From Vibrio pelagius (GTDB taxonomy: Bacteria; Pseudomonadota; Gammaproteobacteria; Enterobacterales; Vibrionaceae), in NCBI RefSeq assembly GCF_024347575.1, contig NZ_AP025503.1, forward strand, positions 2,108,001-2,172,000: a DNA stretch of 64,000 bases, given 5' to 3'. Both the position numbers and the translations under genes were made by a program. Positions within the stretch are counted from its first letter, which is position 1. Every line of letters starts with the position of its first letter. Below, one piece after another: positions 1 through 64,000 of the stretch. A model generated the notes under the pieces. That model worked only from the letters and a program-made list of their open reading frames with translations. It did not search any database and was not told the origin of the DNA.

Positions 1-175
1 ACGCCTCACTCTCGTAGTTGATACACATCAACGACGCGGTGAGTTGATCCACGACTTTATCAACCCCCAAACCCAAGGGTGCATTCACAATTGATGAATT
101 AGGAAATCGCCCGGCTTCTAAGCTCTTTTTCCACTCGTTCCAAAGTGGTGATAGCCAAGGGTATAACTCGGTCAT
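1..175 (-). CDS. holB: DNA polymerase III delta' subunit, N-terminal part (cut by window edge)
   Basis: The minus strand opens with an ATG at 175 and stays open to the window edge, giving 58 residues that begin MTELYPWLSPLWNEW. HolB is the delta' subunit of the clamp-loader complex that puts the beta sliding clamp onto primed DNA. This N-terminus fits the family, but the Walker region and zinc module lie outside the window. The identification leans on gene order: the ATG follows the tmk stop by 7 bases, and pabC-mltG-tmk-holB is the standard order in gammaproteobacteria. Partial; probably translated from the same mRNA as tmk. Confidence 0.8.
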   Translation of the reverse strand, partial: MTELYPWLSPLWNEWKKSLEAGRFPNSSIVNAPLGLGVDKVVDQLTASLMCINYESEA

Positions 176-182
176 ATTTAAC

Positions 183-815
183 CTACTGCTGCTCAAGCCA
201 AGTTGTTAGTGCTTGTTTGATATCTGCCGCCACTTGCTCGATCTCTTGCTCAGCATTAATGACCAATACAGAGTCATCTTGCTCGGCGATCTCTAAGTAA
301 CGTTCTCGTGTACGATCGAAAAATGAGATATCCATTTTTTCAATACGATCTAGCTCACCACGACCACGCGCACGCTCTAACCCGACACGCGGGTCCAAAT
401 CTAAATATAGGGTTAAATCGGGTTTAAAGTCGCCCAAAGTCGTCTCTTTCAAAGAGGTCATGACCTTACGGTCAATCTGACGACCACCACCTTGATAAGC
501 TTGTGACGACATATCATGACGGTCACCTAAAACCCATTTACCTTCAGCAAGCGCTGGTTTAATCACATTCTCAACCAACTGCACACGTGCCGCATACATC
601 AATAACAGCTCGGTCATATCTTGCAGCTTTTCGCCTTCATGCTCTTCTTTGACTAAAGAGCGCATCTTTTCGGCAAGAACAGTGCCACCGGGTTCACGAG
701 TATTCACAACCTCAGCAACGCCTGACTCTTTGAGTGTCGCTAAGATTGCATTAATCGCAGTGCTTTTACCTGCACCTTCTAGACCTTCTACCGTAATAAA
801 CTTCGACTGATTCAT
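183..815 (-). CDS. tmk: Thymidylate kinase
   Basis: Phosphorylates dTMP to dTDP with ATP in the cytoplasm, the last committed step in dTTP supply. The 210-residue protein has the P-loop GLEGAGKST at about residues 11-19, the dTMP-binding DR motif in [16 protein letters not shown] near residues 96-111, and an arginine-rich LID segment [12 protein letters not shown] near 148-159. Length is normal for the family. The ATG at 815 lies 11 bases past the mltG stop, and holB follows after 7 bases, so it sits inside the pabC-mltG-tmk-holB operon. Confidence 0.97.
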
Positions 816-826
816 AGCTTTGTTCT

Positions 827-1843
827 TTATTTGTTCTTTCTTAATTGCTTTAAGTAAGCTCGTACTGCACGGTTGTGCTCAGCCAAACTCTTTGAAAATA
901 CGTGACCACCTGTGCCGCTTGCCACAAAGTAAAGGTAATTACTCTGCTCTGGATTCAAAGCTGCATTGATCGACGCTCTACCAGCCATTGCAATCGGCGT
1001 AGGTGGTAGACCATTGATTGTGTAAGTGTTGTATGGTGTTGGCGTTCTTAAATCTTTCTTACGAATGTTGCCATCATAGCTGTCACCCATTCCGTAGATA
1101 ACCGTTGGGTCAGTTTGTAGACGCATACGCTTATTTAGGCGATTGACAAATACCGATGAAACACGTTCACGCTCAGAAGCAACGGCGGTCTCTTTTTCGA
1201 TGATAGACGCAAGGATAAGCGCTTCGTAAGGTGATTTTAGAGGTAGCTTATCGGCGCGACTCTCCCACTCTTGATTCACCACATCCATGAGATCTTTATG
1301 AGCACGTTTCAATAAGTCTAAATCGCTAGTGCCATAAGTGTAGTGATAAGTTTCAGCGAGGAACAAGCCTTCGAGCTTCTTATGCTCTATGCCCAGCAGC
1401 TCTGCGATCTCTTCTTCAGAGACGCCTTGTAGTGTCTGCTCAATAAATTCGTTCTGTTCTAACTGCTGACGCCACTCATCAAAGCGGCTACCTTCAACAA
1501 ACGTTATCGTAAACTGATGCTCTTTACCTTCAACCAATACTTGAAGCGCTTGGTTAAGTGTTAGTTCCGGCTCAAGCAAGAAAGTACCCGCTTTCACATC
1601 GACCAATTCGGGATGAAGCTTACGAATTAGTTTGCTGTATGGCGACGCCGTAAACAAACCTTCATCAACCAGTTGATTCAATACCCGATGAAAACTCGCA
1701 CCAGGAGCGACAGTGATCACCAGTGGCTCTTCGAGCTGAATCACTTGTTTTAGGTGCGCTTCAGCTTGATTGTAAATATAGAATGCTGCTGATGCTGCGA
1801 TCACCAGGCATAAGACGACAAAAATAGATAACTTCTTAATCAC
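827..1843 (-). CDS. mltG: Endolytic murein transglycosylase MltG
   Basis: Inner-membrane lytic transglycosylase that cuts nascent glycan strands and is thought to set their length during cell-wall growth. The 338-residue protein has one N-terminal membrane segment (about residues 5-24) and then a YceG domain. Family signatures are ASIIEKETA with the catalytic glutamate, [15 protein letters not shown] and [13 protein letters not shown]. Translation starts at GTG 1843, which overlaps the pabC stop as GTGA (4 bases), so the two are translationally coupled. Older databases call this family aminodeoxychorismate lyase because of its neighbour; that name is wrong. Confidence 0.95.
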
Positions 1844-2649
1844 GAGTTTAATAGTCCTTGAAGGGTACGTGTGACATGTCCAATTTCGAATTGTGTTTCT
1901 TTAATCTTGGTAACAGGCGCAACACCAAGGAGCGAGTTAGTCATAAAGACCTCATCGCTAGAGAGCAGGTGTTTTAGATCGAAGCCGCCGACGACGACCT
2001 CTGTTTGTTTTCCTAATTCATGCAATACCTGTTTACGCATCACCCCAGCAACACCGCTCGCATTCAGCTCAGGAGTGTAAAGCGTTGAACCTTTACGCCA
2101 AAACAGGTTTGCCATGGTAGTTTCAACCACCTGATCATTGATATCTAATGCAATACCATCAATCAAGCCTAATTCATCTAACTCTGCTTTCATGAGAATC
2201 TGTTCAAGGCGATTGTTATGTTTGTGGCCCGCTAAGAATGGAGATAGCCCCAGTTTTTGCTCACAAACACCAAGTCTAACGCCAGATTGCTGCCATTGAT
2301 GGTAATGCGCTGGATAAGCGAACGTGCTAATAGTCACGACAGGTGAACACGCACCGGATGGGCTGTAACCTCGACCACCGGAACCACGACTCACATGCAG
2401 CTTGACGCCTCCTAGCCCTTTTTCAGGCATAGAGCAAAGCGCTTTCTCCAACCATAAGTTGACTTGCTCCCAATCGAGAGGCGTAATACGCAAAGCAACG
2501 AGGCAAGCATCTACTCGCTGTTGGTGATCACTGTAATATTGAATTTCACCATCGAGTGTCAGCATCGTGGTAAAACAACCATCGCCATACTGAAACGAAC
2601 GATCGGTTAAGGCGACCGTTTGCTGGCTTTCTCCATCAACCCAAAACAT
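1840..2649 (-). CDS. pabC: Aminodeoxychorismate lyase (PLP enzyme)
   Basis: Converts 4-amino-4-deoxychorismate to p-aminobenzoate and pyruvate for folate synthesis. It is a fold-type IV PLP enzyme, with RGSGGRGYSP near residues 86-95, HKHNNRLEQ around the PLP lysine (near 142-150) and ANLFWRKG further on. I chose ATG 2649, giving 269 residues, the same length as the E. coli protein. The open frame extends four codons upstream to a TTG, but a GGAG ribosome site lies exactly in front of the inner ATG. The start sits directly behind a terminator-like hairpin, and the 3' end overlaps mltG by 4 bases. Confidence 0.94.
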   Translation of the reverse strand: MFWVDGESQQTVALTDRSFQYGDGCFTTMLTLDGEIQYYSDHQQRVDACLVALRITPLDWEQVNLWLEKALCSMPEKGLGGVKLHVSRGSGGRGYSPSGACSPVVTISTFAYPAHYHQWQQSGVRLGVCEQKLGLSPFLAGHKHNNRLEQILMKAELDELGLIDGIALDINDQVVETTMANLFWRKGSTLYTPELNASGVAGVMRKQVLHELGKQTEVVVGGFDLKHLLSSDEVFMTNSLLGVAPVTKIKETQFEIGHVTRTLQGLLNS

Positions 2650-2658
2650 GCTTTTCTC

Positions 2659-2697
2659 CAAAAAAGAAACGGCTCAATGCTAAGCATCAAGCCGTTT
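2659..2697 (-). terminator. Hairpin plus T-run between fabF and pabC
   Basis: AAACGGCT (2667-2674) pairs with AGCCGTTT (2690-2697), with an inner ATGCT/AGCAT stem. On the minus strand it is followed by a T-rich run that ends at the pabC ribosome-binding site. It looks like an intrinsic terminator that fatty-acid-operon transcripts must read through to reach pabC-mltG-tmk-holB, so it may act as an attenuator. Confidence 0.7.
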
Positions 2698-2751
2698 AAA
2701 AACAAGTCTAATTACTGACTATCTACGATGTTTGAGTCTTTTATAAGATGA

Positions 2752-3996
2752 TTAAATCTTTTTGAAGATCAAACAGCCGTTTGTACCACCAAAGCCGAAT
2801 GAGTTACACGCAGCATATTCCATGCCGCTAACTTCACGCGCTGTGTGTGGAACCAGATCAATGTCTAGACCCTCTTCAGGATCGTCTAGGTTGATTGTTG
2901 GTGGAACAACTTGGTCAACCAGAGACATTGCTGTAATGATAGCTTCAGCAGAACCCGCAGCACCGAGTAAGTGACCAGTCATCGACTTAGTCGAAGAAAC
3001 CAGTACTTGCTTGTAACCAGCTTCGCCAAGTGCACGCTTGATGCCTTTGATCTCTGCTACGTCACCAGCTGGAGTCGATGTACCGTGCGCATTGACATAA
3101 CCAATTTGTTCACCAGTAATGCCAGCATCACGCATCGCCGCTTCCATCGCTAGTGCGCCACCTGAACCATCTTCACTTGGTGAAGTCATGTGGTAAGCGT
3201 CACCCGACATACCGAAGCCAACGAGCTCACAGTAGATCTTAGCGCCACGAGATTTAGCGTGCTCATACTCTTCAAGAACCATCATGCCAGCACCATCGCC
3301 AAGAACGAAACCATCACGGCCTTTGTCCCATGGGCGAGAAGCTTTCTGAGGCTCGTCGTTGCGTGTTGATAGTGCTTTAGCGGCACCGAAACCACCCATA
3401 CCTAGCGGTGTCGATGCTTTCTCAGCACCACCCGCTAGCATCGCATCAGCATCACCGTATGCAATCATACGAGCCGCGTGACCGATGTTGTGTAGGCCGG
3501 TCGTACATGCGGTAGAAATAGCGATGTTAGGACCGCGTAGACCACGCATGATAGACATGTGACCAGCAATCATGTTCACAATTGTTGACGGAACAAAGAA
3601 TGGGCTAATTTTACGAGGGCCTTTTTCAGTAAGCGCTTGGTGACCAGCTTCGATCAAACCAAGGCCGCCGATACCAGAACCGATAGCCACACCGATACGT
3701 GGTGCGTTCTCATCAGTTACGGTTAGACCAGAATCATCAAGTGCCTGAACACCTGCTGCGACGCCGTATTGGATGAATAGATCCATTTTACGAGCATCTT
3801 TTTTAGACATGTACTCTTCGCAGTTAAAGTCTTTAACTAGACCTGCAAAACGAGTTGAGAAATTGGTTGCATCAAAGTGCTCGATATTCACGATACCACT
3901 TTGACCAGCTAGCAGGGCTTTCCAAGAAGATTCTACAGTGTTGCCTACCGGTGACAACATACCCATGCCAGTGACAACTACACGACGCTTGGACAC
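2752..3996 (-). CDS. fabF: 3-oxoacyl-ACP synthase II
   Basis: Condenses malonyl-ACP with acyl-ACP in chain elongation; the FabF class also governs temperature-dependent unsaturated acyl chains. The 414-residue thiolase-fold protein has the full Cys-His-His set: Cys164 in STACTTG, His304 in [11 protein letters not shown] and His342 in [14 protein letters not shown]. It starts with GTG at 3996 ([10 protein letters not shown]), with GGAG upstream; no better ATG is nearby. It follows acpP after 93 bases containing a GC-rich hairpin, the classic acpP-fabF arrangement. Confidence 0.98.
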
Positions 3997-4057
3997 GATT
4001 TTACACTCCGGGGATTGAAATGATTTAGGATGAGGATAGATGAGTTAGATAAAACAC

Positions 4058-4078
4058 AGGCGGTCGAGGTGACCGCCT
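4058..4078 (-). terminator. Intercistronic hairpin between acpP and fabF
   Basis: AGGCGGTC (4058-4065) pairs with GACCGCCT (4071-4078) around a 5-base loop. On the minus strand it is followed by a T-rich but interrupted stretch. It is probably a partial terminator or mRNA-end stabiliser, which would fit much higher expression of acpP than fabF. Confidence 0.5.
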
Positions 4079-4089
4079 GGGAGAGATTA

Positions 4090-4323
4090 TTACTGAGCGC
4101 TAGTTACGTAATCGATAGCAGCTTGAACAGTAGTAATTTTCTCAGCTTCTTCATCTGGGATTTCAGTGTCGAATTCTTCTTCTAGAGCCATTACTAGCTC
4201 AACTGTGTCCAGAGAATCAGCACCTAGGTCATCAACGAAAGAAGCTTCGTTTTTAACTTCTGCTTCGTCTACACCTAGTTGTTCAACAATGATTTTCTTT
4301 ACGCGTTCTTCGAGGTTGCTCAT
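4090..4323 (-). CDS. acpP: Acyl carrier protein
   Basis: Small acidic cytoplasmic carrier that holds growing acyl chains on a 4'-phosphopantetheine arm. The 77-residue protein contains [15 protein letters not shown], with Ser37 of the DSL motif as the attachment site. The acidic helix II/III composition ([16 protein letters not shown]) is typical. It lies between fabG and fabF. The 166-base gap to fabG leaves room for its own promoter, and a hairpin follows the gene, both consistent with separate strong expression. Confidence 0.99.
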
Positions 4324-4489
4324 TTTTTCTTTTCCTTTACAGAGTTCGCTTTATGCGATGTTTTCCGTAGTTTATTCAATCTATTAAAAGTTGCAAGGCC
4401 AACTTTTCTGGTCAAACCACAATTTTAGCGATTTTAACCGAAATTACGTATGATTTTGACTTAAATCATGCACAAATGTTGCACACAAT

Positions 4490-5224
4490 TTACACCATGT
4501 ACATACCGCCATTGACGTGAAGTGTTTCACCTGTGATATAAGCTGCCGCAGGTGACGCCAAAAATACCACAGCTTCAGCGATTTCGCGAGGGTCACCTAG
4601 ACGACCTGCTGGTACATTCGCCAAAGTTGCTGCACGTTGGTCATCATTTAGCGCTTTTGTCATGTCTGTTTCAATAAAACCAGGTGCAACTGTGTTCACT
4701 GTCACACCACGAGAAGCTACTTCACGTGCCATAGACTTAGTGAAACCGATAACACCAGCTTTAGCTGCAGCGTAGTTTGCTTGGCCAGCGTTACCCATAG
4801 TACCCACAACAGAACCTACGTTGATGATACGGCCTTCACGCTTCTTCATCATGCCACGCAGTACAGCTTTAGACATACGGTAGATAGGTGTTAGGTTAGT
4901 ATCGATGATATCGTTCCACTCGTCATCTTTCATACGCATAAGTAGGTTATCGCGTGTGATACCAGCATTGTTCACTAGGATATCAATCGCACCAAACTCA
5001 TCGTTGATCGTTTTTAGTGTTGCAGCTATAGAATCAACATCTGTTACGTTCAGAGCAAGACCTTTACCGTTCTCACCAAGATACTCGCTGATCGCAGCAG
5101 CACCGTTTTCTGACGTTGCAGTACCGATAACTTTAGCACCGCGCTCAACTAAAAGTTCAGCGATAGCACGACCGATACCACGGCTTGCACCTGTAACTAG
5201 TGCAACTTTGCCTTCTAAATTCAT
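4490..5224 (-). CDS. fabG: 3-oxoacyl-ACP reductase
   Basis: NADPH-dependent reduction of 3-oxoacyl-ACP to 3-hydroxyacyl-ACP. It is a classical short-chain dehydrogenase: nucleotide motif TGASRGIGR near residue 12, NNAG near 86, and catalytic Ser138, Tyr151 and Lys155 (numbering from the second Met). Two ATG codons stand side by side (5227 and 5224). The second gives the usual 244 residues and better spacing from the GAGAAG ribosome site; the first would add one residue. It lies between fabD and acpP in the fab operon. Confidence 0.98.
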   Translation of the reverse strand: MNLEGKVALVTGASRGIGRAIAELLVERGAKVIGTATSENGAAAISEYLGENGKGLALNVTDVDSIAATLKTINDEFGAIDILVNNAGITRDNLLMRMKDDEWNDIIDTNLTPIYRMSKAVLRGMMKKREGRIINVGSVVGTMGNAGQANYAAAKAGVIGFTKSMAREVASRGVTVNTVAPGFIETDMTKALNDDQRAATLANVPAGRLGDPREIAEAVVFLASPAAAYITGETLHVNGGMYMV

Positions 5225-5244
5225 CATAACTTCTCTTTATGTCG

Positions 5245-6168
5245 TTATTTAGCAGCTTCTAGTGATGCAGCATCGTTTACTGCAGCAGCTGTCATTGTTT
5301 TAACAATACGCTTAGTTAGACCTGTTAGTACTTTACCTGGGCCTAATTCTAGTAGTTTTTCTACACCTTGCTCATTCATAGCCTGAACACCCTCAGTCCA
5401 ACGTACTGGGCTGTAAAGTTGACGAACAAGCGCATCTTTAATCTTCGCAGGGTCTGTTTCAGCAGCCACATCAACGTTGTTGATTACAGGCAGTGCTGGC
5501 GCGTTGAACTCTAGTGCGTCCAGAGCAACTGCTAGCTTCTCAGCAGCTGGCTTCATTAGTGCACAGTGAGACGGTACAGATACTGGTAGAGGAAGTGCAC
5601 GCTTAGCGCCCGCTTCTTTACATAGTGCACCAGCACGCTCTACCGCTGCTTTATTACCCGCGATAACAACTTGGCCTGGAGAGTTGAAGTTCACTGGGGA
5701 TACCACTTCATCTTGCGCCGCTTCTTCACACGCTTTAGCGATTGATTCGTCATCTAGACCAATGATTGCGTACATTGCACCAACGCCGGCAGGAACCGCT
5801 TCTTGCATCAATTGACCACGTAGTTCAACTAGCTTAATCGCTTCTTTAAAGTCGATAACACCAGCACATACTAATGCAGAGTACTCACCTAGGCTGTGGC
5901 CTGCTAGGTTTGCAGGCTGCTCTAGGCCAAGCTCTTGCCATACACGCCAGATAGCAACAGATGCTGCAAGTAGAGCTGGTTGAGTACGGAAAGTTTCGTT
6001 TAAGTTTTCTACTGGACCTTCTTGAACTAGGGCCCATAGGTCGTAACCAAGCGCTTCAGAAGCTTCAGCGAATGTTTGTTTTACAACATCATACTGCTCG
6101 CCTAGTTCAGCAAGCATACCAACAGCTTGAGAGCCTTGGCCTGGGAATACGATAGCAAACTTGCTCAT
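5245..6168 (-). CDS. fabD: Malonyl-CoA:ACP transacylase
   Basis: Transfers malonyl from CoA to ACP, supplying the elongation unit. The 307-residue protein has the nucleophile elbow GHSLGEYSAL with Ser92, Arg117 in LRGQLMQ for the malonyl carboxylate, and His201 in VPSHCALM. FPGQGSQ at residues 8-14 forms the oxyanion region. The ATG at 6168 has AAAGGA upstream. It sits 78 bases after fabH and about 20 before fabG, in the conserved fabH-fabD-fabG order. Confidence 0.98.
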   Translation of the reverse strand: MSKFAIVFPGQGSQAVGMLAELGEQYDVVKQTFAEASEALGYDLWALVQEGPVENLNETFRTQPALLAASVAIWRVWQELGLEQPANLAGHSLGEYSALVCAGVIDFKEAIKLVELRGQLMQEAVPAGVGAMYAIIGLDDESIAKACEEAAQDEVVSPVNFNSPGQVVIAGNKAAVERAGALCKEAGAKRALPLPVSVPSHCALMKPAAEKLAVALDALEFNAPALPVINNVDVAAETDPAKIKDALVRQLYSPVRWTEGVQAMNEQGVEKLLELGPGKVLTGLTKRIVKTMTAAAVNDAASLEAAK

Positions 6169-6246
6169 TGTGATTATCCTTTAAGCAATGCAAAAAATTG
6201 AATAAGGCACATAATTATGTGCCTTGATTGTTCTATCGACTTAGGG

Positions 6247-7197
6247 TTAGAACTTGACCAGTGCTGAGCCCCAAGTGAAACCGCCACCAAACGCTTCAAG
6301 AAGAAGAGTTTGACCACGTTTAATTCGTCCATCACGAACCGCTTCGTCTAACGCAGTCGGAACCGTTGCTGCCGACGTGTTGCCGTGCTTATCAAGTGTA
6401 ATCACCACCTGATCAAGTGACATGGTTAGCTTTTTAGCCGTTGCAGAGATAATGCGGTAGTTAGCTTGGTGTGGTACCAACCAATCTAGTTCCGACTTAT
6501 CCATGTTGTTAGCGGCCAGTGTGTCTTTTACTAGCTTAGAAAGCTGAGTCACTGCCACCTTGAAAACTTCGTTGCCTGCCATGTGAAGCCATTTGTCAGC
6601 GTCGCCGCCGCGCTCTGGAACTTCAAGGCTAAGTAGTTCACCGTATTTACCGTCAGAGTAAATGTGAGTAGACAAAATACCTGGCTCTTCACTCGCGCCC
6701 ACAACAACCGCACCTGCACCATCACCAAATAGGATGATAGTAGAACGATCAGTTGGGTCACAAGTTTTAGACAGTGCATCAGCACCGATAACCAAAACGT
6801 TCTTACACATGCCTGATTTGATGTGTTGGTCAGCCACTGATAGTGCGTAAACAAAACCAGAACATGCCGCCGCTAAGTCGAACGATGGGCAACCTTTAAT
6901 ACCGAGCTTACCTTGTACCTGACATGCAGAAGAAGGGAACGTATGGCTACTGCTCGTCGTTGCAACAATGATCAAGTCGATATCATGCTTATCGATACCC
7001 GCCATATCAATTGCGTTTTCAGCAGCGTAAAACGCCATATCCGCTACAGTTTCATTTTCTGCAGCAATACGACGCTCTTTAATTCCTGTTCTAGCAACAA
7101 TCCACTCATCGCTAGTCTCTACCATTTTCTCTAGATCTGCGTTAGTACGCACCTGAGATGGCAAGTAGCTGCCAGTACCTAATATTTTGCTATACAT
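6247..7197 (-). CDS. fabH: 3-oxoacyl-ACP synthase III
   Basis: Starts fatty acid synthesis by condensing acetyl-CoA with malonyl-ACP. The 316-residue protein has the Cys-His-Asn triad of KAS III: Cys112 in AAACSGF, His243 in VPHQANYRI and Asn273 in HGNTSAAT. The N-terminal GTGSYLP motif and C-terminal [10 protein letters not shown] are family signatures. Its ATG is only 5 bases past the plsX stop, so the two are probably translated from one mRNA. Confidence 0.98.
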
Positions 7198-7202
7198 GAA
7201 GA

Positions 7203-8228
7203 CTAATAATGCCTCTCGAGTAAAACCGCTTCCAAACGATCGCTAATGCGGCTAGGGACTTGTCGTTTGACCTCGTGTACTGCCTCGCCAATCGCGTTGA
7301 CAACCGCAGTTACATCAGCACTTCCATGACTTTTAATGACAATGCCGCGCAATCCTAACAAACTTGCGCCGTTATACTGGTCGGGGTTCAAGGTTTTTAA
7401 TTCAGTAAATAGCTCAGAAAACAATATTCTGGCGATCCAACCCTTTATTGTTGACGCCATGATGCGCGTTTTTAGCTTATCAATAAAGAGTTGTGCAGTG
7501 CCTTCGCACGTTTTTAGGCACACATTGCCTACAAAACCATCACAAACAACCACATCTGCTGCATCTTGCAGCAATTGATTTCCTTCAATATAGCCGATGA
7601 AGTTCACAGACTGGGTGTTGGACAACATTTCCGCGCATCGTTTTACAAGGTCATTGCCTTTTATTTCTTCTGCGCCGATATTCAAAATCGCGACACGTGG
7701 TGGGCGGTTTAAATGTTGTTCTGCAAGTGCGCTTCCCATAACAGCAAATTGAAAAAGAGAGTCTGCATCACTGGATACATTGGCACCTAGGTCCAGCATC
7801 CACGTTCGACCACCGGATGCTGTTGGCAACGCTGAGACGAGAGCTGGTCTATCAATGACGGGAAGAAGTTTCAAACGAAAACGAGACAAAGCCATTAATG
7901 CACCGGTATTTCCACCGCTGACACATGCGTCTGCTTGAGATTCCGCAACCAGATCGATTGCTTCACGCATAGAGCTGCCCTGACTGTTTCGTAAGGCAAG
8001 AGAAGGCTTTTCTGAGTTTGAAATAACTCGGTCACAGTGCTGAATACTCAAACGAGAATCAGGCTGTCGACCTAATGAGGATAGTTGAGATGTGATCGCA
8101 TTTCGATCACCTATGAGAATGACTTTTAGCTCTGGGAAATACGACAGTGCCTGCACGGCGGCAGGCACTGTTACACGAGGACCGAAATCCCCGCCCATTG
8201 CATCAAGCGCAACGGTTATATTTTGCAA
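7203..8228 (-). CDS. plsX: Phosphate acyltransferase PlsX
   Basis: Makes acyl-phosphate from acyl-ACP, the first step toward phosphatidic acid in the PlsX/PlsY route. It is a 341-residue soluble protein that associates with the membrane. The family opening [11 protein letters not shown] (residues 7-17), the [11 protein letters not shown] loop and [14 protein letters not shown] are all present. The start appears to be TTG at 8228, with AAGG about 8 bases upstream; the next ATG would cut into the conserved MGGDFGP motif. It lies 10 bases after rpmF. Confidence 0.96.
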
Positions 8229-8238
8229 AAGGTCAACC

Positions 8239-8409
8239 TTACTTGTTGATAACCTTTTTGCCGCGGTAGTAACCTTCCGCAGTCACGTTGTGACGTAGGT
8301 GAGTTTCACCTGAAGTTGCGTCTACAGAAAGTGCAGCTGTAGTTAGCGCATCGTGTGAACGACGCATGCCACGCATTGAACGTGATTTCTTGCTCTTTTG
8401 TACGGCCAT
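8239..8409 (-). CDS. rpmF: 50S ribosomal protein L32
   Basis: Small basic ribosomal protein of the large subunit. This minus-strand frame encodes 56 residues beginning [20 protein letters not shown] and ending [10 protein letters not shown], a full-length L32. It was identified from the sequence and the setting: yceD-rpmF-plsX-fabH is a conserved operon linking ribosome and membrane synthesis. The L32 zinc cysteines found in some lineages are absent, as in enterobacteria. yceD lies 35 bases upstream and plsX 10 bases downstream. Confidence 0.98.
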
Positions 8410-8444
8410 TGACCCTACTCCTATGTAAATTCTTAAAGAAGCAG

Positions 8445-8972
8445 TTACTTCTTTAAGCTTTTTAAAACATCAAATGGATTCGGCTTCTTGTCTTCCTCAA
8501 TTTCTTCAGGAAGTTCACCAAACACCAAGTTATTTGAGTTAACGCTACAGTCCGCTTCGTCGTGCATTGCTACTTGAGGCAATCCAAGGATGAACTCGTC
8601 TTCAACTAATTGAATCAGGTCTAATTCACCGTACTCGTTCAGATCTACCAAATCGTACTCTTCCGGTGCTTCTTCTTCACTTTTCTCATTGTAGTAAGGA
8701 GTATAAGTGAATTCGACATCGCACTCATGTGCGAAAACCTCATTACAACGTTGACACTCTAAATCGACTTCGACGTTAGCTTTACCAGAGATAACGACTA
8801 ATCGTTGTTCATCAAGCCCAAATGACAATGAGACTTGCGCGTCACGTTTTACGCCTTCAGTTGCTTCGCTTAAGCGCTTGAAAAGACTAGTTTGGATGAT
8901 GCCATCTAAATCAAGTCGTTTTTGAGCGGTTCTAGCCGGATCAACTGTACGCGGTATTTTTACCTTTTGCAT
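8445..8972 (-). CDS. yceD: YceD, 23S rRNA accumulation protein (DUF177)
   Basis: A 175-residue acidic protein of the DUF177 family. In E. coli the homologue is needed for normal 23S rRNA levels; the mechanism is poorly defined. The sequence shows a CQRC pair near residue 72, the signature of the family, and a strongly acidic C-terminal half. It heads the rpmF-plsX-fab cluster. Divergent maf starts 149 bases away, so promoters for both probably lie in 8973-9121. Confidence 0.93.
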
Positions 8973-9121
8973 AGGGCGCGAATATTATCTTCCAAATCGA
9001 GTTTAGTCAAAGGAAATGGCAAAAAAAGTACACTTTTTTCCCTTTCCCATACAGAGCATTATGAATATCAAGATAAGTTACTATATCCTGCATTAAATGC
9101 TTCTATGAATTGTAAATTAAA

Positions 9122-9703
9122 ATGAAAAATTACCAACTAGTTTTGGCCTCTACTTCACCATTTAGGCAAGAGATCCTTAAAAAACTGCATTTAGACTTTG
9201 TGACTGCTAAGCCTGACTGCGACGAAACACCAATTACCGGAGAGTCGCCGCAGCAACTGGTCATGCGTTTAGCAGAAGAGAAAGCCAAGTCTTGTCAGGT
9301 AACCTCACCAAGCTTAATCATAGGTTCAGACCAAGTGTGTGTGATTGATGGGGAAATCATCGGTAAACCACACACCCGCGAAAAAGCCATTGAACAGTTA
9401 TCACGTCAAAGCAGCAAAAGCATTACCTTTTACACCGGCCTGTCCGTTTGGAACTCTGTTACTCAAAAAGCTGACACACGTCTCGACACCTTCGTGGTTC
9501 ATTTTCGCGACTTAACCAGGACACAAATCGAAAGCTATGTCGACAAAGAGCAGCCTCTCTATTGTGCAGGCAGTTTTAAGAGTGAAGGACTGGGTATTGC
9601 TCTCTTTGAACGCCTTGAAGGTAAAGACCCGAATACGCTGATTGGACTACCGCTTATCGACCTGATTGATATGTTGGAAGCGCAAGGTTTGGATGTGCTT
9701 TAG
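9122..9703 (+). CDS. maf: Maf/YceF-type nucleotide pyrophosphatase
   Basis: House-cleaning enzyme that hydrolyses non-canonical nucleoside triphosphates. The YceF branch prefers 7-methyl-GTP, and the neighbouring yceD/rluC genes match the E. coli yceF locus. The 193-residue protein opens with the signature [15 protein letters not shown] and has GSDQV with the catalytic aspartate near residue 70, followed by [11 protein letters not shown] and FYTG. The substrate branch is inferred from context, not proved. It converges on rluC. Confidence 0.93.
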
Positions 9704-9727
9704 GTTGGTCTCGATCACCTCATAGAG

Positions 9728-9830
9728 ATTCCCTACTCCTTCCTTCGTCAGTCTAGGGAATGGCTAGGTCTATCACTAAAAACCAAAGTTCGTCATCCCC
9801 AAAAGTGAGGGACGAGCGAGTTTGGGGGCC
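9728..9830. repeat. Two REP-like palindromic units in opposite orientation
   Basis: ATTCCCTA (9728-9735) pairs with TAGGGAAT (9754-9761), and CCCCAAA (9797-9803) pairs with TTTGGGG (9821-9827). Reverse-complementing the second unit and laying it on the first shows they are diverged copies of one ~40-bp element, each with a gag…ctc-rich interior. This looks like a dispersed intergenic repeat of the kind found in Vibrio, recalled from memory and not searched. Confidence 0.6.
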
Positions 9831-9850
9831 TCTGATAACGAGCACAAACA

Positions 9851-9880
9851 AAAAAGGTTGACGAAATTCGTCAACCTTTC
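9851..9880. terminator. Bidirectional terminator between maf and rluC
   Basis: AAAGGTTGACGAA (9853-9865) and TTCGTCAACCTTT (9867-9879) form a 13-bp perfect inverted repeat, with A-rich sequence on the left and T-rich on the right. It lies between two convergent genes and can end both transcripts. Confidence 0.85.
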
Positions 9881-9926
9881 TCGTTTATGGATACTGAAGA
9901 ACAAATTGAGGGAACACTCTATACCT

Positions 9927-9954
9927 TCGTATCTCGTATCTCGTATCTCGTATC
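9927..9954. repeat. Four tandem copies of TCGTATC
   Basis: Four exact 7-bp units in a row lie just outside the rluC stop codon. There is no coding context. It is a candidate slippage tract. Confidence 0.9.
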
Positions 9955-9962
9955 TTAAAGAA

Positions 9963-10907
9963 TTAAAGCTTACGCAGACCTGCGATTGCCTTCTCTAGCT
10001 TAGCTTCCATTGGAGCCGAGATATCCATCTTCTCTTCACTGCCTGGGTGTGTGAACTTGATATTCGCGGCATGCAGGAACAGACGGTCTAAACCAACTTT
10101 ACTGGTGTAAGCATCAAAACGGCGATCGCCATAGCGATCATCCCATGCAATCGGGTGACCTGTGTACTGTGTGTGCACGCGGATTTGGTGAGTACGACCA
10201 GTAATCGGGCTTGCTTGAATCAAGGTCGCATCTTTGAACTTCTCGAGCACCTTGAAGCGGGTTTCAGAAGCCTTACCGTTTGGGTTGACTCGAACAATAC
10301 TGTTGACTTCATTTTTAAGCAGCGGTGCATTCACCACTTTGCAGCTGTTTTTCCATTCACCCATAACAAGAGCGAAATAATACTTCTGGACTGTCTTTTC
10401 TCGGAACTGAGCTTGCAAGTGGCGCAGCGCCGAACGCTTTTTTGCGACCAAAAGGATGCCGGAAGTATCTCTATCAATTCGGTGCACTAACTCCAAGAAG
10501 CGCGCTTCTGGTCGCAATGCGCGTAGAGCTTCAATCGCGCCGAACTTAAGGCCACTACCACCGTGCACGGCTGTACCTGAAGGCTTATTCAAGATAAGCA
10601 TGTGATCATCTTCATAAATGATGCAATGCTCTAGCTCGGACACCTTATTCAACTTAGTGCTTGGTACGTTCTCTTCAACTTTCTCTTCCACGGTCACAGG
10701 TGGAATACGCACGAGGTCACCGGCTTTCAACTTGTATTCGGCTTTGATGCGCTTTTTGTTCACACGCACTTCGCCCTTACGTACGATTCGATAAATCATA
10801 CTTTTCGGGATGTTTTTTAATTGGTTACGTAAGAAGTTATCAATACGTTGACCAGCCATATCTTCATCGATGTCGATAAATTGGACTTTGGTTCTAATTT
10901 CGCTCAT
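9963..10907 (-). CDS. rluC: 23S rRNA pseudouridine synthase C
   Basis: Isomerises uridines of 23S rRNA (955, 2504 and 2580 in E. coli numbering) to pseudouridine. The 314-residue protein has an N-terminal S4 RNA-binding domain (about residues 17-80) and an RluA-type catalytic domain. HRIDRDTSG holds the catalytic Asp145, and GRTHQIRVH lies further on. It faces rne, as in E. coli. RluC is distinguished from RluD by the locus and the extended N-terminus. Confidence 0.95.
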   Translation of the reverse strand: MSEIRTKVQFIDIDEDMAGQRIDNFLRNQLKNIPKSMIYRIVRKGEVRVNKKRIKAEYKLKAGDLVRIPPVTVEEKVEENVPSTKLNKVSELEHCIIYEDDHMLILNKPSGTAVHGGSGLKFGAIEALRALRPEARFLELVHRIDRDTSGILLVAKKRSALRHLQAQFREKTVQKYYFALVMGEWKNSCKVVNAPLLKNEVNSIVRVNPNGKASETRFKVLEKFKDATLIQASPITGRTHQIRVHTQYTGHPIAWDDRYGDRRFDAYTSKVGLDRLFLHAANIKFTHPGSEEKMDISAPMEAKLEKAIAGLRKL

Positions 10908-11140
10908 GCGGTTAGTGTATCACTGTCAAATTTGATAATTGAGAGTTAATTGCATTTTTCGGCGCGATTATACCTAAAAGGAGGAGCGAAACTTCTATAT
11001 TTGTTTGATTCTTCGAACAAAAAACGACCAAGATTGCCGCAAAATTAAATATCATTTGATAAATTATTGATAGACAGTGAGTTAGAGCTATCAAAACCCA
11101 AACAAAAACCGTTTTTTTTCGCGCATTCTGATAAAGCAGA

Positions 11141-11169
11141 TTGCTGTGATTAGCGACCACTGCTATAGT
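11141..11169 (+). promoter_or_regulatory. Probable sigma-70 promoter of rne
   Basis: TTGCTG (11141-11146) and TATAGT (11164-11169) are separated by exactly 17 bases. Transcription from here would begin near 11176 and give a leader of about 325 bases before the rne ATG, in line with the long rne leaders known in enterobacteria. Confidence 0.55.
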
Positions 11170-11175
11170 TCACAG

Positions 11176-11501
11176 CTGCTATCTATGGTTTGGTTACTAT
11201 TTAAACAATCAACCATTCACCAGCAAGTAAATGAGTAGATGACTCAGTCAAAACCGTGCTGCATTGGCGTAAGACACCGTTAACTGAGTTCCTTGTCGCT
11301 CTACTCACGTACGCTCATGTTGAGTATTCACCGCCACATCGCGGATCATAGTTCACTATCTATGATGACTGACGTGCCCCAAGAGCATCCCTTCCAGCCG
11401 GGAGGCTGCACCGATAAAGCCATGGGATCAGGCACCATGAGAAACGAAATCAAGCGACAAGAACAATGATGAAAATAAGAAAAGACAATGAGTATTTCTA
11501 A
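11176..11501 (+). promoter_or_regulatory. Long structured 5' leader of rne
   Basis: About 325 bases without a convincing gene, rich in short inverted repeats; a stem-rich patch lies near 11385-11440. In E. coli the rne leader lets RNase E cut its own mRNA and so control its own level. The position and length here suggest the same feedback element, but I cannot align it to the known hairpins. Confidence 0.5.
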
Positions 11502-14500
11502 ATGAAAAGAATGTTAATTAACGCAACTCAAAAAGAAGAGTTGCGTGTCGCTTTGGTTGATGGCCAGCGACTTTTCGATCTTGATATCGAAAGTCCCGGT
11601 CACGAATCAAAAAAAGCGAATATCTACAAAGGACGTATCACTCGTATTGAACCAAGCCTAGAAGCGGCATTTGTTGACTACGGCGCAGAACGTCACGGTT
11701 TCCTCCCTCTTAAAGAAATAGCCCGCGAATACTTCCCTGAAGGTTACACATACCAAGGTCGTCCAAGCATCAAAGAAGTGCTAAAGGAAGGCCAGGAAGT
11801 TATCGTACAAGTTGAGAAAGAAGAACGTGGTAGCAAAGGTGCTGCACTGACTACTTTCATCTCTTTGGCGGGTAGCTACTTAGTTCTTATGCCAAACAAC
11901 CCTCGTGCAGGCGGTATCTCTCGCCGTATCGAAGGTGACGAGCGTACTCAACTAAAAGCCGCTTTAAGCACGCTTGAGCTTCCTCAAGGCATGGGTTTAA
12001 TCGTTCGTACTGCTGGCGTTGGCAAAAGCGCAGAAGAGCTTGAGTGGGACTTAAACGTACTACTTAATCACTGGGCTGCTATCAAGCAGGCTTCGGATTC
12101 AAACGCAGCACCTTTCCTTATCCACCAAGAAAGTAACGTAATTGTTCGTGCAATTCGCGACTACTTGCGTCGTGATATTGGTGAAATTCTTATCGACAGC
12201 AACACTATTTTTGAGCGTGCACAAGCGCACATTCAACTAGTGCGCCCAGACTTTATCAGTCGCGTTAAGAAGTACGACGGTGAAGTTCCTCTATTTAGCC
12301 ACTACCAGATCGAGAGCCAAATTGAATCTGCTTTCCAACGTGAAGTTCGCCTTCCGTCAGGTGGTTCAATCGTTATCGACCCAACAGAAGCGCTAACTTC
12401 TATCGATATCAACTCTGCTCGTGCAACGAAAGGCGGTGATATTGAAGAGACCGCTCTGAACACCAACCTAGAAGCTGCAGATGAAATTGCTCGTCAACTT
12501 CGTCTACGTGACCTAGGTGGTCTAGTCGTTATCGACTTCATCGATATGACGCCTGTTCGTCATCAACGCGAAGTAGAGAGCCGTCTACGTGATGCAGTTC
12601 GTCTAGATCGTGCACGTGTTCAAATCGGTCGTATTTCTCGATTCGGTCTTCTTGAGATGTCTCGTCAGCGTCTAAGCCCTTCTCTAGCAGAAGCAAGCCA
12701 CCACATCTGTCCTCGCTGTACAGGTACTGGTGTTGTACGTGATAACGAATCTCTAGCACTTTCTGTTCTTCGTTTAATCGAAGAGGAAGCGCTAAAAGAC
12801 AACACAGCACAAGTGCTTGCCGTTGTACCAGTGCCAATCGCTTCTTACCTACTGAACGAGAAGCGTCGCTCTGTAAACCACATTGAGCGTACTCAAGAAG
12901 TTAAGATCACTGTTGTTCCTAACTCTGACATGGAAACTCCGCACTTCGAAGTTATCCGTGTTCGTGAAGGTGAAGAGTTCGATCTACTTTCTTACCTACT
13001 GCCTAAGAAGCTAGACGCTCTGAAAGAAGCAGAAAGCAAAGAACCAGCAGAACAGACGATTCGTCCTAAGAAGATTGAAGAACCTGCACTGAAAGGTTTT
13101 GCTGCTCCAGCTCAATCTGCACCAGCTCCAGCGCCAAAAGCGGCAGCTGCAAAAGTAGAAGAGAAGAAAGAAGAGCCTAAAGCACAAGAATCAGGCCTAA
13201 TCAGCCGCTTCTTCAAAGCTATTGGCAGCTTCCTATTCGGTGGATCTTCATCTCAAGAAGAGAAACAGGAAGAGAAGCAAGAAGAGAAACCTAAGAACAA
13301 TCGCAACAATCGCAACAATGGCAACCGTCAACGTCGCGATCGCAATGACAATCGTCGTCGCAACCAGCGTGGTGACCGTAACGAAAACCGCGACAACAAG
13401 CGCCGTCGTAAGCCAGCTCGTGATGAGAAGCCTGAAGAGCAAAAAGAAAATGCCACTCAGCAGCCTCGTCAAAACCGTAAGCCGAAGCAAGATCGCCGTA
13501 ATAAGCAGCGTGACGAGCAGAAGCAACAACGCGAAGAGCAAGTACCATCTAAGGTTGCAGAACAAGGTCAACAGCTAGCAGCTGATGCTCAAACTTCTAA
13601 ACCAGAAGGTCAAAAGCAGAAGTCTGAAGCGAAAGCTGCAAAAGTTAAAGAGCGTCGTCAACGTCGTAAACTGAACAAGCAGATCCGCGTTAAAGACCAG
13701 CAAGCTCAAGCAGAAAACAACTCTGCGAAAGAGCAGGTTGCAGCTAAAGATAAGTCTGTTGCTCAAGAGCAAAAGGTAGCGGAACAAGTAGAAGCTAACC
13801 AAGCGAATGCTGAACAAACAGAACAGGAAGAGCCGAAGCAACGTCGTAACCGTCGTTCTCCACGTCACCTACGTGCAAGTGGTCAACGTCGTCGTCGCGG
13901 TCGTGATCGTCGCCCTAACCCATTCCGTCTACGTAAAGGTGGTGTAGCCTCTCCTGAGATGGCGATGGGTAAAGTGATGCCTCGTTTCGTGCCTAAGCCG
14001 CACCACAAACAAGCTAAGCCTGAAGCTGCGAAAGCAGAAGCGCAAGCACAACAATCAACTGAACTAGAAGCTGTTCAAAACAATGTTGTGATTGCTGGTG
14101 GTTTTGCATGTCCTGAAATGGCAATGGGTAAAGTAATTATCCGCCGTGAAGAGCCTGTGGTTGAAGCTGTTGTAGAAGCGAAAGCTGAAGAAGCTGTGGC
14201 ACAGCCCGCAGTTGAAGCTCCTGTTGTTGAGAAATCTGTAGCTGAGGCGCCTGCAGCAGCACCCGTTGCTGAAGAAGCACCAGTCGCAGACACGCCTGCA
14301 ATTGAGGAATCAGTTGAAGTTGAAGAAACGGTTGAAGCAAAAACTGAAGAGACTGTCACTGAAGATCCAGTTGTTGAAGCTCCAATTGCTGCGGCTAAGC
14401 CAGTTGAAGCTGCACCTGTGACTGAAGAGAAACCTTCAGTAGAAGCGAAGAAACAAGCTAGCTCGCCAATGACGAAAGCTCCAGGTCCTCAAGAGATCAA

Positions 14501-14615
14501 AGAGATTGAAGTTGTGGCAGCACCATTCCGTAGCGAACGTTACGTATCGAAAGGTGCAGGCAGTCAAGTTGCTTCGAACCAAGCAGGTTCTGGTATGACG
14601 AAACCAAACTACTAA
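11502..14615 (+). CDS. rne: Ribonuclease E
   Basis: Endoribonuclease that starts most mRNA decay, processes rRNA/tRNA and scaffolds the degradosome at the inner membrane. The 1037 residues comprise the S1 domain (about 39-119), the DNase I-like site with Asp302 and Asp345, and the zinc link CPRC (Cys403, Cys406). An amphipathic membrane segment ([18 protein letters not shown]) lies near 563-580. A low-complexity Arg/Gln/Lys stretch follows, then the arginine-rich [24 protein letters not shown] occurs twice (about 817 and 869). The tail has MTKAP, like the PNPase-binding end of E. coli RNase E. The start matches the E. coli N-terminus [10 protein letters not shown]. Confidence 0.97.
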
Positions 14616-14651
14616 GCATTTACTGTTGTAAATTCTCGAGTAAATAGACTC

Positions 14652-14680
14652 AAAGGCTGCTTTCATAAGCAGCCTTTTTT
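14652..14680 (+). terminator. Intrinsic terminator of rne
   Basis: AAAGGCTGCTT pairs with AAGCAGCCTTT around a 4-base loop, followed by a run of T, 37 bases after the stop codon. Confidence 0.9.
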
Positions 14681-14875
14681 ACATGCGTCAACGGAATAAC
14701 GATTAACATATATATTACTCAAAGTTAGGTTCAACCTTGAACTTAATCACATTTTTGGGTAGGATTCGCGCACTTATCTTTTTCGACACTTAGCTATTGC
14801 CGCTCTTTCTTACACCTGTTTAGCTCCGCAATATGTTCGTGTCGGTAAATCCATTTAAAGCATAGCTGAGCACAC

Positions 14876-16423
14876 ATGTTCGAATTTCCACAATTTTCAA
14901 AGCACTCTGTAAAGAATGACGTTCTTTCAGGTCTTACTGTAGCACTTGCTCTAGTACCTGAAGCCGTTGCATTCGCCTTTGTTGCTGGTGTTGACCCAAT
15001 GGTCGGCCTATATGCAGCATTCATCGTCGGCCTTATCACATCTATCTTCGGCGGTCGCCCAGGTATGATCTCTGGTGCAACGGGCGCAATGGCCGTTGTA
15101 ATGGTTAGTCTTGTTGCGACTCACGGCGTTCAATACCTGTTTGCCGCAATCATGCTAGCAGGCCTTCTGCAGATCGCAGCAGGTATCTTTAAGCTTGGTA
15201 AATTTATTCGAATCGTTCCACATCCAGTAATGATCGGCTTTGTGAACGGTTTGGCGATTGTTATCTTCCTTGCTCAGCTTGGTCAATTTAAAGCTCCAGA
15301 CCTCACTGGCGCACTCACTTGGCTTCCAACAGACCAAATGACACTTATGCTTGGTCTGGTAGCACTGACTATGGCAATCATCCACTTCCTGCCTAAGTTT
15401 ACAACTGCAGTGCCTTCTTCACTGGTTGCTATTGTGACGGTGACAGCGCTAGTGGTTGGTTTAGATCTAGAAACTCGTACAGTAGTTGACTTCCTACGTA
15501 CTATGTCTGGTGACGATGCAGCAACGCTTGCAGGCTCTCTACCAACATTCTCGATTCCAGCAGTGCCATTTAACCTAGAAACGCTCTACATCATCTTGCC
15601 TTACGCAGTCATTCTTGCGGCAATTGGTTTGATTGAATCGCTACTGACTTTGACTGTGCTTGATGAAATGACAAACACTCGTGGCCAATCAAACCGTGAA
15701 TGTGTAGGTCAAGGCATGGCGAACGTAACGTGTTCAGTATTTGGCGCGATGGGTGGTTGTGCGATGATTGGTCAATCGATGATCAACGTAAACTCTGGTG
15801 GCCGTGGTCGTCTATCAGGTATCGTTGCTGCGGTTGCACTATTGATGTTCATTCTATTTGCATCGTCGCTAATTGAAATGATTCCTCTAGCAGCACTTGT
15901 GGGCGTAATGTTCATGGTTGTTATCGGTACATTCGAATGGGCAACGTTCAAGCTTGCGCGCCGCGTACCAAAACAAGACTTCTTTGTTATCGTTCTAGTA
16001 ACAGTTGTTACTGTAATGACTGACCTTGCAGTCGCCGTATTTGTGGGTGTTATCGCATCTGCGCTAATGTTCGCTTGGCAGCACGCTAAACACATCTACG
16101 CAGATACTTGCATCAATGAAGAAGGCTCAAAAGAGTACAAAGTTAACGGCCCGATCTTCTTCGGCTCGACAGCAAACTTCCTTGAGCTATTTGATGCTAA
16201 AGAAGATCCACAAGATGTAATCGTCGATTTCGCAAACTCTCGTGTAACTGACCACTCAGCAATCGAAGCGATCGATACTATTGCCGAACGTTACGCAGCA
16301 CAAGGTAAAACACTGCACCTACGTCACCTGAGCCAAGACTGTGTCGCTATGCTGCACAAAGCCGGTAGCTTAGTTGAAGCTAACGTTGCAGAAGATCCTA
16401 TCTACAAGGTTATGTCTAAGTAA
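14876..16423 (+). CDS. SulP-family anion permease with STAS domain
   Basis: Inner-membrane anion transporter of the SulP/SLC26 family, 515 residues. There are about 10-12 hydrophobic segments between residues 15 and 400, starting with [20 protein letters not shown], a SulP signature with GLYAAF following. A cytoplasmic STAS domain (about 420-515) ends the protein. Family members carry sulfate, bicarbonate or dicarboxylates; nothing here decides the substrate. It is a single gene between rne and a convergent phosphatase, with no sulfate- or carbon-metabolism neighbours. No strong ribosome site is visible before ATG 14876. Confidence 0.9.
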
Positions 16424-16453
16424 TAGCTAATGGCTTTACATAGATAAGAATAG

Positions 16454-16484
16454 AAAATGCCGACGATAAACGTCGGCATTTTTG
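16454..16484. terminator. Bidirectional terminator after the SulP gene
   Basis: AAAATGCCGACG (16454-16465) pairs with CGTCGGCATTTT (16471-16482), with A and T runs on the two sides. It separates the permease from the convergent phosphatase gene. Confidence 0.88.
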
Positions 16485-16515
16485 TATCGGCTTACTAAAC
16501 TGGAATGTCCAATTT

Positions 16516-16965
16516 TTACAGTGATTTCAATATCGCTTCACTCGACTCTTCAATTAAATCGAGCACCAATTCGAAGCCATCTCCCTCTCCATAGTAAGGA
16601 TCAGGAATTTCCTCATAACTCGATTCACCAAAGCTTAGAAATAGAGCCAATTTATGCTGTAAGTGATCTAGACATTGAGATTCTAAGTCAGCTAAGTTCG
16701 CTCTATCTGCAGCTAAAATTAGGTCGAACTCATCAAAGTCTTGTGCCACCACTTTACGAGAACGAATTCCTTTAAAGCTGTAGCCCCTAGCCTCACCAGC
16801 CGCTTTAGAACGGGGATCTGGTGGGTTTCCTTGGTGGAAACCGATTGTACCAGCGGAGTCTACCTCAACCTCGATCCCCATAGACTTGGCTTTAGCACGC
16901 AATATCGCTTCCCCTGTTGGTGAGCGACAGATATTCCCCATACAGACTACCAGTATCTTTTTCAT
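16516..16965 (-). CDS. Low-molecular-weight protein-tyrosine phosphatase
   Basis: A 149-residue cytoplasmic phosphatase. The catalytic loop CMGNICRSP is at residues 8-16 (Cys8 nucleophile, Arg14) and the general-acid motif DPYYGEGDGFE lies near residues 120-130. The length is typical of the family. Some members dephosphorylate capsule or exopolysaccharide tyrosine kinases (Wzb/Etp); no such kinase or polysaccharide gene lies nearby, so the substrate is unknown. It is divergent from cobO. Confidence 0.92.
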   Translation of the reverse strand: MKKILVVCMGNICRSPTGEAILRAKAKSMGIEVEVDSAGTIGFHQGNPPDPRSKAAGEARGYSFKGIRSRKVVAQDFDEFDLILAADRANLADLESQCLDHLQHKLALFLSFGESSYEEIPDPYYGEGDGFELVLDLIEESSEAILKSL

Positions 16966-17049
16966 CCCTAATCACCTGTTCTTTCGATGGTTTTTGATAG
17001 TGTTAACTTAAGCTATGATAGTGCTAATCACAAATTATAAGGAAGAGTT

Positions 17050-17655
17050 ATGTCGACTGAAGACAACAAAGAACAGCGCCATAAGGCCCGCCAACAGAAA
17101 GTGAAAGAACAAGTTGATGCTCGTGTTGCCGCTGCTCAGGAAGTTAAAGGCCTACTGCTTGTCATTACAGGTAATGGTAAAGGCAAGTCAACTTCTGGCT
17201 TTGGTACCATTACTCGTGCTGTTGGTCACGGCAAGAAATGTGCTGTAGCTCAATTCGTCAAAGGAACATGGGACAACGGCGAAAAGAATGTGCTTGAGAA
17301 GCTCGATGTTGAATTTCAAGTGATGGGCACAGGCTTCACTTGGGAAACGCAAAACAAAGCCAAAGATATTGAAGCAGCACAACGTGTTTGGACAGAGTGT
17401 AAGCGCATGCTCGCTGACGAGTCATTGGATGTGATTCTATTTGATGAGCTAACCTACATGGTTAGTTACGGTTACATTCAACTTGATGAAGTTGTTGAAG
17501 CACTAAACAATCGACCGAAGATGCAATCAGTGATCATTACAGGTCGTGGCGCTCACCGCACACTTACTGAGATGGCAGACACTGTTTCAGAGGTGCGCAA
17601 TGTTAAACACGCTTTCGAATCAGGGGTTAAAGCGCTACAAGGCGTCGATTGGTAA
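17050..17655 (+). CDS. cobO: Corrinoid adenosyltransferase
   Basis: Adds the 5'-deoxyadenosyl group from ATP to reduced cob(I)alamin, making adenosylcobalamin (also called BtuR or CobA). The 201-residue protein has the variant P-loop GNGKGKST at residues 41-48 and the conserved ITGRGAH near the C-terminus. A good AAGGAAG ribosome site precedes ATG 17050. It stands alone, so it is more likely to serve cobalamin salvage than a de novo pathway encoded here. Confidence 0.96.
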   Translation: MSTEDNKEQRHKARQQKVKEQVDARVAAAQEVKGLLLVITGNGKGKSTSGFGTITRAVGHGKKCAVAQFVKGTWDNGEKNVLEKLDVEFQVMGTGFTWETQNKAKDIEAAQRVWTECKRMLADESLDVILFDELTYMVSYGYIQLDEVVEALNNRPKMQSVIITGRGAHRTLTEMADTVSEVRNVKHAFESGVKALQGVDW

Positions 17656-17764
17656 TAACCTTCGAACTGAAATCCTCGACTCGGGAAGATGACGGCTTTG
17701 TCCGTGTTACTTCCTATAACAAAGGCGATGTCTTAGAAAACCTCTGTTTTTGACGTTCAAATAA

Positions 17765-17799
17765 AAAAGCGCCACTCTTCATTAAAGAGTGGCGCTTCA
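17765..17799. terminator. Bidirectional terminator between cobO and asmA
   Basis: AAGCGCCACTCTT (17767-17779) pairs perfectly with AAGAGTGGCGCTT (17785-17797), with A-rich sequence on the left. It serves the convergent pair. Confidence 0.88.
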
Positions 17800-17821
17800 T
17801 TTGTATCAGACTTAAAGCAGA

Positions 17822-19924
17822 TTAATTAAACAGACCTTTCAACAATCCATCTACCGCTTCCTTGGTTTTCTCATCTTTGATCTTATCCGTGAGTTTCTCT
17901 ACACCACGATCGATCTCTTTCTGTGCTTTCTGTTTCAATACATCATCGAACACTAAGCTAAACTTAGGGTCTGCCCAAGCACCCGTAACCTTAATTGGAA
18001 TAGTCACATCTTTAAGGTCATCGATACTCTTACCACCCTGTCCTTCCAATGAGCCCACAATTGAGGTACGAACTAGGAAGTCGACAGTCTCATTGATGAA
18101 ATTAGCTTTACCAGAACCCGTTACACGTAGCAGAGGCGATTGTGCTGAAAGATCATTAGTCGATACCCAACCTTTGTCGACTTTTAGTGTCGCCTTCATC
18201 GCACTGAAGTCAGTTTTTTGAACACCTTCAGCCTTATCATACTTCTCGCCTTTGATCTTGGCGTAATTTTCGCGAATCAGTTGTGCTACGTTAATACCGT
18301 TCACGGCACCATCGGCAAAGTTGATAGCAATAGTACCCACGAGATTCTGCTTGATACCCGTTGGAGTTAGGCTCTTACCAGAAACATTTACGTTAATGTT
18401 GCCAGTACCTTCGAGCATATCGTTATCCGCAACATCCATCAGCAATGGTTGAACCTTTACGCCCTTGATTGCTTTCTTAGCTGTAAATGACGCAGGTGAC
18501 TTACGAGCATCCAGAGTCGCTGTCGCTGAGATTGAGCCTTCATAGAGATTAGACGTGAATGACTCAAGTTTCGCCACACCGCGGTTAACCGAAAATGCCG
18601 CTTTTACGTTCTGCATGTGAGCATTGTTGGCTTTAAACTTATCAATCGTAATATCGCCTTTAACATCAAGTGTCTTCAAAGCCGTGAGGTCAGGTTCAAC
18701 CTCTTCCGTGGGCGCTGAAGATTCAGCTTCTTTAGCCGGCTGTGAAGCGGCTGACGAATCAGAAGCGCTCCCCAAGCCTAAGAATTCATCCAAATCGATG
18801 TTAGGGCTATGTAGAGAGAAGCGCACCTTGGGAATTTCAGATAACGTCACATCCGCCTTACCGTCGAGTGCGATACTGTCCGCTTGAAGCTTTTTCAATA
18901 CAAAGCTCAAGTGGCTCTTAGTGAGGTCGAAGCTAAGATCAGAGAGCATATCGACTTTCATTGGCGATTGAGGAAGCGCATCACCTTCAAGCGTAGAATC
19001 CAAAGTTAGCTTATTAAGAATGACTTTTGAAATCGCGCTATCAACCGTCAGTTCACCTGCACCTTTGAGATCAAGCGTCATATCTGCAGCATTACCTACA
19101 ACGCTGTATGTTAAGTTATTGACTTTGTCGAACTCGAACGTATCTAGACCAATCTTAGCCGACTCGATTTGAGTACTCGGATCGCTGAAGGTCGCATTCA
19201 AGTCGATATTACGCAGTGCGTAACTTGTGAAGCCTTTTGCAAGCTTTAATTCCGCACGGCCTTGCGCAGAGAACTTCTGCTGATTGTTCTCACCCGATGC
19301 CGAAAAAGTAGCCGTAGTCCACGTATCAGCCGCGAATTCAGATAGGTTAAACGCCACATCGTATAGCTTGATAAACGAACCAGCTTGTTTGTCATCCATC
19401 TCGAACAATGCATTCGATACAGTCACACCAGCGAGGTTAATCGTCCAGTTTGAGGCCGCACTTTCTTGTGGTGAAGTGGACGCTTCTTCTGGTTGAGTCG
19501 TTGCCTCTTCTGCTGGCGTAGCAGTAGTTTGAGCCTGTGTTAGCGTATCAATATTCTTACTGCCATCTTTTAGAGTTTCTAAATAAAATTGAGCACCATC
19601 CAGCGTAACATTACCGATCTCTAGTTGATTGCTAAAAAGAGGCATCACGGAGATATCAACGCCGACAGTTTCGACTTTGAATAAGTTAGGTTGGGTAAAG
19701 CCCTGCGGATTACGCAGCTCTGTCTTTCCTAATTCAAAACCAATCGATGGGAAAAATTGCCAACTGATATCCCCTTCAATCACAAGCTCTAAGCCTGTGT
19801 GTTTTTGGGCTTGTTCAACGATCAGTGGTTTAAATTGATTGGGATTGACTAACAGTACTAGCGCCAGAATCGCCGCGATAACGACAACAACTGGGATAGC
19901 TATGAAAATGAGTAGTTTCTTCAT
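17822..19924 (-). CDS. asmA: AsmA-family protein
   Basis: Large inner-membrane-anchored periplasmic protein linked to outer-membrane lipid or LPS homeostasis; AsmA-like proteins are thought to form lipid-carrying bridges. The ~700-residue protein has one N-terminal membrane helix (about residues 4-25) followed by the family motif VNPNQFKPLI and GDISWQFFPSIG. Low-complexity Thr/Glu/Ser linkers lie near residues 130-155 and 395-415. Two in-frame ATGs lie close together (19930 and 19924); the AAGGA site is better spaced for the inner one. Confidence 0.9.
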   Translation of the reverse strand: MKKLLIFIAIPVVVVIAAILALVLLVNPNQFKPLIVEQAQKHTGLELVIEGDISWQFFPSIGFELGKTELRNPQGFTQPNLFKVETVGVDISVMPLFSNQLEIGNVTLDGAQFYLETLKDGSKNIDTLTQAQTTATPAEEATTQPEEASTSPQESAASNWTINLAGVTVSNALFEMDDKQAGSFIKLYDVAFNLSEFAADTWTTATFSASGENNQQKFSAQGRAELKLAKGFTSYALRNIDLNATFSDPSTQIESAKIGLDTFEFDKVNNLTYSVVGNAADMTLDLKGAGELTVDSAISKVILNKLTLDSTLEGDALPQSPMKVDMLSDLSFDLTKSHLSFVLKKLQADSIALDGKADVTLSEIPKVRFSLHSPNIDLDEFLGLGSASDSSAASQPAKEAESSAPTEEVEPDLTALKTLDVKGDITIDKFKANNAHMQNVKAAFSVNRGVAKLESFTSNLYEGSISATATLDARKSPASFTAKKAIKGVKVQPLLMDVADNDMLEGTGNINVNVSGKSLTPTGIKQNLVGTIAINFADGAVNGINVAQLIRENYAKIKGEKYDKAEGVQKTDFSAMKATLKVDKGWVSTNDLSAQSPLLRVTGSGKANFINETVDFLVRTSIVGSLEGQGGKSIDDLKDVTIPIKVTGAWADPKFSLVFDDVLKQKAQKEIDRGVEKLTDKIKDEKTKEAVDGLLKGLFN

Positions 19925-20047
19925 CCGCATATTCCTTGCTTAGATTCCAAAAGAAAGTGGCACTACAAAAGTGCCACTTATTCGATAAAAAATAAAGCTA
20001 AGTTAAGAACTTATAACTAAATTCTTACTTTTGTCAGATGGTACCGA

Positions 20048-20689
20048 CTACGCCTTTAACAGCTTAGCGATATGAGCTTTCAAAACATCGATTGCGATAC
20101 GGTTCTTGCCGCCACGAGGAACGATAATATCGGCATGTTGCTTTGATGGCTCAATAAACTGCATAAACATAGGACGCACTGTCTTTTGATATTGCTTCAG
20201 TACAGATTCCATCGTACGGCCACGCTCTTCAACATCACGCTTAACACGACGTAGTAGACAGATGTCTAGTGGTGTATCCATGAAAACACTCGCGTGCATC
20301 AGTTCACGTAGACGTGGGTCTGTTAGCAGTAGGATACCTTCTAAAATGATCACTTTCTTTGGAGTAAGTGTAGTCGTTTCAGAAGTACGTGTGTGCTCAG
20401 AGTAGCTGTATTCTGGAACTTCAACTGCGTTGCCGTTCATTAACTCTTTCAAGTGCTCACACAGTAGGTCATGATCTAGTGCGTTTGGGTGGTCGTAGTT
20501 TGTTTTAACACGCTCTTCCATACTCAAGTGGCTTTGGTCGCTGTAGTAGCAATCTTCCGTGATAACACCAATTTGATGGTCGCCTACTTTTTCGCGCAAC
20601 TCATTATAAATAGTACTAGCAATCAGACTTTTTCCTGAAGCCGAAGCGCCAGCGATACCTACGATGACACATTGATTATTATCAGACAT
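20048..20689 (-). CDS. udk: Uridine kinase
   Basis: Phosphorylates uridine and cytidine with GTP/ATP in pyrimidine salvage. The 213-residue protein has the P-loop GASASGKS at residues 14-21, the EDCYY substrate segment near 45 and [10 protein letters not shown], all family signatures. The order metG-apbC-udk matches other gammaproteobacteria. The asmA gene follows on the same strand after a 123-base gap with no obvious terminator. Confidence 0.97.
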
Positions 20690-20884
20690 TATTTTGCACC
20701 CGATATGGTTTTGGTGATGGGAATAGATAAACCGCCTGATTATAGGGGCTAAGCTCTGTAGATTCTAGTCGCCATTTCAGCAAAATACCGTCAAATTGAT
20801 GATCGAAATGGATTAAATCAAGATAAACGTTTGCTTAATGTCCAGAGCCCATCAACCACTTGCACACTCTGTATGAATTATAAA

Positions 20885-21961
20885 CTACTCAACCATTGAA
20901 AAGTTAATTGCCTCTGGTTTGACTTTACCTGTCCAGTACATCTTACAGGCCACATTTTCAGCCAAATCGAGATAATGACGCGTGTGCTCACTGTCTGGTC
21001 GACGCACTACGGTTGGCATTCCCGCATCAATATCTTCGCGAACATCGATGTGCAGAGGGATCTGAGCAAGAATATCGAGGCTAAACTCAACAGCCATCGC
21101 TTCAGCGCCGCCAGAGCCAAAGATATGCTCTTTTTCACCACAATGGCTACAAATATGATAGCTCATGTTCTCTACCAGCCCCGCCACTGGCACGCCTACC
21201 TTGTCAAACATCGCCACACCTTTGCGTGCGTCCGCTAAAGCGAGATCTTGTGGTGTAGTTACAACAATCGCACCTGTCACAGGGATTTGCTGAGACAAAG
21301 TCAGTTGGATGTCACCTGTACCCGGCGGCATATCAATGACCAGATAGTCAAGATCCGGCCATACCGTTTCATTCATGATCTGGCCAAGCGCTTTCGCTGC
21401 CATTGGACCACGCCAGATAGCGGCATCGTCTTTTGAAACCAAGTAACCGATTGAGTGAGTGAAGATCCCATGCGCTTCAATTGGAATCATCCATTTGTTG
21501 TCACGCACTTCCGGTTTCGCTTGCATTTGCCCGAGCATCATAGGCACAGAAGGACCATAAATATCGGCATCCAATAGACCAACTTTGGCACCCGATTTGG
21601 ATAGTGCCAATGCTAAGTTAACTGAAGTCGTGGATTTACCAACTCCCCCTTTTGCAGAGGTCACTGCGATGATATTTTTCACGCCTTTGACCGGGCTTGA
21701 GACGGTTGTTTCGAGTGCAGCAGGCTTAATTCGAACTTCAAAGTCGAATCCAGCCACTTTTTGTTCCGCGATTTGATGTGATATCCAGTGTGATAGCTCT
21801 TCTACTAAGCTATTGGCCGCAAATGGAAGCGTAATGATGAATGAACCCTTTGGATCAACCGTCACCATATTTGGTTGAGATGCCCATTCTGGGATTAGAA
21901 GTACAGATTCAAACTCATTCAGCCAAGAACAAAAATCTTGCTTTGATGTGAAGTTACGCAT
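20885..21961 (-). CDS. apbC: Mrp/ApbC-type iron-sulfur cluster carrier ATPase
   Basis: P-loop ATPase that carries [4Fe-4S] clusters to target enzymes. The 358-residue protein has a shortened, weakly conserved N-terminal MIP18-like region (about residues 5-85), the deviant Walker A motif SAKGGVGKST (KGGVGKS at 104-110) and the bridging CSHC pair (Cys271, Cys274) that holds the cluster between two subunits. GGAG stands just before ATG 21961. It is divergent from metG with a 159-base gap, as in E. coli. Confidence 0.95.
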   Translation of the reverse strand: MRNFTSKQDFCSWLNEFESVLLIPEWASQPNMVTVDPKGSFIITLPFAANSLVEELSHWISHQIAEQKVAGFDFEVRIKPAALETTVSSPVKGVKNIIAVTSAKGGVGKSTTSVNLALALSKSGAKVGLLDADIYGPSVPMMLGQMQAKPEVRDNKWMIPIEAHGIFTHSIGYLVSKDDAAIWRGPMAAKALGQIMNETVWPDLDYLVIDMPPGTGDIQLTLSQQIPVTGAIVVTTPQDLALADARKGVAMFDKVGVPVAGLVENMSYHICSHCGEKEHIFGSGGAEAMAVEFSLDILAQIPLHIDVREDIDAGMPTVVRRPDSEHTRHYLDLAENVACKMYWTGKVKPEAINFSMVE

Positions 21962-22120
21962 TGGGGCTCCTTTTTTTAATTAATGCTATCACCCGCTGAC
22001 GAAAGACTGAACCCTTAAAAAACTAAGGGATTCGTCAATTTGATACCTTGGCGTGACACACGTTATAAAGTAGTATTACACATCAAATTTATACCCATCA
22101 AAAAGAAGCGAAATTTAAGT

Positions 22121-24196
22121 ATGGCAAACGATCCAAGAACTCTTGATTCAAGGAAACTACTGGTCACTTGTGCCCTTCCGTATGCTAATGGTTCGATTCA
22201 CCTAGGTCACATGCTTGAGCACATTCAAGCTGACATTTGGGTGCGCTACCAACGCCTACGCGGCAACACTGTAAACTTCATCTGTGCTGACGATGCTCAC
22301 GGCACGCCAATCATGCTAAAAGCACAACAGATGGGTATTACACCAGAAGAGATGATCGCTGCTGTAAGTGAAGAGCACCAAAAGGACTTCGCTGGCTTCG
22401 ATATTAGCTTTGATAACTACCACAGCACACACTCAGAAGAGAACCGTGAGCTGGCTTCACACATCTACCTAGAGCTTAAGAAGAACGGCTTTATCTCTAG
22501 CCGCACTATCTCTCAGCTATTCGACCCTGAGAAAGAGATGTTCCTACCGGATCGTTTCGTAAAGGGTACATGTCCTAAGTGTAAGTCAGAAGACCAATAC
22601 GGTGACAACTGTGATAACTGTGGCGAAACATACAGTCCAACAGAACTGATTGATCCTAAGTCAGCCGTATCTGGCGCAACACCAGTGATGAAAGACTCTG
22701 AGCACTTCTTCTTCGACCTACCTCAGTTCGAAAGCATGCTACAAGAGTGGACTCGCTCTGGTTCTCTTCAAGCTGAAACAGCGAACAAAATGCAAGAGTG
22801 GTTTGAGTCTGGCCTACAACAGTGGGATATCTCACGTGACGCGCCATACTTCGGCTTTGAAATCCCAGGCGAGAAAGACAAGTTCTTCTACGTATGGCTA
22901 GACGCTCCTATCGGTTACATGGGTTCATTCAAAAACCTGTGTGACAAGCGTGATGACCTAGATTTCGATGAGTATTGGAAGAAAGACAGCTCAACAGAAC
23001 TTTACCACTTCATCGGTAAAGACATTGTTTACTTCCACTCTCTATTCTGGCCAGCAATGCTAGAAGGCAGCGGTTTCCGTAAACCAGACAACGTGTTTGT
23101 CCACGGCTACGTCACCGTAAACGGTGCCAAGATGTCTAAGTCAAAAGGCACCTTCATCAAAGCAGCGACTTACCTAGATCATTTAGATCCAGAATGTCTA
23201 CGCTACTACTACGCAGCGAAACTAAACAGCCGTATTGACGACCTAGACCTTAACCTTGAAGACTTCACGCAGCGCGTTAACGCTGATGTAGTAAACAAGA
23301 TTGTTAACCTAGCATCTCGTAACGCAGGCTTCATCACTAAGCGTTTTGAAGGCAAGCTATCTGACCACTTCGCAGAGCCAGAGCTGTACAACGAATTCGT
23401 TGCAGCTGCTGATCGTATTGCTGAGCTTTACGAAACTCGCGAATTTGGTCGTGCAATCCGTGAAATCACAGCACTAGCAGACAAAGCAAACCAATACGTT
23501 GACGAAAAAGCACCGTGGGTTGTAGCGAAAGAAGAAGGTAAAGACCAAGAACTGCAAGACATCTGTTCTGTTGGTATTAACCTATTCCGCGTTCTGATCA
23601 CGTACCTAAAACCTGTGATGCCTGAGCTAGCAGCACGCACTGAAGCATTCCTAAACCAAGAACTGACTTGGGAAGGTATGGCTGCACCACTGACAGGTCA
23701 CGAGATCACTAAATTCAAGGCGCTATTCAGCCGTATCGACCCTAAGAAGGTTGAAGCGATGATTGAAGCTTCTAAAGAAGACGCAGCAGCAGAAGTTGCA
23801 GCGAAAGAAGCGGCAGAAGCAGCTAAGAACAAAGCAAGCCAAACCGAGCTTGACAAAGATCCAATCGCAGAAGAGATTGAATTTGACGCTTTCGCAGCAG
23901 TAGACATGCGTATTGCTCGCATCATCTCTTGTGAAGAAGTGCCAAAAGCAAACAAACTGCTTAAGTTCCAATTGGACATCGGTGGCGAAACTCGTCAGGT
24001 ATTCTCTGGCATCAAGTCAGCATACAAACCTGAAGAGCTAGAAGGCAAGCTAACAGTCATGGTAGCAAACCTTAAGCCGCGTAAGATGAAGTTTGGTATG
24101 TCTGAAGGCATGATCCTAGCAGCAGGCCCGGGGGGTAGCGACCTATGGATCCTTGAGCCGCACGAAGGTGCACAGCCAGGTATGCGCGTAATGTAA
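22121..24196 (+). CDS. metG: Methionine--tRNA ligase
   Basis: Charges tRNA-Met and initiator tRNA. The 691-residue protein has the class I signature HLGH at residues 27-30, KMSKS at 337-341 and a zinc knuckle with Cys151, Cys154, Cys164 and Cys167. A lysine/alanine-rich linker (about 550-580) leads to a C-terminal EMAP-II-like tRNA-binding domain that also makes the dimer. The frame is open 27 codons upstream, but that stretch is not conserved-looking and ATG 22121 starts the known MANDPR-type N-terminus, with AGAAG upstream. Confidence 0.98.
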
Positions 24197-24211
24197 CGCC
24201 AACCACTGAAT

Positions 24212-24248
24212 TGAAAATCCCCATCGCAGTAATGCATGGGGATTTTTT
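24212..24248 (+). terminator. Intrinsic terminator of metG
   Basis: AAAATCCCCAT pairs with ATGGGGATTTT, with a GC inner stem, then a T run. It starts 16 bases after the stop. Confidence 0.9.
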
Positions 24249-24355
24249 ATTTCTGTTGATATCCCACATTCTCTGATACATTCCCTCCTCAACTTTTCAG
24301 TCGATAATACGCTTAATACTCGCGACACTCGACTCACTGCCGAATTAGGATTCCT

Positions 24356-24835
24356 GTGACTAACAATGAAATCTTGCGCCGTATCCAACACGCGCTAAAC
24401 CTGAAGAACGCCCAAATCATCAAAGCCTTTGAGCAAGCAGACTCTACCGTTGCGCATGACCAAGTAAACAACTGGCTAAAAGCTGAAAGTGAAAAGTCAT
24501 TCTCGAAAATGAAAGATAAAGAGCTGGCAATCTTCCTAAATGGTTTCATCAATCTTAAGCGCGGCAAGAAAGAGGGTGAACAGCCAAAGCCAGAAGTATC
24601 ACTGACTAACAACATGATTTTCATGAAACTGCGTATTGCATTAAACATGAAGGCTGAAGATGTACTGGATGCATTAGAAGTGATGGGAATTAGCCTAAGT
24701 AAGTACGAAATTGGCGCCTACTTCCGCAAACCAAACAACAAGAACTACAAGACTTGTGAAGACCAACTATTGTGCGACTTCTTAAGCGGTGTTCAGTTCT
24801 CTCACCGTCCAGATTCAGAAGAATTTGCTGGGTAG
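24356..24835 (+). CDS. yehS: DUF1456 family protein YehS
   Basis: A 159-residue protein with two related halves of the DUF1456 type: NNEILRRIQHALNL near residue 3 and NNMIFMKLRIALNM near residue 85. Function unknown; the fold is helical and sometimes described as DNA-binding-like. The start is GTG at 24356 with AGGA 6 bases upstream; no upstream ATG fits. It is a single gene with its own terminator, between metG and fadR. The name follows the E. coli homologue. Confidence 0.88.
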   Translation: MTNNEILRRIQHALNLKNAQIIKAFEQADSTVAHDQVNNWLKAESEKSFSKMKDKELAIFLNGFINLKRGKKEGEQPKPEVSLTNNMIFMKLRIALNMKAEDVLDALEVMGISLSKYEIGAYFRKPNNKNYKTCEDQLLCDFLSGVQFSHRPDSEEFAG

Positions 24836-24870
24836 GCTTGCCTCTGTATCAAAACGCTAAACAAGAATAA

Positions 24871-24906
24871 AAAACGGCGAGCTATCAGATAGCTCGCCGT
24901 TTTTGT
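24871..24906. terminator. Bidirectional terminator between yehS and fadR
   Basis: AAAACGGCGAGCTATC (24871-24886) and GATAGCTCGCCGTTTT (24888-24903) form a 16-bp perfect inverted repeat flanked by A and T runs, between convergent genes. Confidence 0.93.
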
Positions 24907-24926
24907 TTGTTCGCTGAACTCACTTA

Positions 24927-25766
24927 TTAGCTGTCGTCTTCAGTAAAGTTCGTTGGCAGCGTCGTTTTCATTTCGTTCCAAACCTGTCCACTTGCAACAC
25001 CGTAGTTACGGATCAGTAATGGCAAGTTTTCACGTTCGCCGCTCTCACAAATGGCTAACAGCTCTTTATAGAAATCCATCGCTAGGCGACGTGCTTCGGG
25101 GTTAGAGAAGTAGTAACTGCCGATGCGATCGTAAAGCTTACGAACACCATTAAAGATCAAACCATAGATTTGGTTGCCTGAATGAAACGCAAGGCGTTGG
25201 AACAGCATGTAGTCATAAAAGTTGAAAGTTTTAGCAACAAGAATCGCTTGGCGTTTCTCTTCATCTTTTTCGTTGTCTTCTTTTACTGCATGCTTAATTT
25301 TTTCTGCGTATGGAGAAGACTCGACAAACTCATCCCACGTTTTAGACGCGAGCAGTGCTTCACACGATTCAATCACATTGATAATCGTGCGCTCTGAACT
25401 CTCTTTGTTCACCTTAAATGCGTAACGCATAAAGATAGGGCTGATGTTTGTACGTGCTGCAAGCAAGTCTTCTACGATATTTGTCGCGTTATCTACGTCT
25501 AATGTCATTAGCGTATCAAGAATGTGCAGACCCGATGTCTCCATGAACTGGTTCACCTTAGTTGGCTTACCATGTTGAATTGTCAGCCAACCGTCGCGGG
25601 CTAGACGTTGCAATACTTCACGTAGTGTGGTTCGAGTAACACCAATTAATTCAGACAGCTCACGCTCAGCTGGTAGGATTGAGCCAGGGGGGAAACGGCC
25701 GTTCCAAATACTTTCAATAATATACTTCTCTGCAAATCCTGCCGGGCTCTTCGCCTTAATGACCAT
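24927..25766 (-). CDS. fadR: Fatty acid metabolism regulator FadR
   Basis: GntR-family transcription factor that represses fatty acid degradation and activates unsaturated fatty acid synthesis; long-chain acyl-CoA releases it from DNA. The 279-residue protein has an N-terminal winged helix (residues 10-75, with [20 protein letters not shown]) and an acyl-CoA-binding C-terminal domain. Vibrio FadR proteins are longer than the 239-residue E. coli form because of an insertion in the ligand domain; the charged [12 protein letters not shown] stretch near residue 155 fits that insertion. Divergent from nhaB, the conserved locus. Confidence 0.95.
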
Positions 25767-26196
25767 CTACACTTCAATCCAATTTAATTATTTTGCTTTA
25801 ATTGACTCATCATACCACTAGTTAGCGCCTCTCGGAAACACCTCGAAAAGTTTACAGACGCCAAACTCACAATAGAGCTAAAACTCTAAATTGCAGCACA
25901 CGTTTGCACCTTTAGTCTAATATCGCTGCATGGTATAACATCAATTTAAACAAATTTTTAACACAACATTTTTTCATTTAAATCAGAGAGATAGGTCATA
26001 ATTTTAGATCTATTAAAATGCAATATTAAGTTGTAATAATCGCACATAAGCTTAGATTATTATGTAAATTTCAATCATTTCACGCAAATATTGATTCTAG
26101 TCGATTTTTCTCACAATTTTGGTGTTATGCTTGCGCTACTTTGATCGCGTTTTTCAACAAAAAAGTGGTATTTTTAGGGCAACAGAGCATTTCCTG
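25767..26196. promoter_or_regulatory. fadR-nhaB divergent intergenic region, AT-rich part
   Basis: About 430 bases, strongly AT-rich, with no credible gene. It must hold the fadR promoter and upstream control sites of nhaB. I see no clear match to a named operator. Confidence 0.6.
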
Positions 26197-26406
26197 TTGA
26201 CTAAATGTTATCTAAGAGTAGAGTTGCGCTCAAAAATGAGCAGTGCACGAGTTTCTAAGGGAGTGACTTGGCAAGGCCACAGAACATTACATGGAATGTA
26301 GTTTTTCTAAGTCACTGTTAGTTATGATTTTAAAAGAATTTTTATAGCTCGAAACTCAAATGTTGTATTGCTTGCCAATTCATAATCAACATAAAAGAGT
26401 ATTAAC
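26197..26406 (+). promoter_or_regulatory. Structured leader upstream of nhaB
   Basis: A weak promoter (TTGACT 26197-26202, TAGAGT 26219-26224) is followed by hairpins. GCTCA/TGAGC closes at 26228-26241, GTGACTTGGCAAGGCCAC folds at 26263-26280, and AGTGACTT (26262-26269) pairs with AAGTCACT (26309-26316) around an ACATT/AATGT stem. T-rich sequence is nearby. This could be a cis-regulatory RNA for the antiporter; the class is not identified. Confidence 0.4.
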
Positions 26407-27996
26407 ATGCCGATGTCTCTCGGAAACGCTTTTATCAAGAACTTTCTTGGTAAGGCTCCTGATTGGTATAAAGTTGCCATCATTTCGTTTTTAATCATCA
26501 ACCCATTTGTTTTTTTCCTCGTTGATCCATTTGTTGCGGGCTGGCTATTAGTCGTAGAATTTATTTTTACGTTGGCAATGGCGCTTAAATGTTACCCTCT
26601 TCAACCGGGTGGTCTGTTAGCGATTCAAGCTATCGCAATCGGTATGACCAAACCGGAAATGGTTTACCACGAAATCCAAGCTAACCTACCAGTGCTGCTC
26701 TTACTGGTGTTCATGGTTGCTGGTATCTATTTTATGAAAGAGCTACTGCTCTTTATCTTCACTAAAATACTGCTTGGCATCCGCTCTAAAATCCTACTTT
26801 CTGTTGCATTCTGTGTTGCAGCGGCATTCTTATCAGCATTCCTAGACGCACTAACGGTTATCGCGGTAGTGATCAGTGTGGCTGTCGGCTTCTACTCTAT
26901 CTACCATAAAGTAGCGTCAGGCAAAGGCTCGAACTCAGCACACGACCACACTCATGATGAAGAAATTTCAGAACTGACTCGCGAAGATCTTGAAGACTAC
27001 CGTGCGTTCCTTCGCTCACTGCTTATGCACGCAGGTGTAGGTACAGCCCTAGGTGGTGTAATGACCATGGTAGGCGAGCCGCAAAACTTGGTTATCGCTA
27101 AACAAGCGGGTTGGGAGTTCGGTGAATTCATCATTCGTATGCTGCCAGTAACATTGCCTGTATTCATCTGCGGTATCATCACTTGTGCCCTTGTGGAAAA
27201 ACTAAAAATCTTTGGCTACGGTGCAAAACTGCCTGCTAACGTTCGTCAAATCCTTGTTGAGTTTGATAACACGCAGAAAGCAAGCCGCACTAAACAAGAC
27301 ATCGCAAAGCTTTGGGTTCAAGGTGCAATTGCGGTATGGCTAATCGTCGGCCTTGCGCTACACGTTGCTGAAGTAGGATTGATTGGTCTTTCTGTTATCA
27401 TCCTAGCGACAGCCTTCACCGGTGTCATCGAAGAACACTCGATGGGTAAGGCGTTTGAAGAGGCTCTACCCTTTACCGCGCTACTTGCCGTATTCTTCTC
27501 GATTGTCGCGGTAATCATCGACCAAGGTCTGTTCAAGCCTGTAATCGATGCTGTACTTCACGTAGAAGACAAAGGTGCGCAACTTGCACTGTTCTACGTC
27601 GCGAATGGTATCTTGTCCATGGTATCGGATAACGTATTCGTGGGTACGGTTTACATCAACGAAGTGAAAACTGCACTCGTTGAAGGCATCATCAACCGCG
27701 ACCAGTTCGACTTACTCGCTGTAGCAATCAACACAGGTACTAACCTACCTTCAGTTGCAACTCCAAATGGTCAAGCAGCCTTCCTATTCCTACTGACTTC
27801 GGCTCTAGCACCACTCATCCGCCTCTCTTATGGCCGTATGGTGCTGATGGCGCTGCCGTACACTATCGTACTGGCTCTTGTTGGTCTGGCTGGTATCGTG
27901 TTCTTTGTTGAGCCTATGACAGCCTGGTTCTACGATGCAGGTTGGATTGTACAACGCACTGGCGAAGTAACATCTGTGATTTCAAGTGGTCACTAA
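26407..27996 (+). CDS. nhaB: Na+/H+ antiporter NhaB
   Basis: Inner-membrane antiporter that expels sodium in exchange for protons, important for salt and pH tolerance in marine bacteria. The 529-residue protein has about 12 hydrophobic segments. Family signatures include [42 protein letters not shown] and [16 protein letters not shown] cytoplasmic acidic/histidine loop ([20 protein letters not shown]) lies near residues 178-197. A structured leader precedes it and a terminator lies between it and dsbB, so dsbB is probably only partly co-transcribed. Confidence 0.97.
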
Positions 27997-28075
27997 TTCC
28001 CATAACGCGTCGTAAAGTGAATAAGTGAATCTAAGTAATGAAAAATAATCATTGATTAAGAAACTTATCCAAGAT

Positions 28076-28106
28076 AAAAAGCTCTGAGTAATCAGGGCTT
28101 TTTTAA
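28076..28106 (+). terminator. Terminator between nhaB and dsbB
   Basis: AGCTCTGA pairs with TCAGGGCT (one G:T), followed by six T. It lies about 20 bases before the dsbB start. Confidence 0.75.
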
Positions 28107-28127
28107 TTTTATTGAAGGACTAAATTC

Positions 28128-28646
28128 GTGAACTTTCTTTTATTGCTCAAAGATTTCTCTAAAGGCCGACTCTCGTGGCTATTATTACTTGGTTTCGTAA
28201 TCTTCTTTGAAGCATGTGCGTTGTTCTTCCAACACGTTATGATGCTTGGCCCATGCGTAATGTGCATCTATGAGCGAATCGCGATGCTCGCTATAGGTAT
28301 TGCTGCAATGATTGGTGCGATTGCACCTAACAATCCTGTCGGACGTTGGCTTGGTTTAGCTGGCTGGGGGTTCGGTGCTTACAAAGGTTTAATGCTATCG
28401 CTGGAGCACGTTAATTACCAATTCAACCCCTCTCCTTTCGCAACTTGTGACCTATTTGTCACCTTTCCAAGTTGGGCACCATTGAACGAATGGGCGCCTT
28501 GGATGTTTGAGGCTTACGGCGATTGCGCTAAGGTTGTTTGGCAGTTTATCGGTTTATCAATGCCACAATGGCTGGTGGTGATTTTCGCAGGCAACCTGAT
28601 TGCATTGGGTCTTATTGTGATTTCTCAGTTCGCGAAATCTAAATAA
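28128..28646 (+). CDS. dsbB: Disulfide bond formation protein B
   Basis: Four-helix inner-membrane protein that reoxidises periplasmic DsbA and passes electrons to quinone. The 172-residue protein has both redox pairs: Cys43-Cys46 (CVMC, first periplasmic loop) and Cys107/Cys133 (second loop). The start is GTG at 28128 with AAGGA upstream, giving MNFLLLLKDFSKGR. It follows nhaB, as in E. coli and other vibrios. No dsbA lies in the window. Confidence 0.97.
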   Translation: MNFLLLLKDFSKGRLSWLLLLGFVIFFEACALFFQHVMMLGPCVMCIYERIAMLAIGIAAMIGAIAPNNPVGRWLGLAGWGFGAYKGLMLSLEHVNYQFNPSPFATCDLFVTFPSWAPLNEWAPWMFEAYGDCAKVVWQFIGLSMPQWLVVIFAGNLIALGLIVISQFAKSK

Positions 28647-28665
28647 GCGAACCTTAAATACCAAT

Positions 28666-28696
28666 AAAAAAGTCGACCGAGGAGGTCGACTTTTTA
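28666..28696. terminator. Bidirectional terminator after dsbB
   Basis: AAAAAGTCGACC and GGTCGACTTTTT form a 12-bp perfect stem around GAGGA, between dsbB and the convergent SEC-C gene. Confidence 0.92.
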
Positions 28697-28728
28697 GTTT
28701 TTCTGTTTAGCGAGCCGTCAGTTTAAAA

Positions 28729-29370
28729 CTAAGCTTGCGCTCGACCGCAGCACTGCTTGAACTTCTTGCCGCTTTCACATGGGCAAGGATCATTTCGGCC
28801 AATATTTTTAAACGGGTTTACGCTTTGAGCTTTGTTACCTAACATGGCTTCATCGGCAGCTAATGCTACTTCGTTGACCATTAAATCCACTTGACCAACA
28901 AGTTCCGCAAGCGCTGGAGGGTTTTCCAAACCCGCAGCCACCATCTGTTGCTGAGTCTGCTCTTCGTCAATTGCCAACATCAGCGTTGTGAGGAGTGCTT
29001 GAAGCATTCTCAGTGTGCCGTCAGCCATATTCGCTTGTTGCCACTGCTCTTCTACCGTCGGCCAAACCATCATGAAACCTTCGGCGAAATCCGCGAATTG
29101 CTCATTGAAATCGCCCTCAGCAAGAACCTCTGTAGGCATGTATTCACTGCGCTGAATGAGGTTATGTTGACGGTTAATCTGTTCCGTCACCAAGCCGATG
29201 AAACGCTCTTCTGCTTCTGGTGAGATCACAGCCAGCCACTCTTGAGGATCTAGCGGCTTGGTCGCAAGGTTAGATGCTAAAATCGCTCCCTCAATAAATT
29301 GTGGCGTACACTCTTGAGGCAAGCCGTCTTGATTTAATAGTTGATATGTCATTAATACTTCATTGTTCAT
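28729..29370 (-). CDS. YecA/UPF0149-family protein with C-terminal SEC-C zinc motif
   Basis: A 213-residue cytoplasmic protein. The N-terminal two thirds resembles the all-helical YgfB/YecA (UPF0149) family. The C-terminus is a SEC-C zinc motif, [19 protein letters not shown], like that at the end of SecA. Function unclear; YecA-like proteins bind zinc and have been linked to SecA and ribosomes. The ATG at 29370 lacks a good ribosome site; the Met seven residues in (29352), with GAAG upstream, is an alternative start. Confidence 0.85.
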
Positions 29371-29543
29371 ATGAGATTTGCGCTAAGTATACTCGTTATC
29401 GTCCATCTGCGCAGTTTGCCTTTGGCTGAATTTACCTACATGAGATAAATTTCCCTTAAACGTACCAATAGTGACAATCAGCAAGGGACACCGTACAATC
29501 ACGCCTCTTTATTTTCAGGACAGAGATGTTTCGGTAGTTCGAT

Positions 29544-30506
29544 ATGCGAGTAATACTAGGCCCGATGGAAGGTGTGTTAGACCACCTTATGCGAGAGATC
29601 CTTACAGAGATCAATGACTACGATCTTTGTGTGACTGAATTCGTTCGCGTCACCGATCAGCTATTGCCACCGCATGTCTTCCATCGACTGTGTCCGGAGC
29701 TGCACCAAGGCTCTCAAACTTTGGCAGGAGTTCCTGTTCACGTCCAACTGCTTGGTCAACATCCAGAATGGATGGCACAAAATGCCATTCAGGCAGCAAA
29801 CCTTGGTGCGAAAGGTATTGACCTTAACTTCGGCTGTCCAGCTAAAGCAGTGAATAAAAGCAATGGCGGAGCTTCCCTACTCAAAGAGCCCGAACTTATC
29901 TATAAGGTAGTGAAAGCATGTCGTGAGGCAGTGCCTAAACACATTCCGGTTTCAGCCAAAATTCGGCTTGGTTGGGAAGATCCTGAAGAGTGTTTTGAGA
30001 TTGTGGATGCCATTGAGCAAGCCAAAGCTGATGAGCTCACAGTCCATGCTCGTACCAAAACCGGTGGCTACAAAGCCTCTGAGATTAAGTGGGATTATAT
30101 CAACCAGATCCGTCAGAAGACGACGCTACCACTCATTGCTAATGGTGAGATTTGGAACTACCAAGATGGTCAAAACTGCATAAAAGCGACAGGCATTGAC
30201 TCCCTCATGGTATGCCGTGGCGCGTTTAACGTTCCCAATCTAGGAAACGTGGTAAAACACAACCACCAGCCGATGCCTTGGAAAGAGGTGCTAGCGCTAC
30301 TATTACGCTACTCTGAGTTTGAGATTGAGGGTGACAAAGGGCTTTACTACCCTAATCGTGTGAAACAGTGGTTTGTTTATCTGCGTAAAGAGTACCCAGA
30401 AGCGGAAGAGATCTTCCGTGAGATCCGTACTTTCAAAAAGGCAGCGCCAATCGTAGAGCACATTCAGCGCTACCAAGATAAGCTATTAGCAACTCCGATA
30501 GCCTAG
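29544..30506 (+). CDS. dusC: tRNA-dihydrouridine(16) synthase DusC
   Basis: Flavin enzyme that reduces U16 of tRNA to dihydrouridine. The 320-residue protein has the N-terminal LGPMEGV flavin motif (residues 5-11), LNFGCPAK with catalytic Cys98, KIRLGW and the HART motif near residue 168. The MRVILGPMEGVLDHLMRE opening separates DusC from DusA/DusB. It is divergent from the SEC-C gene and converges on the GGDEF gene. Confidence 0.95.
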   Translation: MRVILGPMEGVLDHLMREILTEINDYDLCVTEFVRVTDQLLPPHVFHRLCPELHQGSQTLAGVPVHVQLLGQHPEWMAQNAIQAANLGAKGIDLNFGCPAKAVNKSNGGASLLKEPELIYKVVKACREAVPKHIPVSAKIRLGWEDPEECFEIVDAIEQAKADELTVHARTKTGGYKASEIKWDYINQIRQKTTLPLIANGEIWNYQDGQNCIKATGIDSLMVCRGAFNVPNLGNVVKHNHQPMPWKEVLALLLRYSEFEIEGDKGLYYPNRVKQWFVYLRKEYPEAEEIFREIRTFKKAAPIVEHIQRYQDKLLATPIA

Positions 30507-30532
30507 CTCCTCAAAACAATGTATTCGTCGAC

Positions 30533-30555
30533 AGAGCGACATTCAACGTCGCTCT
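30533..30555. terminator. Hairpin between dusC and GGDEF gene
   Basis: AGAGCGAC (30533-30540) pairs with GTCGCTCT (30548-30555). There is no clear T run on the plus side, so termination strength is doubtful. Confidence 0.45.
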
Positions 30556-30560
30556 GAACA

Positions 30561-32027
30561 TTAGAATACAATCTTGTTCTTACCCGTCGTTTTCGCAATA
30601 TAAAGCTTCTCGTCCGCACACTTAAACACTTCATCAAAGCTCAACTGAGTGCTCTCAGACTCAACAATGCAAGCACCACCTGAAACTGTAAAGCCTCCCT
30701 CGATAACATTGGTCGACTGTTCACAAATCGCAGTCTTAACGCGATGGAGAATGTTCTTTAGGGTTTGACGCTCTTCCCCTCTTAGATAGACAACAAACTC
30801 TTCTCCCCCAAAGCGTGCACCAACATCACTGCTACGAACGCCATTGTGGATCTGACGCGCCATATAGCGAATCACTTCGTCGCCTTTATCGTGGCCGAAA
30901 GTATCGTTAATGCTTTTAAAATTATCGATATCAAACACCACTAACACGAACAGATCGTCATGTTGAACATTACGCCAAAATACCTCTAATCCACGTCGAT
31001 TGAGTAACCCCGTCATCGGATCTTTGGCCGCAAGTTCTTTAAAGTAGCCCTTTTCAATTGTGCTGTTGATGTAGAAAAAAATCGTGACCATAAACAGGTA
31101 CACTATGAGTGCAACAAAGAGACTGTGCGTTTCTGTTTTAACAAAAGCTTTCAGCTCTTTCATCACGTCGAGTTGATAAAAGATCCTATGATGGGCTGCA
31201 ACACCATTTAACTCTAAAGGCTGTATCCATACAGCGTCATCCGGCAACAATTGATGGGTCAGGTCGACAATATTTATTTGACCAGCGAGTAAGGGACTTT
31301 GTGATGTCAGTAACTTTGCTGAGTCGATATCCACCGACAACATTCCTTGATGACTGCCCCGATAAAACACGGGTATCGCCATACTAATCACCCTGTCTAG
31401 TGTATCAGTGCGATAAGTTGGACCAGCTAACGTCAGCTTCTCTGGATTATTTGCCGTTCTTTGCCAGTAAGGGCGGCTCTTAATTGTTGACAAGAGTTCT
31501 TTCCCTAGACCTTTGGCAAAGTCCTCCGGTGAAGAGATCACATACCCCTTAGCATCAATAAAATGAACACCAAAATAGTAGTCATCCAGTTGTGCCAAGA
31601 AAGAGAGAATAGGAGCAAGTGCTACTTTTTCACTAGCACTTCGATAAGCATCAGTCGATTCAGAGCACAAGGACTCATTGCCAACCAACATATAGTTAAT
31701 ATCAACGGAAGGAATATCCACCGTCTTACCGTCGGCGAGCAGCATTCCATCAATCGGCCATATACGACACACGCCATCCACCACAGTCTTATTGTGATCT
31801 AAGAAGAGCGGGTTACTCGATTTGTAGTAATTTGAGAAGCTGTAGTCTAAAGCCGTAACCACGGTTGTCGTACGTTCAAAAGCATCAATGATTCTTTGAT
31901 ATTCGTATGTGACTTCTTTCTCTACCGCATCTAAGTGATTTTTGGCAATAAGCGCAAGTAACATACTGATAATAATGGCAGGGAAACCAAAAACAAAGGT
32001 TAGGCTAAAGTGCCTATTAAGTTTCAT
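30561..32027 (-). CDS. Membrane diguanylate cyclase with periplasmic sensor domain
   Basis: Makes cyclic di-GMP, the biofilm/motility switch signal. The 488-residue protein has a membrane helix (about 8-28), a periplasmic Cache-like sensor region (30-300, with YYFGVHFIDAKGYVISSP), a second helix (302-321) and a cytoplasmic GGDEF domain (about 335-488). The active site reads GGEEF (407-411). RSSD at 398-401, five residues upstream, is an intact inhibitory I-site, so product feedback is expected. The ligand is unknown. It is a single-gene unit; the GH13 gene on the same strand ends 186 bases upstream. Confidence 0.93.
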   Translation of the reverse strand: MKLNRHFSLTFVFGFPAIIISMLLALIAKNHLDAVEKEVTYEYQRIIDAFERTTTVVTALDYSFSNYYKSSNPLFLDHNKTVVDGVCRIWPIDGMLLADGKTVDIPSVDINYMLVGNESLCSESTDAYRSASEKVALAPILSFLAQLDDYYFGVHFIDAKGYVISSPEDFAKGLGKELLSTIKSRPYWQRTANNPEKLTLAGPTYRTDTLDRVISMAIPVFYRGSHQGMLSVDIDSAKLLTSQSPLLAGQINIVDLTHQLLPDDAVWIQPLELNGVAAHHRIFYQLDVMKELKAFVKTETHSLFVALIVYLFMVTIFFYINSTIEKGYFKELAAKDPMTGLLNRRGLEVFWRNVQHDDLFVLVVFDIDNFKSINDTFGHDKGDEVIRYMARQIHNGVRSSDVGARFGGEEFVVYLRGEERQTLKNILHRVKTAICEQSTNVIEGGFTVSGGACIVESESTQLSFDEVFKCADEKLYIAKTTGKNKIVF

Positions 32028-32212
32028 AAACTGGATGCTCTTTCGCTTATCTATTTCTCGTCAATATTATTACATCAGCAACGGCATTCAACCCGATAAA
32101 ATTATGTAATTTGTTATTTCACAAATAGAAATGACTCAAAAACTTAGCCCCTCGTCGCAAATAAGTCGAACAAGGGGCTACTTAATGGTAAGGAGTGAGT
32201 AAGCAATAATGA

Positions 32213-34051
32213 TTAGTTCACAAGCACTAAAGAAGAGATAGGATCTATTGATAACTGCAACTGTCCATCATTCATATTCAACACCGAGTTTTCGCAAAAT
32301 GGAACGCTCAAATCACCAGATTCAAGACCCAGTTTCCATACTGGAAGTGTCACCTCAGAGGCATATGTGCCAAGGTTTATGGCAACTAACGTGTGTTCTT
32401 GATCCAAGCTTCGAGCATAAACCAACACGTTGTCGTCACAGTAAAGCTCTTGGTAAGCACCTGTTTGCAAACTTTGGCGATCATGTCTCAACTGAATGAG
32501 TCTCTGAGTAAAGGCAAACCAGTTCGACGTCTGTTCTTCTCCCCACGGGAAACAACGTCGGTTATCTGGGTCTTGACCACCTTCTAGTCCCACTTCAGTA
32601 CCGTAGTAAAGGCAAGGTGTTCCGACGTAGGTCATCAGTAACGTCAGAGCAATAGCTTGTTTCTGTGCATCACCGTCAAGCAATGAGATAAAACGCGCAG
32701 TATCATGACTGTCTAGTTGATTCAATTGAGACAGTTGATTCTGCCAAGGCACTTTTGCACGAGCTTCAGCTAACCAATCAGAGAAATCTCGCATACTGAT
32801 ATCAATTGGATCATAAGCAATGTCTTGCTTAGCCAAAAGAGCGCGAACGGGATGAGCAAAGCCGTAGTAGTTCATCGAGCCATCTTCTTGGTCTCCCTGT
32901 AGCCACGAGGTCGCTTCAAAGAAATGCTCTCCGAGTATGTAGGCATCAGGGTTTTGGCTTTTTGCCGCGTTACGAAACTCTCTCACGTAGTGAGCATTGT
33001 TGTATGCACCCTCGCCTTCGCCAAGCATATGGATCACATCAAAACGCCATCCATCAATGCCATAGGGTGCTTTAAGCCAGTGTTTAATCACCGAATCTTC
33101 TGATTGATAGATGTAGTCTCGAACCGAATCATTGGAGAAGTTCAATACGGGCAGAGAGTTGATACCTTTCCAACCGACGTAACTTTTTGCGTCATCGCCA
33201 TTGAAAAAGTAATAGTCACGATATTCAGAGTTCGGCTGCCCAAAAGCCCCGGCACCACTTTTGCCTGATTTATCAAACCATGGATGCTCTACCGACGTGT
33301 GGTTAAACACCGCATCTAATACCACTCTCATTCCTCGTGAATGCAAATCAGCTGACAGAGCCGCAAACTCTTGATTGGTGCCAAAATGAGAATCGACTTT
33401 GTAATAATCGGTAGTGTCGTATTTATGATTGCTCGGCGATTCGAAGATTGGATTCAAGTACAGTGCCGTAATACCTAAGTCTTGCAAGTAGTTGAGTTTG
33501 CTATGTATACCTGCTAAATCTCCACCGAAGAACTCCGCAGCACCTGTGCCATTGTGACCTTCGACCTCGGTACCCCATTCTTTTACTACTACATCAAGAG
33601 TGCCCTCTTTTAATCGGTACTCGCCAGGCTGAACACTAATCTCGGAGTTCCCGTTACAAAAACGTTCTGGGAAAATCTGGTAAAACACTTGCTCAGCAAC
33701 CCAGCTTGGCGGTTGATGATCAGCATTGTACTTAAAGTGATGCGCACGGCTTGGCATCCGCAAGTGAACGCCTTGTGAGTCCAACCAAAATTGGCCTGTG
33801 TTACTCAATAGCTTAAAAGTATAGTGAGTAATAGACTGATCAGAGTTAAGTGGGATCTTCGCTTCCCAGACAAAGAGCCGTCCTTGTTTCCCGACCAATA
33901 ACATATCCACCAAGTACTCTTCATTATCTGGCTCATGACGCACTTGCACTTTAGTCCAGTCTTCACGATCGGTGTGGAGTTTTAAAGTAAGCACTCTTTG
34001 ATCAAGTCGAACATAGTCGCAAGTTTGAGCATGGAATAGATAAGGATGCAT
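32213..34051 (-). CDS. GH13 alpha-glucanase (maltodextrin glucosidase/neopullulanase-like)
   Basis: Alpha-amylase-family hydrolase that acts on maltodextrins. The 612-residue protein has an N-terminal beta domain like CBM34 (about 1-110), then a (beta/alpha)8 barrel. Catalytic residues are Asp338 (GWRFDV), Glu375 (LGEHFFEA) and Asp450 (LDSHDTARF); the conserved region DAVFNH is at 246-251. There is no signal peptide, so it acts in the cytoplasm, like MalZ or cyclomaltodextrinase. The exact substrate cannot be settled from sequence. No mal genes are adjacent. Confidence 0.9.
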   Translation of the reverse strand: MHPYLFHAQTCDYVRLDQRVLTLKLHTDREDWTKVQVRHEPDNEEYLVDMLLVGKQGRLFVWEAKIPLNSDQSITHYTFKLLSNTGQFWLDSQGVHLRMPSRAHHFKYNADHQPPSWVAEQVFYQIFPERFCNGNSEISVQPGEYRLKEGTLDVVVKEWGTEVEGHNGTGAAEFFGGDLAGIHSKLNYLQDLGITALYLNPIFESPSNHKYDTTDYYKVDSHFGTNQEFAALSADLHSRGMRVVLDAVFNHTSVEHPWFDKSGKSGAGAFGQPNSEYRDYYFFNGDDAKSYVGWKGINSLPVLNFSNDSVRDYIYQSEDSVIKHWLKAPYGIDGWRFDVIHMLGEGEGAYNNAHYVREFRNAAKSQNPDAYILGEHFFEATSWLQGDQEDGSMNYYGFAHPVRALLAKQDIAYDPIDISMRDFSDWLAEARAKVPWQNQLSQLNQLDSHDTARFISLLDGDAQKQAIALTLLMTYVGTPCLYYGTEVGLEGGQDPDNRRCFPWGEEQTSNWFAFTQRLIQLRHDRQSLQTGAYQELYCDDNVLVYARSLDQEHTLVAINLGTYASEVTLPVWKLGLESGDLSVPFCENSVLNMNDGQLQLSIDPISSLVLVN

Positions 34052-34148
34052 AACGAATCTCGAACGTTGATTGATTCGCTAAAGATATGAAAAATCGTCT
34101 AGATCACAATGTGAAAACTATCAGCACTCAGAGCGGATCACGCTTTGT

Positions 34149-34197
34149 AGCCCTACAATGTTCAAATAAAGTTCACTGCTTTGTATTTTGTAGGGCT
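34149..34197. repeat. 10-bp inverted repeat between GH13 and SBP genes
   Basis: AGCCCTACAA (34149-34158) and TTGTAGGGCT (34188-34197) are perfect arms 29 bases apart, ending five bases from the substrate-binding-protein stop codon. There is no T run. It may be an mRNA-end hairpin of that gene or an operator for the GH13 gene. Confidence 0.6.
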
Positions 34198-34201
34198 TAG
34201 T

Positions 34202-35170
34202 TTATTGCACGACTGTCGCTTGGCCTAAAATTGACGAAGGCAGAGTGATTTGGAACTTTTTCAAGGCTTCCAAATTCACTTTCAACGCCGCTCGATTCGG
34301 AGTTTTGACGTCCAAATTACCTGGCTCTTCCCCTTCAAGAATTGCAGCAACATACTCCGCAGTTTCCAGACCAATTTGGTAGTAATCAAGACCAGCGCCG
34401 ATGACGGCACCATTTTTGACATACGCGGTAGTCCCAGCAACAACTGGTGTGTTCTGACTGTCGGATGCTCGGATCAAGTCATCAATGGCGCTCGCTACTG
34501 TGTTATCCGTCATCGCATAGACCACATCAGATTTAGCGGCCACGATACGCGTTTTCTCTTCTACTTCGTCAACGGTAAATACTGGCTCGATATGCAGTAC
34601 TAAACCGTGCTGTTTAGCAGCCGCTTTCAATATAGAGATCAAAGCAACCGCGTTAGACTCCCCAGGATTATAAACAACACCGATAGAGTCAACATCAGGC
34701 ATCAGCTGCTTAATAAGATTGATATGTTGATGTACAGGGGAGAGATCGGACAACCCCGTTACATTACGACCCGGATTTTCCAAACGTCTCACTAATCGAG
34801 CACCAACCGGGTCTGTTACCGCAGTAAACACAACGGGGATAGTGCGCGTTGCTGAAACCAGCGCTTGAGAAGATGGCGTCGCAATCCCGACTAACACGTG
34901 TGGGTTTTTACTCACTAACTCTCTGGCAATTTTAGCCGCTTGTGCTGGCCTGCCGTCTGCGACTTGTGATGTCAGCTCTAAATTTTTTCCATTTTCATAG
35001 CCATGTACCTTTAGGCCATCAATCAGACCTTTATGTGCGGCATTCAGATCAGGGTGATCAATAATCTGAGAGATAGAAACTTTCGCACTACTAGCCAGTG
35101 AGACACTAGAATAGATAAGCACAGCCATACTCAATAAGACGACACTCGACCAATTCGACCCTGTTTTCAT
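34202..35170 (-). CDS. Orphan ABC-transporter substrate-binding protein (TrpX/COG2984 type)
   Basis: A 322-residue secreted solute-binding protein. The N-terminus has a Lys residue, a hydrophobic core (SVVLLSMAVLIYSSVSLA) and a likely signal-peptidase site after SLASS. The mature part matches the COG2984 family (VLVGIATPSSQALVSAT, PVVFTAVTDPVGARLV, GVVYNPGESNA), whose members bind tryptophan/tyrosine or other amino-acid-like ligands. I chose ATG 35170 because AAGGAG lies 6 bases upstream; the longer frame to 35224 adds 18 charged residues that would spoil the signal peptide. No permease or ATPase gene is adjacent. Confidence 0.87.
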   Translation of the reverse strand: MKTGSNWSSVVLLSMAVLIYSSVSLASSAKVSISQIIDHPDLNAAHKGLIDGLKVHGYENGKNLELTSQVADGRPAQAAKIARELVSKNPHVLVGIATPSSQALVSATRTIPVVFTAVTDPVGARLVRRLENPGRNVTGLSDLSPVHQHINLIKQLMPDVDSIGVVYNPGESNAVALISILKAAAKQHGLVLHIEPVFTVDEVEEKTRIVAAKSDVVYAMTDNTVASAIDDLIRASDSQNTPVVAGTTAYVKNGAVIGAGLDYYQIGLETAEYVAAILEGEEPGNLDVKTPNRAALKVNLEALKKFQITLPSSILGQATVVQ

Positions 35171-35204
35171 CGACACTCCTTGTGATGTGCTCTCTTTCCT
35201 ACTG

Positions 35205-35230
35205 CCATATATCCTCTGTTTCATATATGG
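35205..35230. promoter_or_regulatory. Inverted repeat upstream of the SBP gene
   Basis: CCATATAT (35205-35212) and ATATATGG (35223-35230) are exact arms with a 10-base spacer, about 35 bases before the start codon. It could be an operator or a leader hairpin. Confidence 0.4.
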
Positions 35231-35410
35231 GATGGCGTATTATTTCGTTATTGATATTACTACCAGTAAGAGTGAAATAACAGAAGTTAAAAACGGCAAA
35301 AGTGCAACAAGTGTCTAATTTCAGTTCTCGCTTAAAAAAGTAAGCGTGAACAGACTGAAAAAACGATGAAACCGTGCTCACTGCACCTAAGAGATGAGAA
35401 CTAAGGAGAT

Positions 35411-35440
35411 GAAAAACGCCCCAAAAAAATTTTAGGGCGC
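35411..35440 (-). terminator. Terminator of yfbV
   Basis: Read on the minus strand, CGCCC pairs with GGGCG around an A/T inner stem and is followed by TTTTT, 46 bases past the yfbV stop. The remaining gap 35231-35410 shows nothing I can name. Confidence 0.75.
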
Positions 35441-35484
35441 AGTGTTTTAGAAAGGGGTTAAGACCAGATATGGCCAGATAAGAG

Positions 35485-35937
35485 CTAGAACCAACGTTCC
35501 ATAGAAGACTTGTCCAGTTGTCGGAAAGCGCGATTCAAAATAATGGCTAACTCTTTGTAGCGCGGACGTGATTTCATAGGCTCTAGCGCAAAGCCAGTTT
35601 CTATAATCTTTTCGTGCAGTTCACGATACCAAGATACGAGTGCCGGTGGCAGTTGAGTGTTGGAGCGGTTGCCTAACCACCACATACCTTGAAGTGGCAA
35701 ACTAATCGCGAATAACGCCATAACGACAGCTTGCGGCATCGCTTGATAATTGTTGAAGACCATCTGTGTTAAAATGCTGATCGCAGCGATCGCTGGCATT
35801 ACTTTAATGCCAAAACGAGTTGCCTTAATGATACGTTGCTCGGGAAAGATCGCATTTAACTCTTTTCTGACAGGCCAGAGATCCATGTACTTTTGGCCAT
35901 CTTTTAGACTACTGGCTAACCCAACTCTATTGCTCAT
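35485..35937 (-). CDS. yfbV: UPF0208 membrane protein YfbV
   Basis: A 150-residue inner-membrane protein with two hydrophobic segments (about 45-63 and 68-90). In E. coli, YfbV helps keep the Ter macrodomain separate from flanking chromosome regions. The sequence matches the family in length and in the [17 protein letters not shown] and [11 protein letters not shown] motifs. It is divergent from ackA, the same place as in E. coli. GGGAG precedes ATG 35937. Confidence 0.92.
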
Positions 35938-36281
35938 ATGAGTCTCCCGTTAAAAAAAAGTTGAAACCATCAACTAAAAACGCAAAAAATTGACAAAAAA
36001 TAATATTCTTTCAAATTTTTTTGTTATATTTGCACAATATCGCTATTATTTGCAGACCTCAATCTCATTGTTGCCCTTATTTACAATTTAAGCAACTTTG
36101 AGAAGACTTCTGCAAGGAATGCACAAGCCTCTTTTGGTTAAAAAGTGCGCTTTCACTTTAATACGGAAATTAACGTTTTTTTGACCAAGGTTAGTACGCA
36201 AGCCACCGTGCTTCGTCTATTCTTGAGATTAATTTTCATCTTTAACTGATTTCGATCAGAAAAATTAACAGGTAGTCATTA
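35938..36281. promoter_or_regulatory. yfbV-ackA divergent promoter region
   Basis: 344 AT-rich bases without a gene. CTGAT-TTCG-ATCAG (36246-36259) resembles the FNR consensus TTGAT-N4-ATCAA, with the outer base changed on both sides, and lies about 22 bases before ackA. It may instead be a small hairpin near the ribosome site. No other named motif was recognised. Confidence 0.35.
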
Positions 36282-37478
36282 ATGTCTAAGCTAGTTTTAG
36301 TTTTAAACTGTGGTAGTTCTTCTCTTAAATTCGCAGTTGTTGATGCAGAAACAGGTGCAGAGCATCTAACTGGTCTTGCTGAGTGTCTAGGTCTTCCAGA
36401 AGCTCGTATGAAGTGGAAACTTGACGGCAAACACGAAGCACAACTAGGCGCGGGCGCAGCTCACGTAGAAGCACTATCTTTCATGGTAGAAACTATTCTT
36501 GCTTCTAAGCCAGAGCTTAAAGCTAACCTTGGCGCTATTGGTCACCGTATCGTACACGGTGGCGAGCAGTTCACTCAATCTGCACTGATCACAGATGACG
36601 TTCTTAAGGGTATTGAAGACGCTGCGACTTTTGCACCTCTTCACAACCCAGCTCACCTAATCGGTATCGAAGCGGCTAAACAGAACTTCCCAGGCCTTAA
36701 AAACGTTGCTGTATTTGACACAGCGTTCCACCAAACAATGCCTTCTGAGTCTTACCTATACGCTCTACCGTACAACCTATACAAAGAGCACGGCATCCGT
36801 CGTTACGGCATGCACGGTACTTCTCACCTATTCATCACTCGCGAAGTTGCAAGCCTATTAAACAAGCCAGTTGAAGAAGTTAACATCATCAACTGCCACC
36901 TAGGTAACGGCGCTTCTGTATGTGCAATCAAGAACGGTAAATCTGTAGACACTTCTATGGGTCTTACTCCTCTTGAAGGCCTTGTAATGGGTACTCGTTG
37001 TGGTGACCTAGACCCTGCAATCATCTTCCACCTGCACGACGCACTAGGTTACTCTGTTGAAGAAATCAACAACATGCTAACTAAAGAGTCTGGTCTTGCT
37101 GGTCTAACTGAAGTGACTTCTGACTGTCGTTTCGTTGAAGACAACTACGGTGAGAAAGAAGAAGCAACTCGTGCAATGGACGTGTTCTGTCACCGTCTAG
37201 CTAAGTACGTAGCTGGTTACACTGCAACTCTAGAGGGTCGTCTAGACGCAATCACTTTCACTGGCGGCATCGGCGAAAACTCTGGCCCAATCCGTGAAAT
37301 GGTTCTAAACCGCCTAGGCATCTTCGGCATCGAAGTTGACGGTGAAGCTAACCTTAAAGCTCGTTTCGGCGGCGAAGGTACTATCACTACAGCTAACAGC
37401 CGTATCCCTGCAATGGTTATCTCTACTAACGAAGAGCTAGTGATTGCTGAAGACACTGCACGTCTAGCAGGTCTTTAA
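36282..37478 (+). CDS. ackA: Acetate kinase
   Basis: Interconverts acetyl-phosphate plus ADP and acetate plus ATP; with Pta it forms the acetate overflow/activation path and sets acetyl-phosphate levels. The 398-residue protein has the ASKHA-fold signatures: [11 protein letters not shown] at 5-15, the substrate Arg in GHRIVHGG, catalytic Asp near [17 protein letters not shown], and FTGGIGENS near the C-terminus. Length is standard. It is followed by two terminator-like hairpins before pta. Confidence 0.98.
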
Positions 37479-37489
37479 TCGGAATTTGT

Positions 37490-37519
37490 ACCGCTGGCTT
37501 TAACGAGCCGGCGGTCTTT
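37490..37519 (+). terminator. First hairpin after ackA
   Basis: ACCGCTGGCT pairs with AGCCGGCGGT (one mismatch), followed by CTTTT, 12 bases after the ackA stop. Confidence 0.65.
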
Positions 37520-37532
37520 TGATGAAAATGGG

Positions 37533-37588
37533 GCTCAGCTTCTATTCCTATTCCTACCTTTAAATAGGAATATGAAGTTGAGCTTTTT
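37533..37588 (+). terminator. Long terminator-like hairpin just upstream of pta
   Basis: GCTCAGCTTC-TATTCCTATT pairs with AATAGGAATA-(T)GAAGTTGAGC in a stem of about 20 bp with small mismatches, then six T. Only 29 bases separate it from the pta ATG. Confidence 0.8.
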
Positions 37589-37617
37589 TAATCCAATAGC
37601 AAAAGGTACTCATACGA

Positions 37618-39783
37618 ATGTCTCGTACTATTATGCTTATCCCTACTAGTGCTGGTGTTGGTCTAACTAGCGCAAGCATGGGTGTTCTTCGCGCAATGGA
37701 GCGCAAGGGCGTTAAGGTTTCTTTCTACAAACCAATCTCTCAACCACGTTCTGGTGGTGACCAACCTGATCTAACTTCAACTATCGTTGGTAAAAACAGC
37801 GATGTTAAGATCGGTCAACCTCTAGCGATGTCTGTTGCTGAAAACCTAATCGGTAACGACAACATGGACGAACTGCTAGAAACTGTTGTTGAGCGTTACA
37901 ATCAGATCAACAACGATGCTGACGTAACACTTATCGAAGGTCTAGTACCAACGCGTAAGCACCCATTCGCTAACCAAGTGAACGCAGAAATTGCTGCAAC
38001 ACTTGGCGCAGAGATTGTACTTGTTGCAACTCCGGGTACTGACAACCCAGCGCAACTTAAAGAGCGTATCGAAGTAGCATGTTCTAACTTCGGCGGCACT
38101 AAGAACAAAAACATCTCTGGTGTTATCATCAACAAGCTTAACGCTCCAGTTGATGAAGCAGGCCGTACTCGCCCTGACCTATCTGAAATCTTCGACGATT
38201 CAGACAGCGCAAAACAGAGCGAATTAAAAGTGATGGAGATCTTCAACACTTCTCCTATTCGTGTTCTTGGTTGTGTGCCTTGGAGCATCGAACTAATTGC
38301 AACTCGTGCTGCAGATATGGCTTCTCACCTAAACGCAGAAATCGTTAACGAAGGTGAACTGAATACTCGTCGTATCAAGAGCATCACGTTCTGTGCGCGT
38401 TCACTGCCTCACATGATTGAGCACTTCAAGCCAGGTTCACTACTAGTAACTTCGGCTGACCGTCCTGACGTAATCGTTGCAGCAGCGCTTGCAGCAATGA
38501 ACGGCGTTGAGATCGGTGCAGTACTTCTAACTGGCGGTTACGATATCCCTGCGGAAATCCAAGACCTAATCAAACCAGCTCTAGAAAGCGGCCTACCAAT
38601 CTTCAAAGCACAAGGTAACACTTGGCAGACTTCTCTGAACCTACAAAGCTTCAGCCTAGAAGTTCCAGCTGACGATAAAGAGCGTATCGAGTTCATCAAT
38701 GAACACGTTGCAGGCCACATCGACGGCAACTGGATCGAGTCTATGACTGAAGGTACTCAGAAGTCTCGTCGTCTAAGCCCACCTGCATTCCGTTACCAGC
38801 TAACTGAATTTGCTCGTAAAGCGGCTAAGCGTATCGTTCTTCCTGAAGGTGACGAACCACGTACAGTGAAAGCTGCGGCTATCTGTGCTGAGCGCGGTAT
38901 CGCGGAATGTGTACTTCTAGGTAACCCTGAAGAGATCAAACGTGTTGCTGCACAGCAAGGCGTTGAGCTAGGTGCTGGCGTTAAGATCATCAACTCTGAC
39001 GAAGTACGTGAAAACTACGTTGCTCGTCTAGTTGAACTACGTGGCGCGAAAGGTATGACTGAAGTTGTTGCTCGTGAGAAGCTACAAGATTCAGTATTCC
39101 TAGGCACAATGATGCTTGAGAACGACGAAGTTGACGGCCTAGTTTCTGGTGCTGTTCACACGACGGCGAACACTATCGTTCCTCCGTTCCAAATCATCAA
39201 GACTGCCCCTGATGCGTCTATCGTATCTTCTGTATTCTTCATGCTCCTACCTGACCAAGTACTGGTTTACGGTGACTGTGCGATCAACCCAGATCCAACA
39301 GCTGAGCAGCTTGCTGAAATCGCTATCCAATCTGCTGACTCTGCAGCGGCATTTGGTATCGAACCACGCGTTGCTATGATCTCTTACTCTACTGGTGAAT
39401 CTGGTAAGGGTGCAGACGTAGATAAAGTACGTGAAGCGACGAAACTGGCTAAAGAGAAGCGTCCAGATCTAATCATCGACGGTCCTCTACAGTACGACGC
39501 AGCTATCATGGAAAACGTTGCCGCTTCTAAAGCGCCAAACTCTCCAGTAGCAGGTAAAGCGACAGTATTCGTATTCCCTGACCTAAACACGGGTAACACA
39601 ACTTACAAAGCGGTACAACGTTCAGCAGACCTAGTATCTATCGGTCCAATGCTTCAAGGTATGCGCAAGCCAGTAAATGACCTGTCTCGCGGTGCTCTAG
39701 TTGACGATATCGTGTACACAGTTGCTCTAACGGCTATCCAAGCTGCCCAAGCAGATCAAGCTAAAGAAAAAGTGGTTAACTAA
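37618..39783 (+). CDS. pta: Phosphate acetyltransferase
   Basis: Converts acetyl-CoA and phosphate to acetyl-phosphate. The 721-residue protein is the long, three-domain type: an N-terminal P-loop-like domain (about 1-230, [14 protein letters not shown]), a DRTGG domain (about 230-350) and the catalytic C-terminal domain (about 390-715, with [20 protein letters not shown] and FPDLNTGN). The N-terminal domains sense NADH/pyruvate in E. coli. AAAAGG lies 12 bases before the ATG. Confidence 0.98.
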
Positions 39784-39802
39784 TTTTCTTTTATAGAAAG
39801 CA

Positions 39803-39834
39803 AAAACCCTAGATGTTTATCTAGGGTTTTTTTA
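39803..39834. terminator. Bidirectional terminator after pta
   Basis: AAAACCCTAGAT (39803-39814) pairs with ATCTAGGGTTTT (39819-39830), followed by T. It serves pta and the convergent reductase gene. Confidence 0.92.
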
Positions 39835-39864
39835 TGTCTGGACTAAAGGGAATAATAGGTAATC

Positions 39865-40803
39865 CTAGCCTCGGCCATGTGGCGAATCTAAATCTAGCGC
39901 GGGTCCTTTGGGAACAACTTGAGTAGGATTGATACCGGTGTGACTGTAATAGTAGTGACGCTTGATATGGTAAAAATCCGTCGTCTCTTTGATGCCTTCG
40001 ATCTGATACAACTCTTTTAGGTAACCCTGAATATTTTCGTAGTCCGCTATTCGCTGCTTATTACACTTGAAGTGACCCACATACACGGCATCAAATCGAA
40101 TCAAAGTCGTGAACAGACGCCAATCCGCTTCCGTAATGGTATCCCCAGCCAAATAACGACTTTTTGATAGGTGTGCATCCACTTTATCTAGTGCGCTAAA
40201 TAGCCCTTCATACGCTTCTTCATAAGCCTCTTGGGTCGTTGCAAAACCACAACGATAAACACCATTATTGATGTTAGGATAAATAAAATCGTTCCACTCA
40301 TCGATCGCATGGCGAAGCGCAGGTGAGTAGTAATCATCGTTATTGCCTGTTAAGTCATTAAACGCAGAGTTGAACATGCGAATGATCTCAGATGATTCGT
40401 TGCTAACGATGGTATTGGTTTTTTTATCCCACAAAACTGGCACTGTAACGCGACCAGTATAATCCGGCTTAGCTTGTGTGTAGATTTGATGCATTCGAGT
40501 ATGGCCAAACAATGGTTCAGGCAACCCCATTTGCCACCCTTCGCTCATCATGTCAGGGCACACAACGGTGACATCGATGTGTTCAGATAAGCCTTTAAGC
40601 TCACGGAAAATAAGCGTTCTATGTGCCCAAGGGCAAGCCAGTGAAACATACAGATGATAACGTCCACTTTCAGGTTGAAACGGCGCGTCTGTACGGTTCT
40701 CTACCCAGTGACGAAAACCTGCATCTTCACGAACGAACTTTCCATTGCTTGACTTAGTGTCATACCAGACATCGTGCCAAACACCTTCAACTAATTTGCC
40801 CAT
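39865..40803 (-). CDS. yqjG: Glutathionyl-hydroquinone reductase (Xi-class glutathione transferase)
   Basis: Removes glutathione from glutathionyl-hydroquinones. The 312-residue protein has an N-terminal thioredoxin-fold part with the Xi-class motif LACPWAHRTL (catalytic Cys57), the SNESSEIIRMFN glutathione loop, and a helical C-terminal part with LAGDTITEADWRLFTTLIRFD. I chose ATG 40803, with AGAGG upstream, over a TTG twelve codons further out. The name follows the E. coli homologue. Single gene. Confidence 0.93.
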   Translation of the reverse strand: MGKLVEGVWHDVWYDTKSSNGKFVREDAGFRHWVENRTDAPFQPESGRYHLYVSLACPWAHRTLIFRELKGLSEHIDVTVVCPDMMSEGWQMGLPEPLFGHTRMHQIYTQAKPDYTGRVTVPVLWDKKTNTIVSNESSEIIRMFNSAFNDLTGNNDDYYSPALRHAIDEWNDFIYPNINNGVYRCGFATTQEAYEEAYEGLFSALDKVDAHLSKSRYLAGDTITEADWRLFTTLIRFDAVYVGHFKCNKQRIADYENIQGYLKELYQIEGIKETTDFYHIKRHYYYSHTGINPTQVVPKGPALDLDSPHGRG

Positions 40804-41000
40804 ATCCAAACCTCTTTCATCCAAACTTTTATATACCAATCACAGTAAGTAAATGTTCAGAAATAGCGCAGAAAAAATGCTTGAGAACAAGGAAGAATTT
40901 TTCTGTTAGTGGTTATTCTACAATCAAAAATTCTAACGCCGTTATCGAGCACTTTAGCAAGCTAGAATGAGCAGTTATCTACTACGATTGGTATTAGTAT
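40804..41000. other. Intergenic stretch upstream of yqjG
   Basis: AT-rich, presumably with the yqjG promoter on the minus strand. Nothing else is recognisable. Confidence 0.5.
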
Positions 41001-41040
41001 AAAAAAAGCCAACGTCTTCAAAACTAGAAGAAGTTGGCTT
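41001..41040 (-). terminator. Second terminator downstream of oppF
   Basis: AAGCCAAC…CTTC pairs with GAAG…GTTGGCTT. On the minus strand the hairpin is followed by seven T. Confidence 0.8.
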
Positions 41041-41074
41041 AGTTGTTCGAATTATTTGAATAAGCGTGAGATAC

Positions 41075-41106
41075 AAAAAAGCGTGACCGATTGAGCGGCC
41101 ACGCTG
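41075..41106 (-). terminator. First terminator downstream of oppF
   Basis: AGCGTG/CACGCT with an inner CCG/CGG stem, then six T on the minus strand, 30 bases after the oppF stop. With the next hairpin it makes a tandem terminator for the opp operon. Confidence 0.85.
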
Positions 41107-41135
41107 AAGCCTGTCACAGGCTGAATTACGATTTG

Positions 41136-42128
41136 TTAAACCTGAACATGAAGACAAGATACCGCGTGAACGTCGTTACCTTGAATCTTAGGTTTTGTTT
41201 CTGCACACGCCTCTGTTGCTTGAGGGCAACGAGTACGGAACACACAACCAGATGGTGGGTTGATAGGCGATGGTAGATCACCTTCCAGCATCTGGATAGT
41301 TTTGCTGCGTTCAATTCGCGGATCTGGGATTGGAACCGCAGACATCAGAGCTTTGGTGTATGGGTGTTTAGGATCAGAAAACAGTGCATCTGATTCACCC
41401 AACTCAACCGCATTACCTAAGTACATTACCAATACTCGGTCAGAGATGTGCTTAACCACTGATAAGTCGTGCGCGATAAATACCAACGAAAGACCTAGCT
41501 CTTTTTGTAGCTCTTTCAGAAGGTTAACAACTTGCGCTTGAATAGATACGTCAAGTGCCGAAACCGGTTCGTCACAGATGATCATCTTAGGCTTCAAGAT
41601 AAGCGCACGCGCGATACCGATACGCTGACACTGACCGCCTGAGAACTCGTGTGGGTAACGGTTGATTACGTTTGGTAGTAGACCTACTTTCGCCATCATC
41701 TCTTTAACACGGTCTTTGACTTCCTGCTTAGAAAGCTCTGGGTAGAACGTCTCTAGCGGCTCAGCAATGATGTCACCAACCGACATACGCGGGTTAAGCG
41801 ATGCAAGTGGATCTTGGAAAATCATCTGAATCTCTTTACGAGTTTCGCGACGTTGAATCTCTTCCATTTTCGTTAGGTCTTGACCTAACCACATCACTTC
41901 ACCGTCCGTTGCTTCAACCAAACCTATGATTGCACGAGCAAATGTTGACTTACCACAACCTGACTCACCTACTACGCCCAGCGTCTCACCTTCGTAAAGG
42001 TGGATATCAACGCCATCAACCGCTTTCAGATTAGCAGGTTTAGCCCAAGGCCATGCAGATTTAGCAGCAATGCTAAAGTGAACCTTAAGATCTTTAATGT
42101 CTAACAGTAATTGCTTATCTACACTCAT
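41136..42128 (-). CDS. oppF: Oligopeptide ABC transporter ATPase OppF
   Basis: One of the two ATPases that power oligopeptide import. The protein is 330 residues from ATG 42128, which overlaps the oppD stop as ATGA. The longer frame would add six residues from inside oppD and is rejected. It has Walker A GESGCGKS, signature SGGQCQRIGIARAL, Walker B MIICDEPVSALD, and the C-terminal peptide-transporter extension with conserved cysteines (GCVFRTRCPQATEAC) that can hold an Fe-S cluster. Confidence 0.96.
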   Translation of the reverse strand: MSVDKQLLLDIKDLKVHFSIAAKSAWPWAKPANLKAVDGVDIHLYEGETLGVVGESGCGKSTFARAIIGLVEATDGEVMWLGQDLTKMEEIQRRETRKEIQMIFQDPLASLNPRMSVGDIIAEPLETFYPELSKQEVKDRVKEMMAKVGLLPNVINRYPHEFSGGQCQRIGIARALILKPKMIICDEPVSALDVSIQAQVVNLLKELQKELGLSLVFIAHDLSVVKHISDRVLVMYLGNAVELGESDALFSDPKHPYTKALMSAVPIPDPRIERSKTIQMLEGDLPSPINPPSGCVFRTRCPQATEACAETKPKIQGNDVHAVSCLHVQV

Positions 42129-43099
42129 TTTTTCCAAGCCTCCCAATCAGAAAAACAGGCACGTTGACGGTCATTTCCAAATGGCGTCAAAATCGGCGCT
42201 TCTTGCTTACAACGGTCCATCACACGGTGACAGCGGTCTTGGTAAGGACAGCCTGGTGGTAGACGAAGTAAGTTTGGCGGGTTGCCTGGGATGGTAGGAA
42301 GAATCTCACCTTCAGTATCAAGACGAGGGATCGCTTTCAACAGACCTTCCGCGTATGGGTGGCTTGGGTTGTAGAAGATTTCATCTACTGTGCCGTATTC
42401 CATTGTACGACCTGCGTACATAACAAGTACTTTGTCACAAGAACCCGCAACAACACCCAAGTCGTGGGTAATCATGATGATTGCCGTGTTGAACTCATCC
42501 TTCAGCTCGTTCAGCAGCTCCATGATTTGTGCTTGAATGGTTACGTCTAATGCTGTTGTCGGTTCATCGGCGATCAGCAGCTTAGGACGACAAAGTAGCG
42601 CCATTGCGATCATTACACGCTGACGCATACCGCCAGAAAACTCGTGCGGATACATGGTGATACGCTTACGCGCTTCTGGAATTTTAACAGCTTCAAGCAT
42701 TCGTACAGATTCTTCAAACGCTTCTGCTTTGCCCATGCCTTTATGCAGCATCAGCACTTCCATCAACTGATCGCTCACCTTCATATAAGGGTTAAGCGAC
42801 GTCATTGGATCTTGGAAGATCATCGCGATCTGTTCAGCTCGAACCTTATTTAGCTCTTTTTCTGGAAGGTTAAGAATCTCTTTACCTTCGAATTTTGCAC
42901 TACCAGAGATGATGCCGTTTTTTGCCAGCAACCCCATGATAGAGAATACAGTCTGTGATTTACCTGAACCTGACTCACCCACAATACCCAGCGTTTCGCC
43001 TTGGTTAAGTGAGAAGTTCAAGTCATTTACTGCGGTTACGATACCATCTTGAGTGGTAAATTCGACGCGCAGGTCTTTGACATCTAATAAGCTCATCAT
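42125..43099 (-). CDS. oppD: Oligopeptide ABC transporter ATPase OppD
   Basis: Partner ATPase of OppF. The 324-residue protein has Walker A GESGSGKS, signature FSGGMRQRVMIAMAL, Walker B LLIADEPTTALD and the C-terminal LPPGCPYQDRCHRVMDRC cysteine motif. Two adjacent ATGs (43099 and 43096) make the exact start uncertain by one residue. It is followed by oppF with a 4-base overlap and preceded by oppC after 48 bases. Confidence 0.96.
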   Translation of the reverse strand: MMSLLDVKDLRVEFTTQDGIVTAVNDLNFSLNQGETLGIVGESGSGKSQTVFSIMGLLAKNGIISGSAKFEGKEILNLPEKELNKVRAEQIAMIFQDPMTSLNPYMKVSDQLMEVLMLHKGMGKAEAFEESVRMLEAVKIPEARKRITMYPHEFSGGMRQRVMIAMALLCRPKLLIADEPTTALDVTIQAQIMELLNELKDEFNTAIIMITHDLGVVAGSCDKVLVMYAGRTMEYGTVDEIFYNPSHPYAEGLLKAIPRLDTEGEILPTIPGNPPNLLRLPPGCPYQDRCHRVMDRCKQEAPILTPFGNDRQRACFSDWEAWKK

Positions 43100-43147
43100 T
43101 GCTTCCTTAATCTTTTATAGCTTTTATATTTTTATTTGCTATTTAGT

Positions 43148-44056
43148 TTATCTGTCTTTTGGATCAAGCGCGTCGCGCAGGCCGTCACCTACATAGTTAA
43201 AGCAGAACAGCGTGACTACCATGAATGCTGCAGGGAATGCCAGTTGCCAGATAGCAACTTCCATCGTCTGCGAACCTTCTTGAAGTAGTGCGCCCCAGCT
43301 TGTCATAGGCTCTTGAACACCAAGACCAAGGAAAGATAGGGATGATTCCGTCAGGATCATGCTTGGGATAAGTAGAGTTGAGTAAACCGCTACGATACCC
43401 AGTACGTTTGGAACAATGTGACGTGTAATGATCTTCCATTTGCTTACACCACATACGTGTGCAGCTTCAATGAACTCTTTACTGCGTAGGCTCAACGTTT
43501 GACCACGTACAATACGCGCCATATCTAGCCAAGCAATAGCACCGATTGCAACGAAGATAAGTACAATATTACGACCAAAGAAGGTTACTAGTACGATAAC
43601 TAGGAACATGAATGGAACCGCGTACAAGATCTCAAGGATACGCATCATCACTCGGTCAGTACGACCGCCAATGAAGCCTGAAGCAGCACCGTAAAGCGTA
43701 CCAATCAATACCGCTACGAAGGCACCCATCACACCAACCATCAACGAGATACGTCCGCCAATGAGAGTACGTACGTAAAGGTCACGACCTAAGCTATCGG
43801 TACCAAACCAGTGATCAGCATTAGGACCAACATGCATTGCGTACCAGTCAGTATCGTCATAAGTGTATTGAGCCAGCATTGGTAGGAAGATAACCGCCAA
43901 TACCATCAGTGTTAGGATAAACAGGCTCACCATCGCAGCTTTGTTACGCATAAAACGAATACGCGCATCTTGCCACAAACTACGACCTTCAATTTCTAAG
44001 TTCTCAGAGAACTTTTCGATCGCTTCTAAATTTTCTTTTTTCTTCAACATAACCAT
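43148..44056 (-). CDS. oppC: Oligopeptide ABC transporter permease OppC
   Basis: Inner-membrane channel subunit, 302 residues. It has a cytoplasmic charged N-terminus, a first membrane helix (about 38-60), the OppC N-terminal domain, and five more helices. The permease EAA loop lies near EFIEAAHVCGVSKWKIITRHIVPN, and the end GDGLRDALDPKDR is typical. The ATG at 44056 or the one two codons later may be used. It lies 9 bases after oppB. Confidence 0.95.
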   Translation of the reverse strand: MVMLKKKENLEAIEKFSENLEIEGRSLWQDARIRFMRNKAAMVSLFILTLMVLAVIFLPMLAQYTYDDTDWYAMHVGPNADHWFGTDSLGRDLYVRTLIGGRISLMVGVMGAFVAVLIGTLYGAASGFIGGRTDRVMMRILEILYAVPFMFLVIVLVTFFGRNIVLIFVAIGAIAWLDMARIVRGQTLSLRSKEFIEAAHVCGVSKWKIITRHIVPNVLGIVAVYSTLLIPSMILTESSLSFLGLGVQEPMTSWGALLQEGSQTMEVAIWQLAFPAAFMVVTLFCFNYVGDGLRDALDPKDR

Positions 44057-44065
44057 GCGTCCCTG

Positions 44066-44986
44066 TTAGTAGCGAATTTTCGGGTCAATAACCGCTAGCA
44101 AAATATCAACAATTGCGTTGAATAAGATGAATAGAAAACCAATCAAGATGGTTACACCCATTACTAACGAGTAGTCACGGTTAAACGCAGCGTTCACGAA
44201 CAGCTTACCGATACCTGGTAGGCCGAAGATGGTTTCAACAACCACCGAACCTGTGATGATACCTACGAATGCCGGGCCCATGTACGAAACAACAGGCAGC
44301 ATCGCTGGCTTAAGCGCATGTTTAAGAATGATGTAACGGTAACTTAGACCCTTAGCACGAGCTGTACGGATAAAGTTACTGTTAAGAGTTTCAATCATGC
44401 TACCACGAGTAATACGAGCGAACGTTGCAACGTATAGAAGCGACATTGCGATTACAGGCAGAACGAGGTAAATAAAGGTACCACCATGCCAGCCACCTGC
44501 TGGGAAGATGTTCCAGTGAAGCGAGAATAGGTAAATCAGAGCGGGTGCCAATACAAAGGATGGCATTACAACCCCGAGCATGGCGGTCGACATTATGGTG
44601 TAGTCGATCCAGGTATTATGCTTCAAGGCGGCAATGGTTCCGACCGATACCCCCATAATCAACGTAAAGATGAAGGCAATAAAGCCAACTTTAGCCGACA
44701 CAGGTAGTGCTACTGCGATCAGCTCATTTACTGTGTAATCTTGGTACTTAAACGAAGGACCGAAGTCGCCTTGCAGAATGTTCGTTAAGTAGGTTGTGTA
44801 TTGCTCAAATACTGGTTTATCTAAACCGTATTTAGCTTCGATATTCGCCATAACTTCTGGCGGTAATGGTCGCTCGCTTGAAAACGGGTTACCCGGTGCG
44901 AAACGCATAAGAAAGAAAGATATAGTGATCAACACCAACATGGTTGGGATCGCTTCAAATATCCTTTTCATAATGAATTTAAGCAT
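44066..44986 (-). CDS. oppB: Oligopeptide ABC transporter permease OppB
   Basis: Second channel subunit, 306 residues. It has an N-terminal helix (about 10-28), the motif FAPGNPFSSERPLPPEV after it, four to five more helices and an EAA-type loop (IRTARAKGLSYRYIILKHALKP). The gene is preceded by a strong intercistronic hairpin that separates it from oppA, so it is probably expressed below oppA. The operon order oppABCDF is complete. Confidence 0.95.
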   Translation of the reverse strand: MLKFIMKRIFEAIPTMLVLITISFFLMRFAPGNPFSSERPLPPEVMANIEAKYGLDKPVFEQYTTYLTNILQGDFGPSFKYQDYTVNELIAVALPVSAKVGFIAFIFTLIMGVSVGTIAALKHNTWIDYTIMSTAMLGVVMPSFVLAPALIYLFSLHWNIFPAGGWHGGTFIYLVLPVIAMSLLYVATFARITRGSMIETLNSNFIRTARAKGLSYRYIILKHALKPAMLPVVSYMGPAFVGIITGSVVVETIFGLPGIGKLFVNAAFNRDYSLVMGVTILIGFLFILFNAIVDILLAVIDPKIRY

Positions 44987-45025
44987 AAACTCACTCTTTC
45001 AGTCTGTGACAATTAAAATTAGAGC

Positions 45026-45058
45026 GACGCTACATGCGCGCCCTGCGCATGTAGTGTC
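45026..45058 (-). terminator. Strong intercistronic hairpin between oppA and oppB
   Basis: GACGCTACATGCGC (45026-45039) pairs with GCGCATGTAGTGTC (45045-45058), a 14-bp stem with one G:T pair and a 5-base loop. No T run follows directly, so it is better read as an mRNA-end stabiliser or partial terminator that favours oppA. Confidence 0.7.
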
Positions 45059-45104
45059 TATATCGTTATATTTTTATATTAACTTTCTAGAATCGAAGCG
45101 CAGA

Positions 45105-46736
45105 TTACTGAGCTTTGATGTAGAGGTCTTTCGAGAAGATCTTGTCTTCCGCGTTGTTCAGTGGGAAGCCACCAACGTGCGGGTTAAGCAGACGTGATTT
45201 CACGTATTGATAGATAGGAGCGATTGGCATATCTTTTGCCATTAACGCCTCAGCTTCTAGGTAAAGAGCTTCACGCTCTTTTTCTGAAGTTGAGTTAAGT
45301 GCTTTGTCGATGATTTGGTCGTAAGCTTTGCTATCGTAGTGAACACCACCGGTAGTGTTGTTACTCTTCATCAGTGTTAGGAACGAAGACGCTTCGTTAT
45401 AGTCACCACACCAACCTGCACGTGCTACTTCAAAATCACCAGAATCTTTAGAAGATAGGTAAGTTTTCCACTCTTGGTTTTCAAGCGTTACAGAAAGACC
45501 TAGTGTTTTCTTCCACATAGAGCCTAGTGCTACAGCAATCTTCTTGTGGTTTTCAGAAGTGTTGTAAAGAAGGTTGAAGTTCAGTGGATTGTCTTTACCG
45601 TAACCCGCTTCTTCAAGAAGACGCGCCGCTTCTGCGTTACGCTCTTTTTGAGTCATCTTACCGTAAGCAGGAAGCTCAGGATTGAAGCCAGCAGTGATTT
45701 CAGGCGTTAGGAAGTATGCAGGTTTTTGACCTTGCGCTAGGATAGCGCCTGTTACGATATCACGGTCAATTGCATAAGAGATTGCCTTACGAACACGAAC
45801 ATCATCAAATGGTGCTTTCTTGGTGTTGAAGATGTAGTAGTAAGTACATAGGTTACCCGCTACAGATACATCTTCCGCGTGCTCTTTCTTAAGACGCTTG
45901 AAGTGCTCAGTTGGTAGTTCGTTTGTGAAGTCAATTTCACCAGATAGGAAACGGTTCATTTCCGCTACTTGGTTTTCGATTGGTAGGAACGTTACTTTGT
46001 TCAGAACCGTTTTATCGTTGTCCCAGTATTGTTCGTTACGCTTAAGCACTAGGCGCTCGTTAACAATCCATTTATCAACAGAGAACGCGCCATTACCAAC
46101 AAAGTGCTCTGGCTTAGTCCACTGGTCACCGTACTTTTCAACCGTAGCCTGGTGAACTGGTTTCATTGTTGTGTGGCCCATCATCATTACGAAGTATGGC
46201 ACTGCTGTTTCCAACTCAACAACAAGCGTGTTTGCGTCTACCGCTTTAACACCTAGCTCACTCTTATCCTTTTTACCCGCGACGATATCCTTTGCATTCG
46301 CCATCTTGGTGTATTCCATGTACCAAGCGTATGGAGAAGCCGTTGCAGGATCAACTGCACGTTGCCAGCTGTATACGAAATCTTGAGCTGTTACCGGATC
46401 GCCGTTAGACCATTTTGCATCTTTACGTAGGTGGAAAGTGAAAGTTTTGTTGTCTGTTGTTTCCCAGCTTTCTGCAACACCAGGGATAGTATTACCGTCG
46501 CCGTCTTGGTTCACTAGACCTTCTAGAAGATCACGAATTACGTGAGACTCTGGTACACCTTGAGATTTGTGTGGGTCAATAGTTGCAACTTCAGTACCGT
46601 TACCACGAACAAGTTCCTGAACCTTTGCCAATTTTGTACCCGCTGGAACGTCCGCAGCGATTGATGTAGTAGAAGTGGCAGCCACTGCCAAACCAGCACC
46701 TAGAAGAAGGGCCTGAGTGATTTTATTCTTGTACAT
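45105..46736 (-). CDS. oppA: Periplasmic oligopeptide-binding protein OppA
   Basis: Captures peptides in the periplasm for OppBCDF. The 543-residue protein has a signal peptide (basic MYKNK, hydrophobic LLLGAGLAVAATS, cleavage likely after SIAA near residue 28). The SBP family 5 body includes DPHKSQGVPESHVIRDLLEGL and WSNGDPVTAQDFVYSWQRA. Length is normal. It is first in the operon, with a ~550-base AT-rich upstream region and a leader hairpin. Confidence 0.97.
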   Translation of the reverse strand: MYKNKITQALLLGAGLAVAATSTTSIAADVPAGTKLAKVQELVRGNGTEVATIDPHKSQGVPESHVIRDLLEGLVNQDGDGNTIPGVAESWETTDNKTFTFHLRKDAKWSNGDPVTAQDFVYSWQRAVDPATASPYAWYMEYTKMANAKDIVAGKKDKSELGVKAVDANTLVVELETAVPYFVMMMGHTTMKPVHQATVEKYGDQWTKPEHFVGNGAFSVDKWIVNERLVLKRNEQYWDNDKTVLNKVTFLPIENQVAEMNRFLSGEIDFTNELPTEHFKRLKKEHAEDVSVAGNLCTYYYIFNTKKAPFDDVRVRKAISYAIDRDIVTGAILAQGQKPAYFLTPEITAGFNPELPAYGKMTQKERNAEAARLLEEAGYGKDNPLNFNLLYNTSENHKKIAVALGSMWKKTLGLSVTLENQEWKTYLSSKDSGDFEVARAGWCGDYNEASSFLTLMKSNNTTGGVHYDSKAYDQIIDKALNSTSEKEREALYLEAEALMAKDMPIAPIYQYVKSRLLNPHVGGFPLNNAEDKIFSKDLYIKAQ

Positions 46737-46803
46737 TTAATAAACTCCAAGTTTTATGTATTGCATCCATGACTTCTTTGCTTGGTTCACTGAACGGCAG
46801 TGA

Positions 46804-46845
46804 TTTAGATTTATTTAGCTCAATTTTTGAGCATAAAAATCTAAA
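46804..46845 (-). promoter_or_regulatory. Leader hairpin upstream of oppA
   Basis: TTTAGATTT (46804-46812) pairs with AAATCTAAA (46837-46845), and GCTCA with TGAGC inside it, a two-tier stem 68 bases before the oppA ATG. It may be a control structure in the oppA mRNA leader or an operator. Confidence 0.45.
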
Positions 46846-47284
46846 ACCTTACAAAGATTGCGGCACACACTATCAATCATTGAATTAATTTGCCATAAAG
46901 AACTGGCAAAAAATCGGATAATTCTCCGAAATACTCTATGATTCAGCGATAAACTCTAATAAAAACGTAATTTCTAGCTATTTAAATACGATGTATTATT
47001 AAAATTTAGCCGTAAATGTTGATATATCTGTTTTGATACTTATTTTTAGCATCTTATGCTAGAACAACCCTGACAAATTAACATTATTGCCACATGAAAG
47101 CTAATCCGGCATCACATATCCCCTAATTTGCTTACGTTAATTGTGAGGATTATCACTCTATAAAAAGCAGAACAAATAGCTGTTTAGTGAAATATATTGG
47201 TGTAACAAATTGTTTTAGTCGCTTTATATGCGTATTTATTCACACAAACCCTGTTCACTTTTTTGGTTAATTATTCTTCGGTCG
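46846..47284. other. Gene-free AT-rich region upstream of oppA
   Basis: About 440 very AT-rich bases between oppA and the moaE terminator. It must carry the opp promoter, whose position I cannot fix. No gene, no tRNA and no clear repeat is seen. Confidence 0.5.
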
Positions 47285-47312
47285 AAAAAAAACCGACTCA
47301 AAGAGTCGGTTT
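47285..47312 (-). terminator. Terminator of the moa operon
   Basis: AAACCGACTC (47290-47299) pairs with GAGTCGGTTT (47303-47312). On the minus strand T continues to 47285. It lies 20 bases after the moaE stop. Confidence 0.9.
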
Positions 47313-47332
47313 TAGAATATCAAAATAGGTGT

Positions 47333-47788
47333 TTACTTCTGCCAACGTTCGGCGGCTTTCGCGTCTGAATCACGAGATTCTACCCAACGGGTTGCTTCAG
47401 TTGTGCGCTCTTTTTTCCAGAACGGTGCTTTTGTTTTCAGGTAGTCCATCACAAACTCGCACGCTTCAAACGCCGCACCTCGGTGAGCACTAGACACACC
47501 GACGTAAACAATCTGGTCGCCAATATCAAGGTCACCCACTCGATGGATAACACGCATCTTTTGAATTGGCCAACGCGCTTCAGCTTGATCACAAATCTCG
47601 CTTAGCGACTTTTCCGTCATTCCTGGGTAGTGCTCCAGAGATAAGCCAATAACGTTATCCCCTAAATTCATGTCGCGCACCTTACCCACGAAAGTAACCA
47701 CTGCGCCTGCTGAAGTACCTTGAGCCAAAAAGTTGTATTCATCTGCAACTGAAAAGTCTTCAGCTGTCACCAATACTCTTGAGTCCAT
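47333..47788 (-). CDS. moaE: Molybdopterin synthase catalytic subunit
   Basis: Large subunit of molybdopterin synthase; with MoaD it puts two sulfurs onto precursor Z (cPMP). The 151-residue protein has the family motifs FVGKVRDMN, LEHYPGMTE, HRVGDLDIGD and VGVSSAHRGAAFEAC, with the conserved lysine in KTKAPFWKKE. It is last in moaABCDE, 2 bases after moaD. Confidence 0.97.
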   Translation of the reverse strand: MDSRVLVTAEDFSVADEYNFLAQGTSAGAVVTFVGKVRDMNLGDNVIGLSLEHYPGMTEKSLSEICDQAEARWPIQKMRVIHRVGDLDIGDQIVYVGVSSAHRGAAFEACEFVMDYLKTKAPFWKKERTTEATRWVESRDSDAKAAERWQK

Positions 47789-47790
47789 CT

Positions 47791-48036
47791 CTAGCCTCCA
47801 GTCACTGGCGGGAAGAATGCTACTTCATCCCCCTCTTTCACTTCAGTGCTCAATGGAACAATCGACTGGTTTAGAGCTGCCAAAAGCTTGCCCTCTTCCA
47901 AAGCGATGTCCCATTTACCTTCTTGCTGAGCAAGGTGGCTGCGAATCGCTTCGATAGTGTTAAAGCTTGCATCGACTTCTACGCTATCTACACCAACCAA
48001 TTCACGTGTTTGTGCAAAAAAGAGAACTGTAATCAT
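47791..48036 (-). CDS. moaD: Molybdopterin synthase sulfur carrier subunit
   Basis: Ubiquitin-fold sulfur carrier, 81 residues. The C-terminus ends in FFPPVTGG; the final Gly-Gly becomes the thiocarboxylate that donates sulfur. It overlaps the moaC stop by 4 bases (ATGA) and is followed by moaE after 2 bases, so the subunits are made together. Confidence 0.97.
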
Positions 48037-48512
48037 GATTCCGCCTTAAAGTGACCTGATTTGCCACCCGTTTTTTCTAGCAAGCGTACCTGATCAATCA
48101 CCATATCTTTCTGTACAGCTTTGCACATATCGTAAATGGTTAGAGCTGCGACAGAGGCAGCTGTTAGAGCTTCCATTTCAACACCGGTTTTACCCGCCAG
48201 TTTACAAACTGACTCGATACGTACCTTGTTTTCTTCAACAATAGGTTCCAGTTGAACTTCAACCTTTGACAGCAGCAACGGATGACAAAGTGGAATCAAG
48301 TCCCAAGTTTTCTTTGCGGCTTGGATACCTGCAATACGTGCAGTCGCGAACACATCACCTTTATGATGGCTACCCGACATGATCAGCTCAAGCGTCTCTG
48401 GCGCCATATGAACAAAAGCTTCTGCACGTGCTTCTCGCACGGTTTCTGCTTTTGCCGATACATCAACCATGTTCGCTTCGCCAGATGCGTTAATGTGTGT
48501 AAATTGGCTCAT
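48033..48512 (-). CDS. moaC: Cyclic pyranopterin monophosphate synthase
   Basis: Acts after MoaA to form cyclic pyranopterin monophosphate (precursor Z). The 159-residue protein has [26 protein letters not shown] and the catalytic segment [24 protein letters not shown] with KDM following. It overlaps moaD by 4 bases and follows moaB after 11 bases. Confidence 0.97.
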
Positions 48513-48523
48513 GAATACCTACC

Positions 48524-49036
48524 TTAAACAGAAAGGTGTGGCATGAAATTACATGGGCGGTGACTAGCATCAAGTTGTTGTTTGATGATCTTTGTCCAAC
48601 CCGTGCGACATGCACCGGTTGAGCCAGGCATTGCAAAAATAACGGTGTGGTTAGCAAAACCCGCGATCGCACGTGATTGAATGGTCGATGTTCCGATCTC
48701 TTCGTATGACACCTGACGGAATAGCTCGCCAAAGCCTTCAACTTCTTTATCGAAAAGCGGTTTCAGTGCTTCTGGAGTACTATCTCGAGAAGTAAAACCA
48801 GTACCGCCAGTGATCATAATGGCTTGTACCGTTTCGTCTGCAATCCACTTAGATACGATTGCACGGATCTTGTACATGTCATCAATTACGATCTGCTTGT
48901 CGACAACGTTATGACCTGCTTCTTGAGCATTTTCAGCCAAGTAACGACCTGACGTGTCGTTCTCTTCTGTACGAGTATCTGAAACGGTTAGGACTGCAAT
49001 ATTTGCAGGTTGGAATTTACTCTCTGCGTGACCCAT
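48524..49036 (-). CDS. moaB: Molybdenum cofactor biosynthesis protein B
   Basis: MogA/MoaB-fold protein, 170 residues, related to molybdopterin adenylyltransferase. It has the family motifs VLTVSDTR, TGGTGFTSRDSTPEAL and FAMPGSTGACRTGW. In E. coli MoaB is not essential for cofactor synthesis, so its real contribution is uncertain. It lies in the moa operon, 89 bases after moaA. Confidence 0.95.
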   Translation of the reverse strand: MGHAESKFQPANIAVLTVSDTRTEENDTSGRYLAENAQEAGHNVVDKQIVIDDMYKIRAIVSKWIADETVQAIMITGGTGFTSRDSTPEALKPLFDKEVEGFGELFRQVSYEEIGTSTIQSRAIAGFANHTVIFAMPGSTGACRTGWTKIIKQQLDASHRPCNFMPHLSV

Positions 49037-49125
49037 TTGTTCACCTATTCTATCTATTTCAATGATTATACTGACTCACCCAGCTTATCTAAGCTAGGTG
49101 ATTAAATGTTTGTTGATTTGGGAGC

Positions 49126-50115
49126 CTAGCCGCCAATGGAAGCAAGGTGCGGCGTCATACCGCTGTTGCCGTCGTGGAGAAAGTGACTCACTGACTTGGT
49201 TTGAAGCTCAGACTGAATGCGTGCGATAAGCGCATCTTCCTGCTCATCCTCTTGGAGAAGATCACGTAGCTCAACACCATGATCGCCAAAAAGACACAGA
49301 TGAAGTTTACCTGTTGCAGATACACGCAGGCGGTTACAGCTTTCGCAGAAATCTTTCTCATAAGGCATGATCAAACCAATCTCACCTTTGTAGTCAGGAT
49401 GAACAAATACCTGTGCAGGGCCATCATTCACCGCTTTGACTTTCAAAAGCCAACCGTTAGCGATCAGATGGTTTCTGATCGCTACGCCTGATACATGGTG
49501 TTTATCAAACAGATCGTCCATTTCACCGGTTTGCATCAGCTCAATAAACCGCAGTTGGATAGGTTTGTCTTTGATCCAGTTAAGGAATGAAGGCAGCTCT
49601 TGGCTATTAAGATCTTTCATCAACACAACGTTGACTTTGATCTGCTCATATCCGACTTCGAACGCTTTATCGATACCGCGCATCACCTCAGTGAACTTAT
49701 TCTCACCTGTGATTTGGTGAAACATGCGCGAATCTAAACTATCAACGCTGACGTTGATGTTCGTTAGACCAGCTTCGCGCCACTGCGCTACCTGCTTCTC
49801 CATGCGATAACCGTTAGTGGTGGTTGCCACTTTTTGGATACCCGGAGTGCTGGCTACTGTATTAATAATTTCAGTAAAATCTTTACGTAGGCTTGGCTCG
49901 CCACCAGTAATACGAATCTTGGAGGTACCACAATCAGCAAACGCTCTCACGATGCGTTTGATCTCGGGAACACTGAGAAAAGACGAGTTTTTTTGCCCCG
50001 AAGGCTTGTAGCCATCAGGTAAGCAATACGTACATTTAAAGTTACAAACGTCTGTAACTGACAAGCGCAAGTAATAAAACTTGCGATGGAATCTATCTTC
50101 GAATTGTTGCGCCAC
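49126..50115 (-). CDS. moaA: GTP 3',8-cyclase (radical SAM)
   Basis: First step of molybdenum cofactor synthesis: radical-SAM cyclisation of GTP. The protein is 329 residues from GTG 50115, the same length as E. coli MoaA. An upstream TTG would add five residues but would place the start inside the riboswitch-like leader. The N-terminal cluster motif is CNFKCTYC near residues 24-31, with GGEPSLR after it. The second cluster has FCESCNRLR plus a later Cys in LHLCLFG. The C-terminus is Gly-Gly, as usual. Confidence 0.96.
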
Positions 50116-50118
50116 GGA

Positions 50119-50250
50119 ACACCTTTCCAAACACGGGAGGCATAATCATTTCCAATTAAGCCCTTGTGACAACATGTCACTGGCTCTCAACGCTTATCAA
50201 TACAGCAAAACACCACTGTGCGACTTAGCATGTAAGAGCTCGGAGTTATG
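50119..50250 (-). promoter_or_regulatory. Probable molybdenum-cofactor riboswitch before moaA
   Basis: On the minus strand the leader holds ACTCCGAGC (50238-50246), a GTGACA/TGTCAC hairpin (50166-50180, extended by AGCC/GGCT), GCCTCCC (50135-50141) and TTTGGAAAGG (50122-50131). The last element doubles as the ribosome site in front of GTG 50115. These blocks match my memory of the Moco RNA motif that precedes moaA in gammaproteobacteria; no covariance-model search was possible. Confidence 0.6.
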
Positions 50251-50452
50251 GCAACTACGGTACACTGAGGCACGCGTAGCAGCTGCGTATAAAATACTTA
50301 ATAATTGTGTGTGAATCTAGTTCTGTTGCCAAAAAAACGAACCTTAACAGCAAAAAAACCGCACCAGACCCTCAAAATAACTCTTGTTGAGTATCTGCCT
50401 ATAAGCATTTACCCTAAATTATAGTTGGTAATAATCTAATAAGAACTAAAAA
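50251..50452. promoter_or_regulatory. Divergent promoter region moaA / ybhK
   Basis: About 200 bases between the riboswitch-like leader and the ybhK start. It should hold both promoters; I cannot place them with confidence. Confidence 0.4.
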
Positions 50453-51340
50453 ATGAATTTGTACTCTTCAAAGAAAGTCGTCGCGATCGGCGGCGGCCAC
50501 GGCTTAGGTCGCATGTTAGCGGCACTGAAACAATTCGGCAGTAATGCGACGGGAATTGTCGCCACTACCGATAATGGCGGCTCAACAGGCCGAATTCGAG
50601 ATTGCCAAGGTGGTATCGCATGGGGCGATACTCGCAACTGTATCAACCAGTTGATTACCGAGCCTTCTATCAGTTCGATGATGTTTGAGTATCGTTTCCG
50701 AGGTCAAGGTGAACTCGATGGTCATAATCTTGGTAACTTGATGCTCACTGCTTTAGATAACCTTTCTGTTCGACCATTAGAAGCGATCAACCTAATCCGC
50801 AGTATGCTTAAAGTCGATGTCAACATTGTTCCGATGACTGAGCACCCCTCTGACCTAACGGCACTTTCGATGGAGGGTCGCTGGGTAACAGGGGAAACCA
50901 ATGTCGATGACATGAACGAGCGTCTGCGCCGCCTTGATCTTTCGCCAGAAGTACCGGCAACCAAAGAAGCGGTACACGCAATTGCAGCCGCTGATTGTAT
51001 CGTATTGGGACCGGGCAGTTTCTTAACCAGTATTATGCCGCCCTTATTGTTACCGGAAATTGGTAAAGCGATTGCTGATAATAGCAAGGCTAAGGTGATT
51101 TTAGTCGAAAACCTCTCGCCTGAGGCTGGTCCTGCGGGGATGATGACGCTAAGAGAGAAAATAGAATGGTGTGAACGCGCATGTAAAGCGCGTAAAATTG
51201 ATGTGATTATCGGTGATACAGCGCACCCAGAGCTTGATGGTCTTTGGCATTGCGTTACAACTGACCTCGCCTCTACGAACCGCGATTGGCGCCATGACAG
51301 ACTCAAACTTCAGCAAGCAATTGAGGCTCAATTGGCTTAA
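50453..51340 (+). CDS. ybhK: YvcK/YbhK (CofD-like) gluconeogenesis factor
   Basis: A 295-residue protein of the CofD/YvcK family. The N-terminal motif VVAIGGGHGLGRMLAAL (residues 9-25), TTDNGGSTGRIR and LGPGSFLTSI are family signatures. YvcK of Bacillus binds UDP-sugars and is needed for growth on gluconeogenic carbon sources; the role in Vibrio is not established. The divergent ybhK/moaA pairing is the same as in E. coli. Confidence 0.92.
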   Translation: MNLYSSKKVVAIGGGHGLGRMLAALKQFGSNATGIVATTDNGGSTGRIRDCQGGIAWGDTRNCINQLITEPSISSMMFEYRFRGQGELDGHNLGNLMLTALDNLSVRPLEAINLIRSMLKVDVNIVPMTEHPSDLTALSMEGRWVTGETNVDDMNERLRRLDLSPEVPATKEAVHAIAAADCIVLGPGSFLTSIMPPLLLPEIGKAIADNSKAKVILVENLSPEAGPAGMMTLREKIEWCERACKARKIDVIIGDTAHPELDGLWHCVTTDLASTNRDWRHDRLKLQQAIEAQLA

Positions 51341-51367
51341 GCGGGTAACTTGCCTCTCCGAAGTGAC

Positions 51368-51392
51368 AAAAAGGAGCATTGCGCTCCTTTTT
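51368..51392. terminator. Bidirectional terminator between ybhK and luxU
   Basis: AAAAAGGAGC pairs with GCTCCTTTTT around a 5-base loop. It ends the convergent ybhK and luxO-luxU transcripts. Confidence 0.9.
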
Positions 51393-51393
51393 A

Positions 51394-51729
51394 TTAACTC
51401 ATCAATTGTTGGTATTCAGTGTGTGTGGTTACCAGCAATGCTTTCATGTCTAGATAATCTTCGTCAGTAATTGATTTATTTTGTTTTACTTTAGCGTCCA
51501 AACCTATCGCAAAATCACACAATGAGTCAGCACCAAAGCTCGCAGCACTGCTCTTAAGTGCATGGCTAATATCAGCCAAATATTTGGCTGAGTCCACGGC
51601 ATTACTTTGTTCTAAATGTTCGTGATACCCCTTGAGCTCACCTAAGAAAATCTCCAATAAAACGGGGACATTTTCCTGGCCAATTTCCATAGCAAGTTCA
51701 TCAATTTTTTCTTGGTTTAGTATTTTCAT
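51394..51729 (-). CDS. luxU: Quorum-sensing phosphorelay protein LuxU
   Basis: Single-domain histidine phosphotransfer protein that passes phosphate from the hybrid sensors (LuxN/LuxQ/CqsS type) to LuxO. The 111-residue protein has the HPt motif ISHALKSSAASFGA, with His56 as the phosphorylation site. It lies 19 bases after luxO on the same strand, the standard luxO-luxU operon of vibrios. Confidence 0.95.
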   Translation of the reverse strand: MKILNQEKIDELAMEIGQENVPVLLEIFLGELKGYHEHLEQSNAVDSAKYLADISHALKSSAASFGADSLCDFAIGLDAKVKQNKSITDEDYLDMKALLVTTHTEYQQLMS

Positions 51730-51748
51730 CGTTATTCTTGTGCACTAA

Positions 51749-53149
51749 TTATTCTGAGGACGACTGTTTTGCGTTCCATGCCTGCAGTTTTCGATAAATG
51801 GTCGATGGGCTAACATCTAAGAAGCCTGCTGCCCTTGGGATATTACCATCGCATGCTTTAATTGCCTGTTCTATCGCTGTTTTTTCGGTCAACCACAGTG
51901 GGAAAATGTCCTTAACCGAGATGTCTTCGCTCTGTTTCTCTTTCAATCGCAGGCTATTTTCTAACGGTTGGTTAAGAGGGGGTGGCAACATATTCAAGGT
52001 GATCTCTTTGCCGTTATTTAGTACTACGACATTTCGTAAAACGTTTTGCAATTGACGTACATTCCCGGGCCACTCGTACTGGTTGAATCGATCGATCACT
52101 TCCTGAGAGAAACGAACAAACGCTTTGCCCTCTTCCACCGACATATAGCCCAACAACGAATAAGCAATCTCAATAACGTCTTCACCGCGTTCGCGCAAGG
52201 GTGGAAGATGCAATGGGATAACGTACAAGCGATAATACAAATCTTCGCGGAAACGACCTTCTTGAACCTCTTTCCAAGGGTCTCGGTTGGTCGCACAAAC
52301 AAAACGCACATCCACACTCTTCATTTTTGAAGAGCCTACTTTTTGGAAAGTACCTGTTTGGATAAAACGAAGCAATTTGGTTTGTAGCTCAAGATCCATT
52401 TCACACAACTCATCAAGGAACAAAGTTCCTCCATCGGCTAGCTCGGCTGCACCTTGTCGATCGGTAGCTGCGCCCGTGAACGCACCTTTAACGTGACCAA
52501 ACAACTCACTCTCAATCAAATCTTTTGGAATAGCAGCACAGTTAATGGCAATAAACGGTTTGTCCCCACGTTTACTTGCAGCATGAATAGCTTCAGCACA
52601 CACTTCTTTACCTGTACCACTCTCACCGGTGATAAAAATGCTCGCCTTACTCGAAGCCGCGGAGTCGATCGTGCGATACACCTGCTGCATGGTTAAGCTA
52701 CTGCCGATGAAACCTTGATAGTTCTGGCTGCCCGGGTGTTCAGCGCTATTCTTCAGCTTAGTTGCTTTACGAATGGCATTGTTGACTGTAATTCGTAGAC
52801 GATCTGCCTCACATGGCTTGATCAAAAAGTCTTGAGATCCGTGACGCATCGCTTCAACGGCGGTATCAATCGAGCCGTGGGCTGTCATGAAAATGACCGG
52901 AACTTCAGGGAAGTTTTGCTTTACCGCAAATAGAACATCCATCCCCGTCATATCTGGAAGACGAAGATCAAGGAGAATGAGGTCCGGGATTCTATGGTTA
53001 AGGCTCTCTATTGCCTCTTTGCCTGTACCCACAATATTGATATCTATCTCTAAAGGGGTCAGGTAAGATCGATACAACGCCGCTACGGACGCCGTATCCT
53101 CTACCATTAACAAATATTTCGATTTATTATCAAATGTTTTTGATTGCAT
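51749..53149 (-). CDS. luxO: Sigma-54-dependent quorum-sensing response regulator LuxO
   Basis: At low cell density phospho-LuxO with sigma-54 turns on the qrr small RNAs. The 466-residue protein has a receiver domain (about 12-125) with phospho-acceptor Asp61 (Asp47 if translation starts at Met15). The AAA+ domain has Walker A GESGTGKE near 175 and the sigma-54-contact loop GAFTGA at 222-227; a Fis-type helix-turn-helix ([21 protein letters not shown]) is at the end. No change at the known activating positions was noticed. The qrr1 gene is divergent, about 150 bases away. Confidence 0.97.
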
Positions 53150-53197
53150 ATCCTAGCCGATATTATTTTGCATTTATTGTAATAATCGCATTCCGCT

Positions 53198-53210
53198 TTG
53201 CATTATGCAA
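53198..53210. promoter_or_regulatory. LuxO-type binding site upstream of qrr1
   Basis: TTGCATTATGCAA is a perfect palindrome that fits the LuxO recognition pattern TTGCA-W3-TGCAA described for Vibrio qrr promoters. A degenerate second copy starts at 53168. It lies about 90 bases upstream of the qrr1 start, a normal enhancer distance, and between luxO and qrr1, so it may also control luxO itself. Confidence 0.75.
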
Positions 53211-53273
53211 ATTACTAAGCTGTTTTTGTCGTATCATTTTCTATAAAGACTAAAGATCATACAGTTAAACATT

Positions 53274-53288
53274 TGGCATGAAGGATGC
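53274..53288 (+). promoter_or_regulatory. Sigma-54 promoter of qrr1
   Basis: TGGCA (53274-53278) and TGC (53286-53288) place the invariant GG and GC 12 bases apart, the -24/-12 pattern. The predicted start is near 53300, exactly where the Qrr sequence begins. Confidence 0.88.
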
Positions 53289-53300
53289 AGTCAAATAATT

Positions 53301-53391
53301 GACCTTCGGGTCACCTAGCCAACTGACGTTGTTAGTGGATGACATTTCCACAAATGTGAGCCAGTAGATGAGTTACTACTGGCTTTTTTTT
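53301..53391 (+). ncRNA. qrr1: Qrr1 quorum regulatory small RNA
   Basis: Hfq-dependent sRNA of about 91 bases that pairs with luxR/hapR-type and other mRNAs. It has a first stem GACC-TTCG-GGTC, the conserved core CCTAGCCAACTGACGTTG with GTTAGT next to it, a second stem GTGGA/TCCAC, and a terminator GCCAGTAG/CTACTGGC followed by eight T. It lies between uvrB and luxO, divergent from luxO, the site of qrr1 in vibrios. Transcription should need phospho-LuxO. The identity rests on recall of the Qrr consensus and the promoter setting. Confidence 0.95.
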
Positions 53392-53435
53392 GTTCAGAAG
53401 AATATTTTTTTGTAGAAAATAGTAGTTGCTACAGA

Positions 53436-55466
53436 TTAGCTATTGGTTATGAATTGCTGCCTCATCTGTTCAATTTCATCACGCTTCTGCGCGGCAAGCT
53501 CAAACTCCAAGTTTTGGGCATGTTGATACATTTCCGCTTCTAGTTTGCTGATCGCTTTATCAAGTTCTTGTGGACTCAACGTGGCGTAGTTGGCCGCCTC
53601 TTCAGCCACTTTCGAGAGTGGAACTTGTTTAGACTGGCGCTGTTTCTTGGACTTGGTGATATCTCCAAGCTCCATAATATCTTTAACATTGCGCTTCAAT
53701 GCTTGCGGGGTAATCCCCTGCTCCTCATTGTATTGCATCTGTTTGATTCGTCGACGCTCTGTCTCATCAATCGCTTTTTTCATCGACTTGGTGATCGAGT
53801 CGCCGTACAAAATCGCCTTACCATGTAGGTTACGCGCAGCACGACCAATCGTCTGAATCAAGGAACGCTCAGAGCGTAAAAAGCCCTCTTTATCCGCATC
53901 CAAGATCGCCACCAGCGAAACCTCGGGCATATCTAACCCCTCTCGCAACAAGTTGATACCAACTAACACATCAAATTCACCCAGCCTCAAATCTCGGATG
54001 ATCTCTACACGTTCCACTGTATCGATATCTGAGTGTAAGTAACGAACTTTCACACCATGTTCTGTAAGGTACTCAGTGAGATCTTCCGCCATGCGTTTCG
54101 TTAATGTTGTCACGAGAACCCGCTCCTCTTTTTGTGAACGGATACGAATCTCAGAAAGAAGGTCATCGACTTGAGTAGCAACAGGACGAACTTCAATTTC
54201 AGGATCGAGAAGCCCCGTCGGGCGAACCACTTGATCAGCGATATCACCATCAGACTTCTCGAGTTCATAGTTGCCCGGCGTCGCAGAGACAAAGATAGTC
54301 TGCGGCGCAATCGCCTCAAACTCATCAAACTTCATTGGTCTATTGTCTAGTGCTGAAGGCAGACGGAAACCAAACTCCACCAGCGTCTCTTTACGCGAGC
54401 GGTCACCTTTATACATAGCACCAATTTGCGGCACCGTTACGTGTGACTCATCAATAACCAAAAGCCCATCAGCAGGTAAGTAATCAAATAAAGTCGGTGG
54501 CGCTTCACCTTCCGCACGTCCACTTAAATATCGAGAGTAGTTCTCGATGCCCGAACAAAAGCCAAGCTCCGTCATCATCTCAATATCAAACTGTGTACGT
54601 TGAGAAATACGTTGCTCTTCCAAGAGTTTATTATTGTCTTTTAGGTATTGTGCTCGCTCACGCAATTCCTCTTTGATGTTCTCAATCGCATCTAATATCG
54701 TTTCTCGCGGCGTCACATAGTGCGTTTTCGGGTAGACAGTAAAACGGGGCAAATCTCGCTGCTTCACCACACCAGTTAATGGGTCGAAAATACTGATACA
54801 GTCGACTTCGTCATCAAACATCTCGATTCGAACGGCATCTTGATCTGATTCAGCAGGGAAAATGTCTATAACTTCCCCACGCACACGGAACTGACCCCGT
54901 TCAAAAGCAACGTCGTTTCTTGAGTATTGCAGTTCAGCAAGACGGCGCAGAATATCTCGCTGGTCAATAACATCCCCGCGACAGACATGCAGCATCATTT
55001 TTAGGTAAGACTTGGGATCACCCAGACCATATATCGCGGAGACTGACGCGACGATAATGGCATCCTTGCGTTCAAGCAGCGCCTTGGTTGCGGAGAGACG
55101 CATTTGTTCAATATGTGCGTTAACCGACGCGTCTTTCTCAATGAAGGTATCAGTGGTTGGTACGTAAGCTTCCGGCTGATAGTAGTCATAGTAAGAAACG
55201 AAATACTCAACTGCATTGTTCGGGAAGAAGGCTTTCATCTCTCCGTACAGTTGCGCGGCCAGGGTTTTGTTTGGTGCCAATAAAATAGCTGGTCGCTGAG
55301 CTTCAGAAATGACATTGGCCAAGGTAAAGGTCTTTCCTGACCCTGTCACACCTAGCAGCGTCTGGTGCGCTAAGCCAGAATCCAAACCGTCTAACAGTTT
55401 CGCAATAGCGGTAGGTTGGTCACCTGAAGGTTTATAGTCAGAAACCAAGTCAAAGAGCTTACTCAT
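53436..55466 (-). CDS. uvrB: Excinuclease ABC subunit B
   Basis: Central damage-verification helicase of nucleotide excision repair. The 676-residue protein has Walker A GVTGSGKT (39-46), the DNA-wedging beta hairpin [12 protein letters not shown] (about 92-103), helicase motifs including DESHVT and SATPG, and a C-terminal UVR domain (about 635-670) that binds UvrC. A LexA box lies 18 bases before the ATG. The gene converges with qrr1, with only 44 bases between their ends. Confidence 0.98.
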
Positions 55467-55483
55467 AGGTTGTCATTTCCATA

Positions 55484-55499
55484 CTGTTTATTTAATCAG
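55484..55499 (-). promoter_or_regulatory. LexA (SOS) box upstream of uvrB
   Basis: CTG-N10-CAG (CTGTTTATTTAATCAG) fits the gammaproteobacterial SOS box, with an AT-rich centre. It lies 18 bases upstream of the uvrB ATG, and uvrB is an SOS gene in related bacteria. Confidence 0.65.
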
Positions 55500-55818
55500 G
55501 GTATTGTCTCCTTAGGTTGACCGTAGATGCAACCTTTATCAAGATAATCGCCTCATATTATTGTTATTAAGTTATAGCTTTTATTCAGATTAATTGATAT
55601 TATCCGTCGCCCTGCCCAAGCTTATCAGCTTAATTTCGATTTTTTTTCATCCACGACTTTTCCCCAAAAATTCGAAAATAACCACGTTTTATGCTGTTCA
55701 CGTAATAACCTTCAAAAGTTATACACGCATCATAATCAAGATAAAACCAATACTTTACATACACTTAAAGTAAAACCTTGTTTCTTCGTTAAACTGACAA
55801 GTCACTTTGTCAAAGTTT
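55500..55818. other. Gene-free region between uvrB and tRNA-Asn
   Basis: AT-rich, with no credible coding frame. It contains a small AAGCT/AGCTT repeat at 55618-55631 and TTATACACG at 55719-55727, one base from a DnaA box. No other feature is recognised. Confidence 0.5.
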
Positions 55819-55829
55819 CACTCACATAC

Positions 55830-55852
55830 TTATCCACAATTTTGGTGGATAA
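55830..55852. promoter_or_regulatory. Pair of inverted DnaA-box-like sites
   Basis: TTATCCACA (55830-55838) is an exact DnaA box, and GGTGGATAA (55844-55852) is a near-perfect box on the other strand; together they make an inverted repeat. They lie about 75 bases upstream of the tRNA promoter. Confidence 0.5.
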
Positions 55853-55927
55853 CTAAAGCAAAGCCAAATTCTACAAGGGATACAGAAAAGTAAAGTAATT
55901 TATCTATTTTTTTGTCGCCATTTTCTG

Positions 55928-55956
55928 TTGACAGGTATCGACGGTATTATTAATAT
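55928..55956 (+). promoter_or_regulatory. Sigma-70 promoter of tRNA-Asn
   Basis: TTGACA (55928-55933) and TAATAT (55951-55956) are separated by 17 bases, close to consensus, with a GC-containing discriminator (cgcgtcgc) after the -10, as expected for a growth-rate-controlled tRNA gene. The start should be near 55963, 14 bases before the mature tRNA. Confidence 0.82.
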
Positions 55957-55976
55957 TCGCGTCGCTGACAAGCAAT

Positions 55977-56052
55977 TCCCCCTTAGTTCAGTTGGTAGAA
56001 CGGCGGACTGTTAATCCGTATGTCGCAGGTTCGAGTCCCGCAGGGGGAGCCA
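55977..56052 (+). tRNA. tRNA-Asn (anticodon GTT)
   Basis: A 76-base gene including an encoded CCA end. The acceptor stem TCCCCCT pairs with AGGGGGA, the D-loop has AGTTCAGTTGGTAGA, the anticodon GTT is at 56010-56012 in a CTGTTAA loop, and the T-arm GCAGG-TTCGAGT-CCCGC is perfect. The D-arm and anticodon arm are nearly those of E. coli tRNA-Asn. Confidence 0.98.
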
Positions 56053-56061
56053 AATTTAAAG

Positions 56062-56088
56062 AAGCCGCATCACTCGATGCGGCTTTTT
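56062..56088 (+). terminator. Terminator of tRNA-Asn
   Basis: AAGCCGCATC pairs with GATGCGGCTT around ACTC, followed by T, 10 bases after the CCA. Confidence 0.92.
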
Positions 56089-56097
56089 GCGTTTTAA

Positions 56098-56251
56098 AGC
56101 GACTGGTTTGTACCAAACCAATGTCTCAGAACTGGCCGTCCGCGTTCGAGACCCGACATGGAAAGTCCAAACTCTAGAAAAAAGCTCAATCGAAGGATTG
56201 AGCTTTTTTCGTTTTTAACTGCGACTAACTTGTTCCAAGTTAATGTCTCAG
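56098..56251 (+). repeat. Degenerate spacer repeats with covarying hairpin
   Basis: Two units begin at 56098 and 56221 (period 123). Each has GCGACT, a 7-bp hairpin and AATGTCTCAG. The stems are TGGTTTG/CAAACCA in the first and TAACTTG/CAAGTTA in the second. Three of the seven pairs differ by changes on both sides. Between them lies a T-arm-like GTTCGAGACCCG and another terminator hairpin (56178-56209). Confidence 0.75.
56178..56209 (+). terminator. Terminator-like hairpin inside the decayed tRNA array
   Basis: AAGCTCAATC pairs with GATTGAGCTT around GAAG, flanked by A and T runs. It has the same place in its unit as the tRNA-Asn terminator. Confidence 0.8.
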
Positions 56252-56281
56252 CCGAAACGTCGGACCGCCCTAGCCGCCCGC

Positions 56282-56305
56282 GTTCTAGTCCCGCAGGGGG
56301 AGCCA
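56282..56305 (+). pseudogene. Remnant of a second tRNA-Asn 3' end
   Basis: The T-loop to CCA part of tRNA-Asn is repeated 253 bases downstream, with one change in the T-loop (TTCTAGT for TTCGAGT). The sequence before it (GCCGCCCGC) no longer pairs in the T-stem, and no acceptor 5' half or anticodon is present. The match continues through the terminator: 56030-56095 against 56283-56348 differ at only three positions. Confidence 0.85.
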
Positions 56306-56314
56306 AATCTAGAG

Positions 56315-56341
56315 AAGCCGCATCACTCGATGCGGCTTTTT
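56315..56341 (+). terminator. Duplicate copy of the tRNA-Asn terminator
   Basis: It is identical in stem and loop to the hairpin at 56062-56088, carried along with the tRNA 3' remnant. Confidence 0.9.
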
Positions 56342-56349
56342 GCGTTTTT

Positions 56350-56586
56350 ATTGACCTGAAATCCTCGAAACGTCGTATCACTCTACTCTTAATATCTGCA
56401 TTCTTAGTCTTACATTTTGCAACGATCCTTGGGATTGAGAGCGTCTATACTTGCTACAACCAAGTGAATCAAACGATTAGGCGTAGATTTTTTCATCAAC
56501 TGCCTAAATCCCTAACGATCCTCGGTTGTTATTAGGTGAGCAAAGCAGGATAATATTGGGATCGGAATTTCAAGAATTAATCCATT
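56350..56586 (+). promoter_or_regulatory. Upstream region of the rnf operon
   Basis: About 240 bases without a credible gene, presumably with the rnf promoter. I cannot place -35/-10 elements with confidence. Confidence 0.4.
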
Positions 56587-57165
56587 ATGACCGAATACCT
56601 TTTGTTGTTGGTTGGCACAGTGCTGGTCAACAACTTTGTGCTAGTTAAATTTTTAGGGCTGTGTCCTTTCATGGGCGTTTCCAAAAAACTGGAGACGGCT
56701 ATCGGCATGGGCCTTGCCACGACGTTTGTGTTAACACTGGCGTCCGTTTGCTCGTACCTTGTAGAAAACTACATCCTTGCACCACTGGGCATTGAATATC
56801 TGAGAACTATGAGCTTCATTTTAGTGATTGCAGTTGTGGTTCAATTTACTGAGATGGTCGTGCACAAAACCAGCCCGACGCTCTATCGGCTTCTGGGGAT
56901 CTTCCTACCGTTGATCACAACCAACTGTGCGGTGTTAGGTGTGGCACTTCTTAACATCAATGAGAACCACAACTTTATTCAATCGATCGTTTACGGTTTC
57001 GGTGCATCCATTGGTTTCTCTTTGGTACTGATCCTATTTGCCGCTATGCGTGAGCGTATTACCGTGGCTGATGTGCCAATGCCATTTAAAGGTGCATCTA
57101 TTGCGATGATCACTGCCGGACTAATGTCTCTCGCATTCATGGGCTTTACAGGATTGGTGAAGTAA
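56587..57165 (+). CDS. rnfA: Rnf electron transport complex subunit A
   Basis: Integral membrane subunit of the Rnf complex, which couples ferredoxin/NAD electron transfer to ion movement (RsxA in E. coli, reducing the SoxR sensor). The 192-residue protein has six hydrophobic segments and the conserved [17 protein letters not shown] and [14 protein letters not shown] motifs, whose cysteines hold a membrane [2Fe-2S] cluster with RnfE. First gene of rnfABCDGE; rnfB begins two bases after its stop codon. Confidence 0.97.
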
Positions 57166-57167
57166 CC

Positions 57168-57752
57168 ATGAGTACCATTTTAATTGCAATCATCGCCTTA
57201 GCTGTATTGGCCGCTGTATTCGGCGCCATTCTTGGTTTTGCATCTATTCGATTTAAAGTAGAGGCAGATCCGATCGTCGATCAGATCGACACTATTTTGC
57301 CTCAAACACAATGTGGTCAATGTGGTTACCCTGGCTGTAGACCGTATGCGGAAGCTATTGCCAATGGAGACAGCATCAATAAATGTCCTCCTGGCGGTCA
57401 GGCAACAATAGAAAAGCTTGCCGATTTAATGGGCGTAGAAGTTGAAGAGTCAGCGCATGACCTCGACGACAAAGTTAAGACCGTCGCCTTTATTCACGAA
57501 GATATGTGTATCGGCTGTACCAAATGCATTCAGGCGTGTCCGGTCGATGCAATTGTTGGCGGAACCAAAGCCCTACACACAGTTATCAAAGATGAATGTA
57601 CTGGATGTGATCTTTGTGTGGCTCCATGCCCTACAGACTGTATTGAGATGATTCCAGTAGCAACAACAACTGAAAATTGGAAATGGCAGATGAACATGAT
57701 TCCGGTTACTGATATTACTAACCAAGCTGCAGACGCAGACAAACAGGCGTAG
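57168..57752 (+). CDS. rnfB: Rnf complex ferredoxin subunit B
   Basis: Membrane-anchored iron-sulfur protein that takes part in electron entry. The 194-residue protein has an N-terminal helix (about 3-25), a Fe-S domain with Cys49, Cys52, Cys57 and Cys73, and two ferredoxin motifs: [12 protein letters not shown] (Cys114, 117, 120, 124) and [12 protein letters not shown] (Cys144, 147, 150, 154). All expected ligands are intact. Confidence 0.97.
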
Positions 57753-57759
57753 GGTTAGT

Positions 57760-60348
57760 ATGAACTCATTAATTGAACAAATTCGTACCGGCTCTGTTTG
57801 GACATTTCCAGGCGGTGTTCACCCTGCTGAAAACAAAAAGCAATCTAACGGCTTAGCTATCGCGCATGCGTCGATCCCGCAAGAAATTGTCCTGCCTGTA
57901 AAGCAGCACATAGGTAAGGCAGGTAACCTTCTGGTCGCCATTGGCGATGATGTATTGAAAGGCCAGCAGCTGACGGCTCTCGACACAGGTTTCACGCTTC
58001 CTGTTCATGCTCCAACCTCAGGTACGGTTGTCGCAATCGAACCAAGAACGACAGCTCACCCTTCTGGCTTGTCTGAACTTAGCATCGTGATCAAACCAGA
58101 TGGCAAAGATCAATGGATTGAGCGCCGAGGTACTCAAAATTACACCGAAAAAACCTCAGACGAGCTACTTGATATCATTCGTCAGGCTGGTATTTCGGGT
58201 ATGGGTGGCGCTGGCTTCCCGACTGCAAAAAAACTGCAATCAGGCTTAGGTCGCACAGATATTCTGATCGTTAATGCAGCCGAGTGTGAACCTTACATCA
58301 CCTCAGATGACAAATTACTTCAAGAGCACGCTGACGAAGTGCTCAAAGGCATTGAAGTGGTCGAGCACCTGCTGCAACCAAAGCTGACTGTCATTGGTAT
58401 CGAAGATAACAAGCCAGAGGCGATCAAAGCTCTTGAACTTGCGGCGAAAGACAAAGATATTGTCATCCGCGTTATTCCTACCAAATACCCATCTGGTGGT
58501 GAAAAGCAGCTGATTAAGATCCTGACCAACAAAGAAGTACCTGCCGGCGGCATTCCAGCCGATATCGGGGTCTTAGTCCAAAACGTTGGCTCACTGTACT
58601 CAATCAAGCGTGCTGTTATTGATGGCGAGCCTGTTGTGAATCGCGTAGTCACACTGACCGGTAAAACCTTTAAGCAACCACGTAACGTGTGGGCGCTACT
58701 GGGTACTCCGGTTAGCGCACTGCTTGCTGAGTTTGGTTACAAAGCCGATAAAAAGCTACCAAGACTTATCTTAGGTGGGCCTATGATGGGCTTTACCCTG
58801 CCACATGAAAATGTGCCAATCACTAAAACGTCGAACTGTATTCTAGCACCGACACGTCGCGAGATTTCTCCAAATAGCTATGAAATGGAGTGTATCCGTT
58901 GTAGTCAATGTGCAGAGGCCTGCCCAGCTTCTCTATTGCCGCAACAACTGCAATGGCATGCTAAGGCGAATGAGCTCGACAAGTGTGAAGAGCTGAACAT
59001 TAAAGATTGTATTGAATGTGGAGCTTGTGCGTTTGTCTGCCCGAGTGAGATCCCATTGGTTCAGTATTACCGCCAAGCGAAAGCTGAGATCAAAACTCGC
59101 CGCGATGAATCTGCCGCAGCCGAGCGAGCCAAACAGCGTTTTGAAGAGAAAAACGCTCGTATGGAGCGCGATAAAGCAGAACGCGAAAACCGCTTTAAGA
59201 AAGCGGCAGATAACCGTCGTAAAGAGATGAAGACATCTGATGGTGATGATGCCATCGCTGCAGCTATCGCACGAGTAAAAGCACAGAAAGCGGCTGCGGA
59301 CACAACTAATAAAGAGCCGGCTGTGAAGCCAGCGGTTGCCGCTGCCATTGCGAAAGCAAAGGCGAAACAAGCTGCAGCTCAACAAAGCAACAGTGCAGAG
59401 CCAGATAATTCTGAAATGTCCAAACTGCGTGAGGAACGTAAAAAACTAGCAAGAGAGCGTAAAGCTCAACAAGCTAATGCGGAAAGCCAAACGCCAGGCG
59501 AAGACAAAAAAGATGCGGTCGCTGCTGCTATTGCGCGTGCCAAGGCGAAAAAAGCCCAACAAGCTGAAACAAACTCAGAAGCAAGCAGTGACAGCAAGAA
59601 AGATGCCGTAGCTGCCGCAATAGCTCGAGCTAAAGCCAAAAAAGCCCAGCAATCAGAGACAGACCCTGATACCAGCTCGGACAGGAAAAAAGACGCCGTA
59701 GCCGCTGCCATTGCACGCGCCAAAGCTAAAAAGGCGCAGCAATCTCAACCACAAGTTGAAGAGGTCGAAGCTGAATCTGCAGACGAAGCGGTTGACCCGA
59801 AGAAAGCTGCCGTAGCAGCTGCTATTGCACGCGCCAAAGCGAAAAAGGCGCAGCAAGCTCAACCGCAAGTTGAAGAGGTCGAAGCGGAGTCAGCAGACGA
59901 AGCGATTGATCCGAAGAAAGCTGCCGTAGCTGCTGCTATCGCACGTGCGAAAGCGAAAAAGGCGCAGCAAGCTCAACCGCAAGTTGAAGAGGTCGAAGCG
60001 GAGTCAGCAGACGAAGCGATTGATCCGAAGAAAGCTGCCGTAGCTGCTGCTATCGCACGTGCGAAAGCGAAAAAGGTGCAACAAGCTCAACCGCAAGTTG
60101 AAGAGGTCGAAGCGGAGTCAGCAGACGAAGCGATTGATCCGAAGAAAGCTGCCGTAGCTGCTGCTATCGCACGTGCGAAAGCGAAAAAGGCGCAACAAGC
60201 TCAACCGCAAGTTGAACAGGTCGAAGCGGAATCAGCAGACGAAGCGGTTGACCCGAAGAAAGCTGCCGTTGCTGCTGCCATTGCACGCGCTAAAGCGAAA
60301 AAAGCTCAGCAAGAGCAAAATAAAAAGAATATTGAGGAGAAAGAGTAG
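57760..60348 (+). CDS. rnfC: Rnf complex subunit C with long C-terminal repeat array
   Basis: Peripheral cytoplasmic subunit that binds NADH/FMN and holds two [4Fe-4S] clusters. Of 862 residues, about 1-450 is the conserved core: [12 protein letters not shown] near 145, then [12 protein letters not shown] (Cys378, 381, 384, 388) and [12 protein letters not shown] (Cys417, 420, 423, 427). From about 495 to 862 the protein is ten modules built on [13 protein letters not shown] with acidic spacers. The last five share nearly identical 114-bp DNA units. The repeats are in frame and alternate basic helix and acidic linker. A long Ala/Lys-rich tail is known in RsxC of enterobacteria, but the number of modules varies. 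Confidence 0.96.
59767..60336 (+). repeat. Tandem 114-bp coding repeats in rnfC
   Basis: Equivalent points fall at 59767, 59881, 59995, 60109 and 60223, exactly 114 bp (38 codons) apart. The units at 59881, 59995 and 60109 differ at only a few bases, while the outer ones have more changes. Shorter and older modules lie upstream from about 59240. Confidence 0.97.
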
Positions 60349-61394
60349 TGGCCTTTTTTATTGCCAGCTCACCGCACGCGCATAGCCGCAGAAGTACACC
60401 AGATCTAATGAAATGGGTGGCGATTGCGGCATTACCTGGATTACTAGCTCAAACCTACTTCTTTGGGTGGGGCACAATTATCCAGCTCGTTTTGGCTATC
60501 TTGCTCGCCGTTACTTTTGAAGCTGGAGTTATGCTGCTTCGCAAGCGTCCACCAGTTATGGCTCTGCGTGATTACAGTGCTATTGTCACAGCTTGGTTGC
60601 TAAGTGTCGCTATCCCGCCACATTCCCAATGGTGGATGATGGTTATCGGTCTATTCTTTGCGATTGTTATTGCTAAGCACCTCTATGGGGGATTAGGACA
60701 AAACCCATTCAACCCAGCTATGGTCGCTTATGTGGTATTGCTGATTTCATTCCCAGTGCAAATGACTAGCTGGAATGCTCCTATCAGTCTCAGTGCTGAA
60801 CCTACAAGCTTTGTTGATTCATTCTTAATGATCTTTACTGGCTTCAACAATGAAGGTCTATCATTGCAGCAAGCTCGTATCGGTATTGATGGCACCACAA
60901 TGGCAACACCACTGGACGCCTTTAAGACAGCATTAGCTGCAGGTAACACAGCGTCCGAGGCGCTTTCACAGCCACAATTTAGTTGGTTAGCGGGTATTGG
61001 TTGGGAGTGGGTAAACATCGCTTACCTACTCGGGGGTTTAGTACTGATCAAGCAACGAGTGATTCAATGGTATATCCCGGTTTCGTTCTTAGCGAGTTTG
61101 ACGCTATTTAGTCTGGTATTCAGTGTGTTTACTCCTGGAGAGACAGCGTCACCAATGGTCCACCTACTCTCGGGTGCAACGATGTTAGGCGCATTTTTCA
61201 TTGCGACCGACCCCGTTTCAGCCTCAACTACGGTTAAAGGACGACTCGTGTTCGGTGCCATGATTGGTGGTTTAGTCTTTATTATTCGTAGCTGGGGTGG
61301 TTTCCCAGATGGTGTCGCATTTGCAGTATTGTTGGCAAACATGTGCGTTCCTTTGATTGACTACTACACCAAACCACGTACATACGGCCATTAA
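60348..61394 (+). CDS. rnfD: Rnf complex subunit D
   Basis: Membrane subunit with a covalently bound FMN, 348 residues and about nine to ten hydrophobic segments. Thr187 in [12 protein letters not shown] is the position reported to carry FMN in Vibrio cholerae RnfD. The conserved GQNPFNPAM lies at 117-125. The start is GTG at 60348, sharing its G with the rnfC stop (TAGTG), with GAGGAGAAAG upstream, so translation is coupled. Confidence 0.96.
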
Positions 61395-61407
61395 GGAAAC
61401 ATAAACA

Positions 61408-62037
61408 ATGCTAAATGCGATTAGAAAAAATGGTCTAACTCTTGCGATTTTTGCCTGTGCGTCTACTGGTTTGGTGGCTGTAACCCACTACCTAACCAAA
61501 GATCAGATCAAGCTTCAAGAACAAGCTCAACTGCTGTCGGTTTTGAATCAAGTGATTCCTCACGAGAAGCACGACAATGAACTCTTTTCCTCCTGTACCT
61601 TGGTTGAATCTGAGGCACTTGGTAGCAAACAGGCGATGCCCGCTTATATCGCAACTCTCAATGGTGAGCCGAGCGCAATTGCTATTGAGGCTATTGCTCC
61701 CGACGGCTATAACGGCGCGATTAAAGTGATCGTAGGGCTAGATGTCGAAGGTACTGTATTGGGTACTCGAGTACTTGCACATCAAGAAACCCCGGGGCTG
61801 GGAGATAAAATCGATCTTCGCGTCACCGACTGGATCACTTCATTTACCGGTAAGCAAGTAACTGAATCGAATCAAGACAAATGGAAAGTGCGTAAAGATG
61901 GCGGTGACTTTGACCAATTCACAGGCGCGACGATCACACCTCGAGCTGTTGTTAAAGCAGTCAAAAACGCCGTTGTTTTCGTTAACGAAAATCAACAAAC
62001 ACTATTGTCTCAGCCTAAAAATTGCGGAGGAGCGTAA
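61408..62037 (+). CDS. rnfG: Rnf complex subunit G
   Basis: Membrane-anchored periplasmic flavin subunit, 209 residues. It has one N-terminal helix (about 9-28), an FMN-binding domain with HQETPGLGD, and the flavin attachment motif [10 protein letters not shown] with Thr175, the position known from V. cholerae RnfG. Its stop overlaps the rnfE start (TAATG). FMN is presumably attached by ApbE, which is not in this window. Confidence 0.96.
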
Positions 62038-62729
62038 TGAGTGAACATAAAACGCTAATCAAGAATGGCATGTGGGCGAATAACCCTGCCCTTGTCCAAC
62101 TGCTTGGTCTTTGTCCTTTACTGGCGGTGTCATCGACAGTGACTAACGCGCTAGGCTTAGGCATTGCCACCCTGTTAGTGCTAGTTGGCTCGAATGTTTG
62201 CGTATCTCTGGTTCGTAACCATGTTCCAAAAGAGGTGCGTATTCCGGTATTTGTCATGATCATCGCGTCATTAGTAACTTGTGTTCAGCTATTAATGAAT
62301 GCTTACGCTTATGGCCTATACCTGTCTCTAGGTATCTTTATTCCACTTATCGTTACCAACTGTATCATCATCGGTCGCGCAGAGGCATTCGCTTCAAAAA
62401 ACACCCTACTCCCAGCAGCACAAGACGGCTTCTGGATGGGCATGGGCATGACCGCTGTATTGGTTGTACTGGGCGCGATGCGTGAAATCATTGGCAACGG
62501 CACTCTATTTGATGGTGCAGATCTTCTGCTCGGTGATTGGGCATCAGCCCTAAGAATCGAAATCTTCCATTTCGACAATAGCTTCTTGCTGGCGCTACTG
62601 CCGCCAGGCGCATTTATTGGGGTCGGTTTCTTGATTGCATTGAAAAACCTAATCGACCATCAAGCGAGAGCAAGACAGCCAAAACAAGAAAAACCAACCA
62701 TCGAACGTGCCCGTGTGACTAACGCATAG
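62037..62729 (+). CDS. rnfE: Rnf complex subunit E
   Basis: Integral membrane subunit homologous to RnfA, 230 residues and six hydrophobic segments. It has [21 protein letters not shown] and [17 protein letters not shown], which hold the membrane cluster cysteines. The start is ATG 62037, with GGAGGAG upstream and overlap with the rnfG stop; a frame five codons longer is rejected. A hairpin separates it from nth. Confidence 0.96.
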
Positions 62730-62741
62730 TTCAAACTATTC

Positions 62742-62764
62742 AAAGGGGCTAATTTTGCCCCTTT
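62742..62764 (+). terminator. Hairpin between rnfE and nth
   Basis: AAAGGGGC pairs with GCCCCTTT around a 7-base loop, but only a weak T run follows, so some transcripts probably continue into nth. Confidence 0.6.
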
Positions 62765-62859
62765 CGCAAATATAACTAGAGACACTCATAAGAGTGCAAA
62801 AATGAGCAAGCTTGACGCTTGAGCGACTCCAAGCTTTAAAACTGGAAAGTAATGTCACT

Positions 62860-63495
62860 ATGAATAATGTCAAACGCGTTCAGATCTTAGAGCGTTTACG
62901 GGAGAACAACCCGAATCCTCAAACCGAACTTAATTGGAGTTCACCGTTTGAGCTGTTAATCGCAGTTTTACTATCAGCCCAAGCGACTGATGTGAGTGTG
63001 AATAAAGCAACCGACAAGCTTTACCCTGTTGCTAACACTCCTCAAGCAATCTACGACCTAGGTGTTGAAGGACTGAAAGAGTACATCAAGACGATCGGCC
63101 TGTTTAACTCTAAAGCCGAGAACACCATCAAAACCTGTCGCATGCTGCTCGACCTGCACAACGGCGAAGTGCCTGAAGACCGTGCCGCTCTTGAAGCTTT
63201 GCCTGGTGTGGGCCGAAAAACAGCAAATGTGGTGCTCAACACTGCATTTGGCTGGCCGACCATTGCCGTCGATACTCACATTTATCGCGTCTCGAATCGC
63301 AGTAAGTTTGCGATGGGTAAAACCGTCGATGACGTTGAGCAAAAACTGCTTAAAGTCGTACCAAAAGAGTTTAAGCTAGATGTACACCATTGGCTGATTT
63401 TGCACGGCCGCTATACTTGTGTCGCGCGCAAACCACGCTGTGGTAACTGCATCATTGAAGACTTATGCGAATTCAAAGAGAAGACCGAAGTCTAA
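62860..63495 (+). CDS. nth: Endonuclease III
   Basis: DNA glycosylase/AP lyase that removes oxidised pyrimidines. The protein is 211 residues from ATG 62860, the same length as E. coli Nth. A TTG 16 codons upstream is rejected because the extra segment is not family-like. It has the helix-hairpin-helix LPGVGRKTAN with Lys120, the catalytic Asp138, and the [4Fe-4S] ligands Cys187, Cys194, Cys197 and Cys203. Last gene of the rnf-nth cluster, a conserved order. Confidence 0.98.
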   Translation: MNNVKRVQILERLRENNPNPQTELNWSSPFELLIAVLLSAQATDVSVNKATDKLYPVANTPQAIYDLGVEGLKEYIKTIGLFNSKAENTIKTCRMLLDLHNGEVPEDRAALEALPGVGRKTANVVLNTAFGWPTIAVDTHIYRVSNRSKFAMGKTVDDVEQKLLKVVPKEFKLDVHHWLILHGRYTCVARKPRCGNCIIEDLCEFKEKTEV

Positions 63496-63543
63496 ACACT
63501 TATCGGTTTTCTATAAAAACATCTAAGCTAGGAGCAAAACACT

Positions 63544-63960
63544 ATGTCAAATGGCCGTATTTTACACACCATGCTGCGCGTTGGTGATCTGGACCGTTCA
63601 ATCGAGTTCTATACAAACGTTATGGGCATGAATGTACTTCGTCGTAACGAAAACAAAGAGTACGAGTACACATTAGTATTCGTGGGCTATGGTGATGAAT
63701 CACAAGGGTCTGTCATCGAGCTCACTTACAACTGGGGAACTTCTGAATACGACCTTGGTAACGCGTTTGGACACGTTGCTATTGGCGTTGACGACATCTA
63801 TAGCACTTGTGACGCTATCAAAGCGGCAGGTGGTAACGTCACTCGAGAGCCAGGCCCAGTGAAAGGTGGTTCAACTCACATTGCCTTTGTCAAAGACCCT
63901 GACGGCTACATGATCGAGCTGATTCAAAACAAACAAGCAAGTGCAGGTCTAGAAGGTTAA
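63544..63960 (+). CDS. gloA: Lactoylglutathione lyase (glyoxalase I)
   Basis: Converts the methylglyoxal-glutathione adduct to S-lactoylglutathione. The 138-residue protein has a beta-alpha-beta-beta-beta fold repeated twice. Metal ligands line up with the E. coli nickel enzyme: His8, Glu59, His77 and Glu125. Motifs [13 protein letters not shown] and [10 protein letters not shown] are typical. AGGAGC lies 10 bases before the ATG. It follows nth after 48 bases. The last 40 bases of the window after it show nothing. Confidence 0.97.
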
Positions 63961-64000
63961 TCCCTGTTCTAGACATGGCGAAATACCTTCAATCACAAAG

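Follow-up and report, generated by a model that had tools for sequence, protein, structure and literature searches.

Tandem units resembling tRNA-linked repeats, with a covarying hairpin, behind a tRNA-Asn gene of Vibrio pelagius

The window, a 64,000-nucleotide stretch of the Vibrio pelagius contig NZ_AP025503.1, contains a tRNA-Asn(GUU) gene whose downstream tail looks, from its sequence, like a Vibrio version of the tRNA-linked repeats (TLRs) of Escherichia coli. Our main reading, to which we assign a probability of roughly 0.6, is that the tail is a tandem array of TLR-type units that are read through into a structured small RNA or a processing decoy. The sequences show the anatomy of these units, their lock to tRNA-Asn, the covariation of their hairpin, and the linkage between terminator and hairpin types; we infer that the units may function as read-through RNA with a selected hairpin.

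Each unit copies the 3′ part of tRNA-Asn and combines a 7-bp hairpin at its upstream side, an insert of at least 14 nt at the T arm, the tRNA 3′ end with CCA, which is often decayed, and its own intrinsic terminator. In the proposed mechanism, RNA polymerase passing the first terminator-like stem (T1) would transcribe the unit, and RNases would cut the unit RNA at its tRNA-like 3′ end, as at the tRNA. The amount of the resulting small structured RNA, or processing decoy, would scale with tRNA synthesis. The hairpin would be retained because it folds in the unit RNA, and units would be gained and lost via recombination between the repeated tRNA 3′ ends.

Anatomy of the tail and origin of the units

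The features of the tail are listed below.

55977..56052, + strand: tRNA-Asn(GUU) gene, source of the units (ARAGORN; Rfam RF00005, 67.2 bits)
56059..56088, + strand: terminator-like stem T1, GCCGCATC type, 13-bp stem with T run (fold; pattern scan)
56099..56129, + strand: unit 1, GCGACT, 7-bp hairpin (56104-56120), and AATGTCTCAG (sequence; covariance search)
56130..56143, + strand: unit 1, T-arm insert of 14 nt, AACTGGCCGTCCGC
56144..56169, + strand: unit 1, decayed tRNA-Asn 3′ part, beginning GTTCGAGACCCG (by eye)
56177..56210, + strand: terminator T2, GCTCAATC type, 15-bp stem (pattern scan; fold)
56221..56251, + strand: unit 2, GCGACT, 7-bp hairpin (56226-56242), and AATGTCTCAG (sequence; covariance search)
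56252..56281, + strand: unit 2, long insert with a small hairpin CCGA/TCGG (56252-56263) and CTAGCCGCCCGC
56282..56305, + strand: unit 2, tRNA-Asn 3′ end (self-comparison, 96% over 67 nt)
56312..56341, + strand: terminator T3, GCCGCATC type (pattern scan; fold)

The order in the tail was tRNA-Asn, T1, hairpin unit 1, T2, hairpin unit 2, and T3, and a full unit was laid out as terminator, hairpin, AATGTCTCAG, insert, tRNA-Asn 3′ end with CCA, and terminator. The final 19 nt of unit 2 (56287-56305, CCA included) were identical to the tRNA-Asn 3′ end (19/19). In unit 1, the AACTGGCCGTCCGC insert plus the next base contained a motif, CTRGCCGNCCGCG, that was also present in Pro and Gly tails. This anatomy of hairpin, insert, tRNA 3′ end, and terminators is well supported by the sequence. 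An earlier sequence-only reading had treated the hairpins as copies of an unnamed element; the hairpin itself stood, and the larger unit, with its tRNA 3′ part and flanking terminators, had been missed. The two stems were found as described there, TGGTTTG/CAAACCA with loop TAC in unit 1 and TAACTTG/CAAGTTA with loop TTC in unit 2, and the GCGACT before and AATGTCTCAG after each were read directly in the sequence. Three of the seven pairs were changed on both sides (G-C to A-T twice and T-A to C-G once). The spacing of the copies, given as 123, was 122 from start to start. Compared with 200 shuffles, the two hairpins had z values of −2.4 and −3.0, with 5 and 2 shuffles as good, respectively.

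T1 had a fold of −20.4 kcal/mol (z −6.3). The terminator pattern scan called T2 and T3 on the tRNA strand and T1 on the reverse strand only, which would fit some read-through, and this read-through may be small because the T1 stem is very stable. Of the roles suggested for the hairpin in the earlier reading, that of a tRNA-processing signal is less likely, because the hairpin sits past the first terminator, and we favour the idea that the hairpin unit may be a small RNA.

Among 39 distinct tRNAs from the fetched loci of the same genome, AATGTCTCAG best matched tRNA-Asn just before the T loop (8 of 10 positions; next-best tRNA, 6). The 5′ flank GCGACT was considered as a relic of the anticodon stem and rejected, since the listed 12 best ungapped matches did not include tRNA-Asn. 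The tRNA origin is thus supported on the 3′ flank only. In the locus L068, two Asn units retained the tRNA's own ATGTCGCAG; behind it came a small hairpin, CCGG/CCGG in one unit and CAGG/CCTG in the second, and then the tRNA 3′ end. The 14-nt insert of the short units lay between CAG and GTT without gaps in 53 aligned rows, which represented 53 of 66 short units, 13 with odd ends or inserts being set aside; the 25 long units lay outside this alignment. In ungapped comparison with the tRNA end, 9 of 120 units matched at 19 of 19 positions, 24 at 17 or more, 35 at 15 or more, and 34 at 11 or fewer, where shuffled sequences gave a mean of 9.6 and a maximum of 14. The exact tRNA end of 18-19 bp that characterizes a TLR was present in window unit 2. 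Unit 1 is called TLR-like only, because its tRNA end has decayed. The lack of an exact tRNA end in unit 1 and in most relatives counts against the main reading, as does the first of the two L068 units, which had no clear 7-bp stem.

Position and distribution among Vibrionaceae

A DNA search of 148 Vibrio genomes with positions 56092-56281 as the query (E up to 0.1) matched 64 genomes, and many weak matches spanned the terminator palindrome alone. A covariance model of the hairpin built from 36 sequences (set A1) was searched against 329 Vibrionaceae genomes of 13 genera, with stricter filters and 20 first-look candidates scored per genome, and gave 122 matches in 63 genomes of two genera, with up to six per genome. 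Since 266 of the 329 genomes had no hairpin match under these filters and with this number of candidates, the hairpin seems dispensable, which counts against the main reading. Rescoring of 91 loci covering all matched places gave 128 matches, of which three were duplicated in overlapping loci (L145/L203 and L040/L209), leaving 125 distinct places.

The nearest upstream tRNA was tRNA-Asn at 120 of the 125 places, and the hairpin followed it at 40-51 nt (88 places), 155-180 nt (27), or 270-294 nt (5). The location that defines a TLR, immediately behind a tRNA or rRNA gene, thus holds for these 120 places. Of the remaining five places, three (L193, L194, and L197) were at most 160 nt from a contig end, and two were in L025, a locus containing no tRNA, where other DNA broke the terminator just before the first hairpin. 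This interrupting DNA is perhaps an insertion sequence. An exact-pattern scan of genome contigs found 24 stretches, 23 of which held tRNA-Asn and were Vibrio, Vibrionaceae, or Vibrionales by title; the other, on a Bacteroidales contig (L220), had no tRNA and was likely a chance match. The exact pattern gave 0 stretches in viral contigs. A phage search matched 651 records, and the 20 listed spanned only the part of the query with the tRNA and the first terminator.

A mobile palindromic element, as suggested in the earlier reading, would account for a palindrome present in up to six copies per genome, but an element of the REP/MITE type is scarcely credible here. The copies were not dispersed over unrelated sites and their position was tied to tRNA-Asn, at fixed distances in 120 of the 125 places and in 23 of the 24 exact stretches, with none in viral contigs. 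With 20 candidates scored per genome, none of the 125 places could be assigned to a site outside a tRNA-Asn tail, and the five unlinked ones were either short of sequence (three) or behind other DNA (two). The dispersed mobile palindrome was therefore rejected.

The anticodon loop and the T loop of tRNA genes are known crossover sites of integrases. Integrative elements that used tRNA-Asn as their attachment site and left displaced 3′ parts behind could thus have produced tandem tRNA 3′ parts, but such scars are very unlikely to explain the tail, given the three fixed distance classes (40-51, 155-180, and 270-294 nt) and the one conserved inner hairpin.

Covariation of the stem and its linkage to terminator types

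The search expression for set A1 fixed the three inner pairs (TTG/CAA) and TGTC, and A1 was therefore unable to test them. In A1, the covariation score and the number of paired cells exceeded those of all shuffles; neither the double-changed pairs (3) nor the pair types were more numerous than in every shuffle. Set A2 comprised the rescored loci and leans to the structure, as its model was built on A1. In its 96 distinct rows, 97.6% of the stem cells paired, all seven pairs had double changes (149 cells carried one), and the covariation score was 0.529, compared with 0.169 after shuffling and no more than 0.135 when the partners were slid. The A2 rows are related, and the copies are therefore not independent events. 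The earlier proposal that the structure was kept by paired changes is borne out by this covariation among relatives.

An outer extension of the stem by GAC/GTC was rejected, as 8 of 36 sequences broke two of the three pairs and no double changes were seen. Folding the consensus of the whole unit brought only one further stem, of 4 bp, which lies in the tRNA end and has some broken cells. The ATGTCTCAG flank was exact in 75 of 121 distinct copies and TGTC was present in 105 of 121, and in A1 the loop positions T and C and the flank positions C9, C33, and A34 were at least 90% conserved.

A terminator-like stem of at least 8 bp was found within 50 nt upstream of the hairpin in 110 of 119 distinct copies. 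The terminator 3′ arms GATGCGGC, ATTGGGCT, GACTTGGC, and ATGAGGCT occurred with GGT, AAC, TAC, and GCT stems in 9 of 9, 15 of 15, 17 of 24, and 13 of 17 copies, respectively, and the less common arm ACGCGGCT occurred with four stem types among 8 copies. The hairpin type was thus largely predicted by the terminator type, and the two window stems therefore represent two unit types common to other genomes and not one copy that decayed recently. The suggestion of the earlier reading that the units came from related copies elsewhere agrees with this linkage and with the covariance search. Unit types occurred in other orders in relatives (e.g., L024 and L027), as would be expected if recombination at the repeated tRNA end adds and removes units. 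Paired changes also distinguished the terminator stems of one type from those of another, as read from the list.

It is unlikely that the tail serves insulation only, with the terminator stack keeping strong tRNA transcription from the next gene and the hairpin and tRNA pieces carried along as duplication passengers. The presence of three stable terminator-like stems within 300 nt, and of paired changes that separate the terminator stem types as well, is in line with such a role, which leaves unexplained, however, both why a hairpin lacking its own T run should covary and why the ATGTCTCAG and TGTC flank is conserved.

Template switching at quasi-palindromes can yield paired changes in one event. 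The stem might therefore have been perfected by such switching, or by copy exchange, with no functional selection. The 12 distinct fully Watson-Crick stems in the 96 rows are compatible with this origin, and because a terminator type and its hairpin type tend to move as a pair, the copies outnumber the independent events. However, among stems changed on a single side, G-U intermediates (12 cells in 10 distinct stems) outnumbered A-C (3 cells in 3 stems), with a one-sided sign test on the 10 and 3 stems giving about 0.05 on small numbers, and the conserved loop and flank positions in A1 likewise argue against a mutational artefact, which we regard as quite unlikely. The excess of G-U over A-C hints weakly at an RNA in the sense of the tRNA, and the covariance model behind the copy search itself favours G-U.

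Relation to known systems and to other tRNA tails

Passages of PMC8144298 describe TLRs, of which rtT is one (Rudd 1999, as cited there), as known in E. coli since 1978, with 22 in ten loci and no known function, and the term tRNA-linked repeat also occurs in PMC9245011. The same passages of PMC8144298 present rrA, rrB, and rrF as TLRs that lie between dual terminators, are transcribed by read-through, bind Hfq and CsrA, and have modest effects only when deleted, and 3′ETS-leuZ as a small RNA from a tRNA transcript that pairs with RyhB and RybB. Our control scan for tRNA 3′-end copies found 14 in 5 of 11 K-12 loci (tyrT, lysV, serV-argVYZQ, proK, and lysT) and none in the other six, including rrnB, where a passage of PMC8144298 reports one. 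By eye, the proK, lysV, and lysQ units were flanked on both sides by the same terminator, as in Vibrio.

E. coli TLRs (including rtT at tyrT, RF00391), like the Vibrio units, adjoin a tRNA gene and end in its 3′ end; both have an isotype-shared inserted module before the tRNA end, and some units are bounded twice by the same terminator (by eye). However, the E. coli module is by eye unrelated in sequence to the Vibrio module, and the Vibrio Asn units differ in their covarying 7-bp hairpin and their often decayed tRNA end. RtT (RF00391) was absent from the 12 Rfam matches at E up to 5 in 55950-56400, and the same tool detected four RtT in the locus L073. Nothing in the tail except the tRNA reached the Rfam gathering score, and the sub-threshold matches look like chance. 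Elsewhere in the window, a molybdenum cofactor riboswitch (50104-50257, − strand; RF01055, 91.5 bits) and a Qrr quorum-sensing small RNA (53300-53392, + strand; RF00378, 71.6 bits) were found.

Like rrA, rrB, and rrF, the tail belongs to a stable-RNA operon, carries a structured segment bounded by two terminators, and has a repeated 3′ end. In the passages of PMC8144298 these lie behind 5S rRNA, bind CsrA and Hfq in vitro, and have demonstrated expression, whereas the Vibrio units are known from sequence. The likeness to 3′ETS-leuZ would be that of an RNA made from the tail of a tRNA transcript. To our knowledge, 3′ETS-leuZ is not a repeat of the tRNA end. No description of such tail units in Vibrio was found in the open-access literature searched. 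As far as our searches show, three features are new: arrays of the TLR type in Vibrio, their covarying hairpin, and an insert motif common to the tails of several tRNA species. That a second lineage shares the architecture, with a module of its own and strong covariation, suggests that the architecture itself recurs or is maintained by selection.

We tested 35 other tRNA-operon tails of the same genome for a copy of their last tRNA. Six clearly exceeded the shuffled scores (Pro twice, Trp twice, Leu(CAA), and Gly, the Gly copy being nearly full length), three Asp tails were marginal by score, and the remaining tails, including the two other Asn tails, had no tRNA copy above chance. One of these two Asn tails still had the hairpin. 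Tails of tRNA operons can thus hold tRNA pieces that annotation may miss. The tRNA-end copies of the Pro, Trp, Leu(CAA), Gly, and, marginally, Asp tails were in L106, L111, L113, L125, L130, L107, and L123/L127/L129, and the Leu tail had three near-identical units. A small hairpin, CNGG-N4-CCNG-YCC, was found at the T arm in four Pro, Trp, and Leu tails (7 copies). A Trp-tail query matched widely in relatives, with the signal mostly from the tRNA gene itself.

The CTRGCCGNCCGCG motif occurred four times in the same genome, each time within a tail and oriented like the tRNA (Asn twice, Pro, and Gly). Across 61 genomes it had 27 matches in 15 genomes (loci L256-L282), little above the 21 of a reversed-pattern control; 24 of the 27 lay within 344 nt behind a same-strand tRNA (Asn 13, Pro 5, Phe 3, Gly 2, and Asp 1), and three lay elsewhere. 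Its position, rather than its number, is striking. It is conceivable, though doubtful, that Vibrio tRNA operons carry lineage-specific, terminator-gated small RNAs made from their own tRNA 3′ parts, forming a CTRGCCGNCCGCG-linked family across isotypes. If so, the tails would be related RNAs spread between isotypes by insertion, parallel to and independent of the E. coli TLR module. The three Phe matches came from one genome and were, by eye, clean 14-nt insertions at the same T-arm point as in Asn; Asn and Phe units thus had the motif at this one position, and in Pro and Asp tails it lay within the terminator stems. The Asp tail of L271 had CTRGCCGNCCGCG in tandem, and L280 looks like a stray relic of a Gly 3′ end.
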